From NCBI GenBank assembly GCA_012517315.1, contig JAAYVE010000045.1:1-64000 (forward strand): a stretch of 64,000 bases of DNA, in the 5' to 3' direction. This document shows positions 1 through 64,000 of the stretch, piece after piece. The DNA comes from Deltaproteobacteria bacterium (GTDB lineage: Bacteria > Desulfobacterota > Syntrophobacteria > Syntrophobacterales > Syntrophobacteraceae). Position numbers and translations under genes: made by a program. Under the pieces are notes generated by a model that was given only the letters and a program-made list of their open reading frames with translations, was not told the DNA's origin and made no database searches. How positions within the stretch are numbered: position 1 is the stretch's first letter; each line of letters starts with the position of its first letter.

Positions 1-623
1 CCATTGCACTTACCCCCTGGATTATGACTGATAAAATCCAGGTTATCGTACAACGGCGGACACAAACTGTCCAGTGCGCTCTGCGGCCCAAATCCCGAGC
101 ACTACAATCGGACCTTAGAGGCCATTTTTGGACACCCTAGCTCTGGCGACGCTCTGCTCAACCGCCGCTATTTGCATGGATGTAAATATCAACACCTGCC
201 GCGGAAGAATCGCTCAATTTAGGCATCAATCCTTGTTTCAAAACCGAGAAGATCCTTCAGCCATCCGCCGCCTGACGGCGCGTCCAGAATGGTGGCAGGG
301 CGCAGTTGATTAAGGAGAGATGCGACCACAGGTTGATAGGGTTTCAACAGACTTTCCTTCCTACGACTAGTCACGTGGTTAAGACGCCCAACATAATATT
401 ATCCAACAGATTCAGTTACAAACGGTCATATGCCAATAGAAAAAGCAACATACAATCCCAGGAGGGACGGTCTTTTTTGCCGGCGGCGTGTTGGATATGA
501 CAAACTTGGCACGTTCCAACCACAATGAAACAGTAGCGAAGGATATCGGCGATATCCAACAATCCGATTGTGAACAAAACCGACCATAATGTCAATGAAA
601 TTAGAAATATAGACCGTCTTGGT
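1..623. other. Non-coding or fully decayed stretch
   Basis: No reading frame here encodes a recognisable protein. The open frames are short, lack convincing ribosome binding sites and resemble nothing I know. The stretch lies on the 3' side of the tRNA-Thr gene, next to phage and transposase debris, so it is most simply read as decayed mobile DNA. That reading is an inference. Confidence 0.5.
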
Positions 624-1182
624 TCAAGGCTCAATCGTGAATATGGCGTTGCCGTTGAACCCCAAGCCGGCCCAGAAAAGACCGGTCAGTGGCGTTGGGT
701 CCAGCCTGCCTTCAGCCAGGTTGATACACACCGCACCAGGGCCGCCCCAATAGATTCCGTCATGGGCCAGCTAGATATGCCCGTAACCGCCTATCCCCTC
801 GAGGGTGAGCTCTGTCGCAGCAATGGGCTTTGAAAGGACGGCGCCGGCCTTCACATCATACGGGAATTCTTGTGCGATGCCCCATTTCTCCGGTTCGGTT
901 CCGGAAAGAAAGCAAGTTCTCCGTTCCGTAGCGATCCACACGCCGTCCACGACGGCTTTGAGCATGGTGATGGGTTCCTCGAAGGTGAACCTCCTGTTGG
1001 CCAGACTGCAGGCAGAACATGAAAACTCTTCACTGACACAAAGGTGCGGGCCTTCGCCGATCATCATGTACCCGCCGATGACTTCCAGATGCGTCCTCAG
1101 GCGCGGGTCGAAAAGCTCACGGAAGTTCTCGTGGCCCACGTATTCCCCCGGCACCCAGGAGCGGCTTGCACCATATTGATCT
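624..1182 (-). pseudogene. Remnant of a phage-type virion protein gene
   Basis: Read on the minus strand from about 1182, one frame gives a coherent protein with stretches such as GEYVGHENFRELFD, VVDGVWIATERRTCFLSG and PYDVKAGAVL. This style resembles the repeated blade-like segments of uncharacterised tailed-phage structural proteins (family memory, not a search). An in-frame TAG at 771-773 interrupts it. The same frame then continues coherently (DGIYWGGPGAVCINLAEGR) to a stop at 624-626. The 5' part is missing, because the frame abuts the 16-bp tandem repeat and a transposase fragment. It is therefore a truncated gene with a nonsense mutation. The identity as a virion protein is tentative. 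That it is a broken gene is much better supported. Confidence 0.45.
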
Positions 1183-1213
1183 TTAGACAGCTGCAAATTT
1201 AGACAGCTGCAAA
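1182..1213. repeat. 16-bp perfect tandem duplication at a junction
   Basis: The 16-mer TTTAGACAGCTGCAAA occurs twice in direct succession (1182-1197 and 1198-1213). It sits exactly where the phage-like remnant stops and the transposase remnant begins, so it probably marks a rearrangement or an insertion target duplication. Confidence 0.8.
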
Positions 1214-1380
1214 AAAATATACAGGTCCTGCTTGATGTCGGACCACTCGCGGATGCGCCCTGCCGTCTCGAGACGCCGGTAGAGCTCCTTTCGGAGGACC
1301 GGGGCCGGGAAGGAGCAGAACACGTGCCTCCGGACGAGGGCATCGCGGTGCGACGAGCAACCGATTCGACGGGAGAGCAT
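1183..1380 (-). pseudogene. Transposase C-terminal fragment (IS4/IS1634-like)
   Basis: A minus-strand frame contains RDALVRRHVFCSFPAPVLRKEL followed by RRLE, EWSDIKQDL. This matches, from memory, the C-terminal signature of IS4/IS1634-type DDE transposases (R-D-x-I-x-G-H-V-F-C-S-F-L-A-L-V-L-R-K-E-L, then a W-A-D-I-x-x-D-L segment). Only about 45 residues of that homology are present. The catalytic DDE part, the N-terminus and both inverted repeats are missing, and the frame runs into the 16-bp tandem repeat. It is a dead fragment of an insertion sequence and cannot encode an active transposase. Confidence 0.6.
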
Positions 1381-1494
1381 GAGAGGTGGAAAGCCAAGGC
1401 AGGCAACACGTGAGGGGAAATCTTATTCAGTTACGCAATTGGTTACGCAACAAGAAAGGGTTCGAGGCCGAAACCTGCATCCCTGTGATTTTCC

Positions 1495-1569
1495 TGGAGC
1501 CGGCGATGGGATTCGAACCCGCGGCCTGCTGATTACGAATCAGCTGCTCTACCCCTGAGCTACGCCGGC
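1495..1569 (-). tRNA. tRNA-Thr, anticodon CGU
   Basis: The minus strand folds into a complete cloverleaf. The 7-bp acceptor stem is GCCGGCG/CGCCGGC. The D-arm is GCTC..GAGC. The anticodon stem is GCTGA/TCAGC with loop TTCGTAA, giving anticodon CGT and decoding ACG as threonine. The T-loop is TTCGAAT, the discriminator is T, and a CCA end is encoded (1495-1497). The two outer pairs of the T-stem are imperfect, as I recall for other bacterial tRNA-Thr(CGU) genes. The 3' end points toward lower coordinates, where the phage and transposase debris lies, so it may have served as an integration site. Confidence 0.95.
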
Positions 1570-1772
1570 TCATGCTTGGAAAAGTTTGTACCAGAGAGGT
1601 CTGAAGAAATCAAGCCGGTTGTCGGAGGGGACATACACGGGGTGCAACGGGTTCTCCTTGCCGGAAACCGCCTCCTGCTCTTTGGTCTTCCGGCGCTCAT
1701 GCCTATTGGCGGCCCTTGGTCGGCCACTGCCCTGAAAAAGCGGTTTCCCTCCCTCGGGAGTGACGTCCTTGA

Positions 1773-2206
1773 ATGCTGGCAGCGGATCACCGGCTGCCGC
1801 TTCTTTTCCGGATCGCTCTATTGTGCGACGAATCGGAAGTCCTCCAGGAGGAAGGGGAGTATGGGGTGCATGGGGACCCCACGGAAGGGGCACTCATTGT
1901 GTCCGCCATGAAGGCCGGTCTGAAAACGGAGGAGGAAAAGGCGGCGTTCCCGCAAATCGTCATCGTTCCTCTTGAATCGAACCTGGGGAGAAAGGTGTTT
2001 TGAAATGACCGCCCAGGGCTCCCCGGTCCGGGATTTTCAACCGACTCATGGTGGAGCGCACCATCCTGGCGGTCCTGCTAATTTCTGCGGGCGTGATCTA
2101 TGAATTCGTCCATGAACTGAAGGCGGGGATGTCCCTGGAGAAGGCGAGGACCATATGGAACGTCTTGGCCCGGCAATCCCGCGCCAACGGTAAATCGCGG
2201 GCGCAG
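1773..2206 (+). pseudogene. Remnant of a cation-transporting P-type ATPase
   Basis: Two plus-strand pieces match one protein family. At 1773-2003 one frame gives ALLCDESEVL, then EYGVHGDPTEGALIVSAMKAG and FPQIVIVPLES, the nucleotide-binding domain signature of type II P-type ATPases (GDPTEGAL...IPF-S-R). At 2048-2206 another frame gives MVERTILAVLLI, then KAGMSLEKARTIWNVL, which resembles the C-terminal membrane region of the same family. The phosphorylation site, the hinge and most transmembrane helices are missing, and the two pieces are separated by a stop and a frame change. It is a deletion remnant between tRNA-Thr and sbcC, with no functional product expected. Confidence 0.6.
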
Positions 2207-5200
2207 CTAAGCGAAGATCGTGATCCGGCTCACACCCTTCCGGTGCTCCTCTACACGGATCTGGGTTGGAATCTCGTCGGCCAGCCGCTTCACATGGGAG
2301 ATGACGCCCACGGTCTTGCCGTTGGCTCGAAGAGACTTGAGGGTTGCGATGACCTTGTAGAGCGTCTCTTCGTCCAGAGTCCCGAACCCCTCGTCAAGGA
2401 AAAGGGATTGGATTTTCCGGTTTTTTCCGGCCATTTCCGATAGGCCCAGGGCCATACAAAGGCTCACCACGAAGAGTTCGCCTCCTGAGAGGCTTTTCAC
2501 GGAGCGCAGTACTCCACCCTGAAGGGAGTCTCGTACCACAAGGCCCAATCCGTTTTCATCCTGGGCGTGAAACTGGTAGCGTTGGCTGCTGAGCGTGCTG
2601 AGATAGCCGTTGGCGTATTGGATCAGCCGATCCAGCATGAGGCGTTCCAGCCTGCCGCGGATTTGAGGGGAATCTGCGGACCGGAGCATCTCTTCCTCCG
2701 CCACGGCCTCCCCCCAAACTTTTTCCTGCTGGGCGATGGCTTGAAGGAGTTCATCGTGGTCACGCTCCGCCCTATGGATGTGCTCCATGGTCTGTTCGAG
2801 TTCGAACCTCCTCTCCCGCAGCGTTTGAATGCGTTTGATCCAGTCGTCCACGCGGCGCCGAATGGACTCGAGCGAATCGGATGTTTTTTGTTCCCCACGG
2901 ACGGACTCCAGTTCTCTGTGGACGGTTTCTCCCCGGGAGCGAGCGGCGGCCAGTCTCTCCTCGGTTGCCTGCAGCTCCTCTCTGAGTTTTGGTTCCGCAT
3001 CCGCCAGAGAAAGCTCGTGCCTCATCTCTTCGACGGACGAAAAGCCCGCCCCCGCCCCCTCTTGCAGGGCCTCTTGTTCCGCCTCCATCATGGCGGAACG
3101 GAGCGACTGCAGGTGTTCGCCCAGTCCTTGGAGTTCCTGCCGGTCGTTCGTCAGTTGCTCTGAGACGGCCTTGAGCTTCCGGGTGAGGTCCTCCTGCTCC
3201 TTTTCCATTGCCCGAATTTCGGCTTCCATGACCTGAAGGTGTTCGTCGCGTTCCAGGCAATCCCCCGTTTGTTGCGCTTTGAGAGCGGCCGATTCCATCT
3301 CATTTTGAAGCGCCTGCTTCCGAGCCTCAAGGGTTTCCCGTTCGCTCAGCAGTTGATCGTGGCTCTGAATGCGCTGCAGGATTTGCTGAAGGAAAGCCTC
3401 CTCGGTTTCTGAAACGGGGGGGTGCTCCCTGAAAGGACGGAGGAGAAATTCCATTTCAGACAAGAGGGATGTCTCCGCAGACCGGAGTTTTTCAATGTCC
3501 CCGTCCAGTGCCTGGAGCGTCCTGTGCTCACCGTGGTGCCGTTCTTTCAGCTGTTCTTTTCTCTCCTCGTGCCGCGCGAGCGTGGATTCCCTTCGGACCA
3601 AGGAACGCTCTCCCCAAAAGGCCCGCCATCTCTGCCACCGAACGGAACGCAAGCGCTTCCCAATGTCCTTGAGGGCCGTCCTGTGTGTCTTCCGGGCGTG
3701 CTGCACACGTCCCATGTCCGGTTCGGGCCAGTCAAAGCCGGCGTCAGCGCATGCTCTCGCCCACTCTCCCGTGATCCTCTCCATTTCCGCCGACTGCTGT
3801 GTCAGTTCGGCTGCCTTGGTGATCTCTTCATCCAGCCTCTTGCTCAGCTTGTCCATGTTCTGTCTACGGGCTTCCACCGTCCGGTCCAGTTGGCTGAAGT
3901 CCGGCAGACCTTCTTCCCGGTAGGGGTGCTGGAGGGAGCCGCACAGGGGACAGGCCTGTCCCGGCTTGAGCGAGGCCCGCTCCGCATGAAGCTTTCGGAC
4001 CCTTTCGCGTAGGTCGATCGCTTCCGCGAATTCAATGAAGTATGCCTCCTCCTGGGCGAGTGACTCTTTGAGAGTCGCGATTTCCGATTGGGCTCTCGCC
4101 AGTTTCTCCTGCACCTCCTCAGGAGAACCGTATGCCTTGTGGCGGCGGGCGAGTCTTCCCAGTTCCCGGCAGACGGTGAGCTTCTTGCGGTGCTCACCCG
4201 CCGCCGCCTTCCAGTCTTCCCTCTTCCTGCCTTCCAAAAGTTCGGCGATGCGTTCCACTCGGTTCGTCTGTCGGGCATTCAGCCGCTTCAATTTTTCCCT
4301 GAACGATTGGACGGTGCGTTCTTGTTTTGCGAGATCGCGGGTGGCACGCTGCTCCGCCTTGAGAGATGCGGGTCTTTCCTGCAGCCTTTCCGCAAGCTGT
4401 TGCCTGACGGACTGGAGTTGCCGCAATCCGGCCTCGATCTCCTCCCTGCGTTCCTTGAGATGGACGTCGTTTGAACGGGCGGAAAGACGATTCTCAAGGG
4501 CTTCCCGGGCCTTTTCAAGATCCGCCATGTCCCGCGCCAGTTTGCTTTTCCGCTCATGGTGATGCTTTCGGACCGCTTCCGCCGCCCGTTCCCGGTTTGC
4601 CTGCAATTGGTTGAGCCCCTGCTTCATTTGGTCTTCACATGCCCGGGCTTCATCCTTCCCACGTTGGATCTTTTCTTCCAATTCCGCACAGCGCTTTTTC
4701 GTGGCCGACTCCTCGGCTTCGAGGGTCTCCAGGCGCTGGAGCGTCTCACGAAAGGGAATTGCGCGCTGGGCCTTCGTGGCGCTGAGGATCTGCCGGTTCA
4801 GTTCCTTGCAGCGCTTTTCCAAATCCGCCGACGTCGCCACGGCATGGTGTTCTTCGGCCTCAAGGCGCTCCATGGCTTCGAGCCACTCTTGCAGTTCCTG
4901 GAGTTCATGAAGAGAACGTTCCCCTTCGGTCATTTCCTCGTCCGTCAGCTCCAAATCCCTCTGTGTTTGTTCTTTTCTCCCGCGACTCGAAGCCTCATAG
5001 GCGGCGGCCGACTCCCTGAGACGTCCCAGTTTTTCTCCCTCGGCAGCAACCTTCGAACGGATGGACTGAGCGAGGTCCTCCATCATCTCCGGACCGACGA
5101 TCTTTTCCAGGATCTCCAGTCGTTCGCTTTCCACGGCATTCAGGAAGGTGGCGAAATCACCCTGTGCCAGAAGGATGGACCGGCAGAAACGTTTGAAGTC

Positions 5201-5608
5201 CAGGCCGGTCAATTCGGCCATTCGACTCCGCACGGGAATCACTCTTTCCTCCAAGGTCGTCTCGTCGCCGTTGAGGAGGAAAAGCCCCATGCTGGGGGGT
5301 TCCAACGCTCCGTTGCTGCGACGGGTGGACCATTGGCTCCGGTAGACCTTGTCGGCGATGGAAAAAGTGACTTCCGAGCAGGATTCGTCCGCCTGCCGGG
5401 GAACGATACCCTTTTCGGGGTTCTTCAGGCGGGGAGTCTCCCCGTAGAGGCCCAGTGTGATGGCATCGAGGATGGAAGACTTTCCCGACCCGTTGGCCCC
5501 GACGATAGCGAAAAGACCCGCGTCGGACAAAGGTGGGCGGTCGAAACGAATCTCCCATTCACCCAGCAGCGAGTTGATGTTTTTGAATTTGACCGCGAGA
5601 ATTTTCAT
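2207..5608 (-). CDS. sbcC: SMC-like exonuclease subunit SbcC
   Basis: The 1133-residue product is the ATPase subunit of the SbcCD (bacterial Rad50-Mre11) nuclease, which opens DNA hairpins and processes blocked ends. Residues 1-180 form the N-terminal ATPase half, with Walker A GANGSGKS at 37-44 and a Q-loop (LLAQGDFATFL). Two long coiled-coil arms flank a zinc hook CPLC at residues 553-556. The C-terminal half carries the ABC signature VKSLSGGELF and Walker B SLFLDEGFG (Asp1072, Glu1073). Length and domain order are normal. The nuclease partner gene sbcD is not next to it: upstream lies rplM on the other strand and downstream only decayed DNA. The frame is intact across a gene prone to decay, so it is probably functional with SbcD encoded elsewhere. 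Confidence 0.95.
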   Translation of the reverse strand: MKILAVKFKNINSLLGEWEIRFDRPPLSDAGLFAIVGANGSGKSSILDAITLGLYGETPRLKNPEKGIVPRQADESCSEVTFSIADKVYRSQWSTRRSNGALEPPSMGLFLLNGDETTLEERVIPVRSRMAELTGLDFKRFCRSILLAQGDFATFLNAVESERLEILEKIVGPEMMEDLAQSIRSKVAAEGEKLGRLRESAAAYEASSRGRKEQTQRDLELTDEEMTEGERSLHELQELQEWLEAMERLEAEEHHAVATSADLEKRCKELNRQILSATKAQRAIPFRETLQRLETLEAEESATKKRCAELEEKIQRGKDEARACEDQMKQGLNQLQANRERAAEAVRKHHHERKSKLARDMADLEKAREALENRLSARSNDVHLKERREEIEAGLRQLQSVRQQLAERLQERPASLKAEQRATRDLAKQERTVQSFREKLKRLNARQTNRVERIAELLEGRKREDWKAAAGEHRKKLTVCRELGRLARRHKAYGSPEEVQEKLARAQSEIATLKESLAQEEAYFIEFAEAIDLRERVRKLHAERASLKPGQACPLCGSLQHPYREEGLPDFSQLDRTVEARRQNMDKLSKRLDEEITKAAELTQQSAEMERITGEWARACADAGFDWPEPDMGRVQHARKTHRTALKDIGKRLRSVRWQRWRAFWGERSLVRRESTLARHEERKEQLKERHHGEHRTLQALDGDIEKLRSAETSLLSEMEFLLRPFREHPPVSETEEAFLQQILQRIQSHDQLLSERETLEARKQALQNEMESAALKAQQTGDCLERDEHLQVMEAEIRAMEKEQEDLTRKLKAVSEQLTNDRQELQGLGEHLQSLRSAMMEAEQEALQEGAGAGFSSVEEMRHELSLADAEPKLREELQATEERLAAARSRGETVHRELESVRGEQKTSDSLESIRRRVDDWIKRIQTLRERRFELEQTMEHIHRAERDHDELLQAIAQQEKVWGEAVAEEEMLRSADSPQIRGRLERLMLDRLIQYANGYLSTLSSQRYQFHAQDENGLGLVVRDSLQGGVLRSVKSLSGGELFVVSLCMALGLSEMAGKNRKIQSLFLDEGFGTLDEETLYKVIATLKSLRANGKTVGVISHVKRLADEIPTQIRVEEHRKGVSRITIFA

Positions 5609-5867
5609 GGCATTTTCTCAGGGAAAGCATGTCAATGGAAATGGGCGTCGGGCAGCCTGTTTACAGGGGTGCACGTGGTGGTGCCGGAAGGGATTTTGAG
5701 GGAATCTTCCGCCGTTTCATCCGTGCCGCATCACGATACGGAAATGGGGGAAGCGAGTCAAGCAGTCTCTAGGGGAAAGGGGCATGACCACATTTCGTGG
5801 ATATCCCTCTGAATATCCCCCGTTGCCGGCGGCAGATCAAAAGTTCCGCCAGACCCTTGAAACCTCC

Positions 5868-5896
5868 TTGACACGGGAGCGCTCATCCTTTATAGA
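5868..5896 (+). promoter_or_regulatory. Sigma70-type promoter of rplM-rpsI
   Basis: TTGACA (5868-5873), a 17-bp spacer and TATAGA (5891-5896) form a near-consensus housekeeping promoter. It starts a leader of about 40 nt ahead of rplM. The rest of the 333-bp gap between sbcC and rplM (5609-5941) shows no gene and no further element that I can name. Confidence 0.85.
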
Positions 5897-5941
5897 TCTA
5901 CGCTTCGAGTCTGTCGAATTCACAGAAGTGGAGAACAGTCA

Positions 5942-6370
5942 ATGAAAACCATCAGTGCCAAGTTCGAACCTGACCGGCGCAAGTGGGTTCTGGTGGATGC
6001 CGAGGAGAAAGTTCTCGGGCGCCTGGCCAGCCAGATCGCCATGCGACTGAGGGGGAAGCACCTCCCCGAATTCACTCCCCACGTGGACACAGGTGACTTC
6101 GTCGTGGTCATCAATGCAGAAAAGGTCCGGCTGACCGGGAACAAGGCGGACCAAAAGATTTATTATCGGCACACGGGCTACATGGGAGGCATCCGTAGCA
6201 CCACCGCACGAAAGCTGAGGCAGGAGCACCCTGAACGGATCATTCGATTTGCCGTGGCCGGTATGCTCCCTAAGAACCGGCTTGGCCGCAACCTTTTGAA
6301 AAAGTTAAAGATTTATCGTGGTGGCGAGCATCCACACGAGGCTCAGCAGCCTGTGCGCATCGTGTTATAA
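5942..6370 (+). CDS. rplM: 50S ribosomal protein L13
   Basis: The 142-residue protein matches L13 along its whole length, with [16 protein letters not shown] near the N-terminus and the family hallmark HTGYMGGIR in the middle. The length is typical. L13 binds 23S rRNA early in large-subunit assembly. A GGAG motif precedes the ATG, and a strong promoter lies about 45 bp upstream. rpsI follows after 30 bp, the standard rplM-rpsI pair found across bacteria, so the two are presumably cotranscribed. Confidence 0.98.
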
Positions 6371-6400
6371 GACTCCAGGCGTAATGAGGAGACGATCTTG

Positions 6401-6793
6401 ATGGCAGAACAGCGATTCTATGCAACCGGGAAACGGAAGACCGCTGTGGCGCGCGTTTGGTTGAAGCCCGGCAACGGGACCGTGGTGATCAACAAAAGGC
6501 CCATCGATGAGTACATCGACCGGGAAACGAGTAAGATGATCATATTTCAGCCATTGACCCTCACGGGGACCTTTGGGAAGCTCGACATCTCGGTGAATGT
6601 CCACGGGGGAGGCGGCTCCGGACAGGCTGGCGCCATCCGTCACGGGATTTCCAAGGCCCTTCTGGAATACAACCCCGAGTTTCGGGAGGTGCTCAAAAGG
6701 GCCGGCTTTCTCACCCGGGATTCCCGCGTGAAGGAAAGAAAGAAGTACGGGCTTCGCAGCGCACGTGCGCGCTTCCAGTATTCCAAACGCTAG
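6401..6793 (+). CDS. rpsI: 30S ribosomal protein S9
   Basis: The 130-residue protein begins [20 protein letters not shown] and ends with the basic tail [12 protein letters not shown], both diagnostic of S9. Its C-terminal tail reaches the P-site tRNA in the 30S subunit. I place the start at the ATG at 6401, 10 bases after the GAGGA motif. An in-frame TTG directly before it (6398) is less likely. It forms an operon with rplM and is followed by a hairpin terminator before argC. Confidence 0.97.
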
Positions 6794-6938
6794 AGCCTGG
6801 CTCGTCTCTGGTTGAGGGTGGTCTGTGGCGGGTGACCAGAGCCGATGCCTGTCGGCGCAACCCCCGACCATTCCGAGGCGGGTGCCGGATACGCTCATCG
6901 ATACTTCCATCGGAAAATGTGATCGCATCATCAGATAC

Positions 6939-6975
6939 GGGGCGTTGCGCACCAGGCGCAATGCCCCGAGTTTTA
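6939..6975 (+). terminator. Hairpin terminator after rpsI
   Basis: GGGGCGTTGCGC (6939-6950) pairs with GCGCAATGCCCC (6956-6967) over 12 bp with one G-U, closing a 5-base loop, followed by GAGTTTTA. The T-run is short, so termination may be partial. It lies only about 20 bp before argC and could also act as an attenuator-like boundary. Confidence 0.65.
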
Positions 6976-6994
6976 TTGGGGGAGGGTCAGGAAG

Positions 6995-8029
6995 ATGCTG
7001 CGGGTGGCCATAGCCGGTGCCTCGGGGTATACGGGGTTTGAGTTGATTCGGATACTTTGTTGTCATCCGAAAGTTCGGTTGACCATGATCACCTCCCGGC
7101 AGCAGGCAGGACAAAAATTGGCCGATTTCTATCCTGCGTTCCGGAATCACCTGGATCTCAGGTTTGAGGAAGCGGACCCCGATGAACTGGCCCGGAATGC
7201 GGATCTTGTTTTTACTGCCCTTCCGCACCAGGCGGCCATGAATCTGGTCCCCTCATTGTTGGATCGGCAACTCAAGGTGGTGGACCTCAGCGCGGACTAC
7301 CGGTTCCGCAGTCCGGAAGTGTACGCCCGCTGGTACGAGCCCCACAGGACGCCGGAACTGCTTGCCGAGGCCGTCTACGGTCTTCCGGAACTTTACAGGG
7401 ATGCCATCCGGTCCGCCCGCCTGGTTGGGAACCCAGGGTGCTATCCCACGAGTGTGATCCTCGCTGCGGGGCCCCTTCTGCGCCATCGCCTTGTGGATCC
7501 CGCAAGCCTGGTTGCGGATTCCAAGTCAGGCGCCAGCGGGGCTGGGCGGGGGGTTTCCCTGGGCTTGCACTTTTGCGAAGTGAACGAAGGGTTCAGGGCG
7601 TACAAGGTCGCAGAGCATCGGCACACGCCGGAGATCGAACAGGAGTTGAGTTTGCTCGCCGGCGAACCTCTCAGGATATCCTTCACGCCGCACCTTCTGC
7701 CCATGAGTCGTGGGATTCTGACCACGGTATACGCAGGCCTGCGCCAGGGAGTTGTGGCGTCCCAGGTGGACGGCGCTTTCCGGGACTTCTACCGGGAAGC
7801 TCCCTTCGTGCGCCTCTGCGGGAGCGACTTTCCCAGCACCCTGCAGGTGAGGGGAAGCAATTACTGCGATATTGCCTGGAAGGTGGATGAACGAGTGGGG
7901 CGTGTGATCGTCGTTTCCGTCATCGACAATCTCACTCGAGGCGCATCGGGTCAGGCCGTGTGCAATATGAATCTCATGGCCGGGTTTCCGGAAGGAATGG
8001 GGATCGACGCTCCCCCCTGGCAACCGTGA
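6995..8029 (+). CDS. argC: N-acetyl-gamma-glutamyl-phosphate reductase
   Basis: The 344-residue enzyme reduces N-acetylglutamyl phosphate to the semialdehyde with NADPH, the third step of arginine synthesis. The N-terminal Rossmann motif GASGYTGFELIRIL sits at residues 8-21. The catalytic cysteine is Cys149 in GNPGCYPT, and the SGASGAGRG loop and the C-terminal HTPEIEQEL segment are conserved. Length is usual for type 1 ArgC. No other arg genes lie nearby. The stop codon overlaps the start of truA (TGATG), so the two are likely translationally coupled. Confidence 0.97.
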   Translation: MLRVAIAGASGYTGFELIRILCCHPKVRLTMITSRQQAGQKLADFYPAFRNHLDLRFEEADPDELARNADLVFTALPHQAAMNLVPSLLDRQLKVVDLSADYRFRSPEVYARWYEPHRTPELLAEAVYGLPELYRDAIRSARLVGNPGCYPTSVILAAGPLLRHRLVDPASLVADSKSGASGAGRGVSLGLHFCEVNEGFRAYKVAEHRHTPEIEQELSLLAGEPLRISFTPHLLPMSRGILTTVYAGLRQGVVASQVDGAFRDFYREAPFVRLCGSDFPSTLQVRGSNYCDIAWKVDERVGRVIVVSVIDNLTRGASGQAVCNMNLMAGFPEGMGIDAPPWQP

Positions 8030-8802
8030 TGGACCCTCGGACCAAGCGCAATTTCAAGCTCGTGCTGGAGTATGACGGATCCGGTTACCACGGTTGGCAA
8101 AGGCAGCGCGGAGTGCTGACGGTCCAGGAAGTGGTGGAATCGCGTTTGGAAATCATGCTGGGAGCACCCGTCAGTGTCCGGGCATCGGGGAGAACCGACG
8201 CCGGGGTCCATGCCCTTGGACAGGTGGTGAATTTCTATGGAAAAACCCGCCTCACCCCTGAGGAAATCCAGCGGGGTCTCAACAGCCTGCTGCCGGAGGA
8301 CGTGGTGGTGCTCCACGCCTCCGAAGTGCCCCATTCCTTTCACGCCAGGTTTTCGGCCCGAAGCAAGACCTATGCGTATCATGTCCTCAACAGGATGTTG
8401 CCCTCAGCCATTGAGCGCAGATATGCCTGGCACGTCATGCGGCCCCTGGCGAGAGACCCCATGGCGGCCTGCATGAGTCTGATCCGGGGAACCTTCGACT
8501 TCACCTCCTTCATGGGTTCGGGGTCTCCCGTGAAATCGTCGCAACGACACATCATGGACACCAGACTCGAGACCCCAGACGCGGAACACCTCGTCTTCGT
8601 CTTTCGCGCCGACGGCTTTCTGCGGCACATGGTGAGAAACTTGGTGGGAACCATCGTAGAGGTGGGGAAGGGCAAGGGATCACCGGAGGACTTCCTTCAG
8701 ATCCTTCGGGGCAAAGACCGGAAGTTGGCCGGCATGACCGCCCCGGCCCACGGGCTTTTCCTGGTCTCCGTCGACTATGGCGTGGAGGACCGTTTCTCCT
8801 GA
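8029..8802 (+). CDS. truA: tRNA pseudouridine synthase A
   Basis: The 257-residue protein converts uridines 38-40 of tRNA anticodon arms to pseudouridine. The family signature RASGRTDAGVHA contains the catalytic Asp57. N-terminal LEYDGSGYHGWQRQ and C-terminal FLRHMVRNLVGT are also typical. An open frame extends 69 bases upstream inside argC, but the ATG at 8029 overlaps the argC stop and yields the normal family length, so I chose it. An aminotransferase gene follows after 18 bp. Confidence 0.96.
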   Translation: MDPRTKRNFKLVLEYDGSGYHGWQRQRGVLTVQEVVESRLEIMLGAPVSVRASGRTDAGVHALGQVVNFYGKTRLTPEEIQRGLNSLLPEDVVVLHASEVPHSFHARFSARSKTYAYHVLNRMLPSAIERRYAWHVMRPLARDPMAACMSLIRGTFDFTSFMGSGSPVKSSQRHIMDTRLETPDAEHLVFVFRADGFLRHMVRNLVGTIVEVGKGKGSPEDFLQILRGKDRKLAGMTAPAHGLFLVSVDYGVEDRFS

Positions 8803-8820
8803 TCAGTGAAGGGGTGGGAT

Positions 8821-10017
8821 ATGAAATTGGCCAAGAGGCTTGAGCGCATCAAACCGTCTGCCACCTTAACCATCAATGCCAAAGCCAGGGCATTGAAGCG
8901 CCAGGGCATCCATGTCATCAATTTCGGAGTGGGCGAACCCGACTTCGACACGCCGGTACACATTCAGGAAGCGGCCATCAAGGCCATGCAGGAAGGTCAC
9001 ACCCGCTACACGCCCGTGGGTGGAATCGATGAACTCAAGGAAGCCGTATGCCAACTGATCCGAGAGGACTACGGGCTGGAGTACGGCAGGGAAAACGTGC
9101 TCATTTCCTGTGGAGGCAAGCACGCACTCTATAACCTTTTCCAGGCGCTGCTCGACCCCGGTGACGAAGTGATCGTCCCGGCCCCGTACTGGGTTTCCTA
9201 TCCGGATCTGGTGGAACTGGCGGAAGGGGTCCTTGTGCCGGTAGCCTGCCGGGAGGAGGACGGCTTCAAGCTTCTCCCCGAGCAACTGGAGCGGGCCATC
9301 ACTCCCAGGACCAGACTGCTCATCATGAACAGCCCGTCCAATCCCACCGGCTCCTTCTATTCGCGGTCCGATCTGGAAGCCCTCGCCGAAGTCCTGATTC
9401 ACCGTGAGGATATCCTGATCGCCTCCGACGACATCTACTATCGGATTCTTTTCGGTGGGGCCGAGTGGGTCAACTTTGCCATGGTGAGCGATCGCCTCCG
9501 GCCTAGGACTTTCATCATCAACGGGGTCAGCAAGAGTTCGTGCATGACGGGGTGGCGGATCGGATACCTGGTGGGGGACCCGGAGGTCATCCAGGGGGCC
9601 ACGAAAATCCAAGGGCAGTCCACGAGCAATCCCACTTCCATCGCCCAATGGGCGAGTGTGGCCGCCCTGAAGGGCGATCAGGAATGTGTTTTTGAGATGG
9701 CCAAGATTTTCGAACGGAGATGCGATTACGTCATGAAACGTTTGGGCGAACTGCGGGGTGTGAAGTGCAATCGCCCTCAAGGGGCCTTCTATGTCTTTCC
9801 CGATTTCAGCTCCTACTATGGGAAGATGTATGATGGCAAGACCATCAGCGGTTCCCTGGACCTGGCGGATTACTTCATGGGGCAGGCCCACGTGGCTGTG
9901 GTACCAGGAATCGCTTTCGGCGAAGATCGCTGTGTCCGATTTTCCTACGCCCTGTCCATGGATGAGCTGAAAGAGGGTTTCGACAACATCGCCAAGGCCC
10001 TGGATGCATTGAATTGA
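8821..10017 (+). CDS. Pyridoxal-phosphate aminotransferase, aspartate type
   Basis: The 398-residue protein is a class I/II fold-type I aminotransferase of the AspB-like (1-beta) group. It begins KLAKRLERIKPSATL and has the GVGEPDFDTP substrate-side motif, NSPSNPTG (PLP phosphate/ring region), and the Schiff-base lysine Lys238 in NGVSKSSCMTGWRIGYL. The arginine that binds the alpha-carboxylate is in RFSYA near the C-terminus. It probably interconverts aspartate and oxaloacetate with glutamate/2-oxoglutarate, although side-chain specificity cannot be read from sequence. A GGGGTGGGAT leader precedes the ATG. An earlier in-frame ATG at 8806 lacks a good binding site. It likely shares a transcript with argC-truA. 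Confidence 0.9.
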   Translation: MKLAKRLERIKPSATLTINAKARALKRQGIHVINFGVGEPDFDTPVHIQEAAIKAMQEGHTRYTPVGGIDELKEAVCQLIREDYGLEYGRENVLISCGGKHALYNLFQALLDPGDEVIVPAPYWVSYPDLVELAEGVLVPVACREEDGFKLLPEQLERAITPRTRLLIMNSPSNPTGSFYSRSDLEALAEVLIHREDILIASDDIYYRILFGGAEWVNFAMVSDRLRPRTFIINGVSKSSCMTGWRIGYLVGDPEVIQGATKIQGQSTSNPTSIAQWASVAALKGDQECVFEMAKIFERRCDYVMKRLGELRGVKCNRPQGAFYVFPDFSSYYGKMYDGKTISGSLDLADYFMGQAHVAVVPGIAFGEDRCVRFSYALSMDELKEGFDNIAKALDALN

Positions 10018-10568
10018 TTCAACGCCGGCACCGGGCCGTTCCCGGTCGGCAAACCGTCCGTCTTTCCCCCCCGCCTGCGCCCATGTCCGTGTTGACGGGC
10101 TTGGCTTTTTCTGGTAATGGGTGCCGCTGATAGGCGCCCCGCCGAACTGCGACTCACGCTGCCGTTTTCTGCATCTCCAGGAGCTCGGCCTGCTGTGGAT
10201 GGCTTCCGAACTCTGACACCCCTTCAATGCCTATCACCTTCATTGTCTGACCGCATTCAATGCCACGGCCGCGAACCCATGCGCGCCGGTGGGGGGTTCT
10301 GCGGTCCGGCCACGGGGGGCTTCCTGAGCCTCGCCTTTTGAATCCGCCAGACCAAGAGCGTGACCAGATGCCCCACATTTCCGGCCTTTCGTCAAGCGCT
10401 CACCAGGGGTTTTCGTGCACTCGGGGCAAGTCTGTGTGTGCAGAGAAAGGAAAGGCCGAAAGGCCCGGCAGACTCGAATGACTGGAAAGACCTGAGAAAA
10501 AGACCCATGGGCAAATCGATACGATTGACGCTCACGGGGCATGAGACCACAAGAGGAGGAGGTTTTGC
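10018..10568. other. 551-bp intergenic stretch with a hairpin
   Basis: Just after the aminotransferase stop, ACCGGG (10030-10035) pairs with CCCGGT (10041-10046), with an outer GCCG/CGGC extension. It is a modest terminator candidate without a strong T-run. The remainder has only short open frames without binding sites, and I recognise no gene, RNA or promoter in it. It separates the biosynthetic cluster from the CoA-transferase pair. Confidence 0.5.
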
Positions 10569-11903
10569 ATGAGTGAACAGGTATCGTATGGGGATTTCAT
10601 GAAAGGTCTCTTCGACATGGAGCGGCTTTTCGAGAAGCCCGAACCGCTCAAGGGTATCAGAGTGCTCGAGGTGTGCTACGTGGTGTTGGGCCCTGCGGCC
10701 TGCGACTACCTGGCGGAATTCGGGGCCGAGCTGATCAAGTTCGAAGGTCAGCGGGGCGAGCAGATGCGCTTTGTCACCCCTCTCGCCTACTTCTGGAAAA
10801 ACCTTTCCCCAGGGCTTCTGGAACAAAATCACAACAAATATTGGGTGGGCATGCACCTGGGACATCCCAAGGCAAAAGAGATCTTCCTGGACCTGGTGAA
10901 ACGATCAGATGTGGTCGTGGACAACCTGACCCCTGGCCGGATGAAGGAGTGGGGGATGAGCTACAAGGAACTGAAGGAAATCAACCCCCGCATCGTTCAG
11001 CTTCACGTTTCGGGATATGGATCCTGGGGGCCGTGGACGGGAAGGACTTCGTACGACGCCGTGGCCCAGAGCATGGGGGCGCTCTCCCCCATCACCGGCT
11101 TCGAAGGACGAGGGCCGATCAAATCGGGGGTCTGGATTGCCGACTGGATCACGGGGCTCATGTGTGCCAATGCCATCCTGGCTGCCCTCAACTACAGGGA
11201 GAGGACTGGAAAGGGCCAATTCATCGACTATTCCCAGGTGGAAAACGTCATCCGCTGGCTCGACTGGACGTGGCTTTACGCCCACAAGACAGGCACCGAC
11301 CGTCCCAGGTCCGGAAACCGTGACCTGGCTGTCTGCCCGTCGGACCTCTTCGACTGCGCCGACGGTTGGGTGGCTTTGGCAGCGTTCAGTACAGAGGAGT
11401 TTGAGGGGTTGTGCAGGGCGATGGAGAACCTGGAGCTTTTCCGGAAATACCCTGCACCTGAAGATCGCCTGAAGGATGAGAACGCACGGGAGATTCTGAA
11501 GGTGGTGAGTAATTGGGCCTGCAGGAAGCAGGTTTCGGAAGTGGAAGCCCTCGCATGCCGCCATGGCTTTGCCGCCTCCCGGGTTTTGCAGGTGAAAGAT
11601 GCCTACCACGACAAGCATTTCAAGGAGCGGGGGGCTGTCCAGACCTACGAGGACGCCTTGTACGGGGAGATGACCGAACCGTGCTATCCGCCGCGCCTGA
11701 GCGAGACGCCCGGAAGACTCAAATGGGCTGCGCGGCCCATTGGAATGGACAACGAGTATGTGCTCACCAAGATCCTCGGCCTGACCCCGGACCAGGTAAA
11801 CGAACTCAGCCGACAGGGAGTTATTTTCAAGTGGAACCCGCAGATCCCCTCGCATTGCCCGCCTCCCGACTGGGACGGCAAGCGGGGTGTCAAGTTTCCG
11901 TAA
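10569..11903 (+). CDS. Class III CoA-transferase, catalytic subunit
   Basis: The 444-residue protein belongs to the CaiB/BaiF family, which moves coenzyme A between carboxylic acids through a mixed-anhydride and enzyme-thioester on an aspartate. Family landmarks are [45 protein letters not shown] and TGKGQFID. The expected nucleophile is Asp192 in [19 protein letters not shown] site precedes the ATG. The second family member follows after 29 bp, lacks this aspartate and is about the same size, so the two probably form one heteromeric enzyme, as in benzylsuccinate CoA-transferase BbsEF. The substrate is unknown. In an anaerobe, succinate or a substituted succinate would be plausible donors or acceptors (inference). 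Confidence 0.9.
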
Positions 11904-11932
11904 GTTCACTGAAAAGACAGGGAGAGAGCACG

Positions 11933-13354
11933 ATGGCGGAAAAGGTGAAAGGAGTCTCTACGGAGATCGAATTCGAGGATACCGACTTGGAGCAGGATCT
12001 CAAAGCAGACCAGGACATCGTCGGTATGGCCATCAACAGGGAATACGCTCGGTGGGCTCACCGGGAAACTCACCCCGACGAGATTCCCAGCAAGCCCGAG
12101 GCGTTGGACGACATGCTGGTGATCGATGCCAGCAGCGGGAGTTTCGGTGGGCTGTTTTGTTCCTCCATACTCGGCGAACTGGGTGCCAACGTGATCCGTA
12201 TCGAACCGCCGGGGGGCGACCTGGCAAGAAAGATGAGCCCATACGGGATGATGATCGAAGATACGGGGCTTGGATACCTGGTTGAAGGGCGCAACAAGTC
12301 CCACATCACATTGAACGTGGCGACGGCGGAGGGCAGCGAGATTTTCAAGGCCTTCGTGAAACATGCGGATGTTCTCATCGAAACGTTCAAGCCCGGTTTT
12401 CTGGACAGCCTCGGGGCAGGTTATCGGGCGCTTCGCCAAGTGAACCCGGGTCTGATCCACTGCGCCATACACACATACGGTCAGTTCGGGGAAAACTCGG
12501 AGCGTTGTGCCAACCAACCGGACTACGATATCGTGGACCAGGCCAGAGGCGTCATCATGTCCATCACGGGGGAACCGGATCTTGATCCTGAAGTCCCGCA
12601 GGATTTTAAGAAACCCCTCAAGCAGGGGAACTGGATGGGTTGGTACGCGGGAGGAGCGTGGGCGGCCTTCGGGATCCTGAACGCCATGCTCGTGAAACGA
12701 AAAACAGGGAAGGGCCAGTTCATAGACTCTTCCCCCCCCGAAGGCTTGCTGGCCATTTCCAATTATGCCATGCAGTACTTCCACATGTCTGGAAAGCAGA
12801 TGCCACGGGCCGGCAACTACGACTATGCGGTCTTTCCTTACACGTATGTCCAGTGCAAGGACGGTTACACCTTCATATCCGGATTCACCGATCCCAACTG
12901 GACCGCTCTGTGCGAAATCATGAACCGACCCGATTTGAAAGGTCAGTTCCCCACCATCAAGGAACGGCTTACACCGGAGAACCAGCCCAAGATCCAGCAT
13001 GAGATCGAAAAGTTCACGAGGCAGTATACCTCCGACGAACTGCTTGAGATCATATCCGAGTACGGCAAGAGAGCGGACAAGAAGGGAACGGTGGTCACGG
13101 GAAGGTTGGAGACCCCCCAGGATGTGCTCCAGCGTGACCACTGGAACGCCCGCAGGACTTTCGTCACCTTCAACGATCCCCATTATGGGGAGGTCCTGGT
13201 GCAGAACTCGACCTTCAAGACCATGACGGAGACGCCCGGAAGGATCAAGTGGGTGTGTCGCCCAATTGGTGCGGACAATAGCCACATCTACCAAAACTAT
13301 CTGGGGATAGGGGAAAAGAAACTGGCAAGGTTGAAGGAACAGGGAGTTGTTTGA
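11933..13354 (+). CDS. Class III CoA-transferase, second subunit without catalytic Asp
   Basis: The 473-residue protein has the full CaiB/BaiF fold: [57 protein letters not shown] and [13 protein letters not shown]. Where the partner has WIADWITG, this one has [10 protein letters not shown], so the catalytic aspartate is replaced by glycine. About 60 extra N-terminal residues rich in Asp and Glu precede the fold. The ATG at 11933 follows GGGAGAG; an upstream frame extension overlaps the previous gene and is discarded. The preserved fold plus the lost nucleophile fit a structural or binding partner for the preceding gene, as in two-subunit enzymes of the BbsEF type. It is cotranscribed and ends just before a convergent regulator gene. 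Confidence 0.88.
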
Positions 13355-13411
13355 CATCCGGGAGCAGGGGGAGGTTCGACACTGGGTCGGCCCCCCCCGC
13401 CGGAACCCGGC

Positions 13412-14068
13412 CTATTTGGTGGTCAACCCTTTCTCCACGGCGAAGGCCGTCAGGGCTGAAGCGCTGTGCAGATCCAGCTTGCGCATGAGATTGGCCCGAT
13501 GTTTTTCCACCGTCTTTGAACTGATGCACAGGCAGTCGGCAATGTCCTTGTTGCGGTATCCCTCCGCTACCATCTTCAGAATCTCCCGCTCACGCTGGGT
13601 GAGGGTATCCCATGCCGTCACCGGCTTGAGGGTCTTGCGACCCTCGAGATACCCCTCGATCACCTTTTCTGATATCCCAGGGCTGAGATACGCCTTTCCG
13701 GACAGGACGCATTGGATGGCGAGCATCAGTTCGTTGTGGGTGGCATCCTTGAGCACGTAGCCGTCCGCCCCTGCCTTCAGGGCGGCTAAAATATACTCCT
13801 CCGTCTTGTGAACCGTCAGGACGAGTATCCTCGTCTCCGGACAGCTGCGTTTGATCTCCTGGATGGCTGCCATCCCGTTCATCCTGGGCATGGAGAGATC
13901 CATGAGGATGAGGTCAGGCTTCAGAGCCTCAGCACTGCGGACGGCGGCGATTCCGTCTTCCGCTTCTCCCACCACCGCGAGATCGGGGTTGGAAGAGAGC
14001 AGCATGCGCAGTCCCTCCCGGAGAATGGTATGATCTTCGGCAATGAGGATTTGTTTCTTTTGTCCCAT
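13412..14068 (-). CDS. NarL/FixJ-family response regulator
   Basis: The 218-residue protein has a receiver domain (residues 1-125) with the acidic pocket AEDHTILREGL, phosphoacceptor Asp in LILMDLSMP, and the switch Lys in YVLKDA. A LuxR-type helix-turn-helix follows (TQREREILKMVAEGYRNKDIADCL...SSKTVEKHRANLMRKLDLHS). It should bind DNA when phosphorylated. I start at the ATG after AAGGGACGACG, seven residues into the longest frame. No sensor kinase gene is adjacent. It converges on the CoA-transferase genes and is divergent from a degenerate receiver protein, so control of either is possible but unproven. Confidence 0.92.
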   Translation of the reverse strand: MGQKKQILIAEDHTILREGLRMLLSSNPDLAVVGEAEDGIAAVRSAEALKPDLILMDLSMPRMNGMAAIQEIKRSCPETRILVLTVHKTEEYILAALKAGADGYVLKDATHNELMLAIQCVLSGKAYLSPGISEKVIEGYLEGRKTLKPVTAWDTLTQREREILKMVAEGYRNKDIADCLCISSKTVEKHRANLMRKLDLHSASALTAFAVEKGLTTK

Positions 14069-14413
14069 CGTCGTCCCTTGGAATTCCACACGTCAGCAGA
14101 AGGCCTTTCCGGGCCTTCTCCGCCCATCGTCCCAAATGGTTCGGAAGCCGTTACCTGCTGCACCAACACAGTCGTCCGGCCCTATGTCGAGAGGATACAT
14201 CAAAAGCAGGATGGGCAAAAATACTTTGTCGTCCCCGTTCCATGCCTTCCACCCATTGACGGTTTCCATGAAAATACATTCTTCCATTGTCCCGGATACT
14301 GTGAACACCCCATTTACACGGTCCTGTTGCTGAGTCTAAGGGTATCAGTCACTTCATCCGCTCCAAATCAATTCAATAGGGGGATTTCCTTGAGAGATGC
14401 TCCAGGACCCTCC
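14069..14413. other. 345-bp divergent intergenic region
   Basis: This gap separates the minus-strand NarL-type regulator from the plus-strand receiver protein and must hold promoters for both. I see no clear -35/-10 pair or palindrome and no convincing small gene. Confidence 0.4.
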
Positions 14414-14812
14414 ATGCAGATTTCAAGGAGTTTTTCCGTGTGCCACGCCCTGATTGTGGAGGAAAACGCCGCATTTCGCCAATCCCTGAGAGAGATGCTC
14501 CGCACCTGGTTTCCCTCCATCTTCGTTGAGGAGGCGACGGATGGTCTGGAAGCGCTGCAGAAGCTCAAGATGTGTCGGCCCGATCTCGTTTTCGTGAACA
14601 TGCGGCTGCCCCGGGCAAACGGGCTCGAAATCGCGAAACGAATCAGAGATGAGAACGAGCAGGTCGTGGTCGTGGTGCTCACGAGCCACGATCTGCCCGA
14701 ATACAGAAAAGCCGCATACGAGAGCGGGGCGACGCATTTCTTTGCAAAGGGCATTTCGACCAGCGATGAGATCTACAAGCTGGTGCGGTGCCATTTCTCC
14801 TGCAGTGTTTGA
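14414..14812 (+). CDS. Stand-alone receiver domain lacking the phosphoacceptor
   Basis: The 132-residue protein is a single receiver domain and nothing else. It has the N-terminal acidic pair as Glu-Glu (ALIVEENAAFR), VVVVVLTSHD on strand 4, and the switch lysine in THFFAKGIS. At the strand-3 position where the phosphorylated aspartate should be it reads DLVFVNMRLPRANG, so Asp is replaced by Asn. Such pseudo-receivers usually act by binding or by sequestering partners rather than by phosphorylation (family knowledge). The ATG at 14414 follows a weak AGGA motif; an upstream extension is possible. It is divergent from the intact NarL-type regulator, which could be its partner, but this is speculation. 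Confidence 0.75.
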   Translation: MQISRSFSVCHALIVEENAAFRQSLREMLRTWFPSIFVEEATDGLEALQKLKMCRPDLVFVNMRLPRANGLEIAKRIRDENEQVVVVVLTSHDLPEYRKAAYESGATHFFAKGISTSDEIYKLVRCHFSCSV

Positions 14813-14825
14813 GTCCCCTCCTGCT

Positions 14826-17771
14826 TCAAATCACGTGAGTCAGGTGCAGCCAACCGGGACGAGTCGCGAGGGTTTCCGAGAGGGTATCGTCTGCACCGAG
14901 AATTTTCACGAGCCCACTGCGATTCACTTCCTCCAGGATCTCAGCGAACTGCCTGAAATGTTCGATTCCAGTCGATAGAATTTCCTCTCGCGTTCTCTGC
15001 CGCTCTTCGTCCGTGTCATCCGTCAGGTAGCGGAGCATGGAAAGATAACCCTTGGCATCAGGCAGATGGTATGTGTCAAGATGACCGATGGCTCCGATGA
15101 TGGCCTTTCTCACCTCGTCCTCGCTCAAGGGAGCGGTGCGAAGAAATTCAGAGCATTTATCGAAGTTTTCGAGAGTCTTGAGGGTGTTGGGATCCCGGTA
15201 GGAGAGAAAGGTGAAAATCCCGGAGAGGCGGTCAAACTGGCAGAATGCACCGTATGCGCCGCCTCTTACGCGCACGCTTTCCCACAGCCAGGAATTACGT
15301 AGGTAACCGGCGATCACTTTGCTGGAACCGTGGAACCGATAACCCAGAGCATAGAGATTGGCTCCCTTCCCCACGAAATTGACCTGAGTGGGCATGGTGA
15401 GGGCTTCATTGCCGGGCGGAAGTTGAGGTACCCACGATTCCGAGCGGGTCTTTGGGGGAGTGGATCCCGGCAGGCTCTCCAGGAAGGAAGACAGGTCGCC
15501 TTCTAGGCACTTCCAGTTGGGTTGGTCCAGGGTCACATTAACGATCATGTTGGAACGGTTCACCAGCAGTGTACGCATGTGCTCCAGGACGGCCAGGACT
15601 TGCGGCCAGTTCTCCTGAACCTGCGCGGCAAGTTTGCGGACAAAGAACAGGTGGCTGATGCCGGACATCTGTTCCATGGCCCATTCAGGCGTTCCGAAGT
15701 GGGAGCGGAGGCGGGTGTTGATCATCTGGTGACCGCTCGGCACCACCCGCTGCTCCTGCCTCGCCCGTTCTTCCAGCACCATTTGAAGAAAACGCTCCCG
15801 ATTGTCCAACTTCACCGTCAAGAGCACCTCTCCAAGAATGGCGAGAAGATCTCGTGTCTGGGAGAGCATGCTCTTTCCGCGAAGAAAGAGCCAGGCGGCG
15901 AAGTCTCCCCTTTGCCTCACTGCCGACGTGAAGAAATCGTGGCGGATGCCCCCGGTCTTGCAGTTGATGCGCCTGGAGAGAGAGACGAAGTCTTCTTTTT
16001 CCGTACCGATTTCCACCAGGGATCGTCCAAGTAATTGAACGTATGGAAGGTATTCCTGGGGCAGTGCCCTCAAATCGAATCCAACATCCAAGTATGCAAT
16101 TCCATTAGTGAAAAGATCGTGAAAGAGGATCTGCGTCCCGTTGCGCATTTCTTGGTGAATGGGAATGAGCCGGTTGGTTCGGTCGAGATCTGAGAGCTTG
16201 AGGGAGGGGATGGTCGCAAGGGCTTCGGGAGGGTCGGGTGCCTCCTGCATCTCCCGGAGTCGCCGTGTATTTCTCACCACCTCTTCCAGCGCTTGGGGAT
16301 TCAACGTCGCCCGGAGGGCATCCAGCCTTTCCCTTTCCTCCTTCCTCTCCTTCTCCCCAAGTTGGGGGTCAGGCTTGAGGAGGAGCGTCGTCCGGTGTGG
16401 GTTCTTAAGGAAATACCGGTCGATCATCTCTTCAAAAAAATTGGGATTGTCAGCAATGGAGCGCTTTACCGCGTTTAGAGGGGCTTCAAACGCGATCATG
16501 GAGACGGGGTCTCCCCCATGTAGCCACGATGTGAGCGCTTTGAGCATGAGGGCCAAGCCCTTGGGAAAACTGCCCGTGTTTTCCTCCCGCAGACGAAATT
16601 CAATGGTGTTGAGGGCTGCTTCAATGAGTTGGCGGTCAATGCCCGTTGCAACCTGCTGGGAGAGAACCTCTAAAATGAGAGACTCGACACGGCCTGCATT
16701 CTCCACATCGATGCCTTTCAACCCTGCAGAGAAGTACATTTGCCGCAAATCAGTCTCCAGGCCGATACCTGCAAGATCGTCCCCGAACCGGGAATCGATG
16801 AGGGCCTTACGCAGGGGGGACCCGGGCATTCCCACGAGGATGTGCTGGAGAAGCAGGAAGCTCAGCTTGTGTTCTGCATGGGTTGTTTCCGGAAGGAGCC
16901 AGTTGACAGTGACCATCCCCTTCGGCGATCCTGAACTGGTGTCTGCATCGGCACCGTTTCCACCGGAAGAGAAGAATTTTTCGACACGTCGGGGAGCCTC
17001 GAAAGGCGGTTGTAGGGGAACGCCCGAATGGGGTTGGATGGGGTCGAAGTCCTTGAGGTATTCGTCGACAATGCGCAGTCTCTCCTCCGGCGGGTCATCG
17101 CCGTAGAAGTAGATGAGGGCGTTGGAGGGATGATAATAGCGCTCATGAAATGCCTTGAACTGCTCATAGGTCAGAGACGGAATCATCTTGGGGTCTCCCC
17201 CGGAGTCCAGCCCGTAGGTGATGTCCGGGAAAAGGGACTGCTGGGATCGCTCCGCCAGGATGCCGTCCGGAGAAGAATAGGCTCCCTTCATCTCGTTGTA
17301 CACGACCCCCTTGTAAGTGATTGGATCCTCGGGTTTTTCCAGTTCAAGGTGCCAGCCCTCCTGCTGGAAGATGGACGGTGTGATGCGGGGGTGGAACACA
17401 GCGTCCAGGTAAACATCGATGAGATTGTAAAAGTCCTGTCGATTCAGACTGGCGACGGGGTAGCATGTCTTGTCGGGGTAAGTGAAGGCGTTGAGGAAAG
17501 TCTTCAGGGAACTTTTCAACAGTTGTACGAAGGGTTCTTTCACGGGGTACTTTCGGGAACCGCAAAGGACGGAGTGTTCCAGGATGTGTGCGACACCCGT
17601 GGAATCAGCGGGTGGTGTGCGAAAGGATATTCCGAAAACCTTGTTTTCATCCTCGTTGGACAGGGAGAGAAGTTGGGCGCCGGTTTTCACATGAACGAAC
17701 AGGCGTGCGGTGGTCTTCAACTCCTCGATGAATTCTTCCTTGATCAATCGGAAACCGTGCAAATCACTCAT
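14826..17771 (-). CDS. M16C family metallopeptidase (presequence-protease type)
   Basis: The 981-residue protein is a single-chain M16C zinc peptidase, related to mitochondrial PreP and bacterial homologues that degrade peptides. The inverted zinc motif HILEH lies at residues 62-66 (His62, Glu65 catalytic, His66), and the distal ligand Glu is in GVVYNEMKGAYSS. Four M16 domains fit the length, with a hinge in the middle and the C-terminal half lacking zinc ligands as expected. I see no signal peptide, so it is probably cytoplasmic. The start at 17771 is chosen because GGAGG lies five bases before it; an in-frame ATG 12 codons earlier has no such site. It is monocistronic, between a receiver protein and a divergent hydrolase. 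Confidence 0.93.
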   Translation of the reverse strand: MSDLHGFRLIKEEFIEELKTTARLFVHVKTGAQLLSLSNEDENKVFGISFRTPPADSTGVAHILEHSVLCGSRKYPVKEPFVQLLKSSLKTFLNAFTYPDKTCYPVASLNRQDFYNLIDVYLDAVFHPRITPSIFQQEGWHLELEKPEDPITYKGVVYNEMKGAYSSPDGILAERSQQSLFPDITYGLDSGGDPKMIPSLTYEQFKAFHERYYHPSNALIYFYGDDPPEERLRIVDEYLKDFDPIQPHSGVPLQPPFEAPRRVEKFFSSGGNGADADTSSGSPKGMVTVNWLLPETTHAEHKLSFLLLQHILVGMPGSPLRKALIDSRFGDDLAGIGLETDLRQMYFSAGLKGIDVENAGRVESLILEVLSQQVATGIDRQLIEAALNTIEFRLREENTGSFPKGLALMLKALTSWLHGGDPVSMIAFEAPLNAVKRSIADNPNFFEEMIDRYFLKNPHRTTLLLKPDPQLGEKERKEERERLDALRATLNPQALEEVVRNTRRLREMQEAPDPPEALATIPSLKLSDLDRTNRLIPIHQEMRNGTQILFHDLFTNGIAYLDVGFDLRALPQEYLPYVQLLGRSLVEIGTEKEDFVSLSRRINCKTGGIRHDFFTSAVRQRGDFAAWLFLRGKSMLSQTRDLLAILGEVLLTVKLDNRERFLQMVLEERARQEQRVVPSGHQMINTRLRSHFGTPEWAMEQMSGISHLFFVRKLAAQVQENWPQVLAVLEHMRTLLVNRSNMIVNVTLDQPNWKCLEGDLSSFLESLPGSTPPKTRSESWVPQLPPGNEALTMPTQVNFVGKGANLYALGYRFHGSSKVIAGYLRNSWLWESVRVRGGAYGAFCQFDRLSGIFTFLSYRDPNTLKTLENFDKCSEFLRTAPLSEDEVRKAIIGAIGHLDTYHLPDAKGYLSMLRYLTDDTDEERQRTREEILSTGIEHFRQFAEILEEVNRSGLVKILGADDTLSETLATRPGWLHLTHVI

Positions 17772-18133
17772 TCGATCCTCCGTGAAGGGTTGAGGCTTAG
17801 CAGGCATTGCCGAAAGGGATCATGATGGCGCACTCCATCTGCTGACATGCATCATCAACATTTCCGCAGCCGCGGACTTGTGCTCGCGTCAATGCCTTCA
17901 TCTCGTGAAAAGCCTGCTCGCGGATGAACCGGGGGGTTCTCCGTGGGGAAAATTTAATCCCCAATCCTTCTCACTGCCACTATTATATGTGCCAGTGCTT
18001 GGGCAGCGCCTGGAAGTGTCAAGGGGGAAACTCAGGGTCCTGTTCTTCCCGGGGTGGTGGTTGCAGCTAGTAGAAAGCCGGGAAGATGGCGTATGGGCTT
18101 GAGATTCACCAGGGCAATCAGAGGAGAGAACTG
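17772..18133. other. 362-bp divergent intergenic region
   Basis: This gap lies between the minus-strand peptidase and the plus-strand metallo-beta-lactamase gene. It contains an AT-rich patch (TATTATATG near 17982) that could be a -10 region, but I found no matching -35. No gene or RNA is visible. Confidence 0.4.
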
Positions 18134-18898
18134 ATGAAAGCGGTGTTTCTTGGGGTGGGAGAGGCGTGCGACGAACTGCTTCCCAATACTTCCATCTGGG
18201 TGCAAGCCGAAACGGGAGGGATGCCTAGATCCATCCTCCTTGACTGCGGTTTCACGGTTCCATCTTTATACTGGCGAAGGAGGGTGGACCAGGAAGAGCT
18301 GGACGCTTTGTGGATTTCCCATTTTCATGGGGATCATTTTTTCGGGGCTCCAGCTCTCATCCTCAGATTCTGGGAGATGAGGCGCCGTAAGCCCTTGACC
18401 GTCATCGGGCCGGAAGGGGTGGAGGAAGTGTTGGTGCAGGCCATGAACCTGGCTTATCCGGGCTTTCTGAGCAAGCTCACCTATCCCCTGCGGTTCATCC
18501 AGGCGGAGCCGGGGCAAACCCTTCACGAACTGGGCTTCACCTGGGATTTTGCCTTGAGCAGCCATGGGCAGCCCAACCTGGCCCTCAGGATCGACGATGG
18601 AGAGCACACCTTGTTTTACAGTGGAGATGGGCGTTACACGAAGGAAACCACGGCCCTTGCCCGGCACTGTGACCTCGCCATCCATGAGGCATTCAGGCTG
18701 GATCAGGAAGTTGCTGGGCACGGCACCATTTCGGGCTGTGTCACTTTCGCGCGGGACGCCAATGTGACGAGCCTTGCCCTGGTCCACGTGCAAAGGGAGG
18801 AGAGGCGGGAACGATGGGAGGAGATCATGCGCTTTCTGGAGAACATCGACGACCTCCATGTGCTGCTTCCCGAACCCGGCGACGAATGGGTGCTATGA
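18134..18898 (+). CDS. Metallo-beta-lactamase fold hydrolase (RNase Z-like)
   Basis: The 254-residue protein starts MKAVFLGVGEACDELLPNTS and carries the zinc motif SHFHGDHFFG (H-x-H-x-D-H), a SGDGRY segment with the bridging aspartate, and HEAF as a distal histidine. This order is typical of the RNase Z/arylsulfatase-like branch. It lacks the extra exosite arm of true tRNase Z, as far as I can see. It may hydrolyse a phosphodiester or ester, but the substrate cannot be read from sequence. The start is set by GAGGAGAG just before 18134. It stands alone, followed by a Roadblock gene after 221 bp. Confidence 0.85.
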   Translation: MKAVFLGVGEACDELLPNTSIWVQAETGGMPRSILLDCGFTVPSLYWRRRVDQEELDALWISHFHGDHFFGAPALILRFWEMRRRKPLTVIGPEGVEEVLVQAMNLAYPGFLSKLTYPLRFIQAEPGQTLHELGFTWDFALSSHGQPNLALRIDDGEHTLFYSGDGRYTKETTALARHCDLAIHEAFRLDQEVAGHGTISGCVTFARDANVTSLALVHVQREERRERWEEIMRFLENIDDLHVLLPEPGDEWVL

Positions 18899-19119
18899 AT
18901 CCTCATGAATGGGCGCCGGCATCCATTTGGCGTTAATGTCTCGCCGAAAACATCCGATTAAGCCATTGGAGAGTTTCCGGGGAAAAAGAAACCGCTCCGC
19001 GCCCGTTCGAAGTGCGCACTGTCCAATCAACTCACTCATGTTTTAAGGCCCGTGAACAGTCTGTCGGCGGCCGAAGGGTGAAGGTACGAGGCCACAGGAG
19101 GGTTTTCCGAGGGGAAAAA

Positions 19120-19536
19120 ATGAATCTTGTCCTGTCCAGGGAAAGCATATACTTACTCGAGAGCATTCTGGAAAAAGAGCTTCTCTGTAACGGGGTCGAT
19201 CATGCCTTCATCATCGACACAGCAGGCACGCTCATTTCAGAGGGGGGGAAACTGCCCATGGAGGACATCCTGCCGCTGGCTGCTCTCTCGGCGGCCAATT
19301 TTGGCGCCACGGAAAAAATGGCCAGGATGATCGGGGAGAAGGACTTTTCCCTCCTGTTCCATAAGGGAACAACGCACAATATTCATCTCAGCCGGATCAA
19401 CAAGGATTTCATCCTCGTTGCCCTCTTCGGCAATGACGTGGCAATCGGACTCATCAGACACGGGTCCAATAAGGCGGCGGAACAGATCATACCCATTCTC
19501 ACCAATGAAGAGGATTCTCTCGGTGGCCTTCATTGA
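19120..19536 (+). CDS. Roadblock/LC7 domain protein (MglB-like)
   Basis: The 138-residue protein has the Roadblock/LC7 fold pattern: a helix (YLLESILEKELL), then HAFIIDTAGTLISEGG, a central helix AALSAANFGATEKMARMIGE and HLSRINKDFILVALFGND. In bacteria these dimers act as GTPase-activating or scaffolding partners of MglA-type small GTPases that set cell polarity or motility in Myxococcus and relatives. The next gene encodes such a GTPase and overlaps this one by 14 bp, which strongly supports a functional pair. A purine-rich GAGGGGAAAAA precedes the ATG; longer upstream frames have no support. Confidence 0.88.
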   Translation: MNLVLSRESIYLLESILEKELLCNGVDHAFIIDTAGTLISEGGKLPMEDILPLAALSAANFGATEKMARMIGEKDFSLLFHKGTTHNIHLSRINKDFILVALFGNDVAIGLIRHGSNKAAEQIIPILTNEEDSLGGLH

Positions 19537-20140
19537 CATGAAACGAAACGAGATTCAGGCCAAGCTGGTCTACTACGGGCCTGGTCGCGGTGGCAAGACC
19601 ACCAACGTGCTCCACATACACAAGACCATGTCACGTCAGATCTGCGGCAAGATCGTGACCATCGACACCAAGGGAGATAGAACTCTTTTCTTTGATTTCC
19701 TGCCCCTATCCATAGGCAAGGTGATGGGCCTTTCGGTGAGGATACAGCTCTACACGGTTCCCGGCCAGGTGCTTTACAACGATACGCGTAAACTGGTGCT
19801 GAGGGGGGTGGACGGCGTGGTGTTCGTGGCGGATTCCCTGAAGGTCCAGCAACAGCAGAACATCGAGAGTCTCCAGAACCTCGTGGAAAACCTCCAGGAT
19901 GAAAAAATAGGCATCCATGAAATCCCCCTCGTGCTTCAATACAACAAGCGGGATTTGGCCAATTCAAGCATTCCCATACTCAGTCAGGAGGAAATGGAAC
20001 ACGATCTGAACCGGGATCTGGGGGTTCCCTCCTTTCCCGCCAGCGCCTTGAAGGGTGACGGGGTCTATGAGACCTTGAGAGAAGTGAGCAAGAAGATGAT
20101 CCGGCGGGTGACCCATAAGCTGCGAGACGGCCACTATTGA
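19523..20140 (+). CDS. MglA-like small GTPase
   Basis: The protein (205 residues from GTG at 19523) is a Ras-superfamily GTPase of the bacterial MglA group. It has the P-loop VYYGPGRGGKTTN, the MglA hallmark TKGDRTLFFDFLP, the switch II region TVPGQVLYNDTRKLVLRGVDGVVFVADS, and the base motif NKRD. I chose GTG because AGAGGA lies eight bases upstream and the resulting N-terminus (MAFIDMKRNEIQAKLVYYGPG) fits the usual M-x-F-I start; ATG at 19505 or 19538 remain possible. It overlaps the Roadblock gene, indicating coupling. It likely cycles between GTP and GDP states under that partner to direct polarity, motility or an unknown process. Confidence 0.92.
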   Translation: MAFIDMKRNEIQAKLVYYGPGRGGKTTNVLHIHKTMSRQICGKIVTIDTKGDRTLFFDFLPLSIGKVMGLSVRIQLYTVPGQVLYNDTRKLVLRGVDGVVFVADSLKVQQQQNIESLQNLVENLQDEKIGIHEIPLVLQYNKRDLANSSIPILSQEEMEHDLNRDLGVPSFPASALKGDGVYETLREVSKKMIRRVTHKLRDGHY

Positions 20141-20194
20141 AGCCTGAACCGGTGGCATGGGACCTTACCCGCAGCGTTTGGGAAGACCCGTTCA

Positions 20195-20965
20195 TCAATC
20201 GGTCAATTTCTCAGCAAGGTTTCTCATCGGCTTTATGGTCGGTGGTTGATAAATCAAATAACTCTGTACAGGATATCTTGTTCCTTTCTCCTGCGTTTTC
20301 CTCAGGCCGTCCAGCAGCGATTCGCAGCTGCTTGCAGGGAGGGTCAAAAACATCTCGGATTCATCGGTTCCCGCCAAGATACGCTCTCCCCTTCCAGGAT
20401 GAACAAAGGCAGGCTTGCCGGTAAAATTCGGCTTGACGGCTGAAAGGCAGGAGATGCCGAACCCTGTTGTTCTGGATTCGATCAGTTCACCTGAGTGATA
20501 CAGATAGCCGGCAGCCAATCTGGCCATTTGTGCTGGGTTTCCATAAATCAGGACAACATCCGGATCGACGGATGCCATCTCGAGAGGGAAAACGGCGACC
20601 CCGGCAAATTCCCCTGCCGGAATCGGATCCAGGCCACGAACCGCCTTTTCCGCCAATTCGATGCTGTCCATGTACCCCATCTCCAGGAAGTACTGGGAAA
20701 GGGCCCTGCTGCTTTCCATTCTTTTCAGACCCAAGGCTGCAAGGCATGGTGTGCAGTTGATGTCCTCCGCGACCACACCGAGGGGGCGACCCCAACGTCT
20801 TGCCATGTTTGTCCATTGGCACAGGGAGATCCGAACACCATACTTTGAAGGTCTGGTCGCATCTTCCGGCAGTTGACCGCCACTTTTCACCAGTTTCAAT
20901 CCGAGGGGATAAGATTGAGGGCGGATCAACCTGGTGATCTCTTCTGAAAAATCTTTGTAATTCAT
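20195..20965 (-). CDS. DUF169 family protein
   Basis: The 256-residue protein matches the DUF169 family, which is common in anaerobic archaea and bacteria. Visible family features are an N-terminal PLGLKLV segment, a cysteine-containing CQW then CTPCLAALGL, and a C-terminal GKPAFVHPGRGERILAGT. The two cysteine stretches are compatible with metal or cofactor binding, but no activity is established that I know of. AAGGAG lies before the ATG. It converges on the MglA gene and is followed on the same strand by nothing in the operon; the thioesterase gene upstream on the same strand is 125 bp away and may be cotranscribed. Confidence 0.85.
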   Translation of the reverse strand: MNYKDFSEEITRLIRPQSYPLGLKLVKSGGQLPEDATRPSKYGVRISLCQWTNMARRWGRPLGVVAEDINCTPCLAALGLKRMESSRALSQYFLEMGYMDSIELAEKAVRGLDPIPAGEFAGVAVFPLEMASVDPDVVLIYGNPAQMARLAAGYLYHSGELIESRTTGFGISCLSAVKPNFTGKPAFVHPGRGERILAGTDESEMFLTLPASSCESLLDGLRKTQEKGTRYPVQSYLIYQPPTIKPMRNLAEKLTD

Positions 20966-21090
20966 ATCGTTTCTCCTTTTCAGCGGTTATGAGTGAACGC
21001 CGGCAGCTCCCGAGGGTCAGGGCAAGCGTGAGGCTCTAAAATCAGCCGAACTCAGGTGAAAGCAAATGAGGGCCTCGCTTCCTGCGACGG

Positions 21091-21543
21091 TCAAGGAGTT
21101 GGAGAATCGAGAAATGGAAGGGGCGTTCCCTTGCGATAAACCAGGGCTTGACATGAGGCGATCAGCCGACCCTGGTCATCGTGCACCTTGATGTCGTAGT
21201 TTGCTGTTTTCCTCGATCGGCTGTATTCCCGGGCCTCGGCGGTGAGCCTGCTGCCGCGGTCGGGAGCCCTGACATAACTGACGGTCATGCTCAGGGCGAC
21301 GGCCACGGTGCCGTGGGAATTGCTGGCCGTCTCGAATGCCTCGTCCATGAGGGCGAACAGGGCACCCCCATGTGCCATTCCGAAAAGGTTTTCCATGTCC
21401 GGGGTGAAGGTCATTTCCACCTTGGAATACCCCTCCTCCAACTCCACCAGTTTCAAACCGAACTTGAGAGCGAAGGGTTCAGTCTCGACCGCCCGTAAAA
21501 TCGCATCCCTGACACTTCTATCCATGGTCTGCCCGGTCTCCAT
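21091..21543 (-). CDS. Hotdog-fold thioesterase (PaaI type)
   Basis: The 150-residue protein has the PaaI/YbgC-like hotdog signature MAHGGALFALMDEAFETA, preceded by MENLFG and followed by ALSMTVSYVRAPDRGSRLTAEA. These enzymes hydrolyse acyl-CoA thioesters as tetramers, with the acidic residue of the central helix taking part in catalysis. Substrate is unknown; salvage of CoA from stalled aromatic or short acyl-CoA is typical. Start is uncertain between 21543 and an ATG six codons later, since neither has a strong binding site. It lies upstream of the DUF169 gene on the same strand. Confidence 0.9.
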   Translation of the reverse strand: METGQTMDRSVRDAILRAVETEPFALKFGLKLVELEEGYSKVEMTFTPDMENLFGMAHGGALFALMDEAFETASNSHGTVAVALSMTVSYVRAPDRGSRLTAEAREYSRSRKTANYDIKVHDDQGRLIASCQALVYRKGTPLPFLDSPTP

Positions 21544-22153
21544 TGTTCAGTGTTTCTGCGGTACGTTTCCTCTCTGCGCCGGCACCTTGCTTCGCGCCCA
21601 TTCCCGTTTAGGACTCCATGGTGTTCACTCCGACGAATGCAGAATATTCTGTTTCATGTGACAAATGAGGAGGCACATTGGTCCCAGGGATGAAAGGTGT
21701 TGATTCCAACGAATACGCTTATACCCTGTATCAGGCAAGGCCGAATGGGATCGGCGGCTTGTGAGGCGTCATGAGGGAACCCATTGCCCTTTGTATTCCA
21801 TTGCGATGCTCCTCCTGATTCAAAGTGGCGCATGGCATGCAAGTCGCGACAAATCCCACGAAATAGGGATTGAACAACGAAAAAACAATTTCCTTGACTG
21901 TTTCCATTAGCATCGCTAATTAATCGACCTGAATCATAAAGTGAGAATAATAAGCCCGTCTACTGGGTTCGAGGATCTTTTGTGAGCGGGCAAAGGAAGC
22001 GGTGCGCTATCTGTGATCGTGGTGGAGCGGCCCCTTTGTTCCCTCGCGCGAAGGACCGGTCGGAGAGGAGGGAATAGGCTCCCGGGGAGGGCTTCCCGCT
22101 GTTCAACGTCGAGAAACGGCCATGATGCTACCATTTCAAGGAGAAGAAGAGCA
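21544..22153. other. 610-bp intergenic stretch with promoter and long leader
   Basis: Apart from the candidate promoter at 21894-21922, this stretch holds a leader of about 225 nt for the FMN enzyme gene, in which I recognise no known riboswitch. Near 21619 and 21697 two imperfect copies of a GGTGTTGATTCCAACGAAT-like sequence occur. A short minus-strand frame (21731-21913) lacks a binding site and is not called. Confidence 0.45.
21894..21922 (+). promoter_or_regulatory. Candidate promoter with overlapping inverted repeat
   Basis: TTGACT (21894-21899), a 17-bp spacer and TAATTA (21917-21922) make a good sigma70-type promoter pointing at the FMN enzyme gene. The perfect inverted repeat ATTAGC-ATC-GCTAAT (21906-21920) overlaps the spacer and -10 box, a position where a bound repressor would block transcription. 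No regulator has been assigned. Confidence 0.55.
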
Positions 22154-23746
22154 ATGAATTTGTCGAGACCCAATTCCAACGACGCAACACTGACCTTCAA
22201 CCGTTCTAAGAACGTCGTTCCCATGAGTGGTATCTGCTCCCGCTGCATCGATGGGTGCAGAGGCAACTGCGAGGTTTTCCGCGCTACCTTCAGGGGGCGT
22301 GAGGTGATCTATCCCGGTCCCTTTGGGCAGATCACCGCCGGTGCCGACAAGGATTATCCCGTGGACTACTCCCATTTGAATATCCAAGGATATGCCATGG
22401 GAGCGGAGGGTCTTCCCCAGGGCATCCAAGTTGGGCCGGACACGGCGATTTTCCCTGCTGTGAGTACGGAAACGGAATATGGTTGGGATTCGAAGGTGAA
22501 AATGGCGGTCCCCGTTTTCACCGGTGCCCTCGGTTCCACGGACATTGCCCGCTACAACTGGGAGCACTTTGCGGTGGGTGCCGCCATCAGCGGCATCACA
22601 CTGGTGTGTGGGGAAAACGTGTGCGGTATCGACCCGGAATTGAAGTTGAACAAGAGCGGCAAGATCTCCCATTCACCCGAAATGGATCGACGCATTGAAA
22701 TCTACAGGCGGTACCGCAACGGCTTGGGTGAGATTCTGGTTCAGATGAACGTGGAGGATACCCGACTGGGAGTCGCCGAATATGTGCTTGAAAAGCACGG
22801 CCTTCAGAGCATCGAGTTGAAGTGGGGACAGGGAGCCAAGTGTATCGGCGGCGAGATCAAGGTGAGAAAGTTGGACCGTGCTCTGGAATTGCAGAAAAGG
22901 GGATATATCGTCACCCCTGATCCTTCGAACCCGGTTATTCAGGCAGCGTACAAGGACAGGGCCATCAAGGAGTTCGAACGCCACAGCAGGCTGGGCTTCG
23001 TTTCGGAAGAGGGTTTCATGGCGGAGGTGGAACGCCTGAGGGGTCTCGGATTCAAGAGGATCACCCTGAAGACCGGCGCCTACAGTTTGCGGGAACTGGC
23101 TATGGCCATCAAATGGGGTTCGAAGGCCAAGATTGACCTGCTGACCATCGACGGGGCTCCCGGAGGGACGGGGATGAGTCCCTGGCGCATGATGCAGGAG
23201 TGGGGAATTCCCAGCATCTACATCCATTCCGCAGCTTCTGACTTCTGCAGGAAACTCACGGAGAGGGGCGAGCGGGTTCCGGACATTGCCTTTGCCGGTG
23301 GTTTCTCAAGCGAAGACGGACTCTTCAAGGCATTGTCGCTCGGTGCTCCATTTGTCAAGGCGGTTTGTATGGGACGTGCCTTGATGATCCCCGGGATGGT
23401 GGGGAAAAACATCGCCGAATGGCTCGCCAAGAGCGACCTTCCCAAGACGGTGAGCCAGTATGGGATGAGCGTGGAGGAGATTTTCGTCAATTACAAGACG
23501 GTGAAGGACATTGTCGGGGAGAACGAGATCGAGAATATCCCCCTTGGGGCTATCGGTGTCTTCAGTTTTGTGGACAAGCTGCGGGTGGGTCTGCAGCAGC
23601 TGATGGCCGGTGCGAGGCGGTTCAGAGTGGATCACATGAGCCGCAAGGATCTCATGTCCCTCACCGAGGAATGTGCAAAGGTGACGGGGATTCCCTACGT
23701 GATGGAAGCTTATCGCGAAGAGGCGGAGGCCATCCTGAACGGGTAG
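22154..23746 (+). CDS. FMN-binding glutamate synthase-like protein
   Basis: The 530-residue protein has the FMN/substrate domain of the large glutamate synthase subunit but not its glutaminase domain. An N-terminal cysteine cluster (CSRCIDGCRGNCEVFR, residues 19-34) suggests an iron-sulfur or structural site. Further on are KWGQGAKCIGGEI, the FMN/iron-sulfur loop LLTIDGAPGGTGMSPW and DIAFAGGFSSEDGLFKALSLGA. Such stand-alone proteins are widespread in anaerobes, and some belong to N-methylglutamate metabolism, but the reaction here is unknown. AAGGAGAAGAAG precedes the ATG at 22154; a longer upstream frame is unsupported. The gene stands alone behind its own promoter and a strong convergent terminator. 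Confidence 0.88.
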   Translation: MNLSRPNSNDATLTFNRSKNVVPMSGICSRCIDGCRGNCEVFRATFRGREVIYPGPFGQITAGADKDYPVDYSHLNIQGYAMGAEGLPQGIQVGPDTAIFPAVSTETEYGWDSKVKMAVPVFTGALGSTDIARYNWEHFAVGAAISGITLVCGENVCGIDPELKLNKSGKISHSPEMDRRIEIYRRYRNGLGEILVQMNVEDTRLGVAEYVLEKHGLQSIELKWGQGAKCIGGEIKVRKLDRALELQKRGYIVTPDPSNPVIQAAYKDRAIKEFERHSRLGFVSEEGFMAEVERLRGLGFKRITLKTGAYSLRELAMAIKWGSKAKIDLLTIDGAPGGTGMSPWRMMQEWGIPSIYIHSAASDFCRKLTERGERVPDIAFAGGFSSEDGLFKALSLGAPFVKAVCMGRALMIPGMVGKNIAEWLAKSDLPKTVSQYGMSVEEIFVNYKTVKDIVGENEIENIPLGAIGVFSFVDKLRVGLQQLMAGARRFRVDHMSRKDLMSLTEECAKVTGIPYVMEAYREEAEAILNG

Positions 23747-23784
23747 GCCGATTTGTGACTTGCCGGTGACCCCTCTCACATTTA

Positions 23785-23821
23785 CCCTTGCCCCGGCTGA
23801 AAATCCCGGTCGGGGCAAGGG
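23785..23821. terminator. Bidirectional terminator hairpin
   Basis: CCCTTGCCCCG (23785-23795) pairs perfectly with CGGGGCAAGGG (23811-23821) around a 15-base loop, between two convergent genes. The minus-strand side is followed by TAAATG, the plus side by GATCG, so the T-tracts are weak but the stem is very stable. Confidence 0.7.
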
Positions 23822-23895
23822 GATCGAGCCGTTGCAGCTGAAGGGGACCACTGCGTCGATTCCCGGGAATCGTTCGAGGTTCGGAGCTTTCCCGG

Positions 23896-25206
23896 TTATT
23901 TTATTTTGATCCAGAGCAGTTTCGCCGTTGCGGGGCCTGGATTCTTCCAGTGGGAAGGCATTTCGGAAGTCAGGTAGATGGTGTCCCCCGCACGGAGGTT
24001 GTGCACGGCCTTATCCAGCCTCATCTGGAGCTTTCCCGCAAGGACGTAGCCGATCTCCTCTCCCTTATGGATGAAAAAGTGGGATGCAAAGCTCCGGTTT
24101 GCCGGGATCTCGATGAAATAAGGCTCCGCCTTGGCATCAAAGTCGATGGGGGTCAGAAGCTTTGCGGAGATGCTTTCTTCCGGGATTTCGGAAATCTTCA
24201 CCACCGCCGCGTCAGAAGCAGGGAAAATGATCCTTGTCTTGATTTCCGCCTGTTCCTGAAAAAACGAACTCACGTCCACGGCCAGCACTTCCGCCATCTT
24301 CAGAAGGGCGGGCAGGGAGGGATAGATGAGATTGCTTTCCACCTGTGAAATGGTGCTGGGTGTCACCCCCACGAGCTTGGCCAGTTCCGTCTGGGACAAG
24401 CCGCGTTTCGTGCGCATGTCCTTCAATCGCAGCCCTAGGTCGATCCCCCCTCTGGTTCGTTTTTCCTCGTCGAAGGTGATCGTGAGGTCCTTCACCCAAT
24501 AAGAAAACGGCTTGTGAATATTTGTCAAGTCTCGCTTTTCCGCTTTGAGGACGCTGAGGGAGGTGGTTCCGCGGCGGATGGACAGATCGATGACGACCTG
24601 TGCGATCTGGGCGATGTGGGCCCTGAGACGGGACGTATGAGCCTTCTTCTCCATGACCCAGTATGCCACGGTGTTCAGTTCATAAAGCCGGGGGCATGAA
24701 TGGGAATAGAAGTTGAGAATGTAGTCTTCTCCCCCCCAAACCTCTTGCATGCCTGTTATGCTCTCGAAAACCAGCCGTACGTTCCCCTGCAGTTCGCCGT
24801 GAAGCCCGTACAGCATGTCCATCACCCGGTCCATATTCCTTGGTTCGTCGACCCGGATGATGCGGCAGGAGGTGTTGACGTTTTCATCATAGAACTTCAT
24901 GAAGACGGTGGAGGACGACCCTTTGCCACAAGTGAAGCAATCCAGGATCGTGAGGGAGGGTGTCTCCACGAGGGTCCCGAGCTTTTCCAGGAGATTTCGG
25001 GGTGAACGGTCGAAGCTCACATAAATGATCGGCATCCCGAGCGATTGGGAAACCTGCATGAAGGCCTGGCAAAAAACGTACGCCAGGCTTCCGGAGTCGT
25101 CGAGCCACACGACGTTGTCCCCGATGTAAAGACCTCCCAGGATCTTGTCCAGTTGACTGACTCCCGAGGTGATTCTCTGTCTTTCAGGCATGCCTTCCAA
25201 CCTCAC
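23896..25206 (-). CDS. KaiC-like/XRE/cupin fusion regulator without P-loop
   Basis: The 436-residue protein has three parts. Residues about 10-245 follow the RecA/KaiC-like ATPase layout (ITSGVSQLDKILGGLYIGDNVVW, then a strand with VRLVFESITGM), but where a Walker A GxxGTGKT belongs it reads LDDSGSLAYVF. Residues about 256-315 are an XRE helix-turn-helix (LKDMRTKRGLSQTELAKLVG...STISQVESN). Residues about 365-436 are a cupin barrel (IHKGEEIGYVLAGKLQMRL...GDTIYLTSEMPSHW), as in XRE-cupin regulators such as PuuR. It is probably a DNA-binding ligand sensor in which a dead ATPase serves for oligomerisation. Start is GTG 25206 after GAGGAG, or ATG 25191. It is monocistronic. Confidence 0.85.
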   Translation of the reverse strand: MRLEGMPERQRITSGVSQLDKILGGLYIGDNVVWLDDSGSLAYVFCQAFMQVSQSLGMPIIYVSFDRSPRNLLEKLGTLVETPSLTILDCFTCGKGSSSTVFMKFYDENVNTSCRIIRVDEPRNMDRVMDMLYGLHGELQGNVRLVFESITGMQEVWGGEDYILNFYSHSCPRLYELNTVAYWVMEKKAHTSRLRAHIAQIAQVVIDLSIRRGTTSLSVLKAEKRDLTNIHKPFSYWVKDLTITFDEEKRTRGGIDLGLRLKDMRTKRGLSQTELAKLVGVTPSTISQVESNLIYPSLPALLKMAEVLAVDVSSFFQEQAEIKTRIIFPASDAAVVKISEIPEESISAKLLTPIDFDAKAEPYFIEIPANRSFASHFFIHKGEEIGYVLAGKLQMRLDKAVHNLRAGDTIYLTSEMPSHWKNPGPATAKLLWIKIK

Positions 25207-25456
25207 TCCATGGACTCCTCATGGCCGGCGATTCCCGATGGTTGAATCATATAAGAGAGACGGCGGTGTAGCAAATGGATTTCCCCGGGATTTGTTCGGG
25301 GCACCGCTAATTCTTCCCAAGATCCACCCCATCGAACGGTAATGAAAATGGAACACTTGTCCGATCATAGTTCACAAGATATTCTTCTGCGCTCCGCTGA
25401 GATGCTGCTGCAGTGAGTGGCGCTGACTTCCAATTCAACATGGCGAGGAACGAATC

Positions 25457-25654
25457 ATGGAATGGTACGCTGTGCAAATGTGCCAGGCTCCCGTTGAGGT
25501 GCTGAGTTTCTTTGGGGCGATTCAACTTGTTGCTCTTGCGGCAATCTGGATCTTTCGCATCCCTTTTCCGGTTCCGGTAAAGGATGAGCGTCGTTTCAAG
25601 GCCCTGACCAACAGGGAACTGGAGGAAGGAGTGGCGAAACCCCACGAGGCATGA
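25457..25654 (+). CDS. Small hypothetical membrane protein
   Basis: This 65-residue frame starts with ATG after a GAGGAACGA site and has one hydrophobic span (VLSFFGAIQLVALAAIWIF, residues about 16-34) followed by a basic, soluble tail. Upstream lie TTGTCC (25357-25362), a 17-bp spacer and TATTCT, a possible promoter. A strong terminator hairpin follows 35 bp after the stop. Promoter, binding site, transmembrane segment and terminator together suggest a real single-gene unit, but I recognise no family. The tail would probably lie in the cytoplasm by the positive-inside rule. It could also be a chance frame. Confidence 0.5.
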   Translation: MEWYAVQMCQAPVEVLSFFGAIQLVALAAIWIFRIPFPVPVKDERRFKALTNRELEEGVAKPHEA

Positions 25655-25688
25655 GAAACCCAGGTCGGAAAGGTGGGCACGAAAGTCG

Positions 25689-25740
25689 AACGACCCCCGT
25701 GAGGGAAGCGTGTGTTTTCTTCCTCGGGGGTTCGTCATTT
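25689..25740 (+). terminator. Strong hairpin terminator
   Basis: ACGACCCCCG plus GAGG..AAG (from 25690) pairs with CTTCCTCGGGGG and TTCGT (25719-25735), a stem of about 17 bp with small bulges, followed by CATTTTATAG. It closes the small membrane protein unit. Confidence 0.75.
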
Positions 25741-26080
25741 TATAGTTTGATGACAACGTTGCTGCCAGCGGATGCGGCGAGAAGCCACATTCCCCGAAAG
25801 CGGTCTTTAACTGCACCTTCTCGAAAAGCATTTCACAGATCCTCTCCAATGCCATAGTATTGGCTCTTGAAACCCTTGGTCTCTTCTCGGCGGATGATAC
25901 GGACGCGGTGACCGCTGCTGGAACAAATCCAGCCCAACTTTCGGAAACTCTCAGCAGATGCATGCCCACAAGGGTTTTGCCGCAGGCTGACTGTTGCGTG
26001 ACAACGGTTGAGCCTGCCGTGTACCGGTCCTTTGAGACAATTTTCCGGCCATTTTGGGAAACATCCCGGGAGGTTTGCCT
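25741..26080. other. 340-bp intergenic stretch
   Basis: This lies between the terminator and the methyltransferase gene. Open frames on both strands here have no binding site and no familiar sequence. I see nothing to name. Confidence 0.4.
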
Positions 26081-26944
26081 GTGCTTCGACTTGTGCCAGA
26101 CAGGCTCAAAGATTCGTGGAAATCGGTTGAGCGCAATGAGATCACCTCCCTGGAGTTCCAGGAGGAGCAGGACTTCCTCGTGGGCCAGTACCGCAAGAGG
26201 TGGACGGAAGCTATTCTTTTCAGGGACCATCGGGACTTGAAAAGCAGCGTGCTCGCAGAACTGGCGGAATATCTCGCGATGGATGACCTGAACGAGATTC
26301 GCAACCGCTGCATGCAGGCTCTGTCTCACGTGAAAACGGAATGGGAAGCCCACGTGGATCGAGGTGACCGGGGTTCGGTGGAGAGATTCTATGATGAGAG
26401 CAAGGCGATGCTCTACGAGTTGATGTGGTGGCACACGCTGGCTGACGACACATCCCCCCTCGCTTACGTGACAGCCCTGGAATTCGCGCGTCAGACTGCT
26501 TGCCGGTCCTGCCTTGATTTCGGCGCAGGAGTCGGCTCGGGGGGGCTCCTGTTTGCTGCGAATGGTCTGGATGTGACCTTGGCTGACATCAGTTCCTCCA
26601 TGCTCCATTTTTGCCGTTGGCGATTCCAGGCAAGGGGTCTCGGAGCCCGGTTCCTCGATCTGAAGGAAGAGGGTTTTCCCCGCGAAGCCTACGACATGGT
26701 GGCTGCCATGGACGTTTTCGAACACCTGGTCGATGCGGAGGGAACGGCGAGGGACATTTCCCGGGCCATGAAACGGGGTGGTTACCTTTTCGGGCGCTTT
26801 CACGGGGAAGTGGACGAGGACCGCCCCCATCATATCGTGCAGGATTTCGGACCCACTATGAACTGCCTCAAATCCATGGGGTTTGCGGAAGTGTGGCGTG
26901 ATGAATGGCTCTGGGGCCATCAGGTGTTTCAGAAGGGATACTGA
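26081..26944 (+). CDS. SAM-dependent methyltransferase
   Basis: The 287-residue protein has an N-terminal helical region of about 130 residues and then a class I methyltransferase domain: motif I CLDFGAGVGSGGLL, acidic end of strand 2 LDVTLADISSSML, AMDVFEHLVD for motif IV, and GGYLFGRFHGE later. These type-12 methyltransferases often modify small molecules or lipids, but the substrate is not evident. GTG at 26081 follows CGGGAGG with seven-base spacing, which is better than a TTG at 26054. The N-terminal part (LVGQYRKRWTEAILFRDHRDLK) is unfamiliar. It converges with a membrane protein gene 49 bp away. Confidence 0.82.
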   Translation: MLRLVPDRLKDSWKSVERNEITSLEFQEEQDFLVGQYRKRWTEAILFRDHRDLKSSVLAELAEYLAMDDLNEIRNRCMQALSHVKTEWEAHVDRGDRGSVERFYDESKAMLYELMWWHTLADDTSPLAYVTALEFARQTACRSCLDFGAGVGSGGLLFAANGLDVTLADISSSMLHFCRWRFQARGLGARFLDLKEEGFPREAYDMVAAMDVFEHLVDAEGTARDISRAMKRGGYLFGRFHGEVDEDRPHHIVQDFGPTMNCLKSMGFAEVWRDEWLWGHQVFQKGY

Positions 26945-26992
26945 AAGGCGCGGGTTCCCCCCTCGTGGCGGGGTGCACGCCAACCGGAGGTT

Positions 26993-27622
26993 TCACCGGT
27001 TTGCCGGAAAAGAGCCCTTGACGTCGTTCACGAATTTAGCCCTCTCTTCCGGGTCGGCAATCGTGAGATTCACGATCTCGTCTAGAAGGTCCAGAATCTG
27101 TTCATGGGCGATCACTTCTCGTTCTGAATCCCCCCTGTCGCGCATCGCCACCTGAAGCCAGACGATGCGGGTCATCAGCCGGCCAAGTTCCGAGGCTTCA
27201 ACTCTCAGACGCATGGTTTCCTCCCTCAGCTGCTGTATGCCCTCCAGGGCTTCCTGCAGCTTGTGCGTCTGATCCGTGAGTTCCTGTTCTGTCTTTTTCA
27301 GCGCCGAGGAGAGGGTATCCTGCAAGGGAAAGGCGTGTTCATCGGACAACGGTTTCGCGTCCACCGGTTGAGACTCAACCGTTCCATCGGTCTCCTTGAG
27401 GGCGGTGGGACCACTCCGGGACTCGGAGACACCCTGTCCCCCGGCGAACATGTAATCCAAGACGTTTTGCAGTGCTTGAGGACAAACAACAACCCAACTC
27501 CCTGCTATGCTCAATACGAGGAAAAAGCTGGCGAGAGCCTTTCCGATGCGACCAAAGACGGCGAGGACAACACCTACGAGAGCGAAATAAGAGAGAATGC
27601 CGACGAGCAAGATCTCCTTCAT
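26993..27622 (-). CDS. Membrane-anchored coiled-coil protein, unknown function
   Basis: The 209-residue protein has two hydrophobic N-terminal spans (ILLVGILSYFALVGVVLAVF and ASFFLVLSIAGSWVVV) and then a soluble part with a clear coiled coil at about residues 100-165 (EQELTDQTHKLQEALEGIQQLREE). The C-terminus is charged (IADPEERAKFVNDVKG). I recognise no family. The topology suggests an inner-membrane hairpin with a cytoplasmic coiled coil, as in small scaffold or division-related proteins. The ATG at 27622 is preferred over an upstream TTG, though its binding site is weak. Neighbours are unrelated. Confidence 0.65.
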   Translation of the reverse strand: MKEILLVGILSYFALVGVVLAVFGRIGKALASFFLVLSIAGSWVVVCPQALQNVLDYMFAGGQGVSESRSGPTALKETDGTVESQPVDAKPLSDEHAFPLQDTLSSALKKTEQELTDQTHKLQEALEGIQQLREETMRLRVEASELGRLMTRIVWLQVAMRDRGDSEREVIAHEQILDLLDEIVNLTIADPEERAKFVNDVKGSFPANR

Positions 27623-27922
27623 GATGCAATCCCGAGTGCTCAAAGAAAAAAAGAGAGAAGGCTGAACACTGTGTCTCTTGCCGAAATCAACGTTTTCAAC
27701 GAACTCTTTCGGTGAACATCATTATGTTCAAAAGACATCAGCTTTGCAATGACCGCGAGATTGTGTTCAGGCAGCAAACGGTTCCCGTAACTCAATTCCA
27801 TGGAAATCGCTGAAAACATCTTGACCGCCTTCTGGGTCGATTGTTAAATACAGCGGACTGACAATGGCAGGGGCCGGGATCGATGGCCCAGAACATGAAT
27901 AGGGGTGAAAAGGGGAACGTTG

Positions 27923-28465
27923 ATGGCTCGATGGGTATTTTTTTTGTTTTTGGCTTCATGGTGCTGTCTGGCCACAGGCTGTTCCAGCGTGTCCGCATCT
28001 GCGGGGAGTGTCATTTCCGCAGCGCGGGGGGTGTTTGGCGAAAGGACGGAGAAACCGGAGAGTTCCGGGGAGAAGGCACAGGTGTGCATGCTCACGCCGA
28101 CCCCCGAGGTCCAAGCTCTTGTTGGCGAAGGGACATCCTCCGGCGGGATCCAGGGATCCTGCATCCAGGTTCCCCAGACAGCCCACGATTTTGGTCAGAT
28201 TCAGGGAGAAGTCGACCTGACTCACGATTTCAAAGTGGTGAACCGTTGTGAGACCAAGGTGAAAATCAAATCCGTTCGACCTGGTTGAGGGACAACGGTC
28301 ACCCACTTCGATCGGGTGATCCCTCCTGGAGGGGAGGGAAAGATTACGTTGGGACTCAATCCAAAGGCCTGTTCGGGCGATGTCAAGAAATATACTCTCG
28401 TGAAGGTGGATGACCCGCAAAGGCCCAGTTTTGTTCTGGTCCTGGAAGGTCAGGCCAAACTTTAA
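27923..28465 (+). CDS. DUF1573 lipoprotein with in-frame TGA, probable selenoprotein
   Basis: The 180-codon frame encodes a lipoprotein precursor (MARWVFFLFLASWCCLATGC, lipid Cys20) followed by a DUF1573 immunoglobulin-like domain from about residue 85 (TAHDFGQIQGEVDLTHDF). At codon 122 (28286-28288) it meets TGA, and the same frame then continues as a perfect second half of the domain (THFDRVIPPGGEGKITLGL...KKYTLVKVDDP) to a TAA. DUF1573 proteins carry a conserved Cys-Gly-Cys here, as I recall, so the site reads PG-U-GTT. A hairpin begins inside the TGA. Selenocysteine insertion is the best reading; a nonsense mutation is the alternative. Start is fixed by AGGGG seven bases upstream. Flavodoxin and rubrerythrin genes follow, which fits a redox role in the cell envelope. 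Confidence 0.8.
28287..28325 (+). promoter_or_regulatory. Candidate bacterial SECIS hairpin
   Basis: Starting with the GA of the TGA codon, GAGGGA (28287-28292) pairs with TCCCTC (28320-28325), and TCACCC (28299-28304) pairs with GGGTGA (28314-28319), leaving a 6-base internal bulge and a 9-base apical loop ACTTCGATC. Position and size fit a bacterial selenocysteine insertion element, which lies directly after the UGA within the reading frame. The loop has its G at position 6 rather than in the first two bases, so it departs from the usual consensus. Confidence 0.6.
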
Positions 28466-28510
28466 GGCAGAGTTCCCTCCGGCGGTTGCCGCTCCAAAGA
28501 ATCCTTTAAT

Positions 28511-28557
28511 CCCCCTGCCGTTCGCGTTGCGGAACCAACTCGCGAACGGCACGGGGG
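28511..28557 (+). terminator. Long hairpin after the DUF1573 gene
   Basis: GCCGTTCGCG (28517-28526) pairs with CGCGAACGGC (28541-28550), extended by T-A and five C-G pairs with one bulge, giving a stem of about 16 bp around a 14-base loop. TCTTT follows only some bases later, so termination efficiency is uncertain. Confidence 0.6.
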
Positions 28558-28896
28558 ATATCCTCTTTCTCCCTGAGCCGCTTCAGAATGAAAGAGTCTC
28601 CTTTTTTTCGCAGGAATGCAACGTTTTGGGTTCCCCCGGCGTTTCATTGCCGGAGCATCCCGTGCACGACTCACTGACTTCCGGCACTCCATCGACTGCT
28701 CGCTCCGACCGCTTCCTTGGGCTCACTGTGCTCCCGCATGGAAACAGTCCTTCCCGTACCGCTTCCATAGGGGCTTTCACGGAAGGCATTCCAAGCGGAT
28801 CGGCGGGTTTTGCATTGACACGCTTGACGGTCGGTTCTTATCCTACAGCCAATTTAAGTTCGTTTCTTGTTCCCAAACCCCGTGCAGGAGGAGAAC
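28558..28896. other. Intergenic stretch with a candidate flavodoxin promoter
   Basis: Within this gap, TTGACA (28815-28820), an 18-bp spacer and TATCCT (28839-28844) point at the flavodoxin gene about 50 bp downstream. The rest shows no gene that I can support. Confidence 0.5.
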
Positions 28897-29343
28897 ATGG
28901 CGAAAGCACTCATCGTTTATGCCACGAGGAAGAATGCGACCAAATCCATTGCGGAACTCATCGCCGAAGGGATGCGGTTCGGGGGGGTGGAGGTCACGGT
29001 CCTGAACGTGGCCGATGTGGAGAAGATGAAACCGGACTTGAGGTCGTTCGACGCGATTGTCCTCGGTGCGCCGACCTATCACGGCGAGATGCATCCTGCC
29101 ATGAAGACCTTTCTCTTCTTTGCTGAAAATGCGAACCTGGAGGGAAAGGTAGGGGGTGCTTTCGGTGCCTATGGTTGGAGCGGCGAGAGTGCCGGCCGCA
29201 TTTATGAGACCATGAAGAACATCTTCAAGATGGACATGGCTTCGGGACCACTGATGCTTAAGAGTGCGTTCATTGGCGGGGGCATCCAAATGGCCCAGAG
29301 TTACGGAAAAGAGATCGCCAAGAAACTGGGAGCATCCCTTTGA
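28897..29343 (+). CDS. Flavodoxin-domain protein
   Basis: The 148-residue protein has the flavodoxin layout: phosphate-binding loop IVYATRKNATKSIAELIAEG near the N-terminus, FDAIVLGAPTYHGEMHP around residue 60, and FGAYGWSGESAGRI near residue 95, the latter two surrounding the FMN ring. This arrangement resembles flavodoxin domains of flavodiiron proteins or small FMN electron carriers. It should carry electrons between reductases and partners in the cytoplasm. GGAGGAG precedes the ATG at 28897; ten codons upstream in frame are not supported. It sits just before a rubrerythrin gene, which suggests a role in peroxide or oxygen reduction. Confidence 0.9.
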   Translation: MAKALIVYATRKNATKSIAELIAEGMRFGGVEVTVLNVADVEKMKPDLRSFDAIVLGAPTYHGEMHPAMKTFLFFAENANLEGKVGGAFGAYGWSGESAGRIYETMKNIFKMDMASGPLMLKSAFIGGGIQMAQSYGKEIAKKLGASL

Positions 29344-29465
29344 GGGTTGCCCGCTCGGGAGCGGTGCCAACTTCAATGCGTCTCTTTTCTGGGGCGAACT
29401 TCAGCGGCTATGGTGTCCCCGTTCACGATTCATGTTTCTCAACCCTTTGAGAATGGAGAGATGTC

Positions 29466-29975
29466 ATGGGTACCCAGGGAAACCTCATCAAGATTTTTGA
29501 GTATGCCTTGAACCAGGAGTACACGGGAAAGGGGTTTTTCGAGTTTTCCCTCCAGCGGATGGGCTTTGGTGCTGCGGTTTCGGCTTTCAAAAAGCTCATC
29601 GAGGAGGAGGAAAAGCATATCGCTTTCATCACCAAGATCCTCGACAATTTGAAGCGGGGAGAGTCTCTCGAACCTTCCACCATGAAACAGATCACCATGG
29701 AGCCGACCAACTTTTTCGATGAACGGGCGAAATCCGAGTTCCTCGAGCAGTGCATTCAAGGATCCATGGTTCCCGATGTGACCGTTTTCAACACGGCGTG
29801 GCTCATTGAGAAGGACATCAGCGAATACTACAGCAATGCGGCTATGCAGGTCGAGGGCCCCGCCAAGAATGCCTTGTTGATGCTCGCAGACTGGGAGAAA
29901 GGTCACGAGAAGTTCTTCAGGGAATTTCGCGATAAGATCTCGGAGACTTATTCCCGGATGCCCTGGGGGGGATAG
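29466..29975 (+). CDS. Rubrerythrin-type diiron protein without rubredoxin domain
   Basis: The 169-residue protein is a four-helix ferritin-like diiron protein. Candidate iron ligands lie in EYTGKGFFEFS, EEEEKHIAF, EKDISEYYSN and DWEKGHEKFF, that is, paired E..E/H motifs on helices 1-2 and 3-4. No C-terminal CxxC rubredoxin pair is present, so it needs an external electron donor; the flavodoxin gene just upstream encodes a plausible one. Such proteins reduce hydrogen peroxide in anaerobes. GGAGAGATGTC precedes the ATG. The gap to flavodoxin is 122 bp, so they may form one transcript. Confidence 0.85.
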   Translation: MGTQGNLIKIFEYALNQEYTGKGFFEFSLQRMGFGAAVSAFKKLIEEEEKHIAFITKILDNLKRGESLEPSTMKQITMEPTNFFDERAKSEFLEQCIQGSMVPDVTVFNTAWLIEKDISEYYSNAAMQVEGPAKNALLMLADWEKGHEKFFREFRDKISETYSRMPWGG

Positions 29976-30143
29976 GACACCAAAAGTTCGCTGCTTTCTT
30001 CTCAGATGGACGCCCGAAGGGTTTTTTTCCTGATGGCCGAACATCGAAAGAAGCCGCAATTCCGCCCCGTTTACAACCGGGCTTTTCATGGCGGGTTTAG
30101 GCAGATCGTGGTTGAGACGCCAGAGGACGAGGCTTTTCAGAAA

Positions 30144-32069
30144 ATGACATGGAAAAGAGTGGGTTATACGTCCTGCACCCTGGATTGCCCAGACACCTGT
30201 TCCCTGATGCTCCTCGAGGACGAGAGGGGAAACTTGCGCATCGCCGGCGACCCCGAACATCCTTTCACCTTGGGCTTCACATGCGCGAAAAGCAGTGGGT
30301 TTCTCCGGCGCTTGAGAAGCTCCAGTCGCATCCGTGAACCGCTCCTTCGCCGCAAGAACACGTGGAGGCCCGTATCCTGGGATAACGCTCTCGATCTTTG
30401 CGCAGAGAAGATTCAACACTTTCGTCGGGAGCCTGCCTCCATTCTCCATTATCATGGTGAAGCCGCCAAGGGGGTCTTGCAGCAAGCGGCGCGCCTCTTC
30501 TTCGGCATACTCGGATCCAGTGAAGTGCGCGGGTCCTTGTGCGACGCCGCCGGATACTTGGCCTGCGTGGCTGATTTCGGGTCCCGCAAGAACCACGATG
30601 TATCCGATCTGCTAAATGCAGCGCAAATCGTGAACTGGGGGAAAGACCTGACCAGGAGTTCCGTTCACACGGCGGCAATTGTGGCGCAGGCTCGCCGGCA
30701 AGGTGCCAGGGTCCTGACCATCTCTCCGGGCGGGGATGGGCACGAATCCCACACGGATCTATTTGTGCGCATCAGACCCGGAATGGACCGTTTCCTGGCG
30801 GCTGGGGCCATCAAAGTGCTCAACGAGCGAGACGGCATCGAAGGGGAATTGCTCCAGCGGACGCAGGGGTGGGATGCTTTTCGGCAGGCCATCGCGGGGT
30901 ATTCGCTGGAAAGGCTTGCGAGCCTTTGTGATGTCTCTCCAGCGATGTTCGAGGTCATCGCCGACTACTATCGGGCTCCAGGCCCGACGGCCACGCTCAT
31001 AGCAGCCGGAGTGCAGCGGTACCTCCATGGTGGCGAAAATGTGCGTTACATCAATGCGCTTGCCCTGCTCTCGGGGAACATCGGCCGCCCTGGGGGGGGA
31101 ACCTATTTCCATTTGCATTCCAAGAGAAACTTCAACCTCGGCTGGATCAAACCCCCGGAGTGGAAGCCCCGCCGATCTCTCTTGATGCCCACCATCGGCC
31201 AGGACATCCTCGACGCGAAGGATCCACCCATCCGGATGATCTGGGTGAACGGCTCCAATTTCGTGAACCAGGCCCCAGAAAGCGCTCTGACAGTAAGGGC
31301 CCTGGAAAAGCTGGAATTCAGGGTGGTGGTGGACGCCTTCATGACGGATACGGCGGAACAGGCGGACCTGGTGCTGCCCTGCACCTTGATGCTGGAGCAG
31401 GAAGACCTGGTGGGGTCCTACTTGCATCCGTTTGTTCACTATGCAGGGCAGGTCCAGAAACCACCTGAAGGTGCCCGGAGCGACTATTGGATTCTTTCGC
31501 AGATCGGACAGCGCCTCAATCCACCAGTGATCCTGCCCAGCCCGGAGGAATGTTTCCGTGCATCGCTCAGATCTTCCACCCTTGAGACGACCCTCGAAGC
31601 CCTCAGGGAAAAGCGCTTTGTTCGCTCCAATGAGCCACCGGTGGTCTACGAGGGACTGCAGTTCGATCACCCGGACGGCAAGTATCGTTTTCCGGCGTCC
31701 CTCCATGAAGAACCCCCTCCACCCGAAGATTTTCCATACAGGTTCCTGACTCTTATCCGCGGGGAATCGGTTCATTCCCAAATCCTGCCGGAGGATCAAG
31801 GGGGACCTCCTACGGTTTGGGTTGCGCCGGAACACCCCGGACTGGCGGACCTGGACCTGAAAAAGGAAATCTTCCTTGCGTCGCCTCTGGGAAGGATGCT
31901 CGTGAAAGTGAAATTGCTCAAAGGCCTGCATCCTGAAGCGGTTTTGTACAGGCGAGGCGACTGGATGAAGTGCGGGGGCGGGGCAAACCGGCTCATCCCG
32001 GCGGCAGTGACGGATTTGGGCCGGTGTGCCCCCTTCTACCAAGCGTATGTGAAGCTCACCAATGGATGA
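30144..32069 (+). CDS. Molybdopterin oxidoreductase with [4Fe-4S] domain
   Basis: The 641-residue protein belongs to the DMSO-reductase superfamily. Its N-terminal cluster motif is CTLDCPDTC..C (Cys11, 15, 19, 47), followed by DPEHPFTLGFTCAKS, molybdopterin-binding stretches (IVNWGKDLTRSSVH, NGSNFVNQAPES, LVLPCTLMLEQED) and a C-terminal dinucleotide-binding domain. No twin-arginine leader is visible, so it is probably cytoplasmic. The group includes uncharacterised formate dehydrogenase-like and thiosulfate or polysulfide reductase-like enzymes; the substrate is unknown. The frame is open from 30006, but no binding site or family sequence supports the extra 46 residues, so I start at 30144. 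No partner subunit gene is adjacent. The next gene overlaps its stop (ATGA). Confidence 0.88.
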   Translation: MTWKRVGYTSCTLDCPDTCSLMLLEDERGNLRIAGDPEHPFTLGFTCAKSSGFLRRLRSSSRIREPLLRRKNTWRPVSWDNALDLCAEKIQHFRREPASILHYHGEAAKGVLQQAARLFFGILGSSEVRGSLCDAAGYLACVADFGSRKNHDVSDLLNAAQIVNWGKDLTRSSVHTAAIVAQARRQGARVLTISPGGDGHESHTDLFVRIRPGMDRFLAAGAIKVLNERDGIEGELLQRTQGWDAFRQAIAGYSLERLASLCDVSPAMFEVIADYYRAPGPTATLIAAGVQRYLHGGENVRYINALALLSGNIGRPGGGTYFHLHSKRNFNLGWIKPPEWKPRRSLLMPTIGQDILDAKDPPIRMIWVNGSNFVNQAPESALTVRALEKLEFRVVVDAFMTDTAEQADLVLPCTLMLEQEDLVGSYLHPFVHYAGQVQKPPEGARSDYWILSQIGQRLNPPVILPSPEECFRASLRSSTLETTLEALREKRFVRSNEPPVVYEGLQFDHPDGKYRFPASLHEEPPPPEDFPYRFLTLIRGESVHSQILPEDQGGPPTVWVAPEHPGLADLDLKKEIFLASPLGRMLVKVKLLKGLHPEAVLYRRGDWMKCGGGANRLIPAAVTDLGRCAPFYQAYVKLTNG

Positions 32070-32764
32070 TTCTCAAAAGGACTGGAGCGCGAGTGACGGT
32101 GACGGCTGCAGATTTGAGGCTGGATCTCCTCGAAATTCGGGCTTTTTGCGAGCGCCTTTCGCAAAAATTGGCAGGTCTCGATGCCCCCCTCTCTTGCATC
32201 GACCACACCCGGCAGGTCTTGCCGGAACTCTTGCTCAACAGGGAGTTGCTGAAAAGGATCGTGCACAACATTGTCTCGGGCGAGCCGTACCCGGATGTTC
32301 GCCGGCCGACGATGTTCGACAATGAACTGATCCTTTATGTGCACCCCGCCAATCTTTTCTCGTTGCGGCTCTACCTGTGGGGGGCGGGTGAATTCACAAC
32401 ACCTCACGACCACAATGCGTGGGGCGTGATCGGTGCTGCTATGGAAGGGTACGAGGTGACCAATTACCGGAGAGTGGACGATGGCTCCAGGGAAGGCTAC
32501 GCCGTGCTCGAGGAGGTGTCGAGGCTGAGTTTGAAGGCGGGTGAAACGGCCTTCACCCTCGCCTTCGATGAAGGAATCCACATGACGGGTAACGCCGGCC
32601 CCGATACCATCGCCACGTTGCATCTCTACGGAAAATCCCACCCACGCGGCTACTTGAACTGCTACGACATGGCAGGGAGCCGCGTCCATCGCCTCTATCC
32701 CCCGAGAGTCAAGAAGAAGACCCTGGCCGCACAGGTCCTCACGAAGCTTCAGGGGCAAACTTAG
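32066..32764 (+). CDS. Cysteine-dioxygenase-like cupin protein (COG5553 type)
   Basis: The 232-residue protein has a helical N-terminal part and a double-stranded beta-helix with the metal-binding stretch TTPHDHNAWGVIGAAMEGYEVTNYRR, typical of predicted metal enzymes related to cysteine dioxygenase. A second histidine is in DEGIHMTGN or LHLYGKSHPRG. It may oxidise or bind a thiol-type compound, but no substrate is established. The ATG at 32066 overlaps the stop of the molybdopterin enzyme gene, so they are coupled; a GTG at 32093 after GGAG is an alternative. Coupling suggests both act on one compound, possibly a sulfur species (inference). Confidence 0.78.
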   Translation: MILKRTGARVTVTAADLRLDLLEIRAFCERLSQKLAGLDAPLSCIDHTRQVLPELLLNRELLKRIVHNIVSGEPYPDVRRPTMFDNELILYVHPANLFSLRLYLWGAGEFTTPHDHNAWGVIGAAMEGYEVTNYRRVDDGSREGYAVLEEVSRLSLKAGETAFTLAFDEGIHMTGNAGPDTIATLHLYGKSHPRGYLNCYDMAGSRVHRLYPPRVKKKTLAAQVLTKLQGQT

Positions 32765-32863
32765 ACCGCTTGCACTACCCTCTGCATGGATGATGTTCCG
32801 CGCGGGATTCCTCAACCGCCATTTTTTTCCGGGCCCTGGGAATTCTCTGGGAGGAACACCGGA

Positions 32864-33427
32864 TTACTTGATGGCCTCGTAAATGCGCAGGGGAGGGATA
32901 TTCCTGACCTCGAACTTGGTGTTCACACGTGGGAAATAACGGTCGAGATAAAACTTGAAGTGATGGTCAGCCTGAAAACAGGTCTGATAAACGAGGAATT
33001 TGCCCTTGTCTTTGAGGGCACGGTGTGTGTTGTAAAGAATGCGGTTTTTCATGTCTTCACTAAGGAGGAGGAAGGGGATTCCACTGATGATACAATCCGC
33101 CTCCGACTCCTGGCACGATCTCAGGGTCTCGAGAACGTTCTCGGCACTGTCGTTGACGAAGATGACCCTCGGGTCTCGGATGTTTCGCTCCAGAATGGAA
33201 CTGAAATACTTGTTGCGTTCGATGAGAATCAGCCGGGAATCGTTCCGCATGTATTTCAGGAGATAGTTGGTGAAGACCCCCGTACCAGGCCCGTATTCCA
33301 CAATGAGATCTGAACTGGCGAAGTTGATTTCCCTGCAGACTTTCCTCACCCCAAAAGGCGATGTGGGTGTTATGGATGCGACGTTCTTGTCCCTGATGAA
33401 GGTCTTCAAATATGTGATGGTGTCCAT
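32864..33427 (-). CDS. Phospholipid N-methyltransferase-like protein
   Basis: The 187-residue protein resembles the COG3963 group (bacterial phospholipid or rRNA-adenine-type methyltransferases). It opens TYLKTFIRDKNVASITPTS, then has SAM motif I LIVEYGPGTGVFTNYLL, acidic strand 2 RLILIERN, and IISGIPFLLL in place of the usual motif IV. The family includes PmtA, which methylates phosphatidylethanolamine, but substrate assignment here is tentative. GGAG followed by eight bases leads to the ATG at 33427; a longer frame upstream is unlikely. It faces a divergent recJ gene. Confidence 0.85.
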   Translation of the reverse strand: MDTITYLKTFIRDKNVASITPTSPFGVRKVCREINFASSDLIVEYGPGTGVFTNYLLKYMRNDSRLILIERNKYFSSILERNIRDPRVIFVNDSAENVLETLRSCQESEADCIISGIPFLLLSEDMKNRILYNTHRALKDKGKFLVYQTCFQADHHFKFYLDRYFPRVNTKFEVRNIPPLRIYEAIK

Positions 33428-33722
33428 GGTGCCTGCTCCTGAAACGAAATTGCTGATGACGTCCCGAAACCTCAGTCCACGCGGGAGACAATCCATGCAT
33501 TACGGATCGGCTGCATACGTCCTGTCCGACCTCCGAACGGCGAATGAAACGACCTGCTCACAGCAGGTAGTGATTTAATACATTCTTCCAAATTTTGCAC
33601 GAATTTATTGCCGGCCGAGCAGAGTCGCAATCGTGTGGTGGTCCGGTTTTTACCACGGCTGCATGAGCGTGGTGAAATTTCCTGTCAAAGGCCCCCTCGT
33701 GGTTCTCAAAAGAGGAGATGGC

Positions 33723-35387
33723 ATGCCTGGTGTGGTATGGGAGATAATGGACGATCGCGTGCCAGTGCGCGTGGAGGATGTGCTGGAGCTTCTTCTGAAA
33801 AACCGCGCGGCGGACGCCTCCTTCTTCACGTCGTCCCTGAAAGATCTGGAGTGTTCGCTCGCCATGCGGGGCATGAAGGAAGGAGCTCAACTCATAGTGC
33901 GGCACCTCCTCAAGGGAACAAGCTCGTGCTCGTGGGTGACTACGACTGTGACGGCCTCACCGCCCTGGCCCAGATGAAGCTCTTTCTGAAAGAGATTGGC
34001 TATCAGAAATCTGTAGAAATCATTCCATCCCGTTCTGAGGGCTATGGAATTCCACAAGAGGCCGTTGCCCGTCATCCCGATGCCGGGCTTCTTGTCTCCA
34101 TGGACTGTGGAACCGGCGAACATTGCGCCATCCAAGCGGCCAAGGAACGTGGCGTAGACACGATCGTCATCGACCATCACGAGGTGTCCTCGCAGGGGGC
34201 TGCCTCCGCTGACGTGCTTATCAACCCGAAGCACCCCGACTGTTCCTCGAAGTTCAAAGAGTACGCCTCTGCGGGACTGACCCTGCTCTTTCTTGCCATG
34301 TTGCGACGCTGTCTCCCCGAGACTTTTCCCAGAGCGACCCTCGGAGGGAAATATCTGGCCCTTGCTGCGCTCGGCACGGTGGCAGACATGGCCCCTCTCG
34401 TCGACTCAAACAGGATCATCGTCAGGGAGGGGCTCAAGGCCATCAACAAAGGGAACTCTATTCCCTTGAATTACATCGCCAGAATTGCTGGGCTCAGCCG
34501 CAGGCCCATCACGGCGGGCGATATTTCCTATTACCTTGGCCCCCCGCATCAACGCCGCTGGTCGCATGGGGGATGCAGCGGCGGCGTTCGAATTGCTCAT
34601 GTCCGAGTGCCATGAAAAGATCGAGTCCTTCGCTCATCGGCTCAACCACTACAACGCAAGGCGACAGATGGAGGAGGGATGTGTCCTTGAGGAGGTGAGG
34701 AGACGCTGCGCCCTGAGACCAACGGGAGCAAGGACCCTTGTTCTTGCGGACCCGGGGTGGGCTCCGGGAATCGTGGGGCTCGTGGGTTCAAGAGTGGTGA
34801 GGGAAATCCATCATGGACCCGCCGTGATTCTCTCCGTCGATGAGGAGCAGGGGATCGCGCGGGGGTCTGCCAGGAGCATTCCCGGATTCGACATGCACAG
34901 GGCCCTGGAGGAATGCAGCGACCTTCTGTTGCGGTGGGGAGGACACAAGATGGCCGCTGGTCTGAGCCTCTCCCTGGAATGCCTGGAATCCTTCTCCCGG
35001 CGCCTGGAAAGGATCGCGCTTCACTACCCTTCTCACGTCTTTTCTCCCAAAGGGAAGGTGGACTTGGAACTGAAACTGGACCTCGTTTCTGAGGAACTCT
35101 GGCAAGCTCTGGAGCAAATGGAACCCTTCGGAGTCGGCAATCCCCCGCCCCTGTTCGCAGCCAAGCGAATCCCCGTCTGTAGCCTAGGGTCCTTCGGCAA
35201 AGAAGGCAAGCACCTGCGGCTCTCCCTTGGAGCCAACACCGATGCCCTTTACTGGGGGGGGACAGCGCACTGGAAACAGGAAAAGTGGCCCGAGAAGGCA
35301 AGCCTGGACGTGGTTTTTCGGGTGGAATGGGACCATTTCAAGGGGAAACCCTGTGTGATCGTCAAGGACCTGGGGACGCTTTTCTGA
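33723..35387 (+). pseudogene. recJ: Single-stranded DNA exonuclease RecJ, two frameshifts
   Basis: Across two frames the DNA encodes an almost complete RecJ of about 554 residues: motif I VGDYDCDGLTA, motif III VIDHHEV, motif IV LGTVADMAPL, then LAPRINAAGRMGD and RWGGHKMAAGLSL (DHHA1). The start at 33723 follows AGAGGAG. Frame changes occur near 33919, where a base seems lost in AAGGGAAC, and near 34540, where a base seems gained in TTGGCCCCCC. The second restores the original frame. All catalytic motifs survive, one on each side of the breaks. This could be a recent pseudogene, since RecJ can be dispensable, or two sequencing errors in G/C runs; I slightly favour error in the second, a homopolymer. 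Confidence 0.8.
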
Positions 35388-35464
35388 GTTTCGGTGGGAG
35401 CAGATAACCTTCGCACGGCCACTGGGCCTTGCCCACAGTCGCCAATGGGAGGTTCCCACACATT

Positions 35465-35944
35465 TCAGCTTCCCTGCTCAGTCTCGTCTCTCGCGCCAGG
35501 GAGGAGCGTCCGCAGGATATCCTCCTTCCCGACGATACCCACAAGCCTGCCTTTCTCCACCACGGGGAGTGTGTGAAACTTGCGCTCTACCATGAGCGTG
35601 GCCATTTGTTCCAGCGTGGTCTCCGGATCAATACTCACGGGATCCTCACTCATGGCGTCGGACACCGTGGCGGCGGCAATCTTCTTCATATCCTTCTCCA
35701 GGGTCTTGTAGGAAGCGAGCGGGATCAGCCCGTCCAGGAGAGTGAAAACCGGAGGCAGAGGGAGTCTTTTCTGCTGTGCGATGAGGTCGCTCTGGCATAA
35801 GATTCCCTTCAGTTTTCCCTCCCTGTCCACCACCGGTGCCCCGTTGATTCTTCTTTCCAGCAGCACCTTTGCTGCCTCTACGATGGGAGTCTCAGGGAAG
35901 AAAGTGACCATTTGGGACGTCATGATGTCCTTTGCTTTGAGCAT
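35465..35944 (-). CDS. Tandem CBS-domain protein
   Basis: The 159-residue protein consists of two CBS motifs (a Bateman module): KAKDIMTSQMVTFFPETPIVEAA...GAPVVDREGKLKGILCQSDLI and TVSDAMSEDPVSIDPETTLEQMA...LPVVEKGRLVGIVGKEDIL. Stand-alone pairs bind adenosine nucleotides and usually regulate partner proteins. GAGGAAC lies six bases before the ATG; twelve codons upstream in frame are unsupported. It converges with recJ and its partner is unknown. Confidence 0.93.
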   Translation of the reverse strand: MLKAKDIMTSQMVTFFPETPIVEAAKVLLERRINGAPVVDREGKLKGILCQSDLIAQQKRLPLPPVFTLLDGLIPLASYKTLEKDMKKIAAATVSDAMSEDPVSIDPETTLEQMATLMVERKFHTLPVVEKGRLVGIVGKEDILRTLLPGARDETEQGS

Positions 35945-36250
35945 GGCATGTTCCTCAATGGATGCTGCGCGCCTGGGCATTTCTGGATAGCCTGTCGGAA
36001 CACCCGAAGGCGCGAAAAAAATTGCGTGAAGGGCGAAAACGATTGCCCCAGCCCGGGAAGCATTGCGCGGAGAAGGGTATGAATGCGTTACGGGTTCAAT
36101 ATAGGCAAAATTTCGGGGTGGTGAAAGACCAAAAGACTGAAGGTAAACTAGAATTGTGACAACGGGGGTCGTCGGGGATGCCGTCTGCTGTCCCGAGATC
36201 GGGGGAAAGATTCGTCATGGCTTCGTCTTCAGAAGCGGCATTCCTGGAAA
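35945..36250. other. 306-bp intergenic stretch
   Basis: This lies between the CBS gene start and the end of the unknown minus-strand gene. It is moderately AT-rich and probably holds the CBS promoter, but I can point to no clear boxes. No gene is visible. Confidence 0.35.
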
Positions 36251-36787
36251 TCAGCATATGGAGGAGATTTCTTTCTGCCGTTTTCTGATACGCTCCGAGA
36301 GACGTTCCTGTATTTGCACCGCACGCGCTCCCTCTTCGCGGTCCAGGAGCCTGGATGAAACGATGATGTCTGCGGGGCTGCCGCTCTTGGCGATTTCCTG
36401 GGTGATGGCGCATGCCAGTTGGAATCCCGTCAGCACGCGGTACTCGTCTGGGGGAAGAAAGGTTTCCAGTTGCACATAGGCGATCTCCAGGGAGTTTCGC
36501 ATTTCACAACAAGGGTTTTCCTGGATCTCTTCCCGAATGGCGTCTCTGATAGTTTGCTTGGGGTAGGGAAGCTCGGACTCCTCTGCAACGGACAGGGAGC
36601 ATTGTTCCAAAAAAGCCAGGTAATTCTCGATGATATCCGTTCTCGCCTCATGAGAGTGGTGAGAGGATTTCGCCGCCAGGTAAGGGGGCATGGGTAATCG
36701 CCTTTTGTCCTGAAGAATCTTGGAAAAAACCTGGTCCTTTCTGCCCGTGCGATTCCTTCTGGGTACGCTCTTTGTTTCCAACTGCAT
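36251..36787 (-). CDS. Hypothetical protein
   Basis: The 178-residue protein has a basic N-terminus (VPRRNRTGRKDQVF), then mostly helical, charged sequence (SHHSHEARTDIIENYLAFLEQCSLS, AIREEIQENPCCEMRNSLEIAYVQLETFL) and a C-terminal amphipathic run (ERLSERIRKRQKEISSI). I recognise no family. An AAAGG motif seven bases before the ATG at 36787 sets the start; the open frame upstream crosses a large inverted repeat and is not believable as coding. Helical, cysteine-poor and soluble, it could be a regulatory or structural protein. The long hairpin in its leader may control it. Confidence 0.6.
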   Translation of the reverse strand: MQLETKSVPRRNRTGRKDQVFSKILQDKRRLPMPPYLAAKSSHHSHEARTDIIENYLAFLEQCSLSVAEESELPYPKQTIRDAIREEIQENPCCEMRNSLEIAYVQLETFLPPDEYRVLTGFQLACAITQEIAKSGSPADIIVSSRLLDREEGARAVQIQERLSERIRKRQKEISSIC

Positions 36788-36853
36788 GAAGAAACCTTTC
36801 CCGTAAGTCGATAAAATCAAGCCCTCCGTTGGGCAAATACCGGAAAAGATAGT

Positions 36854-36893
36854 CAAGAGCCGGCGGTCAGGCGGGACGGACCGCCGGCTCTTG
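36854..36893. repeat. 15-bp perfect inverted repeat in a gene leader
   Basis: CAAGAGCCGGCGGTC (36854-36868) and GACCGCCGGCTCTTG (36879-36893) form a perfect 15-bp stem with a 10-base loop, about 67 bp upstream of the hypothetical gene. It has no T-run on either strand. It may be a terminator from the thioredoxin-reductase side, a leader structure or a mobile repeat. Confidence 0.8.
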
Positions 36894-37172
36894 AGGCTGA
36901 GTGAGACAGAGCGAGCAGATGATCGCATCCTATCCGTTTTGGCGGGCAAAGAAATTGGGTGAGGACAGTATTTGTTCGGACAAATTGCAGTATATGTGGG
37001 GGTAGGGTACAAGCGACCATCTGCGTTTCACATACAAACATCGGTGCCGGAAGGCCGGCGTCGAAAGACCTCGTGCACGCGCACCCTCAAGACTTCCCGT
37101 TGAGACTCATGGCCCGGGAGAATCGTTTGAACCCAAATGAAATCCCACAGCCAGGCGGCGGGTCCCATAAGG

Positions 37173-37239
37173 AAGAGAGAGCCAGGAAGGAGGAGGGGGA
37201 CCTGACTCTCTCTTTGAGGAGGAAAGAGTGTCTCTTTCC
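37173..37239 (-). terminator. Two hairpins downstream of the PDO-thioredoxin reductase gene
   Basis: First after the stop comes GGAAAGAG-TGT-CTCTTTCC (37221-37239, perfect 8-bp stem). Then AAGAGAGAGCCAGG (37173-37186) pairs with CCTGACTCTCTCTT (37201-37214) with one mismatch. Both lie between the stop and the next minus-strand gene. The rest of the 473-bp gap (36788-37260) contains the 15-bp inverted repeat and no gene. Confidence 0.6.
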
Positions 37240-37260
37240 GATTTCATTATAATGCGGGCG

Positions 37261-38916
37261 TCAAGAGGGAGCCCCCGACGTCTGGCGGGATGTTTCGTCT
37301 TTCCAGTAAGGGTGCATCAGGTCTTCAAAAACGGAGATGGCCGCTTCGGCACCCTGACCCATGGCCGTAATGATCTGCTTGTATCCCCCCTCAACGTCGC
37401 CCGCGGAATAAATTCCGCGGATGTTGGTCCGGTGGTGGGCATCCCGCTGGATGAATCCGTCAGCGGTGAGTTGAATGCCTGTCTTCACGGCGAGATCCAC
37501 AGAAGGCGTATACCCGATGGCGATGAAAATCCCGTCTGTTGCCGCGGTGAAACTCTCCCCCGTCTTGTTGTTGTACAACACGACCTCCCTTACGCGCTCC
37601 TGTCCCTTGATTTCCTTCACCTCCGTATTCCAGAGAACAGGGATTTCGTTTGCGAAAGCGGTGCGTGTCAAATGCTCCTGGGCCCGGAAGCGATCCCGCC
37701 GGTGGACGATTGTGACCTTCACGCCGATATTGTAAAGGTGAAGCGCTTCGGTGAGGGCGCTGTTTCCCCCTCCCACGACCAGGACCTTCTTGCCCTTGAA
37801 AAGGGGGCCGTCGCAGGTGGCACAATAGCTCACCCCACGCCCCGTCAACCGGGACTCACCGGGAACGTCGAGCCTGCGGTAATTCGCCCCCGTCGCCAGA
37901 ATGACCGCACGGGTGAGAAACTTCCTCCGGTTGGTGATCACCTGAATGGGGTCTCCCGGAACCAATTCCGTCACTTCCTCTCCCTGGAAAATCTGGACGT
38001 ATTCCAGGGCGTGGCTGACGGTGATGTCCACCAAAGTCTTCCCGGGGACCCGTGTGAAACCTGGATAGTTCTCCACTATGGGCGTGATGGCGACCTGCCC
38101 CCCAAGAGGTCCCTTCTCAATGACTGCGGTGCTGAGGCCGCTGCGCACTGTGTAGATGCCTGCCACCAGCCCAGCGGGACCTCCCCCGACAATCACCACG
38201 TCCGTTCGGACCTCCGCCGCATCGCTTTCAGGAATGAAAACATTCTGCTGTTCCATTTTGAGGAGGGAGAGCATGAAGAGTTCCTCCGGAAGAGCGCCCT
38301 GAGCGATCAGCACCTCGTTGGCATAGGTCTGGGGAACACTGAAGGCCGAGTACTGCTCGGCAAGGTCCGGATTGCACTGAATATCGATCATCTGCAGGGA
38401 GAGGAGTTCAGGCTTCTCCACCACAGCCTTGAGTGCAACCAACGCCTGTTCTGGACAATAAGGGCAGGTCGGGCTCACAAACACCTTCATCTCTCGGGGG
38501 GAATCGATCTGGTTGAGAACCTTCACGGACTGCTCGCCCAGGTTCGCCGATCGCAACCCGATAATGAGAATGGCCCCAAGAAGAGTCCGTCCCTCCTCTC
38601 CGTAAGGCACTCCCAGGTAACGGATGGAGTAACGCTCCGGGTCGAAAAGGATCGTTGGTGAACGGTCCACATTCCATTGGGCGGCAAACGGGTGGTCCAG
38701 ATTGAATTCCTTGAAATCGATCTTCTTGGAAAGGTTCCTGAAAGATCGGAGAGTCTCCCGCGCAGCGCGGTTCAGCACATCGTTTTCACCGTCCCGGGTG
38801 AAGAGGTAGATGGGAACCGAGAAAGGGAGTGTCGCGAAGAGCTTTTTCAACTGCTCTTCGATTTCTCCACGCAGGGCATTGGGGGGGTCCGGATTCGACC
38901 TTCTTTGAGGCTGCAT
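37261..38916 (-). CDS. PDO-thioredoxin reductase fusion (AhpF-like)
   Basis: The 551-residue protein joins two thioredoxin-like folds (residues about 20-225) to a full thioredoxin reductase (about 240-545). The second thioredoxin fold carries an active dithiol SPTCPYCPEQ (Cys151, Cys154). The reductase has the FAD motif VVIVGGGPAGLVAG, the NAD(P)H motif VVGGGNSALTEA, the redox pair CATC (Cys365, Cys368) and the FAD C-terminal motif GIYSAGDVEGG. This matches the AhpF layout, in which electrons go from NAD(P)H to the N-terminal dithiol and then to a peroxiredoxin or other disulfide protein. No AhpC gene is adjacent. GGAGAAGG precedes the ATG. It probably feeds thiol peroxidases or disulfide repair. 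Confidence 0.9.
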   Translation of the reverse strand: MQPQRRSNPDPPNALRGEIEEQLKKLFATLPFSVPIYLFTRDGENDVLNRAARETLRSFRNLSKKIDFKEFNLDHPFAAQWNVDRSPTILFDPERYSIRYLGVPYGEEGRTLLGAILIIGLRSANLGEQSVKVLNQIDSPREMKVFVSPTCPYCPEQALVALKAVVEKPELLSLQMIDIQCNPDLAEQYSAFSVPQTYANEVLIAQGALPEELFMLSLLKMEQQNVFIPESDAAEVRTDVVIVGGGPAGLVAGIYTVRSGLSTAVIEKGPLGGQVAITPIVENYPGFTRVPGKTLVDITVSHALEYVQIFQGEEVTELVPGDPIQVITNRRKFLTRAVILATGANYRRLDVPGESRLTGRGVSYCATCDGPLFKGKKVLVVGGGNSALTEALHLYNIGVKVTIVHRRDRFRAQEHLTRTAFANEIPVLWNTEVKEIKGQERVREVVLYNNKTGESFTAATDGIFIAIGYTPSVDLAVKTGIQLTADGFIQRDAHHRTNIRGIYSAGDVEGGYKQIITAMGQGAEAAISVFEDLMHPYWKDETSRQTSGAPS

Positions 38917-39000
38917 GATTGCCTTCTCCAGTTCTCATTGATGGACACGCATGATGCAAACAACTTGACCGCCGGGGGGGCCCGCGACCAAACCGATGCG

Positions 39001-39438
39001 TCATTGCAGGTTCTCGAAGTATGCGTCCGTCACTCCATCGAGCAAAAGAAACGATTGTAGCCGAATGGCGAAAACCTCCGCGTCGGGATACGCCGCCAGA
39101 GCACTGAGATGAGGGTGCCCATCGAGGAGCCGTCTAAGGATTTCCTCTCGCTTGGTTCCGTCTTCCAGCGACTGGAATCGGCCGTACACGGTGAGGGCCC
39201 TAACTGGAGACATGTGCGGCGTCTCCCCCCGTTCCCGCGTGTCAACGAGGAGGCTGACCAGGGGGTTTTCCTGCATGTTTTGAAACTTGCGGCTCCCCCT
39301 TTGAGTGATCATGTAGACGGTTTGCCCCGATTCATCCGTCAGGTAAGCCATGAGAGAACAATGGGGCTGATTTCGGGAGCAAGTGGCCAAAACACAACTG
39401 CGGCTCTCTTTGAGCAACCGAATCATCGTCTCACGCAT
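39001..39438 (-). CDS. Pyridoxamine 5'-phosphate oxidase-like protein
   Basis: The 145-residue protein has the split-barrel flavin-binding fold of the PNPOx-like group: LLKESRSCVLATCSRNQPHCSLMAYLTDE, then VYMITQRGSRKFQNMQENPLVSLLVD. Members bind FMN, F420 or heme and act as small oxidoreductases or detoxification proteins, and the true pyridoxal enzyme is only one of them. A direct function cannot be given. GGAGAGAAGG lies before the ATG. It is followed on the same strand by the PDO-thioredoxin reductase gene after 84 bp, so both may be expressed together in redox stress. Confidence 0.82.
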   Translation of the reverse strand: MRETMIRLLKESRSCVLATCSRNQPHCSLMAYLTDESGQTVYMITQRGSRKFQNMQENPLVSLLVDTRERGETPHMSPVRALTVYGRFQSLEDGTKREEILRRLLDGHPHLSALAAYPDAEVFAIRLQSFLLLDGVTDAYFENLQ

Positions 39439-39628
39439 GATCCTTCTCTCCGATCTGTCCTGGATGCACCCGAATCCAGATTCGTGGTAAGGAGGTCATC
39501 ATTCTCCCCGTCTTAGGCCGGCACGCATTTCTCCTGAGTCACCTCCCCACGGCAAACATGCGTGCACCGGCCACCTTGCGGGACAGGAGCCGGGTTCGGA
39601 CAGGAAAAGCACAGGCTGGAAAAGGGAT

Positions 39629-40096
39629 CTACCCGGGCAGTCTGTTCATGCGCTCCTCCAAGAGCGCCACGTGCCCCTTTTCTTCCTCGATGATGGCCTC
39701 GAGATATTTTCGGGTTTGTTCATCTTCCACAAAGCCGCTGAGGATCTCGTAAAAGGTGATGCTGTCCTGTTCGAAACCCATGGCCACCTCGAGGAGGGAC
39801 CTCTCGTCGGAGATTGCGGAAAAATCCACCTCCTCCAGCGAAAAACCATGATCTTCAATGGCTTCTTGAAGAAAGGTGCCGCTCAGCCTGCTCAAGAGGG
39901 ATTCGATTCCGCCGATGCCGGCGGATCGTTTTGTTTTGAGGAACCATTCCCTGTGGCGGAGTTCATCGTTGGCAATCTCATGGAGCATTTCCATGAGCTT
40001 AGGTTCCTTCAGATCCGCCGCAGCTTTTCTATAGAAATACTCTCCATTCTCTTCAATACGGATGGCCAGATCGAATATCTCAGAAGCAGAAAACAA
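39629..40096 (-). CDS. Rubrerythrin-like ferritin-fold protein
   Basis: The protein (155 residues from TTG at 40096) is a four-helix diiron-type protein. Helix pairs carry EENGEYFYRKAA, IANDELRHREWFL, EVAMGFEQDSITFYEIL and IEEEKGHVALLEERM, giving the expected E..E/H ligand pattern. It has no rubredoxin CxxC pair. The TTG start is chosen because GGAGG lies eight bases upstream and the N-terminus then aligns with family members (FSASEIFDLAIRIEENG); a longer frame has unrelated sequence. It is likely a peroxide or oxygen scavenger. It sits on the same strand as the PNPOx-like gene with 190 bp between. Confidence 0.83.
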   Translation of the reverse strand: MFSASEIFDLAIRIEENGEYFYRKAAADLKEPKLMEMLHEIANDELRHREWFLKTKRSAGIGGIESLLSRLSGTFLQEAIEDHGFSLEEVDFSAISDERSLLEVAMGFEQDSITFYEILSGFVEDEQTRKYLEAIIEEEKGHVALLEERMNRLPG

Positions 40097-40420
40097 AACC
40101 CTTCCTCCATCTGGTAGACGAGGAGAGATAACGCCTCCCAAACAAACAAATCGTCTCCCCCGATACGCCGTCACTAAATGCCCATACCGTTTAGCCGCGA
40201 CCACACGGCCATCCGGGGGGATGAGAGTCACCTGGAACGGGGAGTAGCGCCCGGACCATCTCCCGGCAACGTGTCCGGCTTAGCATGAACCTTCGGTCGG
40301 ACGGAACCTACTTCACCACAAGCAGGAAGAGTTTCTGGAAGGAGAGTCATCCGCGTGATTCCCGTTCCTGTCTTTTTCGTGATGTCCCGAGATCATGCCG
40401 GGTTCTCGCCAGCCTTCCCC
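40097..40420. other. 324-bp intergenic stretch
   Basis: This lies between the rubrerythrin-like gene start and the MucR gene end. A weak CCGGAC..GTCCGG inverted repeat (near 40251-40278) could be part of a terminator after mucR. No gene, tRNA or promoter is convincing. Confidence 0.35.
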
Positions 40421-40921
40421 TTATGACTCAACAGGTCCTGCAGCCTCCACCCCCGCCTCATTTCGCTTGAGCTTTCTTTCCTCCTGGAATTTCACAAGAT
40501 TGGGTGGCAGTCCTCTTTTCTTGGCGGCGACGCTTCGTGCCCGGGACAGGGACTTGGCGGAAAGGGACTGGCGCAGGGGAAATCCCCATTTTCTCTTGTA
40601 CTCGCGGGGAGAAAGACCATGAGAACTGAGGTGCTTCGTAGTGAGTTGCCGCATTTCGGTCCCGCACTCCAGGCAGATGATTTTGTCTTCCCGAATGGAA
40701 TCCTTCGGGTTCGGTCCCTCAGCGCCTTTTCCCTCTGCGACCTTCTCTTCAGGGCCCTGTCCGAATTCCATGAACGAGCCCTCCATCTCGCATTTCTGCA
40801 TGGCTTGGAGTGCATTGAAGACCTGTCCCAGGGAGAGGACGATCTCGTTGGAAGCCATGGACCTTGTGGACACCTGAGTCTGAACGATTTCAGACGCGAT
40901 TTCGAGAAGCCTTTTGGTCAT
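40421..40921 (-). CDS. MucR/Ros family zinc-finger regulator
   Basis: The 166-residue protein belongs to the MucR/Ros family of prokaryotic zinc-finger DNA-binding proteins. The core is IICLECGTEMRQLTTKHLSSHGLSPREYKRKWGFP, with zinc ligands Cys-x2-Cys and two histidines, followed by a basic C-terminus (ARSVAAKKRG). The N-terminal half is helical and probably drives oligomerisation. Such proteins bind AT-rich, low-information sites and control many genes, often their own. GGGAG eight bases upstream fixes the start at 40921. The upstream region is the most AT-rich part of the window, consistent with autoregulation. Confidence 0.88.
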   Translation of the reverse strand: MTKRLLEIASEIVQTQVSTRSMASNEIVLSLGQVFNALQAMQKCEMEGSFMEFGQGPEEKVAEGKGAEGPNPKDSIREDKIICLECGTEMRQLTTKHLSSHGLSPREYKRKWGFPLRQSLSAKSLSRARSVAAKKRGLPPNLVKFQEERKLKRNEAGVEAAGPVES

Positions 40922-41589
40922 GCTGCTGCTCCCCACGCTTTGAGGTTATTGAAAATTGAGACATGCACAGTGCATTTTCAAACGTTTATGCTGTGTAATA
41001 CCTAGATGTAATTTTTAAAATTCCTGATTAAATATAGAATACTCTTGAATCCATGTAAACGATCTTTTGGTCCTGGAACCACGCCGACAGGCAATAATGA
41101 TTTCACTTTTCGTACATCTTCAAGAAATGACTCCGCAGGACCACAGCTGGATGAAACGAACTCGGTTCAACAAATCGGGTTCCCATCGCGGTTTTTTCTG
41201 TTTCGTTAGTTACTGGAACCACTTCAAAGGGCGGGAATTCAGATTGAATGTTTATATAAGGGCTTCAGGGATGAGGCAAAATCTTCGAAAGACATGTTAA
41301 GAACGAATTCGATGCATTCAAGGGATGAGAGACGGACAGGCGAAAGAAATTTATAGGGTTGTTAAATGTTTCCTTTTTGGTATGATAATATGCTCATTTC
41401 AGTCGGGACTTCCTCAGACGGGACATCAGATGACGACCTCTCGTTGCGTGGCATTTCAACGATCAGAAGGGAATCAAGTATTGCGGGTCGGTCTTCCAGG
41501 GGCGGGTCGGGATTCGAATTCACGAATGACCCCCGGCATCCGATAACCCATGAGAACCTTTTCTCATCACACGACAGGGCGGTGAATCG
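40922..41589. other. 668-bp AT-rich intergenic region with palindrome
   Basis: This divergent gap between mucR and the HDOD gene contains a clearly AT-rich stretch (about 40950-41060 and 41340-41395). The perfect inverted repeat ATGCAC-A-GTGCAT (40963-40975) lies 42 bp before mucR. On the plus strand TTGTTA (41359-41364), 16 bp and TATGAT (41381-41386) form a possible promoter for the HDOD gene. No coding sequence is convincing. Confidence 0.5.
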
Positions 41590-42804
41590 ATGACCATGGA
41601 AAGAGATACCGTATCAGGCATCCTCCGGCGACTGGAATCAGGCTACCAGCTTCCTCCCCTGTCCGTCATCGCTATGAAGCTCATGGAACTGGCCTCCAGC
41701 GAGACCTCCTCCATCAATGACATGGTGGAACTCGTGGAAAAAGACCCCTCCCTTGCCGTACGTTTGCTGAACCTTGCCAACAGCGTTTTCTTTTCCGCGG
41801 GGCGTAGGGTCTCCACTCTCAAACAGGCGGCTATCCGTCTGGGGAGCAATAACCTGAAGATGATGGCCCTCTCCATTTCCCTTCGAGGGGCATTTCCCAT
41901 GGGCCGCATTCAGCAGTTCGATTATGAGCAGTTCTGGAGGCTTTCCATTTATAGGGCTCTCATCACGCGTTCGCTTGCCGAGCAGTCCGAGGTCTGCAAC
42001 CCTGAAGAGGCGTTTGTTGCAGGCCTCACCACGGAGATCGGTCTGCCCATCTTTTTCGATCTCTACATCAAGGGCAAAGACGAGCAATTCGATCTTTCCA
42101 TGGAACCACTGGAGGATTTGCTGGCAAGGGAGAGGGAACACTTCGGGCTTGATCACCGGCAGGTGGGGAAGGCCGCCCTGAAATACTGGAAGTTCCCCGA
42201 ACACATGATCGTTTGTCAGAGTTCATACGGGGAACGGGCCAGAAAAGGCGATGGGCCCATATTGTGCACTCTGGGAGAGATGGCTAGGTTGTTTTCCCTC
42301 ATGCTTTCCGACGAATCCGCCGATTTCAACGCCTTCTTCCAGGAGGCGGAGTGCACCCTGAAGCTGAATACGGAGGCGATTCACGAGACCATTCTCGATA
42401 CCTTTCACCGGGTTCAGAATATCGCAGAAAACCTGAAGGTGGAGATCAACAAGGAACACGATCTCATGGAGATCATGGAAAAGGCCAACAGAGCGCTCAT
42501 CAGAATCTCCGAACGCGTGGCCAAATTTGCCTCCGGTGCCGGGGGGAAGCGTCTGCCTTCATTTGAGTCCATCGACGAGGAGGAAAAGGCTGTAGCCCAC
42601 ACGTTGCAGGCGGTGGCTCATGAGATCCGCAATCCTCTGACGGCGGTGGGGGGATTCGCAAAGCGTTTGGCGGGTTCCCTGGATCCGCAATCACAGGTGG
42701 GAAGGTATGCGCAGGTGATATTGGAGGAGGCCTTAAGGCTCGAAAAGATTCTGTCCAGTATGCCCAAACAGGTCCGAAAGCCTTCTTCCTCCTCTTTCAA
42801 CTGA
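41590..42804 (+). CDS. HDOD-HisKA protein without ATPase domain
   Basis: The 404-residue protein has an N-terminal HDOD domain (residues about 15-210, LPPLSVIAMKLMELASS...DPSLAVRLLNLANSVFF...IRLGSNNLKMMALSIS, then FWRLSIYRALITRSLAEQS and FVAGLTTEIGLPI). A coiled middle part follows, ending in a histidine-kinase dimerisation box VAHEIRNPLTAVGGFAKRLAG (residues about 345-390). The protein stops soon after (SSMPKQVRKPSSSS), and the remaining 70 bp to the next gene has no room for an ATP-binding domain. So it has the phosphorylatable histidine region but no catalytic kinase part. HDOD proteins act in signalling, often upstream of polarity or cell-cycle control. Confidence 0.85.
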   Translation: MTMERDTVSGILRRLESGYQLPPLSVIAMKLMELASSETSSINDMVELVEKDPSLAVRLLNLANSVFFSAGRRVSTLKQAAIRLGSNNLKMMALSISLRGAFPMGRIQQFDYEQFWRLSIYRALITRSLAEQSEVCNPEEAFVAGLTTEIGLPIFFDLYIKGKDEQFDLSMEPLEDLLAREREHFGLDHRQVGKAALKYWKFPEHMIVCQSSYGERARKGDGPILCTLGEMARLFSLMLSDESADFNAFFQEAECTLKLNTEAIHETILDTFHRVQNIAENLKVEINKEHDLMEIMEKANRALIRISERVAKFASGAGGKRLPSFESIDEEEKAVAHTLQAVAHEIRNPLTAVGGFAKRLAGSLDPQSQVGRYAQVILEEALRLEKILSSMPKQVRKPSSSSFN

Positions 42805-42874
42805 GTGCCACGTATCCTCGACGATGACCGGCAGTGCCCGTGCCATGAACGGGCAGAGCGGCATCGCTCATCCC

Positions 42875-43900
42875 TCAAAACAATCGTAATTGCTGACGGG
42901 ATCGGTATTCAACCCCTAGGTGCTCGTATGCCAGGCGGGTGGCAAGACGACCGCGGGGAGTCTTGTTGAGATAGCCTTCCTGAATGAGATAGGGCTCGTA
43001 GACGTCCTCGAGCGTGTCGCGTTCCTCAGAAACCGCTGCCGCCAGAGTCTCTATGCCTACCGGCCCACCATCATATTTCTGGATGATGGTGGCGAGTATC
43101 TTTCGGTCCATCCGGTCGAAACCCCTCTCGTCCACGTCCAGCATCCTCAGGGCCATGTCGGCCACTTCACGGGTGATTTCACCATCTGCACGCACTTCCG
43201 CGTAATCGCGAACCCGGCGGAGAAGACGGTTGGCGATGCGAGGGGTGCCTCTGGACCGCCTGGCGATTTCACGGGCGCCCTTTTCCTGGATGCGGATGCC
43301 TAAAATGCGGGCGGAACGCAGGAGAATAGCCTGCAACTCATCAGGGCTGTAGAACTCCAGGCGCAGCGTGACTCCGAAACGGTCCCGCAGGGGAGGGGAG
43401 AGCAAGCCGGCACGGGTGGTGGCGCCCACCAGGGTGAAGGGGGGCAGATCCAGCTTGATGCTCCGTGCCGAGGGACCCTGGCCGATGATGATGTCCAGTT
43501 GGAAGTCCTCCATGGCCGGGGAGAGGATTTCCTCCACCACATGGTTGAGGCGGTGAATTTCGTCGATGAACAGGACGTCCCGGGGTTCCAGGTTGGTGAG
43601 GATGGCCGCGAGATCCCCCGGTCGCTCGATGACCGGTCCGGACGTGTTTCGCATGTTGACGCCAAGTTCGTTGCTGATGACGGTGGCGAGGGAGGTCTTG
43701 CCGAGTCCGGGGTGACCGTGGAAGAGCACGTGGTCGAGGGGTTCATGGCGCTGCTTGGCCGCAGCGATGAAGACCGCGAGGTTTTCCTTCACTTGGGTCT
43801 GCCCGACGTATTCGTCCAGGCGCCGCGGCCGCAGACTGCCTTCCACCGGCAGGTCTTCCTCTCTCGCCTTGGGCTCGATGACCCGGTCGACCATTTCCAT
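42875..43900 (-). CDS. ruvB: Holliday junction branch-migration helicase RuvB
   Basis: The 341-residue AAA+ protein has Walker [10 protein letters not shown], Walker [10 protein letters not shown], sensor [11 protein letters not shown] and the winged-helix C-terminal domain ([27 protein letters not shown]), all standard for RuvB. It drives branch migration of Holliday junctions with RuvA. AGGAG lies before the ATG. It is the last gene of the minus-strand ruvC-ruvA-ruvB cluster. Confidence 0.98.
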
Positions 43901-43970
43901 GGCTCACTCCTGGGGATCGCCTTCTCCCCACTCCCGATGGTTCCGCTCCATAGCAGGCGTGCGTCCTGAA

Positions 43971-44567
43971 TCAGGCAAGCAGACGCAAGGCCTCTTTCAG
44001 CAGGGTTTCCAATGCGGGGGCTTCTTCCAGACTCTCTCTTGCCTTTGCGATGGCTTTCTGTGCTTCCCCGGGACGGTAGCCAAGGTTCACCAGAGCCGAG
44101 CAGGCGTCGGAGAAAACGCCGTGATCCCCCGAGGGGGCAAGGAGTCCCTCGGGTTTTTCAGGCCGGATCCGGAGTCTGTCCCGTAGTTCAAGAACAAGCC
44201 TTTCAGCGGTTTTTCTCCCTACGCCGGGGATGTTCCTCAGGCGCTGCAATTCCTGGTTTTGCACAACACGCCTCAGTTCATCCGGGCTGATTCCCGAAAG
44301 GATGGCAATGGCGAGTTTCGTCCCTACGCCGGTGACTGCAATGAGGTGGAGGAACATCTCTTTTTCGGCATAGGTTCCAAATCCATAGAGTTGAAGTGCA
44401 TCCTCCCTCACGTGGGTGTGGATGTGAAGACCGACACAGCTTCCGTTTTCGGGGAGGCTGCAAAAAGTGCTCAGGGGAACCTGCACCATGTAGCCCACTC
44501 CGTTCACATCCACAAGAAGGGTGTCCGGAGACTTGTACCGCAATCTGCCCTCCAGGTATCCGATCAT
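43971..44567 (-). CDS. ruvA: Holliday junction-binding protein RuvA
   Basis: The 198-residue protein begins MIGYLEGRLRYKSPDTLLVDVNGVGYMVQVP and carries two helix-hairpin-helix motifs (TGVGTKLAIAILSG and NIPGVGRKTAERLVLEL), with a flexible linker and a C-terminal RuvB-binding domain. It tetramerises on four-way junctions. Its ATG overlaps the ruvC stop by 4 bp, so the two are coupled. Confidence 0.97.
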   Translation of the reverse strand: MIGYLEGRLRYKSPDTLLVDVNGVGYMVQVPLSTFCSLPENGSCVGLHIHTHVREDALQLYGFGTYAEKEMFLHLIAVTGVGTKLAIAILSGISPDELRRVVQNQELQRLRNIPGVGRKTAERLVLELRDRLRIRPEKPEGLLAPSGDHGVFSDACSALVNLGYRPGEAQKAIAKARESLEEAPALETLLKEALRLLA

Positions 44568-45073
44568 TTTGGTTCACTCCGGTTCCATCGGGCCATGGAA
44601 GCGTTGGTATTCAGGTGACAGACCGCTACGGCAAGAGCGTCCGCGGCATTTGGATTCAAAGGTTCCCCCATGAAAAACAGATTCTGAACCATGTTCTGCA
44701 CCTGGGCCTTATCCGCCCTTCCATAGCCGACCACCGCCTGCTTGATCTGGAGTGCGCTGTATTCGAAGACGGCGAGACCCGAGTTGACGCCGGCGAGAAT
44801 GGCTGCACCCCTCGCCTGTCCTAGGAGCAGAGCGGTCCTGGGGTTCTTTGCCACGAACACATCTTCCACGGCCATGGACAAGGGCGCAAAACCCCCGATG
44901 ACATCCATCAGTTGCTCGTAAATGCAACGGAGCCGCTCAGGAAAAGAGAGTTGGGAGCGCAAGCGTATGACCCCGTTGGCCAGGTATCGCAGGCGGGAAC
45001 CGTCTCCCTCCACGACGCCGTAGCCCGTGAACCGTGATCCCGGGTCGATTCCGATGGTTCGATGAAGCGTCAT
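44564..45073 (-). CDS. ruvC: Holliday junction resolvase RuvC
   Basis: The 169-residue protein has the RNase H-like fold of RuvC: IGIDPGSRFTGYGVVE (first catalytic Asp), AVEDVFVAKNPRTALLLGQARGA (catalytic Glu) and a C-terminal ADALAVAVCH with the last acidic residues. The start at 45073 gives the usual length; a longer GTG start upstream lacks family sequence. It cuts junctions held by RuvAB and leads the ruvCAB cluster downstream of yebC. Confidence 0.96.
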   Translation of the reverse strand: MTLHRTIGIDPGSRFTGYGVVEGDGSRLRYLANGVIRLRSQLSFPERLRCIYEQLMDVIGGFAPLSMAVEDVFVAKNPRTALLLGQARGAAILAGVNSGLAVFEYSALQIKQAVVGYGRADKAQVQNMVQNLFFMGEPLNPNAADALAVAVCHLNTNASMARWNRSEPK

Positions 45074-45293
45074 GACCGTGGAGTCTTGAACACCTTCCTT
45101 GCAGGCCCGAAGCACGCGGAGTTTCTTCCTTTTAGGGGATCTCTCACTTGGAAAGCATACAGGTCATGTTCCCACCGGTCAACCGACGGGAAGACCCTTC
45201 GGAAGGCAACGGCAGAAGGCAAATCGGCGGGCACGGGGCAACTCCTGTTCGGCCCACGCCCCGGCCGGCGGGAAGAGGGACGCCCAGAGGACC

Positions 45294-46043
45294 TCATGCG
45301 ACGGCGTTGAGGACACTATCCGGGATATCGAAATTAGCGTAGGCGTTCTGCACGTCGTCTGAGTCCTCCAGTGCCTCCATGAGCCTGAGAATCTGCTGGG
45401 CCATCTTTTCGTCCTCGATGGGAACCATGGTCTGGGGAACCATCGTCACTTCGGCGTATTCGTAAGGCAGTCCCCTCTCGTCGAACGCATTCTTCACCGT
45501 CGAGAAATCCTCCATGGATGTAGTCACCTCAATCTGATCCTCCTGATCCTTCACATCCTCCGCCCCCGCCTCCAGGGCGATTTCCATGATCGTCTCCTCG
45601 GAGACGGCTGCCTTGTTGAAAACGATGCTACCTCTTTTGCTGAACATCCAGGAAACACATCCCGCCTCCCCCAGACTTCCTCCATTGCGGCTGAAGATGT
45701 GGCGAATTTCGCTGGCCGCCCGGTTCCGATTGTCCGTCATCACATCCACGAGGATGGCAACGCCCCCGGGACCATATCCCTCGTAGCTGATCTCTTCGTA
45801 GGATGCCCCCTCCAGTTCCCCCGTTCCCTTCTTGATGGCCCGTTCGATATTCTCCTTGGGCATGTTCTCAGCCTTGGCCGCAGCGACGGCGGCTCGGAGT
45901 CTCGGGTTTGCGGCGGGATCGCCTCCCCCAATGCGAGCTGCCACCATGATCTCCTTGATCAGTTTGGTGAAGACTTTCCCGCGCCTTGCGTCTGCGGCGC
46001 CTTTTTTATGGCGGATGGTGCTCCATTTGGAATGACCGGACAT
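45294..46043 (-). CDS. yebC: YebC/PmpR family regulatory protein
   Basis: The 249-residue protein starts [25 protein letters not shown] and has the conserved [11 protein letters not shown] and [16 protein letters not shown] segments. YebC proteins act as transcriptional regulators or, as recently shown for some, ribosome-associated factors that relieve proline-rich stalling. The yebC-ruvC-ruvA-ruvB order is common in bacteria. GGAGGAG precedes the ATG. The gap to ruvC is 220 bp. Confidence 0.97.
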
Positions 46044-46055
46044 GAATGCTCCTCC

Positions 46056-46652
46056 TCATTGTGTCTTTCTTAATCCTGTCGCCAGGATGTAAATTTCTCT
46101 GCTGTCCTTTCGAGAGGCTCCCGGCTTGACGACTTTCAACCGGTTAAAACGGCTCTTCGCGGCCGCAATCAGCTGGTTGGATTCACTCCCCTGGAAAAGC
46201 TTCCCCAGGAAACTCCCGGGGGGCTTCAAGACAGCCAGCGCCACTTCAATGGCTCGTTCAAAGAGCAAGGCGGATCGTGCACTGTCGGCGCAGCGGATCC
46301 CCGTCGTGGATGGAGCCATGTCGCTGAGGACCACGTCGAAGGGAGGGAATCGGCTGTTCAATTCCTCCAGACATGCCCTGTCGAAAATGTCCCGTTCAAG
46401 GGTGGTCACATGGGGTGCAAAAAGATGGCGAATGGGTTTGATGTCCACCCCCACCACACGGCCTCCGGGACCGACTGCCTTTTCCGTGAACTGCAACCAG
46501 GAACCGGGGGCGGCACCCAAGTCGAGCACACGGAATCCTGGTCTGAGGATGCGATACTTTGCCTGGATTTCTTCGAGCTTGTAGACGGCTCGCGCAAGAA
46601 ACCCTTCTTTCTTGGCTTTGAAAAAGTAGTGATCCTGATAATGGTGAGGCAT
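46056..46652 (-). CDS. rlmE: 23S rRNA 2'-O-ribose methyltransferase RlmE
   Basis: The 198-residue protein has the FtsJ/RrmJ catalytic tetrad K-D-K-E: Lys in ARAVYKLEEI, Asp in DVVLSDMAPS, Lys in SFLGKLFQG, and Glu in SREIYILATG. SAM motif I is RVLDLGAAPGSWLQF. It methylates U2552 of 23S rRNA at the ribosomal A-site. AGGTTACGC precedes the ATG at 46652; 28 upstream codons have no family match. It leads the yebC-ruv cluster, with a promoter just upstream. Confidence 0.95.
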   Translation of the reverse strand: MPHHYQDHYFFKAKKEGFLARAVYKLEEIQAKYRILRPGFRVLDLGAAPGSWLQFTEKAVGPGGRVVGVDIKPIRHLFAPHVTTLERDIFDRACLEELNSRFPPFDVVLSDMAPSTTGIRCADSARSALLFERAIEVALAVLKPPGSFLGKLFQGSESNQLIAAAKSRFNRLKVVKPGASRKDSREIYILATGLRKTQ

Positions 46653-46695
46653 GCGTAACCTGCCCAAATGGCTGCTGATTTGTCTTAAGCCCCTC

Positions 46696-46724
46696 CTTAT
46701 AGCACAAAGCGGGTGGCTGTGCAA
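46696..46724 (-). promoter_or_regulatory. Promoter of the rlmE-yebC cluster
   Basis: On the minus strand TTGCAC (complement of 46719-46724), a 17-bp spacer and TATAAG (complement of 46696-46701) make a good sigma70-type promoter, giving a leader of about 37 nt before rlmE. Confidence 0.65.
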
Positions 46725-47326
46725 AGGTGTTGACATTTCATTATTTCACTATTTCTCGCTGGGAAAAGGAAGGACCCGGGCCACCTGGACACGGGCGGAT
46801 CTGATGCTGGAATGCGTGATCAACCGTGAAAGGGGAGAGTGGCCTTGGTGTTCACGAATTCACAATATGGACTTGCCGTGTGCGCCCTTTTCGGTGACGC
46901 CCGGAAGTTGAGAATCTGCCTGGACGCCATAAGTATTAGAGAGCAATTCTTTTTATGGGCGTTGGCGGAGTGGAAACGATCTCCCTCCACACGCACACCT
47001 TGTGACAAAATTCTCTTGACGGAAACACCCAAACGGGCATACAAAGGTACATAGAATGGGGAAGGTGTTTCATCGCCGGGTAAGGGGCGGGAAAATCAAT
47101 CACCGCCTCGAGCTCACGGATATTCACACTGAAACTTGAGGCTCGTCTCGGGCCGGGAGGTGTTCCACGCTGAACCAGTCGATCCAAATCTGTCCGTTGC
47201 AGTTGTTCGCTACCTGATTCTTGTGCCCGTGGTCGATTCAACGAAACTATTCGAAAATGTCGATGTTGGCAGTGTGAAGTGTAAATGTCATGAAGCCCTT
47301 AGGGATGGTTTACGGAGGAAATGAAC
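46725..47326. other. 602-bp intergenic region before the hydrogenase operon
   Basis: This gap must hold the hydrogenase operon promoter. TTGACA at 46731 has no well-placed -10 box on the plus strand, and I find no clear sigma54-type pair. No gene is visible. The last 20 bases contain the GGAGGA binding site of the first hydrogenase gene. Confidence 0.4.
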
Positions 47327-47878
47327 ATGCCTGAACCCACTCCAGCAAAAAAGGATGCTGCAAAGGAAAAAGAACATCCCATGGGAGATCCCCGGTACAA
47401 GGGAATCGATCGTGTCCTGAAAAGGCAGCAATACCAGCAGGATGCACTCATTGAAGTGCTCACTGCGGCCCAGGAGGCTTTCGGCTACCTCACGGAGGAA
47501 TCTCTTATTTACATCGCCAGGCAGTTGAAGCTGCCGTTCAGCTGGGTTTATGGAGTTGCCACGTTCTACCATTTTTTCTCTCTCAAGCCTCAGGGGGAGC
47601 ACAGTGCCATTGTATGCCTGGGGACGGCCTGTTACGTGGGCAAGGCGGCCGAAATCGTGGAATCCCTGGAACGGGAGTTTTGCGTCAAGGCCGGCCAGAC
47701 GACGTCGGACGGCAAGCTGACCGTCACCACAACGCGCTGTCTGGGTTGTTGCGGACTTGCCCCCGTGGTGGTTCTCGACAACAACGTCCTGGGCAAGGAG
47801 ACTCCAGAGACGACCCTGGCGAAGGTGCGCCAGGCGCTCGGAGGGGGAAACGGCGGCAATGGAGGAACGCCCTCCTGA
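47327..47878 (+). CDS. hoxE: NAD-reducing hydrogenase diaphorase subunit HoxE (NuoE-like)
   Basis: The 183-residue protein is a NuoE/HoxE-type [2Fe-2S] thioredoxin-fold subunit. Ligands are in [12 protein letters not shown] (two Cys, residues about 95-100) and [11 protein letters not shown] (two Cys). The N-terminal [21 protein letters not shown] and [15 protein letters not shown] are typical. It passes electrons between the FMN site and downstream clusters. The ATG at 47327 is favoured because GGAGGA lies seven bases upstream; ATG at 47321 is too close. It starts a five-gene hydrogenase operon. Confidence 0.92.
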
Positions 47879-47948
47879 GTCGTGACCGGGCAATTTGTGC
47901 AGAGCGGCATTCCAGTGGACACTTCACCTTGAAGGAGAAGACAGCGAT

Positions 47949-49631
47949 ATGGACCGAGAGGAACTGAAGGCACTGGCCCAGGTGGAACTGGACCAACAGC
48001 AAAGATTTCGTTGCCGCATACTCTGCTGCATGAGCACCCCTTGCATTTCGTCCGGGGCGACGGCCGTATTCGAGGCGCTGCAGGACGCCATCAAGGGAGG
48101 TCAGCTGGACGCAGAGGTGGAGGCCGTTGCGACGGGTTGCATGGGACCTTGCAGCCGCGGGCCGCTGGTGACGGTCAAGACGGAAGGCGAGGAGGATGTG
48201 ATCTATGAACACGTCACAGCCGACTTGGCCATGGACATCCTGGATAAGCACGCGCGGAAGGCTTCGGTGCCTTCACTGGACAGGGTCGTCCTTCCCAGGG
48301 ACATTCCCTTTTTTTCCAAGCAAGTGAAAATCGTCTTGGCGGACAGCGGAGTTGTCGATCCCGAACGCTTGGAGAGCTACGTGGCGAGGGGGGGGTATAC
48401 CGCTCTGGCGAATGCTTTGCGTGAGATGACCCCCGAAGAAGTCTGCGAAGAGATCAGCAAGAGCGGCATCCGCGGCCGCGGCGGCGCCGGTTATCCCAGC
48501 GGTCTCAAGTGGCACATGGTGCGCAAGGCTCCAGGGGAGCGCAAGTATGTGGTGGCCAACGGGGATGAAGGAGACCCGGGTGCGTACATGGACCGCACAC
48601 TCATGGAATCGGACCCTCACCGGGTGCTCGAGGGAATGGCCATTGCGGGCTACGCAGTGGGTGCAGAACAGGGTTACGTCTACGTTCGCGGTGAATATCC
48701 CCTGGCGGCCAAACGTCTGGAAAAGGCCATCCGGCAGGCGGAGCGCAAGGGACTTCTTGGGAACCGCATTCTGGAAAGCCCCTTCAATTTCCGCATCGAC
48801 ATCCGCATGGGAGCCGGGGCCTTTGTCTGCGGGGAGGAAACAGCTCTCATGCAGTCCATCATGGGAAGGCGCGGACAGCCGGTTCCCCGTCCCCCGTATC
48901 CGGCCCACAAAGGACTCTGGGGCGGACCGACCCTCATCAACAATGTGGAAACGTTCGGAAACATTGCCGCCATCATCGGCAGGGGGGCGGAATGGTATGC
49001 CAGCTACGGGACGGAGAAGAGCAAAGGGACGAAGATCTTCGCCCTTGCGGGAAAGGTGGTGAACACAGGCCTCATCGAGGTGCCCATCGGCATCACTCTT
49101 CGGGAAATCGTGTATGAAATCGGGGGCGGGATCCCAGGGAACAAGGCCTTCAAGGCCGCCCAGACAGGGGGGCCCAGCGGAGGCTGCATTCCCGCCGACT
49201 ACCTGGACGTTCCCATCGATTACGAGAGCCTTGCGAGACTCGGTTCCATCATGGGTTCGGGGGGGCTCATCGTCATGGACGAAACCAGCTGCATGCCCGA
49301 TGTGGCCAAGTTCTTCATGGAATTCTGCATGGACGAAAGTTGCGGCAAGTGCGGACCATGCCGCGGCGGAACGGTCCAGATGCACCGGATCCTGTCCAAG
49401 ATAACGGACGGTTGTGCGACCATGGATGACCTGAAGAAACTGGAGGAGCTTTGCCTCATGGTCAAGGAGACGAGTCTGTGCGGTCTGGGCCAGACGTCGC
49501 CCAACCCCATCTACAGTACTCTCCGGTATTTCAGGGCTGAATACGAGGCCCATATCAAGGATCATCACTGTCCGGCGGGTGTCTGCACGTTTCCGAGGAA
49601 GGGCGAGTTGACCTTCAACAAGGTCGCCTGA
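47949..49631 (+). CDS. hoxF: NAD-reducing hydrogenase diaphorase subunit HoxF (NuoF-like)
   Basis: The 560-residue protein has an N-terminal [2Fe-2S] thioredoxin-like domain ([11 protein letters not shown], then GCMGPC), the FMN/NADH-binding NuoF core ([46 protein letters not shown]) and a [4Fe-4S] motif [12 protein letters not shown] with a distal Cys in SLCGLGQ. It is the site where NAD+ or NADH reacts, coupling to the hydrogenase. This subunit, with HoxU, makes the complex a diaphorase. The start at 47949 follows AAGGAGAAG. A trailing four-cysteine motif is absent, so its electron wiring ends with HoxE and HoxU. Confidence 0.95.
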
Positions 49632-49672
49632 CGAGTGTGGGATCATGCCATGTTTTCAATGGAGGTGTCATA

Positions 49673-50395
49673 ATGCCGGTTGTCACCCTTACCATCAATG
49701 ACAAGCTCGTGAGCGCCCAGTCGGACAAGACCGTTCTGGAAGCTGCAAGGGATGCGGGGTTTGAGATCCCCACCCTGTGCCACCTGGAGGGGCTCACCCC
49801 CAGGGGAGGCTGCCGACTGTGCCTCGTGGAAGTGGAGGGCGTCCCGAGACTTCTAGCCTCCTGTGTCACCCAGGTGCAGGAGGGAATGGTCGTCAGGACC
49901 GAGACGGAGAGACTCCACAATTACCGCAAGATGATGGTGGAACTGCTCCTGGCCGAGCGCAACCATGTATGCGCGGTGTGCGTCATGAACGGTCACTGCG
50001 AGCTCCAGAGCCTGGCCGCGAAGCTTGGAGTGGACCATGTGCGCTACGATTACCTTTGCCCGGATCTTCCGGTGGATGCGAGCCATGAGCGCAACACGAG
50101 GGACCCCAACCGCTGTATCCTATGCGCACGGTGCATTCGTGTCTGCGACGAAGTGGAAGGAGCCCACTGCCTCGACATGATGGGGCGCGGAATACACTGC
50201 AACATCATCACGGGTATGAACCAGGAGTGGGGCAAAGCCAGGAGCTGCACTGCGTGCGGCAAATGCGTGCAGGTCTGTCCGACGGGGGCTCTCTTCAAGA
50301 AGGGATCGAGTGTGGCGGAGATGGAAAAGCAAAGAGAGTTCTTGATCTGGATTCTGGACGGACGGGACAAGAAAGTTTGGCATTGGTCCAGATAG
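49673..50395 (+). CDS. hoxU: NAD-reducing hydrogenase subunit HoxU (NuoG N-terminal type)
   Basis: The 240-residue protein resembles the N-terminal part of NuoG. It has a [2Fe-2S] ferredoxin motif ([19 protein letters not shown] plus a later Cys), a His-Cys3 cluster ([12 protein letters not shown]), and two [4Fe-4S] motifs ([11 protein letters not shown] and [11 protein letters not shown]). It carries electrons from HoxEF to the hydrogenase small subunit. The ATG at 49673 lies after GGAGGTGTC. The C-terminal large domain of NuoG is missing, as is normal for HoxU. Confidence 0.94.
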
Positions 50396-50410
50396 AAGGA
50401 GCGGAACAAG

Positions 50411-50968
50411 ATGACCACCAGGCAAAACGGCAAAGTAAGGCTGGCCACCGCATGGTTCGGCGGATGCGCCGGCTGTCATATGAGTCTCTTGGATATCGAC
50501 GAGCGCATCATCGACCTGGTGAAACTGGTGGAGGTGGTTTACACGCCCATCGCGGACATCAAGAAGTTTCCCGAGGACGTGGATGTCACCCTGGTGGAGG
50601 GGTCGGTGGCGAACAGCGACCACGTGCGTGAGGCGCGGGACATCCGAAAGAAGAGCAAGATCGTCATCGCCTTCGGAGACTGCGCGGTGACGGGAAACGT
50701 CCCGGCCCTGCGCAACCGCCTCCAGGTGGATAAGATACTCGAGGAGGTCTATGGGGGCGGCCCCGGAAAACCTCCCTCCACCGAGGAGCAGTACGCGGAG
50801 GTGGTGCCGGTGTTGCTTTCAAAGGTCATCCCCCTCCACCAGATCATCCCGGTGGACATTTTCCTTCCAGGATGCCCGCCGGACCCCGAAAGAATCTGGA
50901 CGGCCCTCACGGCGTTGCTCCAGGGTGGACCGGTGGCCCTGCCCCCGGAGATGCGAAGCTTCGGATAG
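50411..50968 (+). CDS. hoxY: NAD-reducing hydrogenase small subunit HoxY
   Basis: The 185-residue protein is a compact [NiFe] hydrogenase small subunit with one proximal [4Fe-4S] cluster: [15 protein letters not shown] (Cys19, Cys22), FGDCAVTGN and LPGCPPDPE supply the four ligands. There is no signal peptide and no extra medial or distal cluster domain, as expected for cytoplasmic group 3d enzymes. AAGGAG precedes the ATG. It forms the hydrogenase module with HoxH. Confidence 0.95.
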
Positions 50969-51049
50969 GGAATGCGAAAGCCAGGAGTGGAATCGTCATC
51001 CTGTCTGCGTTCCGAACAACTTCTGATCCGACAGTAAAGAAGGAAGAAT

Positions 51050-52498
51050 ATGGCACAGACAATTCATATCGAACCGGTCACTCGCATCGAGGGGCATGCC
51101 AAGATCACCATCGAGCTGGACGATGCAGGGAAGGTGTCCGACGCCAAGTTTCATGTGGTGGAGTTCCGTGGTTTCGAGAAGTTCTGCGAAGGACGCACCT
51201 ACCCTGAAATGCCGGGTATCACCATGCGCATCTGCGGTATTTGCCCCATCAGTCACATGATCGCTTCAGCCAAAGCATGCGACGCCATCACGGGTGTCAG
51301 GATTCCCAAAGCGGCGGAGAAGCTGCGCAGATTGATCAACCACGCGCAGTATGTCCAGAGTCATGCCCTGAGCTTTTTCCACCTGAGCGCACCGGACCTG
51401 CTCCTCGGCATGGAGAGCGATCCTGCGGCGCGCAATGTCATCGGCCTCATTCAGGCCAATCCCGACCTGGCCCGAAAAGCGGTTCGGCTCCGCCAGTTCG
51501 GCCAGGAAATCATCCGCATGCTGGGGACCAAGAGCGTCCATCCTCCATGGGCGGTGCCCGGAGGTGTCCGGGACGGACTCAAGGAAGAGAACATCGAATG
51601 GATCCGAAAGCGCCTGCCGGAGGAAATGGACACCACAGAGCTCGCCATCAAGCTTCTTCTTGACAGCTACGGGGGGTTCAGCCGGGAGATCGAGGTTTAC
51701 GGCAACTTCCCCAGCCTTTTTGTCGGTCTCGTCACTCCGGAAGGCGGCCTCGAGTTTTATGACGGATTGCTGCGGGTGATGGATGCGGACGGGAAGTTGC
51801 TGGAAAAGGGGCTCGCCAACGAAAAATGGCGGGACATCATTGCGGAGGCGGTGGAGCCCTGGAGCTACCTCAAGTTTCCCTATTTCAAGCCGTTCGGTTA
51901 CAGGATTGGAAACGGGGATATCCCCGGGCTCTACCGCGTGGGGCCTCTTGCCCGGGTCAACATTTGCGACTTCGCGGGAACCCCCAAGGCCGACCGGGAG
52001 CTAAGGAACTTCCGCCGGCTCGGGAAGGAAGGAAAACCCGTCTGGAGTTCGTTCCATACTCATTATGCCCGGCTCATCGAAATCCTCTTTTCTTTGGAGA
52101 AAATCGGCGAGCTCATCGAGGATCCTGCCATCATGAACGGCCACCTGCGGAGCCAGGCTGGCGTGAACAACGACATGGGGGTGGGAATCATGGAGGCGCC
52201 GCGGGGAACGCTCTTCCATGAGTACCAGGTGGACGAAACCGGGGTGCTCAAGAAGGTGAACCTCCTGGTGGCGACGGGGAACAACAACCTCGCCATGAAC
52301 AAAACGATCCTGCAGATCGCCCGGTCCTACATGGATGGCGCCAGCATCACGGAAGGATTGTGCAACCGGGTGGAACACGGCATCAGGCTCTATGATCCAT
52401 GTCTCAGCTGTTCCACGCACGCCGTGGGCCAGATGCCCATGGTCTTGCAACTTGTGGATTCCAAGGGGAATTTGGTGGATCAGAAAGTACGGGGCTGA
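51050..52498 (+). CDS. hoxH: NAD-reducing hydrogenase large subunit HoxH
   Basis: The 482-residue protein carries both [NiFe] ligand motifs: L1 [10 protein letters not shown] (Cys62, Cys65) and L2 DPCLSCSTH (Cys451, Cys454, His457). All four nickel ligands are cysteines, so it is not a selenium enzyme. About 24 residues follow the L2 histidine ([14 protein letters not shown]...), a propeptide to be clipped by the protease encoded downstream. Together with HoxEFUY it should reversibly couple H2 oxidation to NAD(P)+ reduction in the cytoplasm (group 3d). AAGGAAG lies before the ATG. Confidence 0.96.
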
Positions 52499-52502
52499 AA
52501 CA

Positions 52503-52546
52503 GGGCGGGATGCGGGTTGCTTCGCGTTTCCCGCCTCCCCCTTTTT
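52503..52546 (+). terminator. Terminator-like hairpin after hoxH
   Basis: GGCGGGA (52504-52510) pairs with TCCCGCC (52529-52535), with an inner CG..CG, followed by TCCCCCTTTTTC. It may reduce transcription of the protease gene relative to the structural genes. Confidence 0.65.
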
Positions 52547-52579
52547 CACCGTGCACCCTGTGTTTGCGAGTATCTCATC

Positions 52580-53062
52580 ATGATCGTCATCATCGCATAC
52601 GGAAACACCCTCCGCCGGGATGACGGCGCGGGTGTTTTCCTGGGGGGGATGCTGAGGGGGGCCCTAAAAAAGAACGGAAGGGAGGTGAACCTTATCGAGG
52701 TGCATCAACTCACCCCGGAACTCTCCATCCCCATCGCCGAAGAGGGGGTTTCGTCGGTGGTGTTCGTGGACACAAGGGTTGCCGAGGAAGGGAAAGACAA
52801 TTTTGATCTTCGGGTGACCGCGGTCTCCACGCAGGGAGGGCGGTCCGGCTGCGGGCACCACCTGGATCCGGCCTCCGTGATGGCCTACGCACGGGTACTC
52901 TACGGGAAGTGGCCTCCCGCCTGGCTTCTGACCGTCCCCGGAGTGGACTTTCAGCACGGGGAGGGATTCAGCGCCTTCACTCAACAGGCTCTCTCGAGGC
53001 TTCCACACCTCCTTGCGTCGCTGCCCCGGGAATGGCCGGACAAGGAGGGGCCTGTCTCGTGA
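52580..53062 (+). CDS. [NiFe] hydrogenase maturation protease (HyaD/HoxW type)
   Basis: The 160-residue protein resembles hydrogenase maturation endopeptidases, which remove the C-terminal peptide of the large subunit after nickel insertion. Landmarks are IIAYGNTLRRDDGAG (Asp contacting nickel), VFVDTRVAE and GHHLDPASVMAYARVLYG (the histidine that contacts nickel). The gene directly follows hoxH, whose 24-residue tail is the expected substrate. The ATG at 52580 lacks a strong binding site; the longer frame upstream overlaps the terminator and is unlikely. Reading may depend on coupling to hoxH. Confidence 0.85.
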   Translation: MIVIIAYGNTLRRDDGAGVFLGGMLRGALKKNGREVNLIEVHQLTPELSIPIAEEGVSSVVFVDTRVAEEGKDNFDLRVTAVSTQGGRSGCGHHLDPASVMAYARVLYGKWPPAWLLTVPGVDFQHGEGFSAFTQQALSRLPHLLASLPREWPDKEGPVS

Positions 53063-53184
53063 TGCCTCGATAGCTTGTGTAACGCGATCCGCTACCTGCA
53101 GTACCCCCATGGGAACCGCAGGCGTCGGGGCAGCGGACGTCAGGGGTCACCGTGGAACGAAAAACGAAGGAGAAAAGGAGGGAA

Positions 53185-53706
53185 ATGGATAAAGTCGTCA
53201 ATGGGAAGCTGATCAGACTGATGCAGGGGGACCTGACGGAACTGGACGTGGACGCCATCGTCAACGCGGCCAATGCCCAGCTCATACTGGGGGGCGGGGT
53301 GGCAGGTGCCATCCGCACAAAGGGGGGACCCTCCATCCAAGAGGAATGCGACCGGATCGGCGGCACCACCGTCGGCGGCGCTGTGGTTACCGGCGGCGGG
53401 AAGCTCAAGGCCCGTTACGTCATCCATGCGGTGGGTCCACGATACGGCGAGGGTGACGAAGACAACAAGCTGCGGAACGCGACGTTAAACAGCCTCATTC
53501 GCGCCACGGAAAAAGGGATGAAGTCCATCGCTTTTCCGGCTATCAGCACGGGGATTTTCGGTTTCCCGAAGGACCGTTGCGCCCGGATCATGCTCAAGAC
53601 AGTCGAGGAATTCCTGGCCTCCCGGGAGACCAGTCTCAAGGAAGTACTCTTTTGCCTTTGGTCCGTGGAGGATTTGGAGCTTTTTCAGAAGACCCTTGAA
53701 TCGTGA
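53185..53706 (+). CDS. Macro-domain protein (ADP-ribose-binding)
   Basis: The 173-residue protein is a single macro domain. It has LMQGDLTELDVDAIVNAANAQL, then GGGVAGAIRTKGG and a central TVGGAVVTGGGKLKARYVIHAVGP, and finally FPAISTGIFGFPKD. This group binds ADP-ribose and often hydrolyses O-acetyl-ADP-ribose or ADP-ribosyl esters. GGAGG just before the ATG at 53185 sets the start; an upstream GTG is unlikely. No link to the hydrogenase is obvious apart from being downstream on the same strand. Confidence 0.92.
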   Translation: MDKVVNGKLIRLMQGDLTELDVDAIVNAANAQLILGGGVAGAIRTKGGPSIQEECDRIGGTTVGGAVVTGGGKLKARYVIHAVGPRYGEGDEDNKLRNATLNSLIRATEKGMKSIAFPAISTGIFGFPKDRCARIMLKTVEEFLASRETSLKEVLFCLWSVEDLELFQKTLES

Positions 53707-53735
53707 CCTTCTGAGGAACAGGCTGGGAGATTCCC

Positions 53736-55667
53736 TCAAGACCGGTCCAGAACCTGGCGGATCTGCTTGAGCATTCTTCTCAGTTCGTAGGGTTTGCTGA
53801 TGAAACCTCTGGCGGGATTTCCCCCGGCCCCCGCTGCGGGCCATTCAGGAGAATACCCGCTGGCGATGAGGACCTTGACTTCCGGATTGATGCGTAAAAG
53901 CGACTCCAGGCACTTGACTCCCCCCATGCACGGCATGATCAAGTCCAAAACCACCAAATCGATTTCGTCCTTGCAATCTCCGTAGATCTTCAGTGCTTCC
54001 TCCCCGTTTTCCGCTACGAGGATCCGGTAACCGAACCGGGTGAGCATTGCCTCACCGAAATTCCTCATGAACTCGTCGTCATCCACGAGGAGAATGGTCT
54101 CACGGCCCCCCTCGAGCGTCTCCTGTTCGCTCGGGGTAATGGCGGAAGCCCCGGAGAGGATGGCCGGAATGTAAATGCTGAACGCCGTGCCGGCCCCCAA
54201 TCGGCTCTCGCAAAAAATGTAACCTTCCTGACTCTTGACAATTCCGTAGACCGTCGCCAGTCCCAGGCCTGTCCCCTTTCCGATCCCTTTTGTGGTAAAG
54301 AAGGGCTCGAAAATGTGCTGCAAGGTGACGGGATCCATCCCATGACCCGTGTCCGAGACCCTCAAAAAGACATATTCGCCGGGTCTCACCTCCAGATGTT
54401 TTTGGCAGAACTCCCTCCCCAGTGACACGTTTCTCGTTTCGATTCTGATCTTTCCCCCATCGGGCATGGCGTCCCGGGCGTTCACCGTGAGGTTCATCAA
54501 GACCTGTTCCATTTGGACGGGGTCTGCAAGGATTTTTCTTAAATTAGCCTCGAGGTCCAATTCAATATCGATCATCTTGGGGATGGTCCGAACCAGGAGC
54601 CGCCTGGCATTGGTGACCGTTTCGTTGAGATCGATGGGTTCCTTGCGGCTTTCGATCTTGCGGCTAAAGGTGAGGAGTTGCTTGGTGAGTTCAGCGCCCC
54701 TTTGGGAGGCGTTAACGATGTCTTGGAGTTCGCGGTATCCCGGCTCGTTTGGCTTCTTGCCCAAGAGCAAGAGTTCCGCACATCCCATGACAGCCTGCAA
54801 GAGGTTGTTGAAATCGTGGGCGATTCCTCCCGCAAGGGTTCCAACCGCTTCCATCTTCTGGACCTGGAAAAGCTGGGCCTCCAGATGCTTGCGTTCCGTC
54901 ATGTCCCTGGCGATGCCAATGAGCCCGGTGATGGTTCCGGAGTGATCGTGCATCGGGACCTTGATGACATGAAAGGTCCTGGGAAGACCTTTGATGGGTA
55001 TCGTGTTCTCCTCTTCGATGCTCCTGCCCTGCAAAACTTCCCGGTCCGCTGCGGAGGTCTGGGCGGAAATGTCGGAGCCGAACAGCTCCCCGTCCGTCCT
55101 GCCGATGAAATCAGAGGGTTCCATGGAAAAAAGCCTGGCCATGCTCGGGTTCACCTGGGTGTACCTTGACTCCCTGTTCTTGATGAAGATGGAGTCGTGG
55201 GCCGTCTCGAAAACCATGCGAAAGCGTTCCTCGCTCTCCCGAAGCATTCGCTCGGTCTTCCGTTTCTCCTCGCGCAATTCGATATTTTGAAACACCCTGT
55301 CTAGGAGTGCGAGGAGTTCCCCGGGCCTCACGGGTTTCTGGAGGTACTGGAATGCGCCCTGATCCAAGGCTGCCAGAGCCGAGTCCAGGTCTGCGTAGGC
55401 CGTCATGATGCTGAAGATGCATTCCGGGTTCAGCCTTCTCAGTTCCGCCAGCAGTTGGGTTCCGGACCCATCCGGGAGCTTCAGGTCCAGCAGTGCCGCC
55501 TGAGGCTTCCGGCTGAGCATGATATCCCTTGCCTCTGCGCAGCTGGAGGCTGAATAGAGCGAATATCCTTCCTCGTTGAGAATGTCCTCCAGGTTGTCGG
55601 TGAAGCTCGTGTCGTCGTCGACGAGAAGGATCGTCCTCTGCATGGCGTCACTTTCGTGAGTCATCAT
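53736..55667 (-). CDS. Hybrid sensor kinase (REC-PAS-HisKA-HATPase-REC)
   Basis: The 643-residue protein is a cytoplasmic hybrid kinase. Residues about 12-130 are a receiver (TILLVDDDTSF, ALLDLKLPDGS, YLQKPV), about 145-265 a PAS domain (ESEERFRMVFETAHDSIFIKN), about 285-350 HisKA with GGIAHDFNNLLQAVMG, about 395-510 HATPase (NLTVNARDAM, DTGHGMDP, GKGTGLGLATV) and about 523-640 a second receiver (ILLVDDDEFM, VVLDLIMP, ISKPY). The start at 55667 overlaps the stop of the dual-receiver gene (ATGATG/TGA), which proves translational coupling. No transmembrane segment is visible. The signal is unknown and no transcription factor gene is adjacent. Confidence 0.93.
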   Translation of the reverse strand: MMTHESDAMQRTILLVDDDTSFTDNLEDILNEEGYSLYSASSCAEARDIMLSRKPQAALLDLKLPDGSGTQLLAELRRLNPECIFSIMTAYADLDSALAALDQGAFQYLQKPVRPGELLALLDRVFQNIELREEKRKTERMLRESEERFRMVFETAHDSIFIKNRESRYTQVNPSMARLFSMEPSDFIGRTDGELFGSDISAQTSAADREVLQGRSIEEENTIPIKGLPRTFHVIKVPMHDHSGTITGLIGIARDMTERKHLEAQLFQVQKMEAVGTLAGGIAHDFNNLLQAVMGCAELLLLGKKPNEPGYRELQDIVNASQRGAELTKQLLTFSRKIESRKEPIDLNETVTNARRLLVRTIPKMIDIELDLEANLRKILADPVQMEQVLMNLTVNARDAMPDGGKIRIETRNVSLGREFCQKHLEVRPGEYVFLRVSDTGHGMDPVTLQHIFEPFFTTKGIGKGTGLGLATVYGIVKSQEGYIFCESRLGAGTAFSIYIPAILSGASAITPSEQETLEGGRETILLVDDDEFMRNFGEAMLTRFGYRILVAENGEEALKIYGDCKDEIDLVVLDLIMPCMGGVKCLESLLRINPEVKVLIASGYSPEWPAAGAGGNPARGFISKPYELRRMLKQIRQVLDRS

Positions 55668-56485
55668 CGAGTTCTCTTGTTTCTCATTGTGTTCCTGTTC
55701 CTGGTGTTCCTGTTCCTGGCGATTTCTTCCAGGATGCGGACAAGTTTTGCAATGTCGATGGGCTTGATCAGACACGCGTGGACATGTTCCTTCATGGCTT
55801 GTCGCATGTGCTCCCCGTATTCTTGCGGATAGCCGGTGATGATGACACAGGCCGCATCGGGTCGAAGCTTCCTGATATGCCGGTAGGTGTCCAGACCGTC
55901 CCAGGGAGGTATTTTCATGTCCAGGAGGAGCACATCCACCGGTTTGGATTCTGCAAGGCGAAGAGCCTCATTTCCGTCCAACGCCACGGCCACCTGATTC
56001 CGGCCTATCCCCAGCGCATCGATGAGACTTGCACAGAAATCTGCATCGTCGTCCGCGATGATGAAGAACAGTTCGTCCTCCCCCCCTGAGAGTTCCTCGA
56101 TTTGCCTGAGAAGACCTTCCATGTCCAACGGTTTGGTGAGGACGGCACGCACACCCTCCTCCATGGCCACCCGCACCAGGTCATCCTTGGGATAAGCAGT
56201 AATGAGGATCGCCTGGACGGCGGGGTTCTCCCTTTTCATAGCAAGGTAGCTCTCGACGCCATTCATGCCCGGCATTTTCATGTCCATCAAGACGACTTGA
56301 AAACTCTCCGATGCCATCATTCGCAGGGCATCCTCCCCACTATCGGCGGTCAGTACTTCGTACCCTTCGACCTCCAAAATATCTCTGGTGCTGTCCAGAA
56401 ACTCCCGATTGTCGTCCACCAGCAGAATCCTCGAAGCCAAAGTGTTCCTCCACGGTGCAAGAGACATTTTCATTTCGTGGACCAT
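55664..56485 (-). CDS. Tandem receiver-domain protein
   Basis: The 273-residue protein has two receiver domains and no output domain. The first (residues about 17-135) has ILLVDDNREF, VVLMDMKMPGMNG and VLTKPLD; the second (about 140-258) has FFIIADDDADF, VLLLDMKIPPWDG and CLIKPID. All phosphorylation residues are intact, so both can accept phosphate. The C-terminus is a basic repeat RNRNTRNRNTMRNKRTR. It probably acts as a phosphate shuttle or sink for the hybrid kinase encoded by the overlapping next gene. Start is uncertain: ATG 56485 has only a distant GGGA, and ATGs 4 or 6 codons later are possible. Confidence 0.88.
   Translation of the reverse strand: MVHEMKMSLAPWRNTLASRILLVDDNREFLDSTRDILEVEGYEVLTADSGEDALRMMASESFQVVLMDMKMPGMNGVESYLAMKRENPAVQAILITAYPKDDLVRVAMEEGVRAVLTKPLDMEGLLRQIEELSGGEDELFFIIADDDADFCASLIDALGIGRNQVAVALDGNEALRLAESKPVDVLLLDMKIPPWDGLDTYRHIRKLRPDAACVIITGYPQEYGEHMRQAMKEHVHACLIKPIDIAKLVRILEEIARNRNTRNRNTMRNKRTR
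55689..55718. repeat. 15-bp perfect tandem duplication inside a receiver gene
   Basis: GTGTTCCTGTTCCTG occurs at 55689-55703 and again at 55704-55718. On the coding (minus) strand each unit gives one RNRNT block, so the duplication is in frame and only lengthens the basic tail. Confidence 0.85.
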
Positions 56486-56902
56486 GGAAACATACGATCC
56501 CTGACGACCGCCCGGAAACATACCGCACCGTACCGGCCATTGCCACAATGTTCCTCGAGATGCCGGCTGCGGTGATCCCCCACCGTACAAAACCGGTGTT
56601 CTGGAGGTCAACGGGCACGCACCAATGAATTCGGAACGCGCTGGAAGACGCAAATGGACAGCGGCATGGCACCCATCAAAGAAAACCCTGCGGCATAACA
56701 CTTGGTGACACGGATTCTCGTGGGAATCGCAGATCAGCGTGCCCAATGATATTCTTAAGTAGCCGCTATTTCAATGCTTATTTTCTATTCAGGAGTTTGT
56801 GGATTGCTGCATTCTCACCGAGTCGACATTCACTCGTGATTGGCGAAGGACGATGCGGTGGAATTCCCCGCTGTGGCATCCTCAGGCAGGAGGGGGCAGA
56901 AT
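56486..56902. other. 417-bp intergenic stretch
   Basis: This lies between the tandem receiver start and the end of the HAD gene. A short AT-rich patch near 56750-56800 may be promoter sequence for the receiver-kinase unit, but the boxes are not clear. No coding sequence is convincing. Confidence 0.35.
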
Positions 56903-57580
56903 TCAAAAAGCCCGCGGAAGGACGGAACCTTGGAGCTTTGAATGCCACTCTTCCAGGGAAGCATAGGGTCCTCGGACGTCCGTTTCACCCCGGAATTCTT
57001 CCATGGAGGGATCGATGGCCACAAAAGGCACACCGGCTAGACGTGCAGCGCTCAAATCGCCTTTTCCGTCGCCGAAGAAAAGGCAACTGGCGGGATCGAA
57101 CCGGAATTCCCGGAGCAGTTTTGCGAGGGATTCGAATTTGGGCCAATCCCCTCCGCCCCGGACGATCTCAAGCATACCGTCCAGATCGTGCAAAGCGAGA
57201 ATGCGTTCCAGTTCTTCCACCGGCGTGTTGGATAGAGCAGCTCTCGTGATTCCTTGTTTACCGAGTTGATTGAGCACCGCCCTGACACCAGGCATAAGCG
57301 GTGCCTTGGTCATGGATTCCCCGGCAAGTCTTTTGAACCGATTCCAAATGGTCTGGAACTCTCCTTCTCGGAATGGCCTGCCGATGACCGTTTGCTGGAC
57401 AATACGGATTTTTTCGCCGCGGTCAATGCCCGTAAGGCGCAGATAGGTGGCCTGCAATCGTGGGCGCAGTTCCCGTGGGGCGTCGAAGGCTTCCGCCATG
57501 GCCCGGGCGTTGGCCGCGTTGGAATCGATGAGGACGCCGTTCACGTCGAAGATGCACACCGCGACGCCGGAGAGATTCAT
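56903..57580 (-). CDS. HAD-superfamily hydrolase with altered motif I
   Basis: The 225-residue protein is a HAD phosphatase-like protein with a helical cap. Motif I reads FDVNGVLIDS (Asp12, Asn14), where active phosphatases usually have DxDG, so the general acid Asp is replaced by Asn. Motif II ALSNTP, the lysine region and motif III/IV CLFFGDGKGDLSAARLAG are present. Loss of the second Asp should weaken phosphatase activity or point to a different reaction. Its ATG overlaps the cupin gene stop by 4 bp, so the pair is coupled. The substrate is unknown; a sugar phosphate is plausible (inference). Confidence 0.8.
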   Translation of the reverse strand: MNLSGVAVCIFDVNGVLIDSNAANARAMAEAFDAPRELRPRLQATYLRLTGIDRGEKIRIVQQTVIGRPFREGEFQTIWNRFKRLAGESMTKAPLMPGVRAVLNQLGKQGITRAALSNTPVEELERILALHDLDGMLEIVRGGGDWPKFESLAKLLREFRFDPASCLFFGDGKGDLSAARLAGVPFVAIDPSMEEFRGETDVRGPYASLEEWHSKLQGSVLPRAF

Positions 57581-58092
57581 GGGATGACTCCCTGATCTCC
57601 GGCGTCCTCGCCGCCCGTGGAATCCTCTCCTTGCCTCACACTCCCGTCATCTTCCTCCATCAAGACAAACGGGATGGTGTCGGGATGAGCCGGATCATGA
57701 GGGACCGAATTGAAAGCCACCAGGACGGCGACATCCTGTCCCGTATTCTTGAAGGCGTGGGGAATTCCAGGGGGGATGACGAAACGCAACACTTCCCCCG
57801 GGGAGACACGAAACTCTTTTGTCTGGCCGCCTTCGCGGATGGAGGCAAGCGCGGGGCCGATCAGGGCGATGACTTCCACGCCGGTGGCGTGGTAGTGGTT
57901 GCCCCGGATCTTCCCGGGCTCCGTCAGCACCAAATGGACATTTCGCTGCCTGACCAGTTCACCCGGGTCGAGGATTTCGACCACGATTCCCCTGAGGTCC
58001 CTATGGAGCGGGAGCCGTTGGACGCTTGTCACCTCACAGTTCTCGGACTGCTCACGTGATGTCTCCGGTCGTCTCTCAAGCGGGTCGCGCAA
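57577..58092 (-). CDS. Cupin protein (WxcM/FdtA-like)
   Basis: The protein (171 residues from TTG at 58092) has a cupin barrel resembling the WxcM/FdtA C-terminal sugar isomerase or dTDP-sugar epimerase group: RDLRGIVVEIL, GKIRGNHYHATGVEVIALIG, VLRFVIPPGIPHAF and VAFNS. The His residues in NHYH and GIPHAF could bind metal or substrate. AAAGGA about nine bases before TTG supports that start; GTG 58032 is possible. It couples to the HAD gene, suggesting a shared carbohydrate role. The C-terminal 25 residues are acidic and probably disordered. Confidence 0.75.
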   Translation of the reverse strand: MRDPLERRPETSREQSENCEVTSVQRLPLHRDLRGIVVEILDPGELVRQRNVHLVLTEPGKIRGNHYHATGVEVIALIGPALASIREGGQTKEFRVSPGEVLRFVIPPGIPHAFKNTGQDVAVLVAFNSVPHDPAHPDTIPFVLMEEDDGSVRQGEDSTGGEDAGDQGVIP

Positions 58093-58132
58093 GGTGTGGA
58101 TTCCTTTCCGGTGATGTCGGTTGCCTAATGGA

Positions 58133-59323
58133 CTATCCCGCCTGTGTGTCGATGACCACGGACGCCTTTATCCCGGGCCTCACCTGCTGATCCGTCTGCA
58201 GCAGTTCAATCCTGACGGGGATTTTCGATCCCCCTTGAGATCCTGCGTTTTCGGTGAGGCGGTCCGTACGCGGCCATTGAGGGGAGCTTTGCGACGCACC
58301 CACTTGGATCACCCGTCCCTTGAGGGTACTGCCGAAGCGTGGGGGGTCCAGGCGGATCTCGGCCGACTGGCCCGGAGCCACCCTTCTTGCCTCCTTCGGC
58401 TCAATGTGGGTATCCAGCCAAAGCCGCTGGAGATCCACAATGATGACAACGGCCTCTCCTGGCTTCACCGGGTCGCCCGCAGAACGGGTCTTTTGGGACA
58501 CGAAACCGGAGACTGGGGAGGCAATGGTGGCCGCGTCGGTTTTCTTGGTGGCCAGTTCAAGGGCGCCCCTGGCCTTCTCCAGCCTGTTTTTGGCAGCGGC
58601 GGCAAACCGTGTCTTGGTTTCCAGCAGATTCTTCTTGGCCATGGCCGCCTGATTCCGCGCCTCGGCACGCTTCAGCTCATTCCTTGCCGCTTCCAATTCC
58701 GCTGTGGCCTGCCGCTTCTGCGAAAGGCGTCCAGGTCCACTTCCATAGACGATTTCACTGCGGCGGGAGTCGCCAGAGCCGAGGCGCAGCCGATCCTGTG
58801 CGGCTTTGACGCGGGATCGGCATGCCTGCAGCGCTTCCGCCGTTTGGGCCACTTCGCGGGGAACCCGCTGCCGAAGTTCCTCCAATCCCCTTTCTGTTTT
58901 TTTCAGCAGGTCCTCCAGTCTGCGAACTTCGGCCCTGGCGCGTCTGATCTCCTCCTGGAGCCCTGCGTTATCGATGGTTGCAATCACCTGTCCCGGATTG
59001 ACTCGGTCCCCCTCTTCAACGGACATGGAGTCGATCTTGCCCTCCATGGGTGCCGTGACAGGAACCTGCTCCCCCGAAACCACCGCTTCGCGCACGGTAA
59101 CGTGGCGCTGAAACCTTTCGAACCATTGGATTCCGAGAAAAGTGCTCCCGATCCCTGCTACAAGGCCGATCAGCACAAGAGCAACGCCCCAAAGCCACGG
59201 GGACGACGGGTGATCGCGCCCCGGACGGCCGGTTTCCCGTGAAAGAAGTTGTTCCTCTGTGTCTGGGCCACCCATGCCCAGAATTCCCGGCGACCCCTCT
59301 TGTCCCTCTTCTTTGTGATTCAT
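58133..59323 (-). CDS. HlyD-family membrane-fusion protein
   Basis: The 396-residue protein has one N-terminal transmembrane helix (WGVALVLIGLVAGIGSTFLGIQWF, residues about 44-68), a biotinyl-lipoyl-like half (VPVTAPMEGKIDSMSVEEGDRVNPGQVIA), a long alpha-hairpin (about 115-250) and the second half (TIASPVSGFVSQKTRSAGDPVKPGEAV...). This is the EmrA/HlyD-like periplasmic adaptor layout. No matching ABC or MFS pump gene follows: the next gene is a cupin. AGGAGG lies before the ATG. It probably works with the outer membrane channel gene located just upstream on the same strand. Confidence 0.9.
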   Translation of the reverse strand: MNHKEEGQEGSPGILGMGGPDTEEQLLSRETGRPGRDHPSSPWLWGVALVLIGLVAGIGSTFLGIQWFERFQRHVTVREAVVSGEQVPVTAPMEGKIDSMSVEEGDRVNPGQVIATIDNAGLQEEIRRARAEVRRLEDLLKKTERGLEELRQRVPREVAQTAEALQACRSRVKAAQDRLRLGSGDSRRSEIVYGSGPGRLSQKRQATAELEAARNELKRAEARNQAAMAKKNLLETKTRFAAAAKNRLEKARGALELATKKTDAATIASPVSGFVSQKTRSAGDPVKPGEAVVIIVDLQRLWLDTHIEPKEARRVAPGQSAEIRLDPPRFGSTLKGRVIQVGASQSSPQWPRTDRLTENAGSQGGSKIPVRIELLQTDQQVRPGIKASVVIDTQAG

Positions 59324-59580
59324 CCTGGATCCTCCTCACCTGGCCAAATCCGTCGCGGCATGCGGCAAACATGCCCGTTTCCCTATCTTTGACGGCGTTC
59401 CACGCGGGGAGAAGCAGGGAACGAACTCTTGCGACGACCGTTCCCGTGGTCCTGCGCGAGCCGCCGACCCGGCGTTTTGGAACCGCGGTGGGAAAGCACT
59501 CATTGTCCATCTGGTTGTCATTCCATGTGATCCAATGTATAAGATCTCGATTCCATGGAAAAGGAAAAGGCGGCAACGCT

Positions 59581-61020
59581 TCAGTTGCCGTCCGGCGAAT
59601 CGGGATTCCAGCCACCACCCAGGGCCTTGTAAAGGGCCACCAGGTCCGTCGCCACCCTTTGCTCGCTCTGGGCGAGCTGGTCCTGAGACTGGTAGAGCCC
59701 CCGTTGGTTGATGAGCACGTTGAGAAAGTCCACGAGCCCCTGAGTGTACAGTTCGTTGGCGATCTCCACGGCCCGCTCCGTCGCATCCACGGCCTCCGCG
59801 TATGAGCGCCTGGCCGACTGTTCCCGATAATAAGCCACGAGAGCCGACTCCACTTCGGCAAAGGATTTAAGCACAGCCTTTTCGTACTGGGCCAATGCCT
59901 GTTCCTGTCGGGCATTTTGCACTTGGATGTTTGCCCGGATGCGCCCTGCATCGAAAACGGGCCATCGCACGGTCGGTCCGACCGACCAGAAGCGGCTTCC
60001 CGAGGTAAAGAAATCCGAAGCGCTGACACTCTGGAGGCCCAGGGCTCCTGTCAGGGAAAACCTTGGGAAAAGCTCTGCCGTGGCCACCCCGATGCGAGCG
60101 GTTTGGGCGGCCAGTTCCCGCTCTGCAAGACGAATGTCGGGGCGCCTTCTTAAAAGATCCGACGGGAGTCCTGCGGGCACTTCAGGCGGGGTGGCGGGAA
60201 TGGGGGCTTCCTTTGACAACTCGTCCAGGATTTCCCCCGGGTGCTGGGCGAGCAGGACGCCCAGGCGGTAGACAGCCTGTCTCATTTCCGCCTCCAGCAA
60301 GGGGACCTGGGCCTCCGTGCTGGAAAGCTGTGCCTTTGCCTGGGCCACATCCAGTTCACTGCTCAGCCCTGCCTCGTAGCGCGTCTTCACCAGCTCCAGC
60401 GTGTGTTGCTGGGAAGCGATGTTCCTGCGTGCAATGTCAAGGCGAAGCTGGTTGCCCCGGATCTGCAGGTAGTCCCTGGACACCTCCGCAAGGAGAGAAA
60501 CCAGCAGGTCTCTGCGGCTTTCCCGGGAAGCCTGAATGTCCGCGTTCGCCGCCTCCACTTGACGCCTGGTCCCTCCAAAAAGGTCGATTTCCCACCCGGC
60601 ATCGAAACCGGCCTCGAACAGGTCCTTGTCGTTCACCTCGCCGCCGGCGCGAGAAGACCCCGACTGGGCGTTCCCGCTCGTGCGGCTGCGGGAGTAGGAA
60701 CCTGAAGCATCCACATGGGGATACAAGCCGGCAGCAATGAGTCCTCGCTGGGCCCGCGCCTCGCGAATCCTCGCCTCCGCCGCCTTCAGGTCCTTGTTGA
60801 ACAGGATGGCCCGCCGGATCAGGGAGTCCAGTTGAGGATCGTTGAAGACAGTCCACCAACGGCTGAGATCCAAAGGAGCCTGCGCCTCAGCATCTTCCGA
60901 TGCTTCGATCCAGCCCGAAGGGACCGGCGTTTCCGGCTGTCGGTAATTCGGACCCACCATGCATCCATGGAGTGCAAGGAGCAGCATGGCGGAAAAAACC
61001 AGGGGAAAGAGCCTATTCAC
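59581..61020 (-). CDS. NodT-family outer membrane efflux lipoprotein
   Basis: The 479-residue protein is a TolC-like outer membrane factor. It has a lipoprotein signal (LFPLVFSAMLLLALHGCMVGPNY, lipid Cys20), then APLDLSRWWTVFNDPQLDSLIRRAI, two repeats of the coiled barrel-tunnel domain and a C-terminal QSEQRVATDLVALYKALGGGW. The GTG at 61020 overlaps the TetR stop (GTGA), giving coupling; a longer upstream frame lies inside tetR and is false. It exports substrates with an adaptor and pump, shared by HlyD or the RND system here. AGGA lies eight bases before the start. Confidence 0.93.
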   Translation of the reverse strand: MNRLFPLVFSAMLLLALHGCMVGPNYRQPETPVPSGWIEASEDAEAQAPLDLSRWWTVFNDPQLDSLIRRAILFNKDLKAAEARIREARAQRGLIAAGLYPHVDASGSYSRSRTSGNAQSGSSRAGGEVNDKDLFEAGFDAGWEIDLFGGTRRQVEAANADIQASRESRRDLLVSLLAEVSRDYLQIRGNQLRLDIARRNIASQQHTLELVKTRYEAGLSSELDVAQAKAQLSSTEAQVPLLEAEMRQAVYRLGVLLAQHPGEILDELSKEAPIPATPPEVPAGLPSDLLRRRPDIRLAERELAAQTARIGVATAELFPRFSLTGALGLQSVSASDFFTSGSRFWSVGPTVRWPVFDAGRIRANIQVQNARQEQALAQYEKAVLKSFAEVESALVAYYREQSARRSYAEAVDATERAVEIANELYTQGLVDFLNVLINQRGLYQSQDQLAQSEQRVATDLVALYKALGGGWNPDSPDGN

Positions 61021-61649
61021 GCCGTCATTCCTTTCATGGCTGCGAGGGAAAAACGCGTGATGTGCTCTGCCAGTCGATCGACGGTGCTGGCTCCAAGCGC
61101 CATGGGAACGAGTCTTTCGATGACAGGGCGCGAGTAGAAATAATGCAGGCATTGCCCCACTACACTGCAGGCGCTGAGATAGACCGTCTCGTCGTTTGCC
61201 GCCTTTCCCTGCAGTTCGCGGACGATGGAAAGAAGCGTCTCAAAGGTGGGTCGCACCAGTTCCTGGAGGATTTGATCCAGTGCGGGGGTTGGATCGGCGG
61301 TTTCGAACGCCATGAGTTTTCCGTGCCAGGTGGGGCGGCCTTCGTCCAGAACACGATGGAGAAAGGACCGGATGAATGCGGCTAGCCTCTGTTCGGGCGG
61401 GGCGTCTCTTTGGACCCCCCCGTCAGGAGGGTACTTCTTCAGTGCAGCCATGGATGCATGACGCAAAACCGCCGCGTACAACCCCTCCTTGTCCCCGAAA
61501 TGATAGCTGACGGCGGCCACATTGGCATTGGCTCTTTTCGAGATTTCGCGTACGGTGGCGTTGCGGAAGCCCGAACGGGCAAAGGCCTCCCCGGCCGCCT
61601 GAAGAAGCCGCTCCCGCGTGTCTGGGCTTTTGCCTCTGGTCTTTTCCAT
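61017..61649 (-). CDS. TetR-family regulator (CecR/DUF1956-like)
   Basis: The 210-residue protein has a TetR helix-turn-helix (RERLLQAAGEAFARSGFRNATVREISKRANANVAAVSYHFGDKEGLYAAVL, residues about 10-60) and a ligand domain resembling the CecR/YbiH (DUF1956) group (FLHRVLDEGRPTWHGKLMAFE, then YFYSRPVIERLVP). E. coli CecR controls an HlyD-type exporter operon, which fits an efflux location. GGGAGG before the ATG at 61649 fixes the start. It leads the minus-strand operon tetR-outer membrane factor-hlyD and is divergent from the RND genes. Palindromes between the two units are likely its operators. Confidence 0.92.
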   Translation of the reverse strand: MEKTRGKSPDTRERLLQAAGEAFARSGFRNATVREISKRANANVAAVSYHFGDKEGLYAAVLRHASMAALKKYPPDGGVQRDAPPEQRLAAFIRSFLHRVLDEGRPTWHGKLMAFETADPTPALDQILQELVRPTFETLLSIVRELQGKAANDETVYLSACSVVGQCLHYFYSRPVIERLVPMALGASTVDRLAEHITRFSLAAMKGMTA

Positions 61650-61682
61650 TTGGAACCTCCCATGGACCATGCTAAACTAAAC

Positions 61683-61703
61683 AAACGTTTTAAACGATCG
61701 TTT
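61683..61703. promoter_or_regulatory. Palindromic TetR operator candidates
   Basis: AAACGTTT (61683-61690) and AAACGATCGTTT (61692-61703) are perfect palindromes sharing AAACG half-sites, 34 bp upstream of tetR and between it and the divergent RND genes. The location suits a single regulator controlling both units. No promoter boxes are clear in the same stretch. Confidence 0.7.
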
Positions 61704-61859
61704 TTTCCGCGTCAAGAAAGGATGGTCTGGGGAATCACTTCCGTTTTCCAGGAGTTACAACGGCATAGAGGATTGATCTCTCCGGCCCGATGCGGTTACA
61801 CTCGCAGGAAACGCGTGGTTCTTTGCGGGAACTCGAATATCCGGTCAACAGGTGGCTTC

Positions 61860-63134
61860 ATGAACACACGGGAATGCATCGGCCAAGGGGGTCCTGCGGG
61901 AGGGGGCTCCATCTTTCCAGGGGGAAGTGGTTCTCCCAGCGTGCAGGGTATTCGCCCATCATCGCTCTCTTTACCAAGGTGCCTCTTTGTCGTTGCCCAT
62001 GCCGGATTCCTCCTTGTGCTCTTCACGGGCCTGCTTTGTGCCTGTTCCGACAGGGCAGACGGCAAGCAGAAACTCGAAGACGGGAAGGCGAGGTCTGCCG
62101 TTCCCGTGACCACCGCCGTTTCCGTGGAGAAGACGGTGCCTGTACAGCTGCGGGCGATCGGCAAGATACAGGCCTTTTCCACTGTGACGGTCAAGTCCCA
62201 GGTGGAGGGACAGATCGTCAACGTCCATTTCACTGAGGGGCAGGAGGTGAAGGCGGGTGATTTGCTCTTCACCATAGACCCGCGTTCTTTCGAGGCCAAT
62301 CTCCGAAGAGCCGAAGCACAGCTGGCGAAGGACAGGGCACAGCTCGCCAATGCGAAAAAGCTCATTGACCGTTATCAGTCGGTGCTCAAACGCGGCGTGG
62401 TTGCGGAAGAGCAGGTGGATACGGCCCTTGCCAACGTGGCTGCCCTGGAGGCGAGCGTGAAGGCGGATGAGGCATCGGTGGAGAATGCCAGGCTCGAGTT
62501 GACCTACTGCCGCATTCGCGCGCCCATCGGGGGTTACACGGGGGAGATCCAGGTCCATCGGGGAAACATCGTGAAGGCTAACGACAACGACCGCCCATTG
62601 GTCACCATCAACCAGGTGATGCCGGTTTATGTGTCCTTTGCGGTCCCCGAGCAAAGCCTTGGGGAGATCAAGCGCTACATGGAATTGGGTGATCTTGAGG
62701 TTCTAGTCCAGTTGCGGGGAACCGATGGAGAGTTTTTCCACGGTCGGTTGAGCTTTGTCGACAACGCCGTGGATCCCTCCACGGGCATGATCCAGCTCAA
62801 AGGCGTTTTGCCCAATGAGAGACGTTTGTTGTGGCCCGGCCAGTTTGTGACGGTGGTCCTCACCCTGACCACCCGCCCGGGTGCAGTGGTGATCCCCTCC
62901 CAAGCAGTCCAGACGGGGCAGCAGGGACAATACGTGTTTGTGGTGAAAACGGATTCGACGGTGGAGTATCGTCCCGTCGGAGTGGGGAGAATCGTGGATC
63001 AGGAGGTGGTTATCGAAAAGGGCCTGTCGGCAGGGGAGAGAGTGGTGACCGATGGGCAGCTGCGGCTTGCCCAGGGGGCGAAGGTCAGGATCGTGGAAGA
63101 GGCGGGGAGGGGCACTGAAGGAGCGAACCGGTGA
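61860..63134 (+). CDS. RND efflux periplasmic adaptor (MdtA/AcrA-like)
   Basis: The 424-residue protein has an N-terminal hydrophobic segment ending in a possible lipobox (FLLVLFTGLLCACSD, Cys about 60), then QLRAIGKIQAFSTVTVKSQVEGQIVNVHFTEGQEVKAGDLLFTIDP (lipoyl half), an alpha-hairpin (about 135-190), RIRAPIGGYTGEIQVHRGN and a beta-barrel domain (DNAVDPSTGMIQLKGVLPN, RLLWPGQFVTVVLTL). It is the adaptor of a tripartite RND pump. AGGTGG precedes the ATG. It overlaps the pump gene (GTGA), so they form an operon, divergent from tetR. Confidence 0.93.
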   Translation: MNTRECIGQGGPAGGGSIFPGGSGSPSVQGIRPSSLSLPRCLFVVAHAGFLLVLFTGLLCACSDRADGKQKLEDGKARSAVPVTTAVSVEKTVPVQLRAIGKIQAFSTVTVKSQVEGQIVNVHFTEGQEVKAGDLLFTIDPRSFEANLRRAEAQLAKDRAQLANAKKLIDRYQSVLKRGVVAEEQVDTALANVAALEASVKADEASVENARLELTYCRIRAPIGGYTGEIQVHRGNIVKANDNDRPLVTINQVMPVYVSFAVPEQSLGEIKRYMELGDLEVLVQLRGTDGEFFHGRLSFVDNAVDPSTGMIQLKGVLPNERRLLWPGQFVTVVLTLTTRPGAVVIPSQAVQTGQQGQYVFVVKTDSTVEYRPVGVGRIVDQEVVIEKGLSAGERVVTDGQLRLAQGAKVRIVEEAGRGTEGANR

Positions 63135-64000
63135 GCATTCCCGAACTCTTTATTCGAAGACCAGTCACCACGACCCTGGTCATGCTTTCCATCGTCGTTT
63201 TCGGCATTGTGGGATACCGCCTCCTTCCAGTGAGCGAACTGCCAAACGTGGATTTTCCCACCATAGAAGTGTCGGCAAACCTGCCCGGTTCCAGCCCCGA
63301 GACCATGGCCGCTTCCGTGGCGACGCCCCTGGAGCGGGAATTCACCACCATCGCCGGACTGGATTCCATGACGTCGGTGAGTGGCCTGGGGAACACCCGG
63401 ATCACCCTCCAGTTTACCCTGGACCGGGACATCGACGGGGCCGCCCTCGACGTGCAGACGGCCATTTCCAAAGCACAACGGCTTCTCCCGGCTGACATGC
63501 CCACGCCTCCGTCCTATCGCAAGGTGAACCCGGCCGACGAGTCCATCTTCTACCTTGCCCTGAGTTCACCCATTCTTCCTCTGTCCACCGTGAACGAATA
63601 CGCCGACACGCTCCTGGCTCAGCGCATCTCCATGATCAACGGCGTGGCTCAGGTGAACATTTACGGAGCGCAGAAATATGCCGTCAGGATCCGGCTGAAT
63701 CCTGACGCACTCAGGTCCGCAGGCATCGGCATAGACGAGGTGGAACAGGCCGTTTCCAAAGGAAATGTGAACCTGCCCACGGGGACACTCTACGGCAGGC
63801 ACCAGGCATTCACCATCCAGGCGACGGGGCAGCTTCTCAAGGCTTCCGACTATGGTCCGCTCATCGTGGCTTACCGCAACGGATCACCGGTGCGGCTCCG
63901 GGACCTGGGAAGCATCACGGACAGCGTGGAAAACGACAAAGTGGCCAGTTGGTACAATGACCGATCCGGGGGGACCCGGGCCATTGTGCTAGCCATTCAG
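63131..64000 (+). CDS. RND efflux pump permease, partial (MdtB/AcrB-like)
   Basis: The frame starts at GTG 63131, overlapping the adaptor stop, and stays open to the window end (290 codons). The start SIPELFIRRPVTTTLVMLSIVVFGIVGYRLLPVSELPNVDFP is the classical first transmembrane helix and N-terminus of hydrophobe/amphiphile RND pumps. DADMPTPPSYRK-like LLPADMPTPPSYRKVNPAD and GSPVRLRDLGSI porter-domain segments follow. The remaining two thirds, including proton-relay residues, lie beyond the window. It would expel drugs or other amphiphiles by proton antiport. Confidence 0.93.
   Translation, partial: MSIPELFIRRPVTTTLVMLSIVVFGIVGYRLLPVSELPNVDFPTIEVSANLPGSSPETMAASVATPLEREFTTIAGLDSMTSVSGLGNTRITLQFTLDRDIDGAALDVQTAISKAQRLLPADMPTPPSYRKVNPADESIFYLALSSPILPLSTVNEYADTLLAQRISMINGVAQVNIYGAQKYAVRIRLNPDALRSAGIGIDEVEQAVSKGNVNLPTGTLYGRHQAFTIQATGQLLKASDYGPLIVAYRNGSPVRLRDLGSITDSVENDKVASWYNDRSGGTRAIVLAIQ

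Follow-up and report, generated by a model that had tools for sequence, protein, structure and literature searches.

The locus considered here poses the question of how an in-frame TGA is read in a gene that continues beyond it and, if the codon specifies selenocysteine (Sec), with which residue the selenol might cooperate. The gene is located within the 64,000-nucleotide stretch of DNA that was analysed (the window). Its frame opens with ATG at 27923, encounters TGA at 28286-28288 as codon 122, and closes with TAA at 28463-28465, giving a read-through product of 180 residues. The frame continues past the TGA to the TAA as stated in the preliminary description of this DNA, although the interval comprises 58 sense codons and not the 59 codons counted there. 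The features of the gene are as follows.

27923..28465, + strand: DUF1573 gene of 180 codons, predicted to encode a selenoprotein, with TGA read as Sec and a TAA stop
27911..27915, + strand: Shine-Dalgarno-like AGGGG, purine-rich, 7 bases 5' of the ATG (sequence)
27968..27982, + strand: lipobox LATG-C (Cys20) with Ser at +2 (sequence; the lipobox Cys is aligned in many short-form relatives)
28166..28450, + strand: DUF1573 Ig-like domain (HYDIN/ASH/MSP-type), residues 82-176 (Pfam, AlphaFold, fold match)
28286..28288, + strand: UGA probably read as selenocysteine, residue 122, motif P-G-U-G-T (frame and homologue alignments)
28287..28325, + strand: bacterial SECIS hairpin (fold, pairing and slide controls, covariation)
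28370..28372, + strand: codon for Cys150, the distal cysteine and proposed partner of Sec122 (alignments, counts, tree)

Soon after the stop codon, a GC-rich inverted repeat without a T run (gccgttcgcg ... cgcgaacggc; window 28510-28560) is a possible transcript end.

DUF1573 sequence had been recognized on both sides of the TGA, and the read-through protein matched the Pfam family (PF07610) continuously over residues 82-176 with a score of 54.2 bits (E 1.6e-14), which exceeds the gathering threshold of 26.1. As TGA is the normal stop of many neighbouring genes in the window, the codon is recoded locally and a genome-wide change of code was ruled out. For standard gene callers the frame ends at codon 121, which is how the gene would appear if the TGA were a nonsense mutation in a pseudogene or a sequencing error. 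However, the same TGA recurs in dozens of relatives and also in L019, an orthologue from the same genus in another assembly whose whole protein shares 56% identity with the window protein. Homologues were detected in 47 of the 60 relatives searched, the majority with exactly one TGA in the same column, and ~80 of 95 homologues in relatives had a single TGA at the column of codon 122. Comparison of the window gene with L019 over the 57 codons 3' of the TGA yielded a dN of 0.10 and a dS of 1.18 (dN/dS about 0.09). Strong purifying selection acts downstream of the TGA. Instead of all stopping at this point, the homologues run past it, and those without Sec mostly have Cys at the Sec column, as in L066, L083, L087, L088, and L104. 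The Sec/Cys exchange anticipated at codon 122 was evident in the alignments, in which Sec or Cys is conserved in the column with few exceptions, and this exchange excludes a nonsense mutation. Thus, a pseudogene or sequencing error, which the conserved TGA and the downstream selection both rule out, is scarcely credible.

The hairpin beginning inside the TGA that was noted previously folds as described. The lower stem pairs 28287-28292 with 28320-28325 and includes the GA of the UGA, and the upper stem pairs 28299-28304 with 28314-28319 to enclose a 9-base apical loop (28305-28313, ACUUCGAUC). The caveat attached to this loop was well placed as it opens with A-C and has no G in the first two bases. 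By the published rule for bacterial SECIS (bSECIS) elements, to which exceptions are acknowledged (PMC13188914), one of the first two bases of the loop is G, and the window hairpin departs from this rule. Nevertheless, no more than 13 of 26 short forms and 21 of 44 long forms begin the loop with G. The published loop rule therefore fits the OS_HP2/DUF1573 family poorly and, with the G found at this position in about half of the forms, its absence from the window hairpin is not disqualifying. A search of the window with Rfam recovered tRNA only, with no SECIS-type family above threshold. Folding energies were mildly better than those of codon-shuffled controls (mean z of -0.91 for Sec short forms and -0.42 for forms without Sec), and folding energy was set aside as too weak to be the sole evidence of a SECIS.

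The pairing pattern in homologues addressed the helix directly. In the 70 Sec homologues that align without gaps, 81-86% of upper-helix cells were paired, and the figure fell to 30-49% once one side was offset by one to four bases. When every pair of variable columns was scanned without bias, the strongest covariation belonged to 15-33, numbered from the T of TGA. Both are third-codon positions that face each other inside the helix, and they are paired in 55 of 69 sequences against an expectation of 28.4. In addition, the first proline codon of the I-P-P segment is CCT in 53 of 70 sequences, which completes the pairing with GAGG. With the helix backed by covariation at third positions, the hairpin at 28287-28325 is judged to be a genuine SECIS which, starting inside the UGA, would help codon 122 to be read as Sec.

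Translation of UGA as Sec presupposes sel genes, as the preliminary description recognized, and selA, selB, selD, and tRNA-Sec were all found in the window's genome (G000; 4.43 Mb, 61 contigs, 99% complete). The selA gene is on C45 (633 bits), and C56 carries a canonical tRNA-Sec whose anticodon is UCA. Two selD genes are present, of which one on C51 has no in-frame TGA and the other (L211, G000:C42:27607-28530) does. There are three selB matches, on C25 (378 bits), C28 (278 bits), and C43 (245 bits). A further selB-like match on C53 is EF-Tu, and tRNA-Sec-like matches proved to be tRNA-Trp on C28 and tRNA-Ser on C31. The SelB-like gene on C28 (L105:2097-4100, - strand; G000:C28), which makes a third in the genome, specifies 667 aa, scored 278 bits, and has no adjoining tRNA-Sec.

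The last of the three selB matches, that on C43, is adjoined by a second tRNA that ARAGORN called as tRNA-Sec.

L010:1498-1589; L106:1505-3514 and 3591-3682 (G000:C43), - strand: selC*-like tRNA and second-type selB; anticodon UCA, A73

The acceptor of the C43 tRNA has 8 pairs and an A is bulged from its T stem, features that resemble selC* tRNA-Cys. The latter has been described for Syntrophobacterales, as has the Cys identity of such tRNAs (PMC7609411). As the window's genome has a SelB gene with an adjacent, divergent UCA tRNA, an alternative is that the UGA is decoded in the window's genus by this second tRNA with insertion of Cys or another non-Sec residue. Homologues in the order accord with this proposal, as they are selC* tRNA-Cys whose GCA anticodon and U73 denote Cys identity (G026, G028, and G030). 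In contrast, the tRNA of the window's genus has A73 and not the U73 of tRNA-Cys. Moreover, a DNA search revealed that the tRNA is absent from G004, G006, G008, G011, and G015, yet short-form TGA genes occur in four of these genomes (G004, G006, G008, and G015). Genomes G006 and G015 each consist of a single contig, on which one canonical tRNA-Sec was found and one SelB exceeded the cut-off. Decoding by the selC*-like tRNA is improbable on this evidence. As short-form TGA genes persist in relatives that lack the tRNA, Sec is the likely reading of UGA in the branch. It is very doubtful that, in the window's genus, the selC*-like tRNA with UCA and A73 acts with its own SelB to insert, at this or another UGA, an amino acid other than Sec and Cys; if this were true, UGA would be recoded in two ways within one genome.

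If codon 122 specifies Sec, the motif in the window protein is U-G-T and not U-x-C, and the preliminary description accordingly envisaged a single isolated selenol. This did not hold. Residue Cys150, which is part of an NPK-x-C-x-G motif, is invariant across the 29 Sec sequences of an alignment of short relatives (A1) and probably is the pair of Sec122, so that a lone selenol was ruled out. Other cysteines were rejected as partners because Cys80 and Cys109 are confined to the window protein and L019, and Cys55 to the nearest subset of relatives. The distribution of cysteines was assessed in 130 distinct Sec-DUF1573 proteins: U-G-C occurs alone in 99, the distal Cys alone in 27, and both together in four, and no protein lacks both. 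A further 14 Sec proteins, drawn from other families in the phylum, all possess U-G-C without the distal Cys. The distal forms comprise 138-248 residues and the others 197-485, many with about 350, and the forms of ~350 residues have what look like extra Ig-like domains when counted by eye. Five members of this series reside in the window's genome. Two are long, with CGC (L083) or UGC (L063); L070 is short and combines UGC with the distal Cys; and L060 and the window gene are both short distal forms. The best explanation of these patterns is that the partner cysteine was relocated in this branch from the U-x-C position to a site 28 residues downstream.

The history of the two cysteines was followed in a phylum-wide tree constructed by a quick method and in a smaller, careful tree. 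The short forms were one branch with support of 94/96 in the careful tree, placed beside long U-G-C forms of the same family, and this branch was nested among OS_HP2 long forms in both trees. The basal member of the short branch, L092, has U-G-C and no distal Cys, and the sequences with both cysteines (L070, L079, L081, and L091) branch early. At least two separate parts of the branch lack the +2 Cys, and the distal Cys is present each time. Furthermore, L087 and L088, which are sister to a Sec sequence (96/84) and nested inside the branch, have Cys instead of Sec and Phe instead of the distal Cys. As read from the trees, the distal Cys was gained first, the near Cys was lost next, and the distal Cys disappeared in turn upon loss of Sec, which is the order that a functional Sec-Cys pair predicts, with the qualification that counts of changes are not fully independent because the trait columns were included in the trees. 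The distal forms are one clade, all members of which were found within a single family (f1) that is Syntrophobacteraceae-like. The intermediates survive in living genomes, with U-G-C lacking the distal Cys, both cysteines, the distal Cys only, and reversion to Cys accompanied by loss of the distal Cys all represented, and the redox pair of the OS_HP2 family thereby becomes a testable hypothesis.

Certain homologues have neither Sec nor Cys at the TGA column. In the short-form relative L029 (L029:1501-2034, - strand; G025:C91) TGG (Trp) replaces the Sec TGA and the distal Cys is kept; this one-base change is either a recent loss or a sequence error. The long forms L036 and L101 (G005 and G013) possess Thr or Ser in place of Sec and are one supported pair in the phylum-wide tree, a placement that assigns loss of the reactive residue to one lineage.

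The AlphaFold model of the window protein has seven strands, with block means of 88-98 pLDDT from residue 81 onwards. By strand order, the loop that follows the third strand (C-D, between strands 113-120 and 124-129) holds Sec122, and that following the fifth (E-F, between strands 138-145 and 155-162) holds Cys150. In an Ig-like sandwich the C-D and E-F loops are at the same pole, and the loops that bear Sec122 and Cys150 are expected to share one pole of the modelled fold. The closest solved structure is 2qsv (Z 12.0, rmsd 1.9 over 98 residues), and other fold matches were to axonemal central-pair (HYDIN-type) domains, Ig domains of VesB/VesC, CEP192, and MSP domains. None of the matched structures is informative on redox chemistry.

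The N-terminus is a signal peptide with the lipobox LATG-C20, and a simple lipobox pattern is present in 16 of 27 distal-form proteins. The lipobox bears out the export and lipid anchoring implied by the earlier designation as a surface-exposed lipoprotein, but surface exposure does not follow from it. Upstream neighbours of the window gene are shared with L019/L108 but not with wider relatives. Operon context was set aside as a clue to the substrate on these grounds, and comparison of the relatives' loci revealed no conserved neighbour gene that points to a substrate or partner. Flavodoxin-like and rubrerythrin-like genes are situated about 400 bases downstream (window 28867-29975) and do not adjoin the gene in the wider relatives examined.

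The proposal of a DUF1573 lipoprotein with Sec at codon 122 is supported by the sel genes, by the lack of a stop in homologues, and by Sec/Cys conservation. With a probability of roughly 0.8, the window gene encodes an exported lipoprotein in which UGA at codon 122 is translated as Sec via the SECIS, Sec122 and Cys150 are a redox pair, and the protein belongs to a short, single-domain branch of OS_HP2 with a relocated resolving Cys. In the mechanism that we infer, Sec122 would make the nucleophilic attack on an oxidant such as a peroxide or disulfide, Cys150 would resolve the product to a selenenylsulfide, and the latter would be re-reduced afterwards by a periplasmic thiol reductant. The reaction would occur on a lipid-anchored protein of the cell envelope, and the window protein is probably an atypical two-residue peroxidase or thiol oxidoreductase. 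The pairing of Sec122 with Cys150 is probable on the basis of co-occurrence, order of loss, and loop positions. Thiol and selenol groups of exported proteins are able to bind metals, and the selenol instead might bind a metal or be resolved by another protein or a small thiol, with Cys150 conserved for other reasons. This alternative is unlikely in view of the presence of the distal Cys in every Sec protein without the +2 Cys and its absence from nearly all with the +2 Cys, and of the loss of the distal Cys along with Sec in L087 and L088. The Sec122-Cys150 pair thus is preferred. In this probable selenoprotein of an anaerobe, gene callers would end the chain at residue 121, and the branch amounts to a natural experiment on a conserved selenium site whose partner cysteine has changed.

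DUF1573 (OS_HP2) proteins reportedly were recognized as potential selenoproteins by Zhang and Gladyshev in 2007 and 2008. The family had been named already, with the motif given as UxC or UGC (PMC2398784, PMC9312934, PMC13188914). Thus, the DUF1573 selenoprotein family is not new, and the branch with the relocated partner Cys is the new part; no description of this branch was found in the OS_HP2 literature, the alignment of the 2007 primary paper being outside that search. The best NCBIfam model for the window protein was NF041425, 'OS_HP2 family (seleno)protein', at 74.9 bits, which is below the cut-off of 100, and other short forms tested singly also fell below the cut-off. In common with OS_HP2/DUF1573 selenoproteins (NF041425; PF07610), the window branch has the same domain, the presumed Sec at the first position of U-x-C, and a SECIS directly after the UGA. 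It differs from the published UxC/UGC forms in having mostly U-G-T/S with a conserved Cys 28 residues downstream, and in being single-domain and often a lipoprotein. The long paralogue in the window's genome, L063 (G000:C7), possesses a homologous Sec domain, TGA, and hairpin, but has U-G-C, Tyr at the Cys150 site, and 347 residues, and passes NF041425 with 121 bits. The window's genome resembles the selC* tRNA-Cys/SelB* systems of Syntrophobacterales (Mukai 2017; reviewed in PMC7609411) in its second-type SelB with its own tRNA, whereas UCA with A73 in the tRNA of the window's genus contrasts with GCA and U73 in those systems. Finally, the proposed logic, in which a catalytic Sec or Cys is resolved by a second Cys of the same chain, is that of MsrA and atypical 2-Cys peroxiredoxins, although here it would operate on a predicted Ig-like fold and not on a thioredoxin or MsrA fold.
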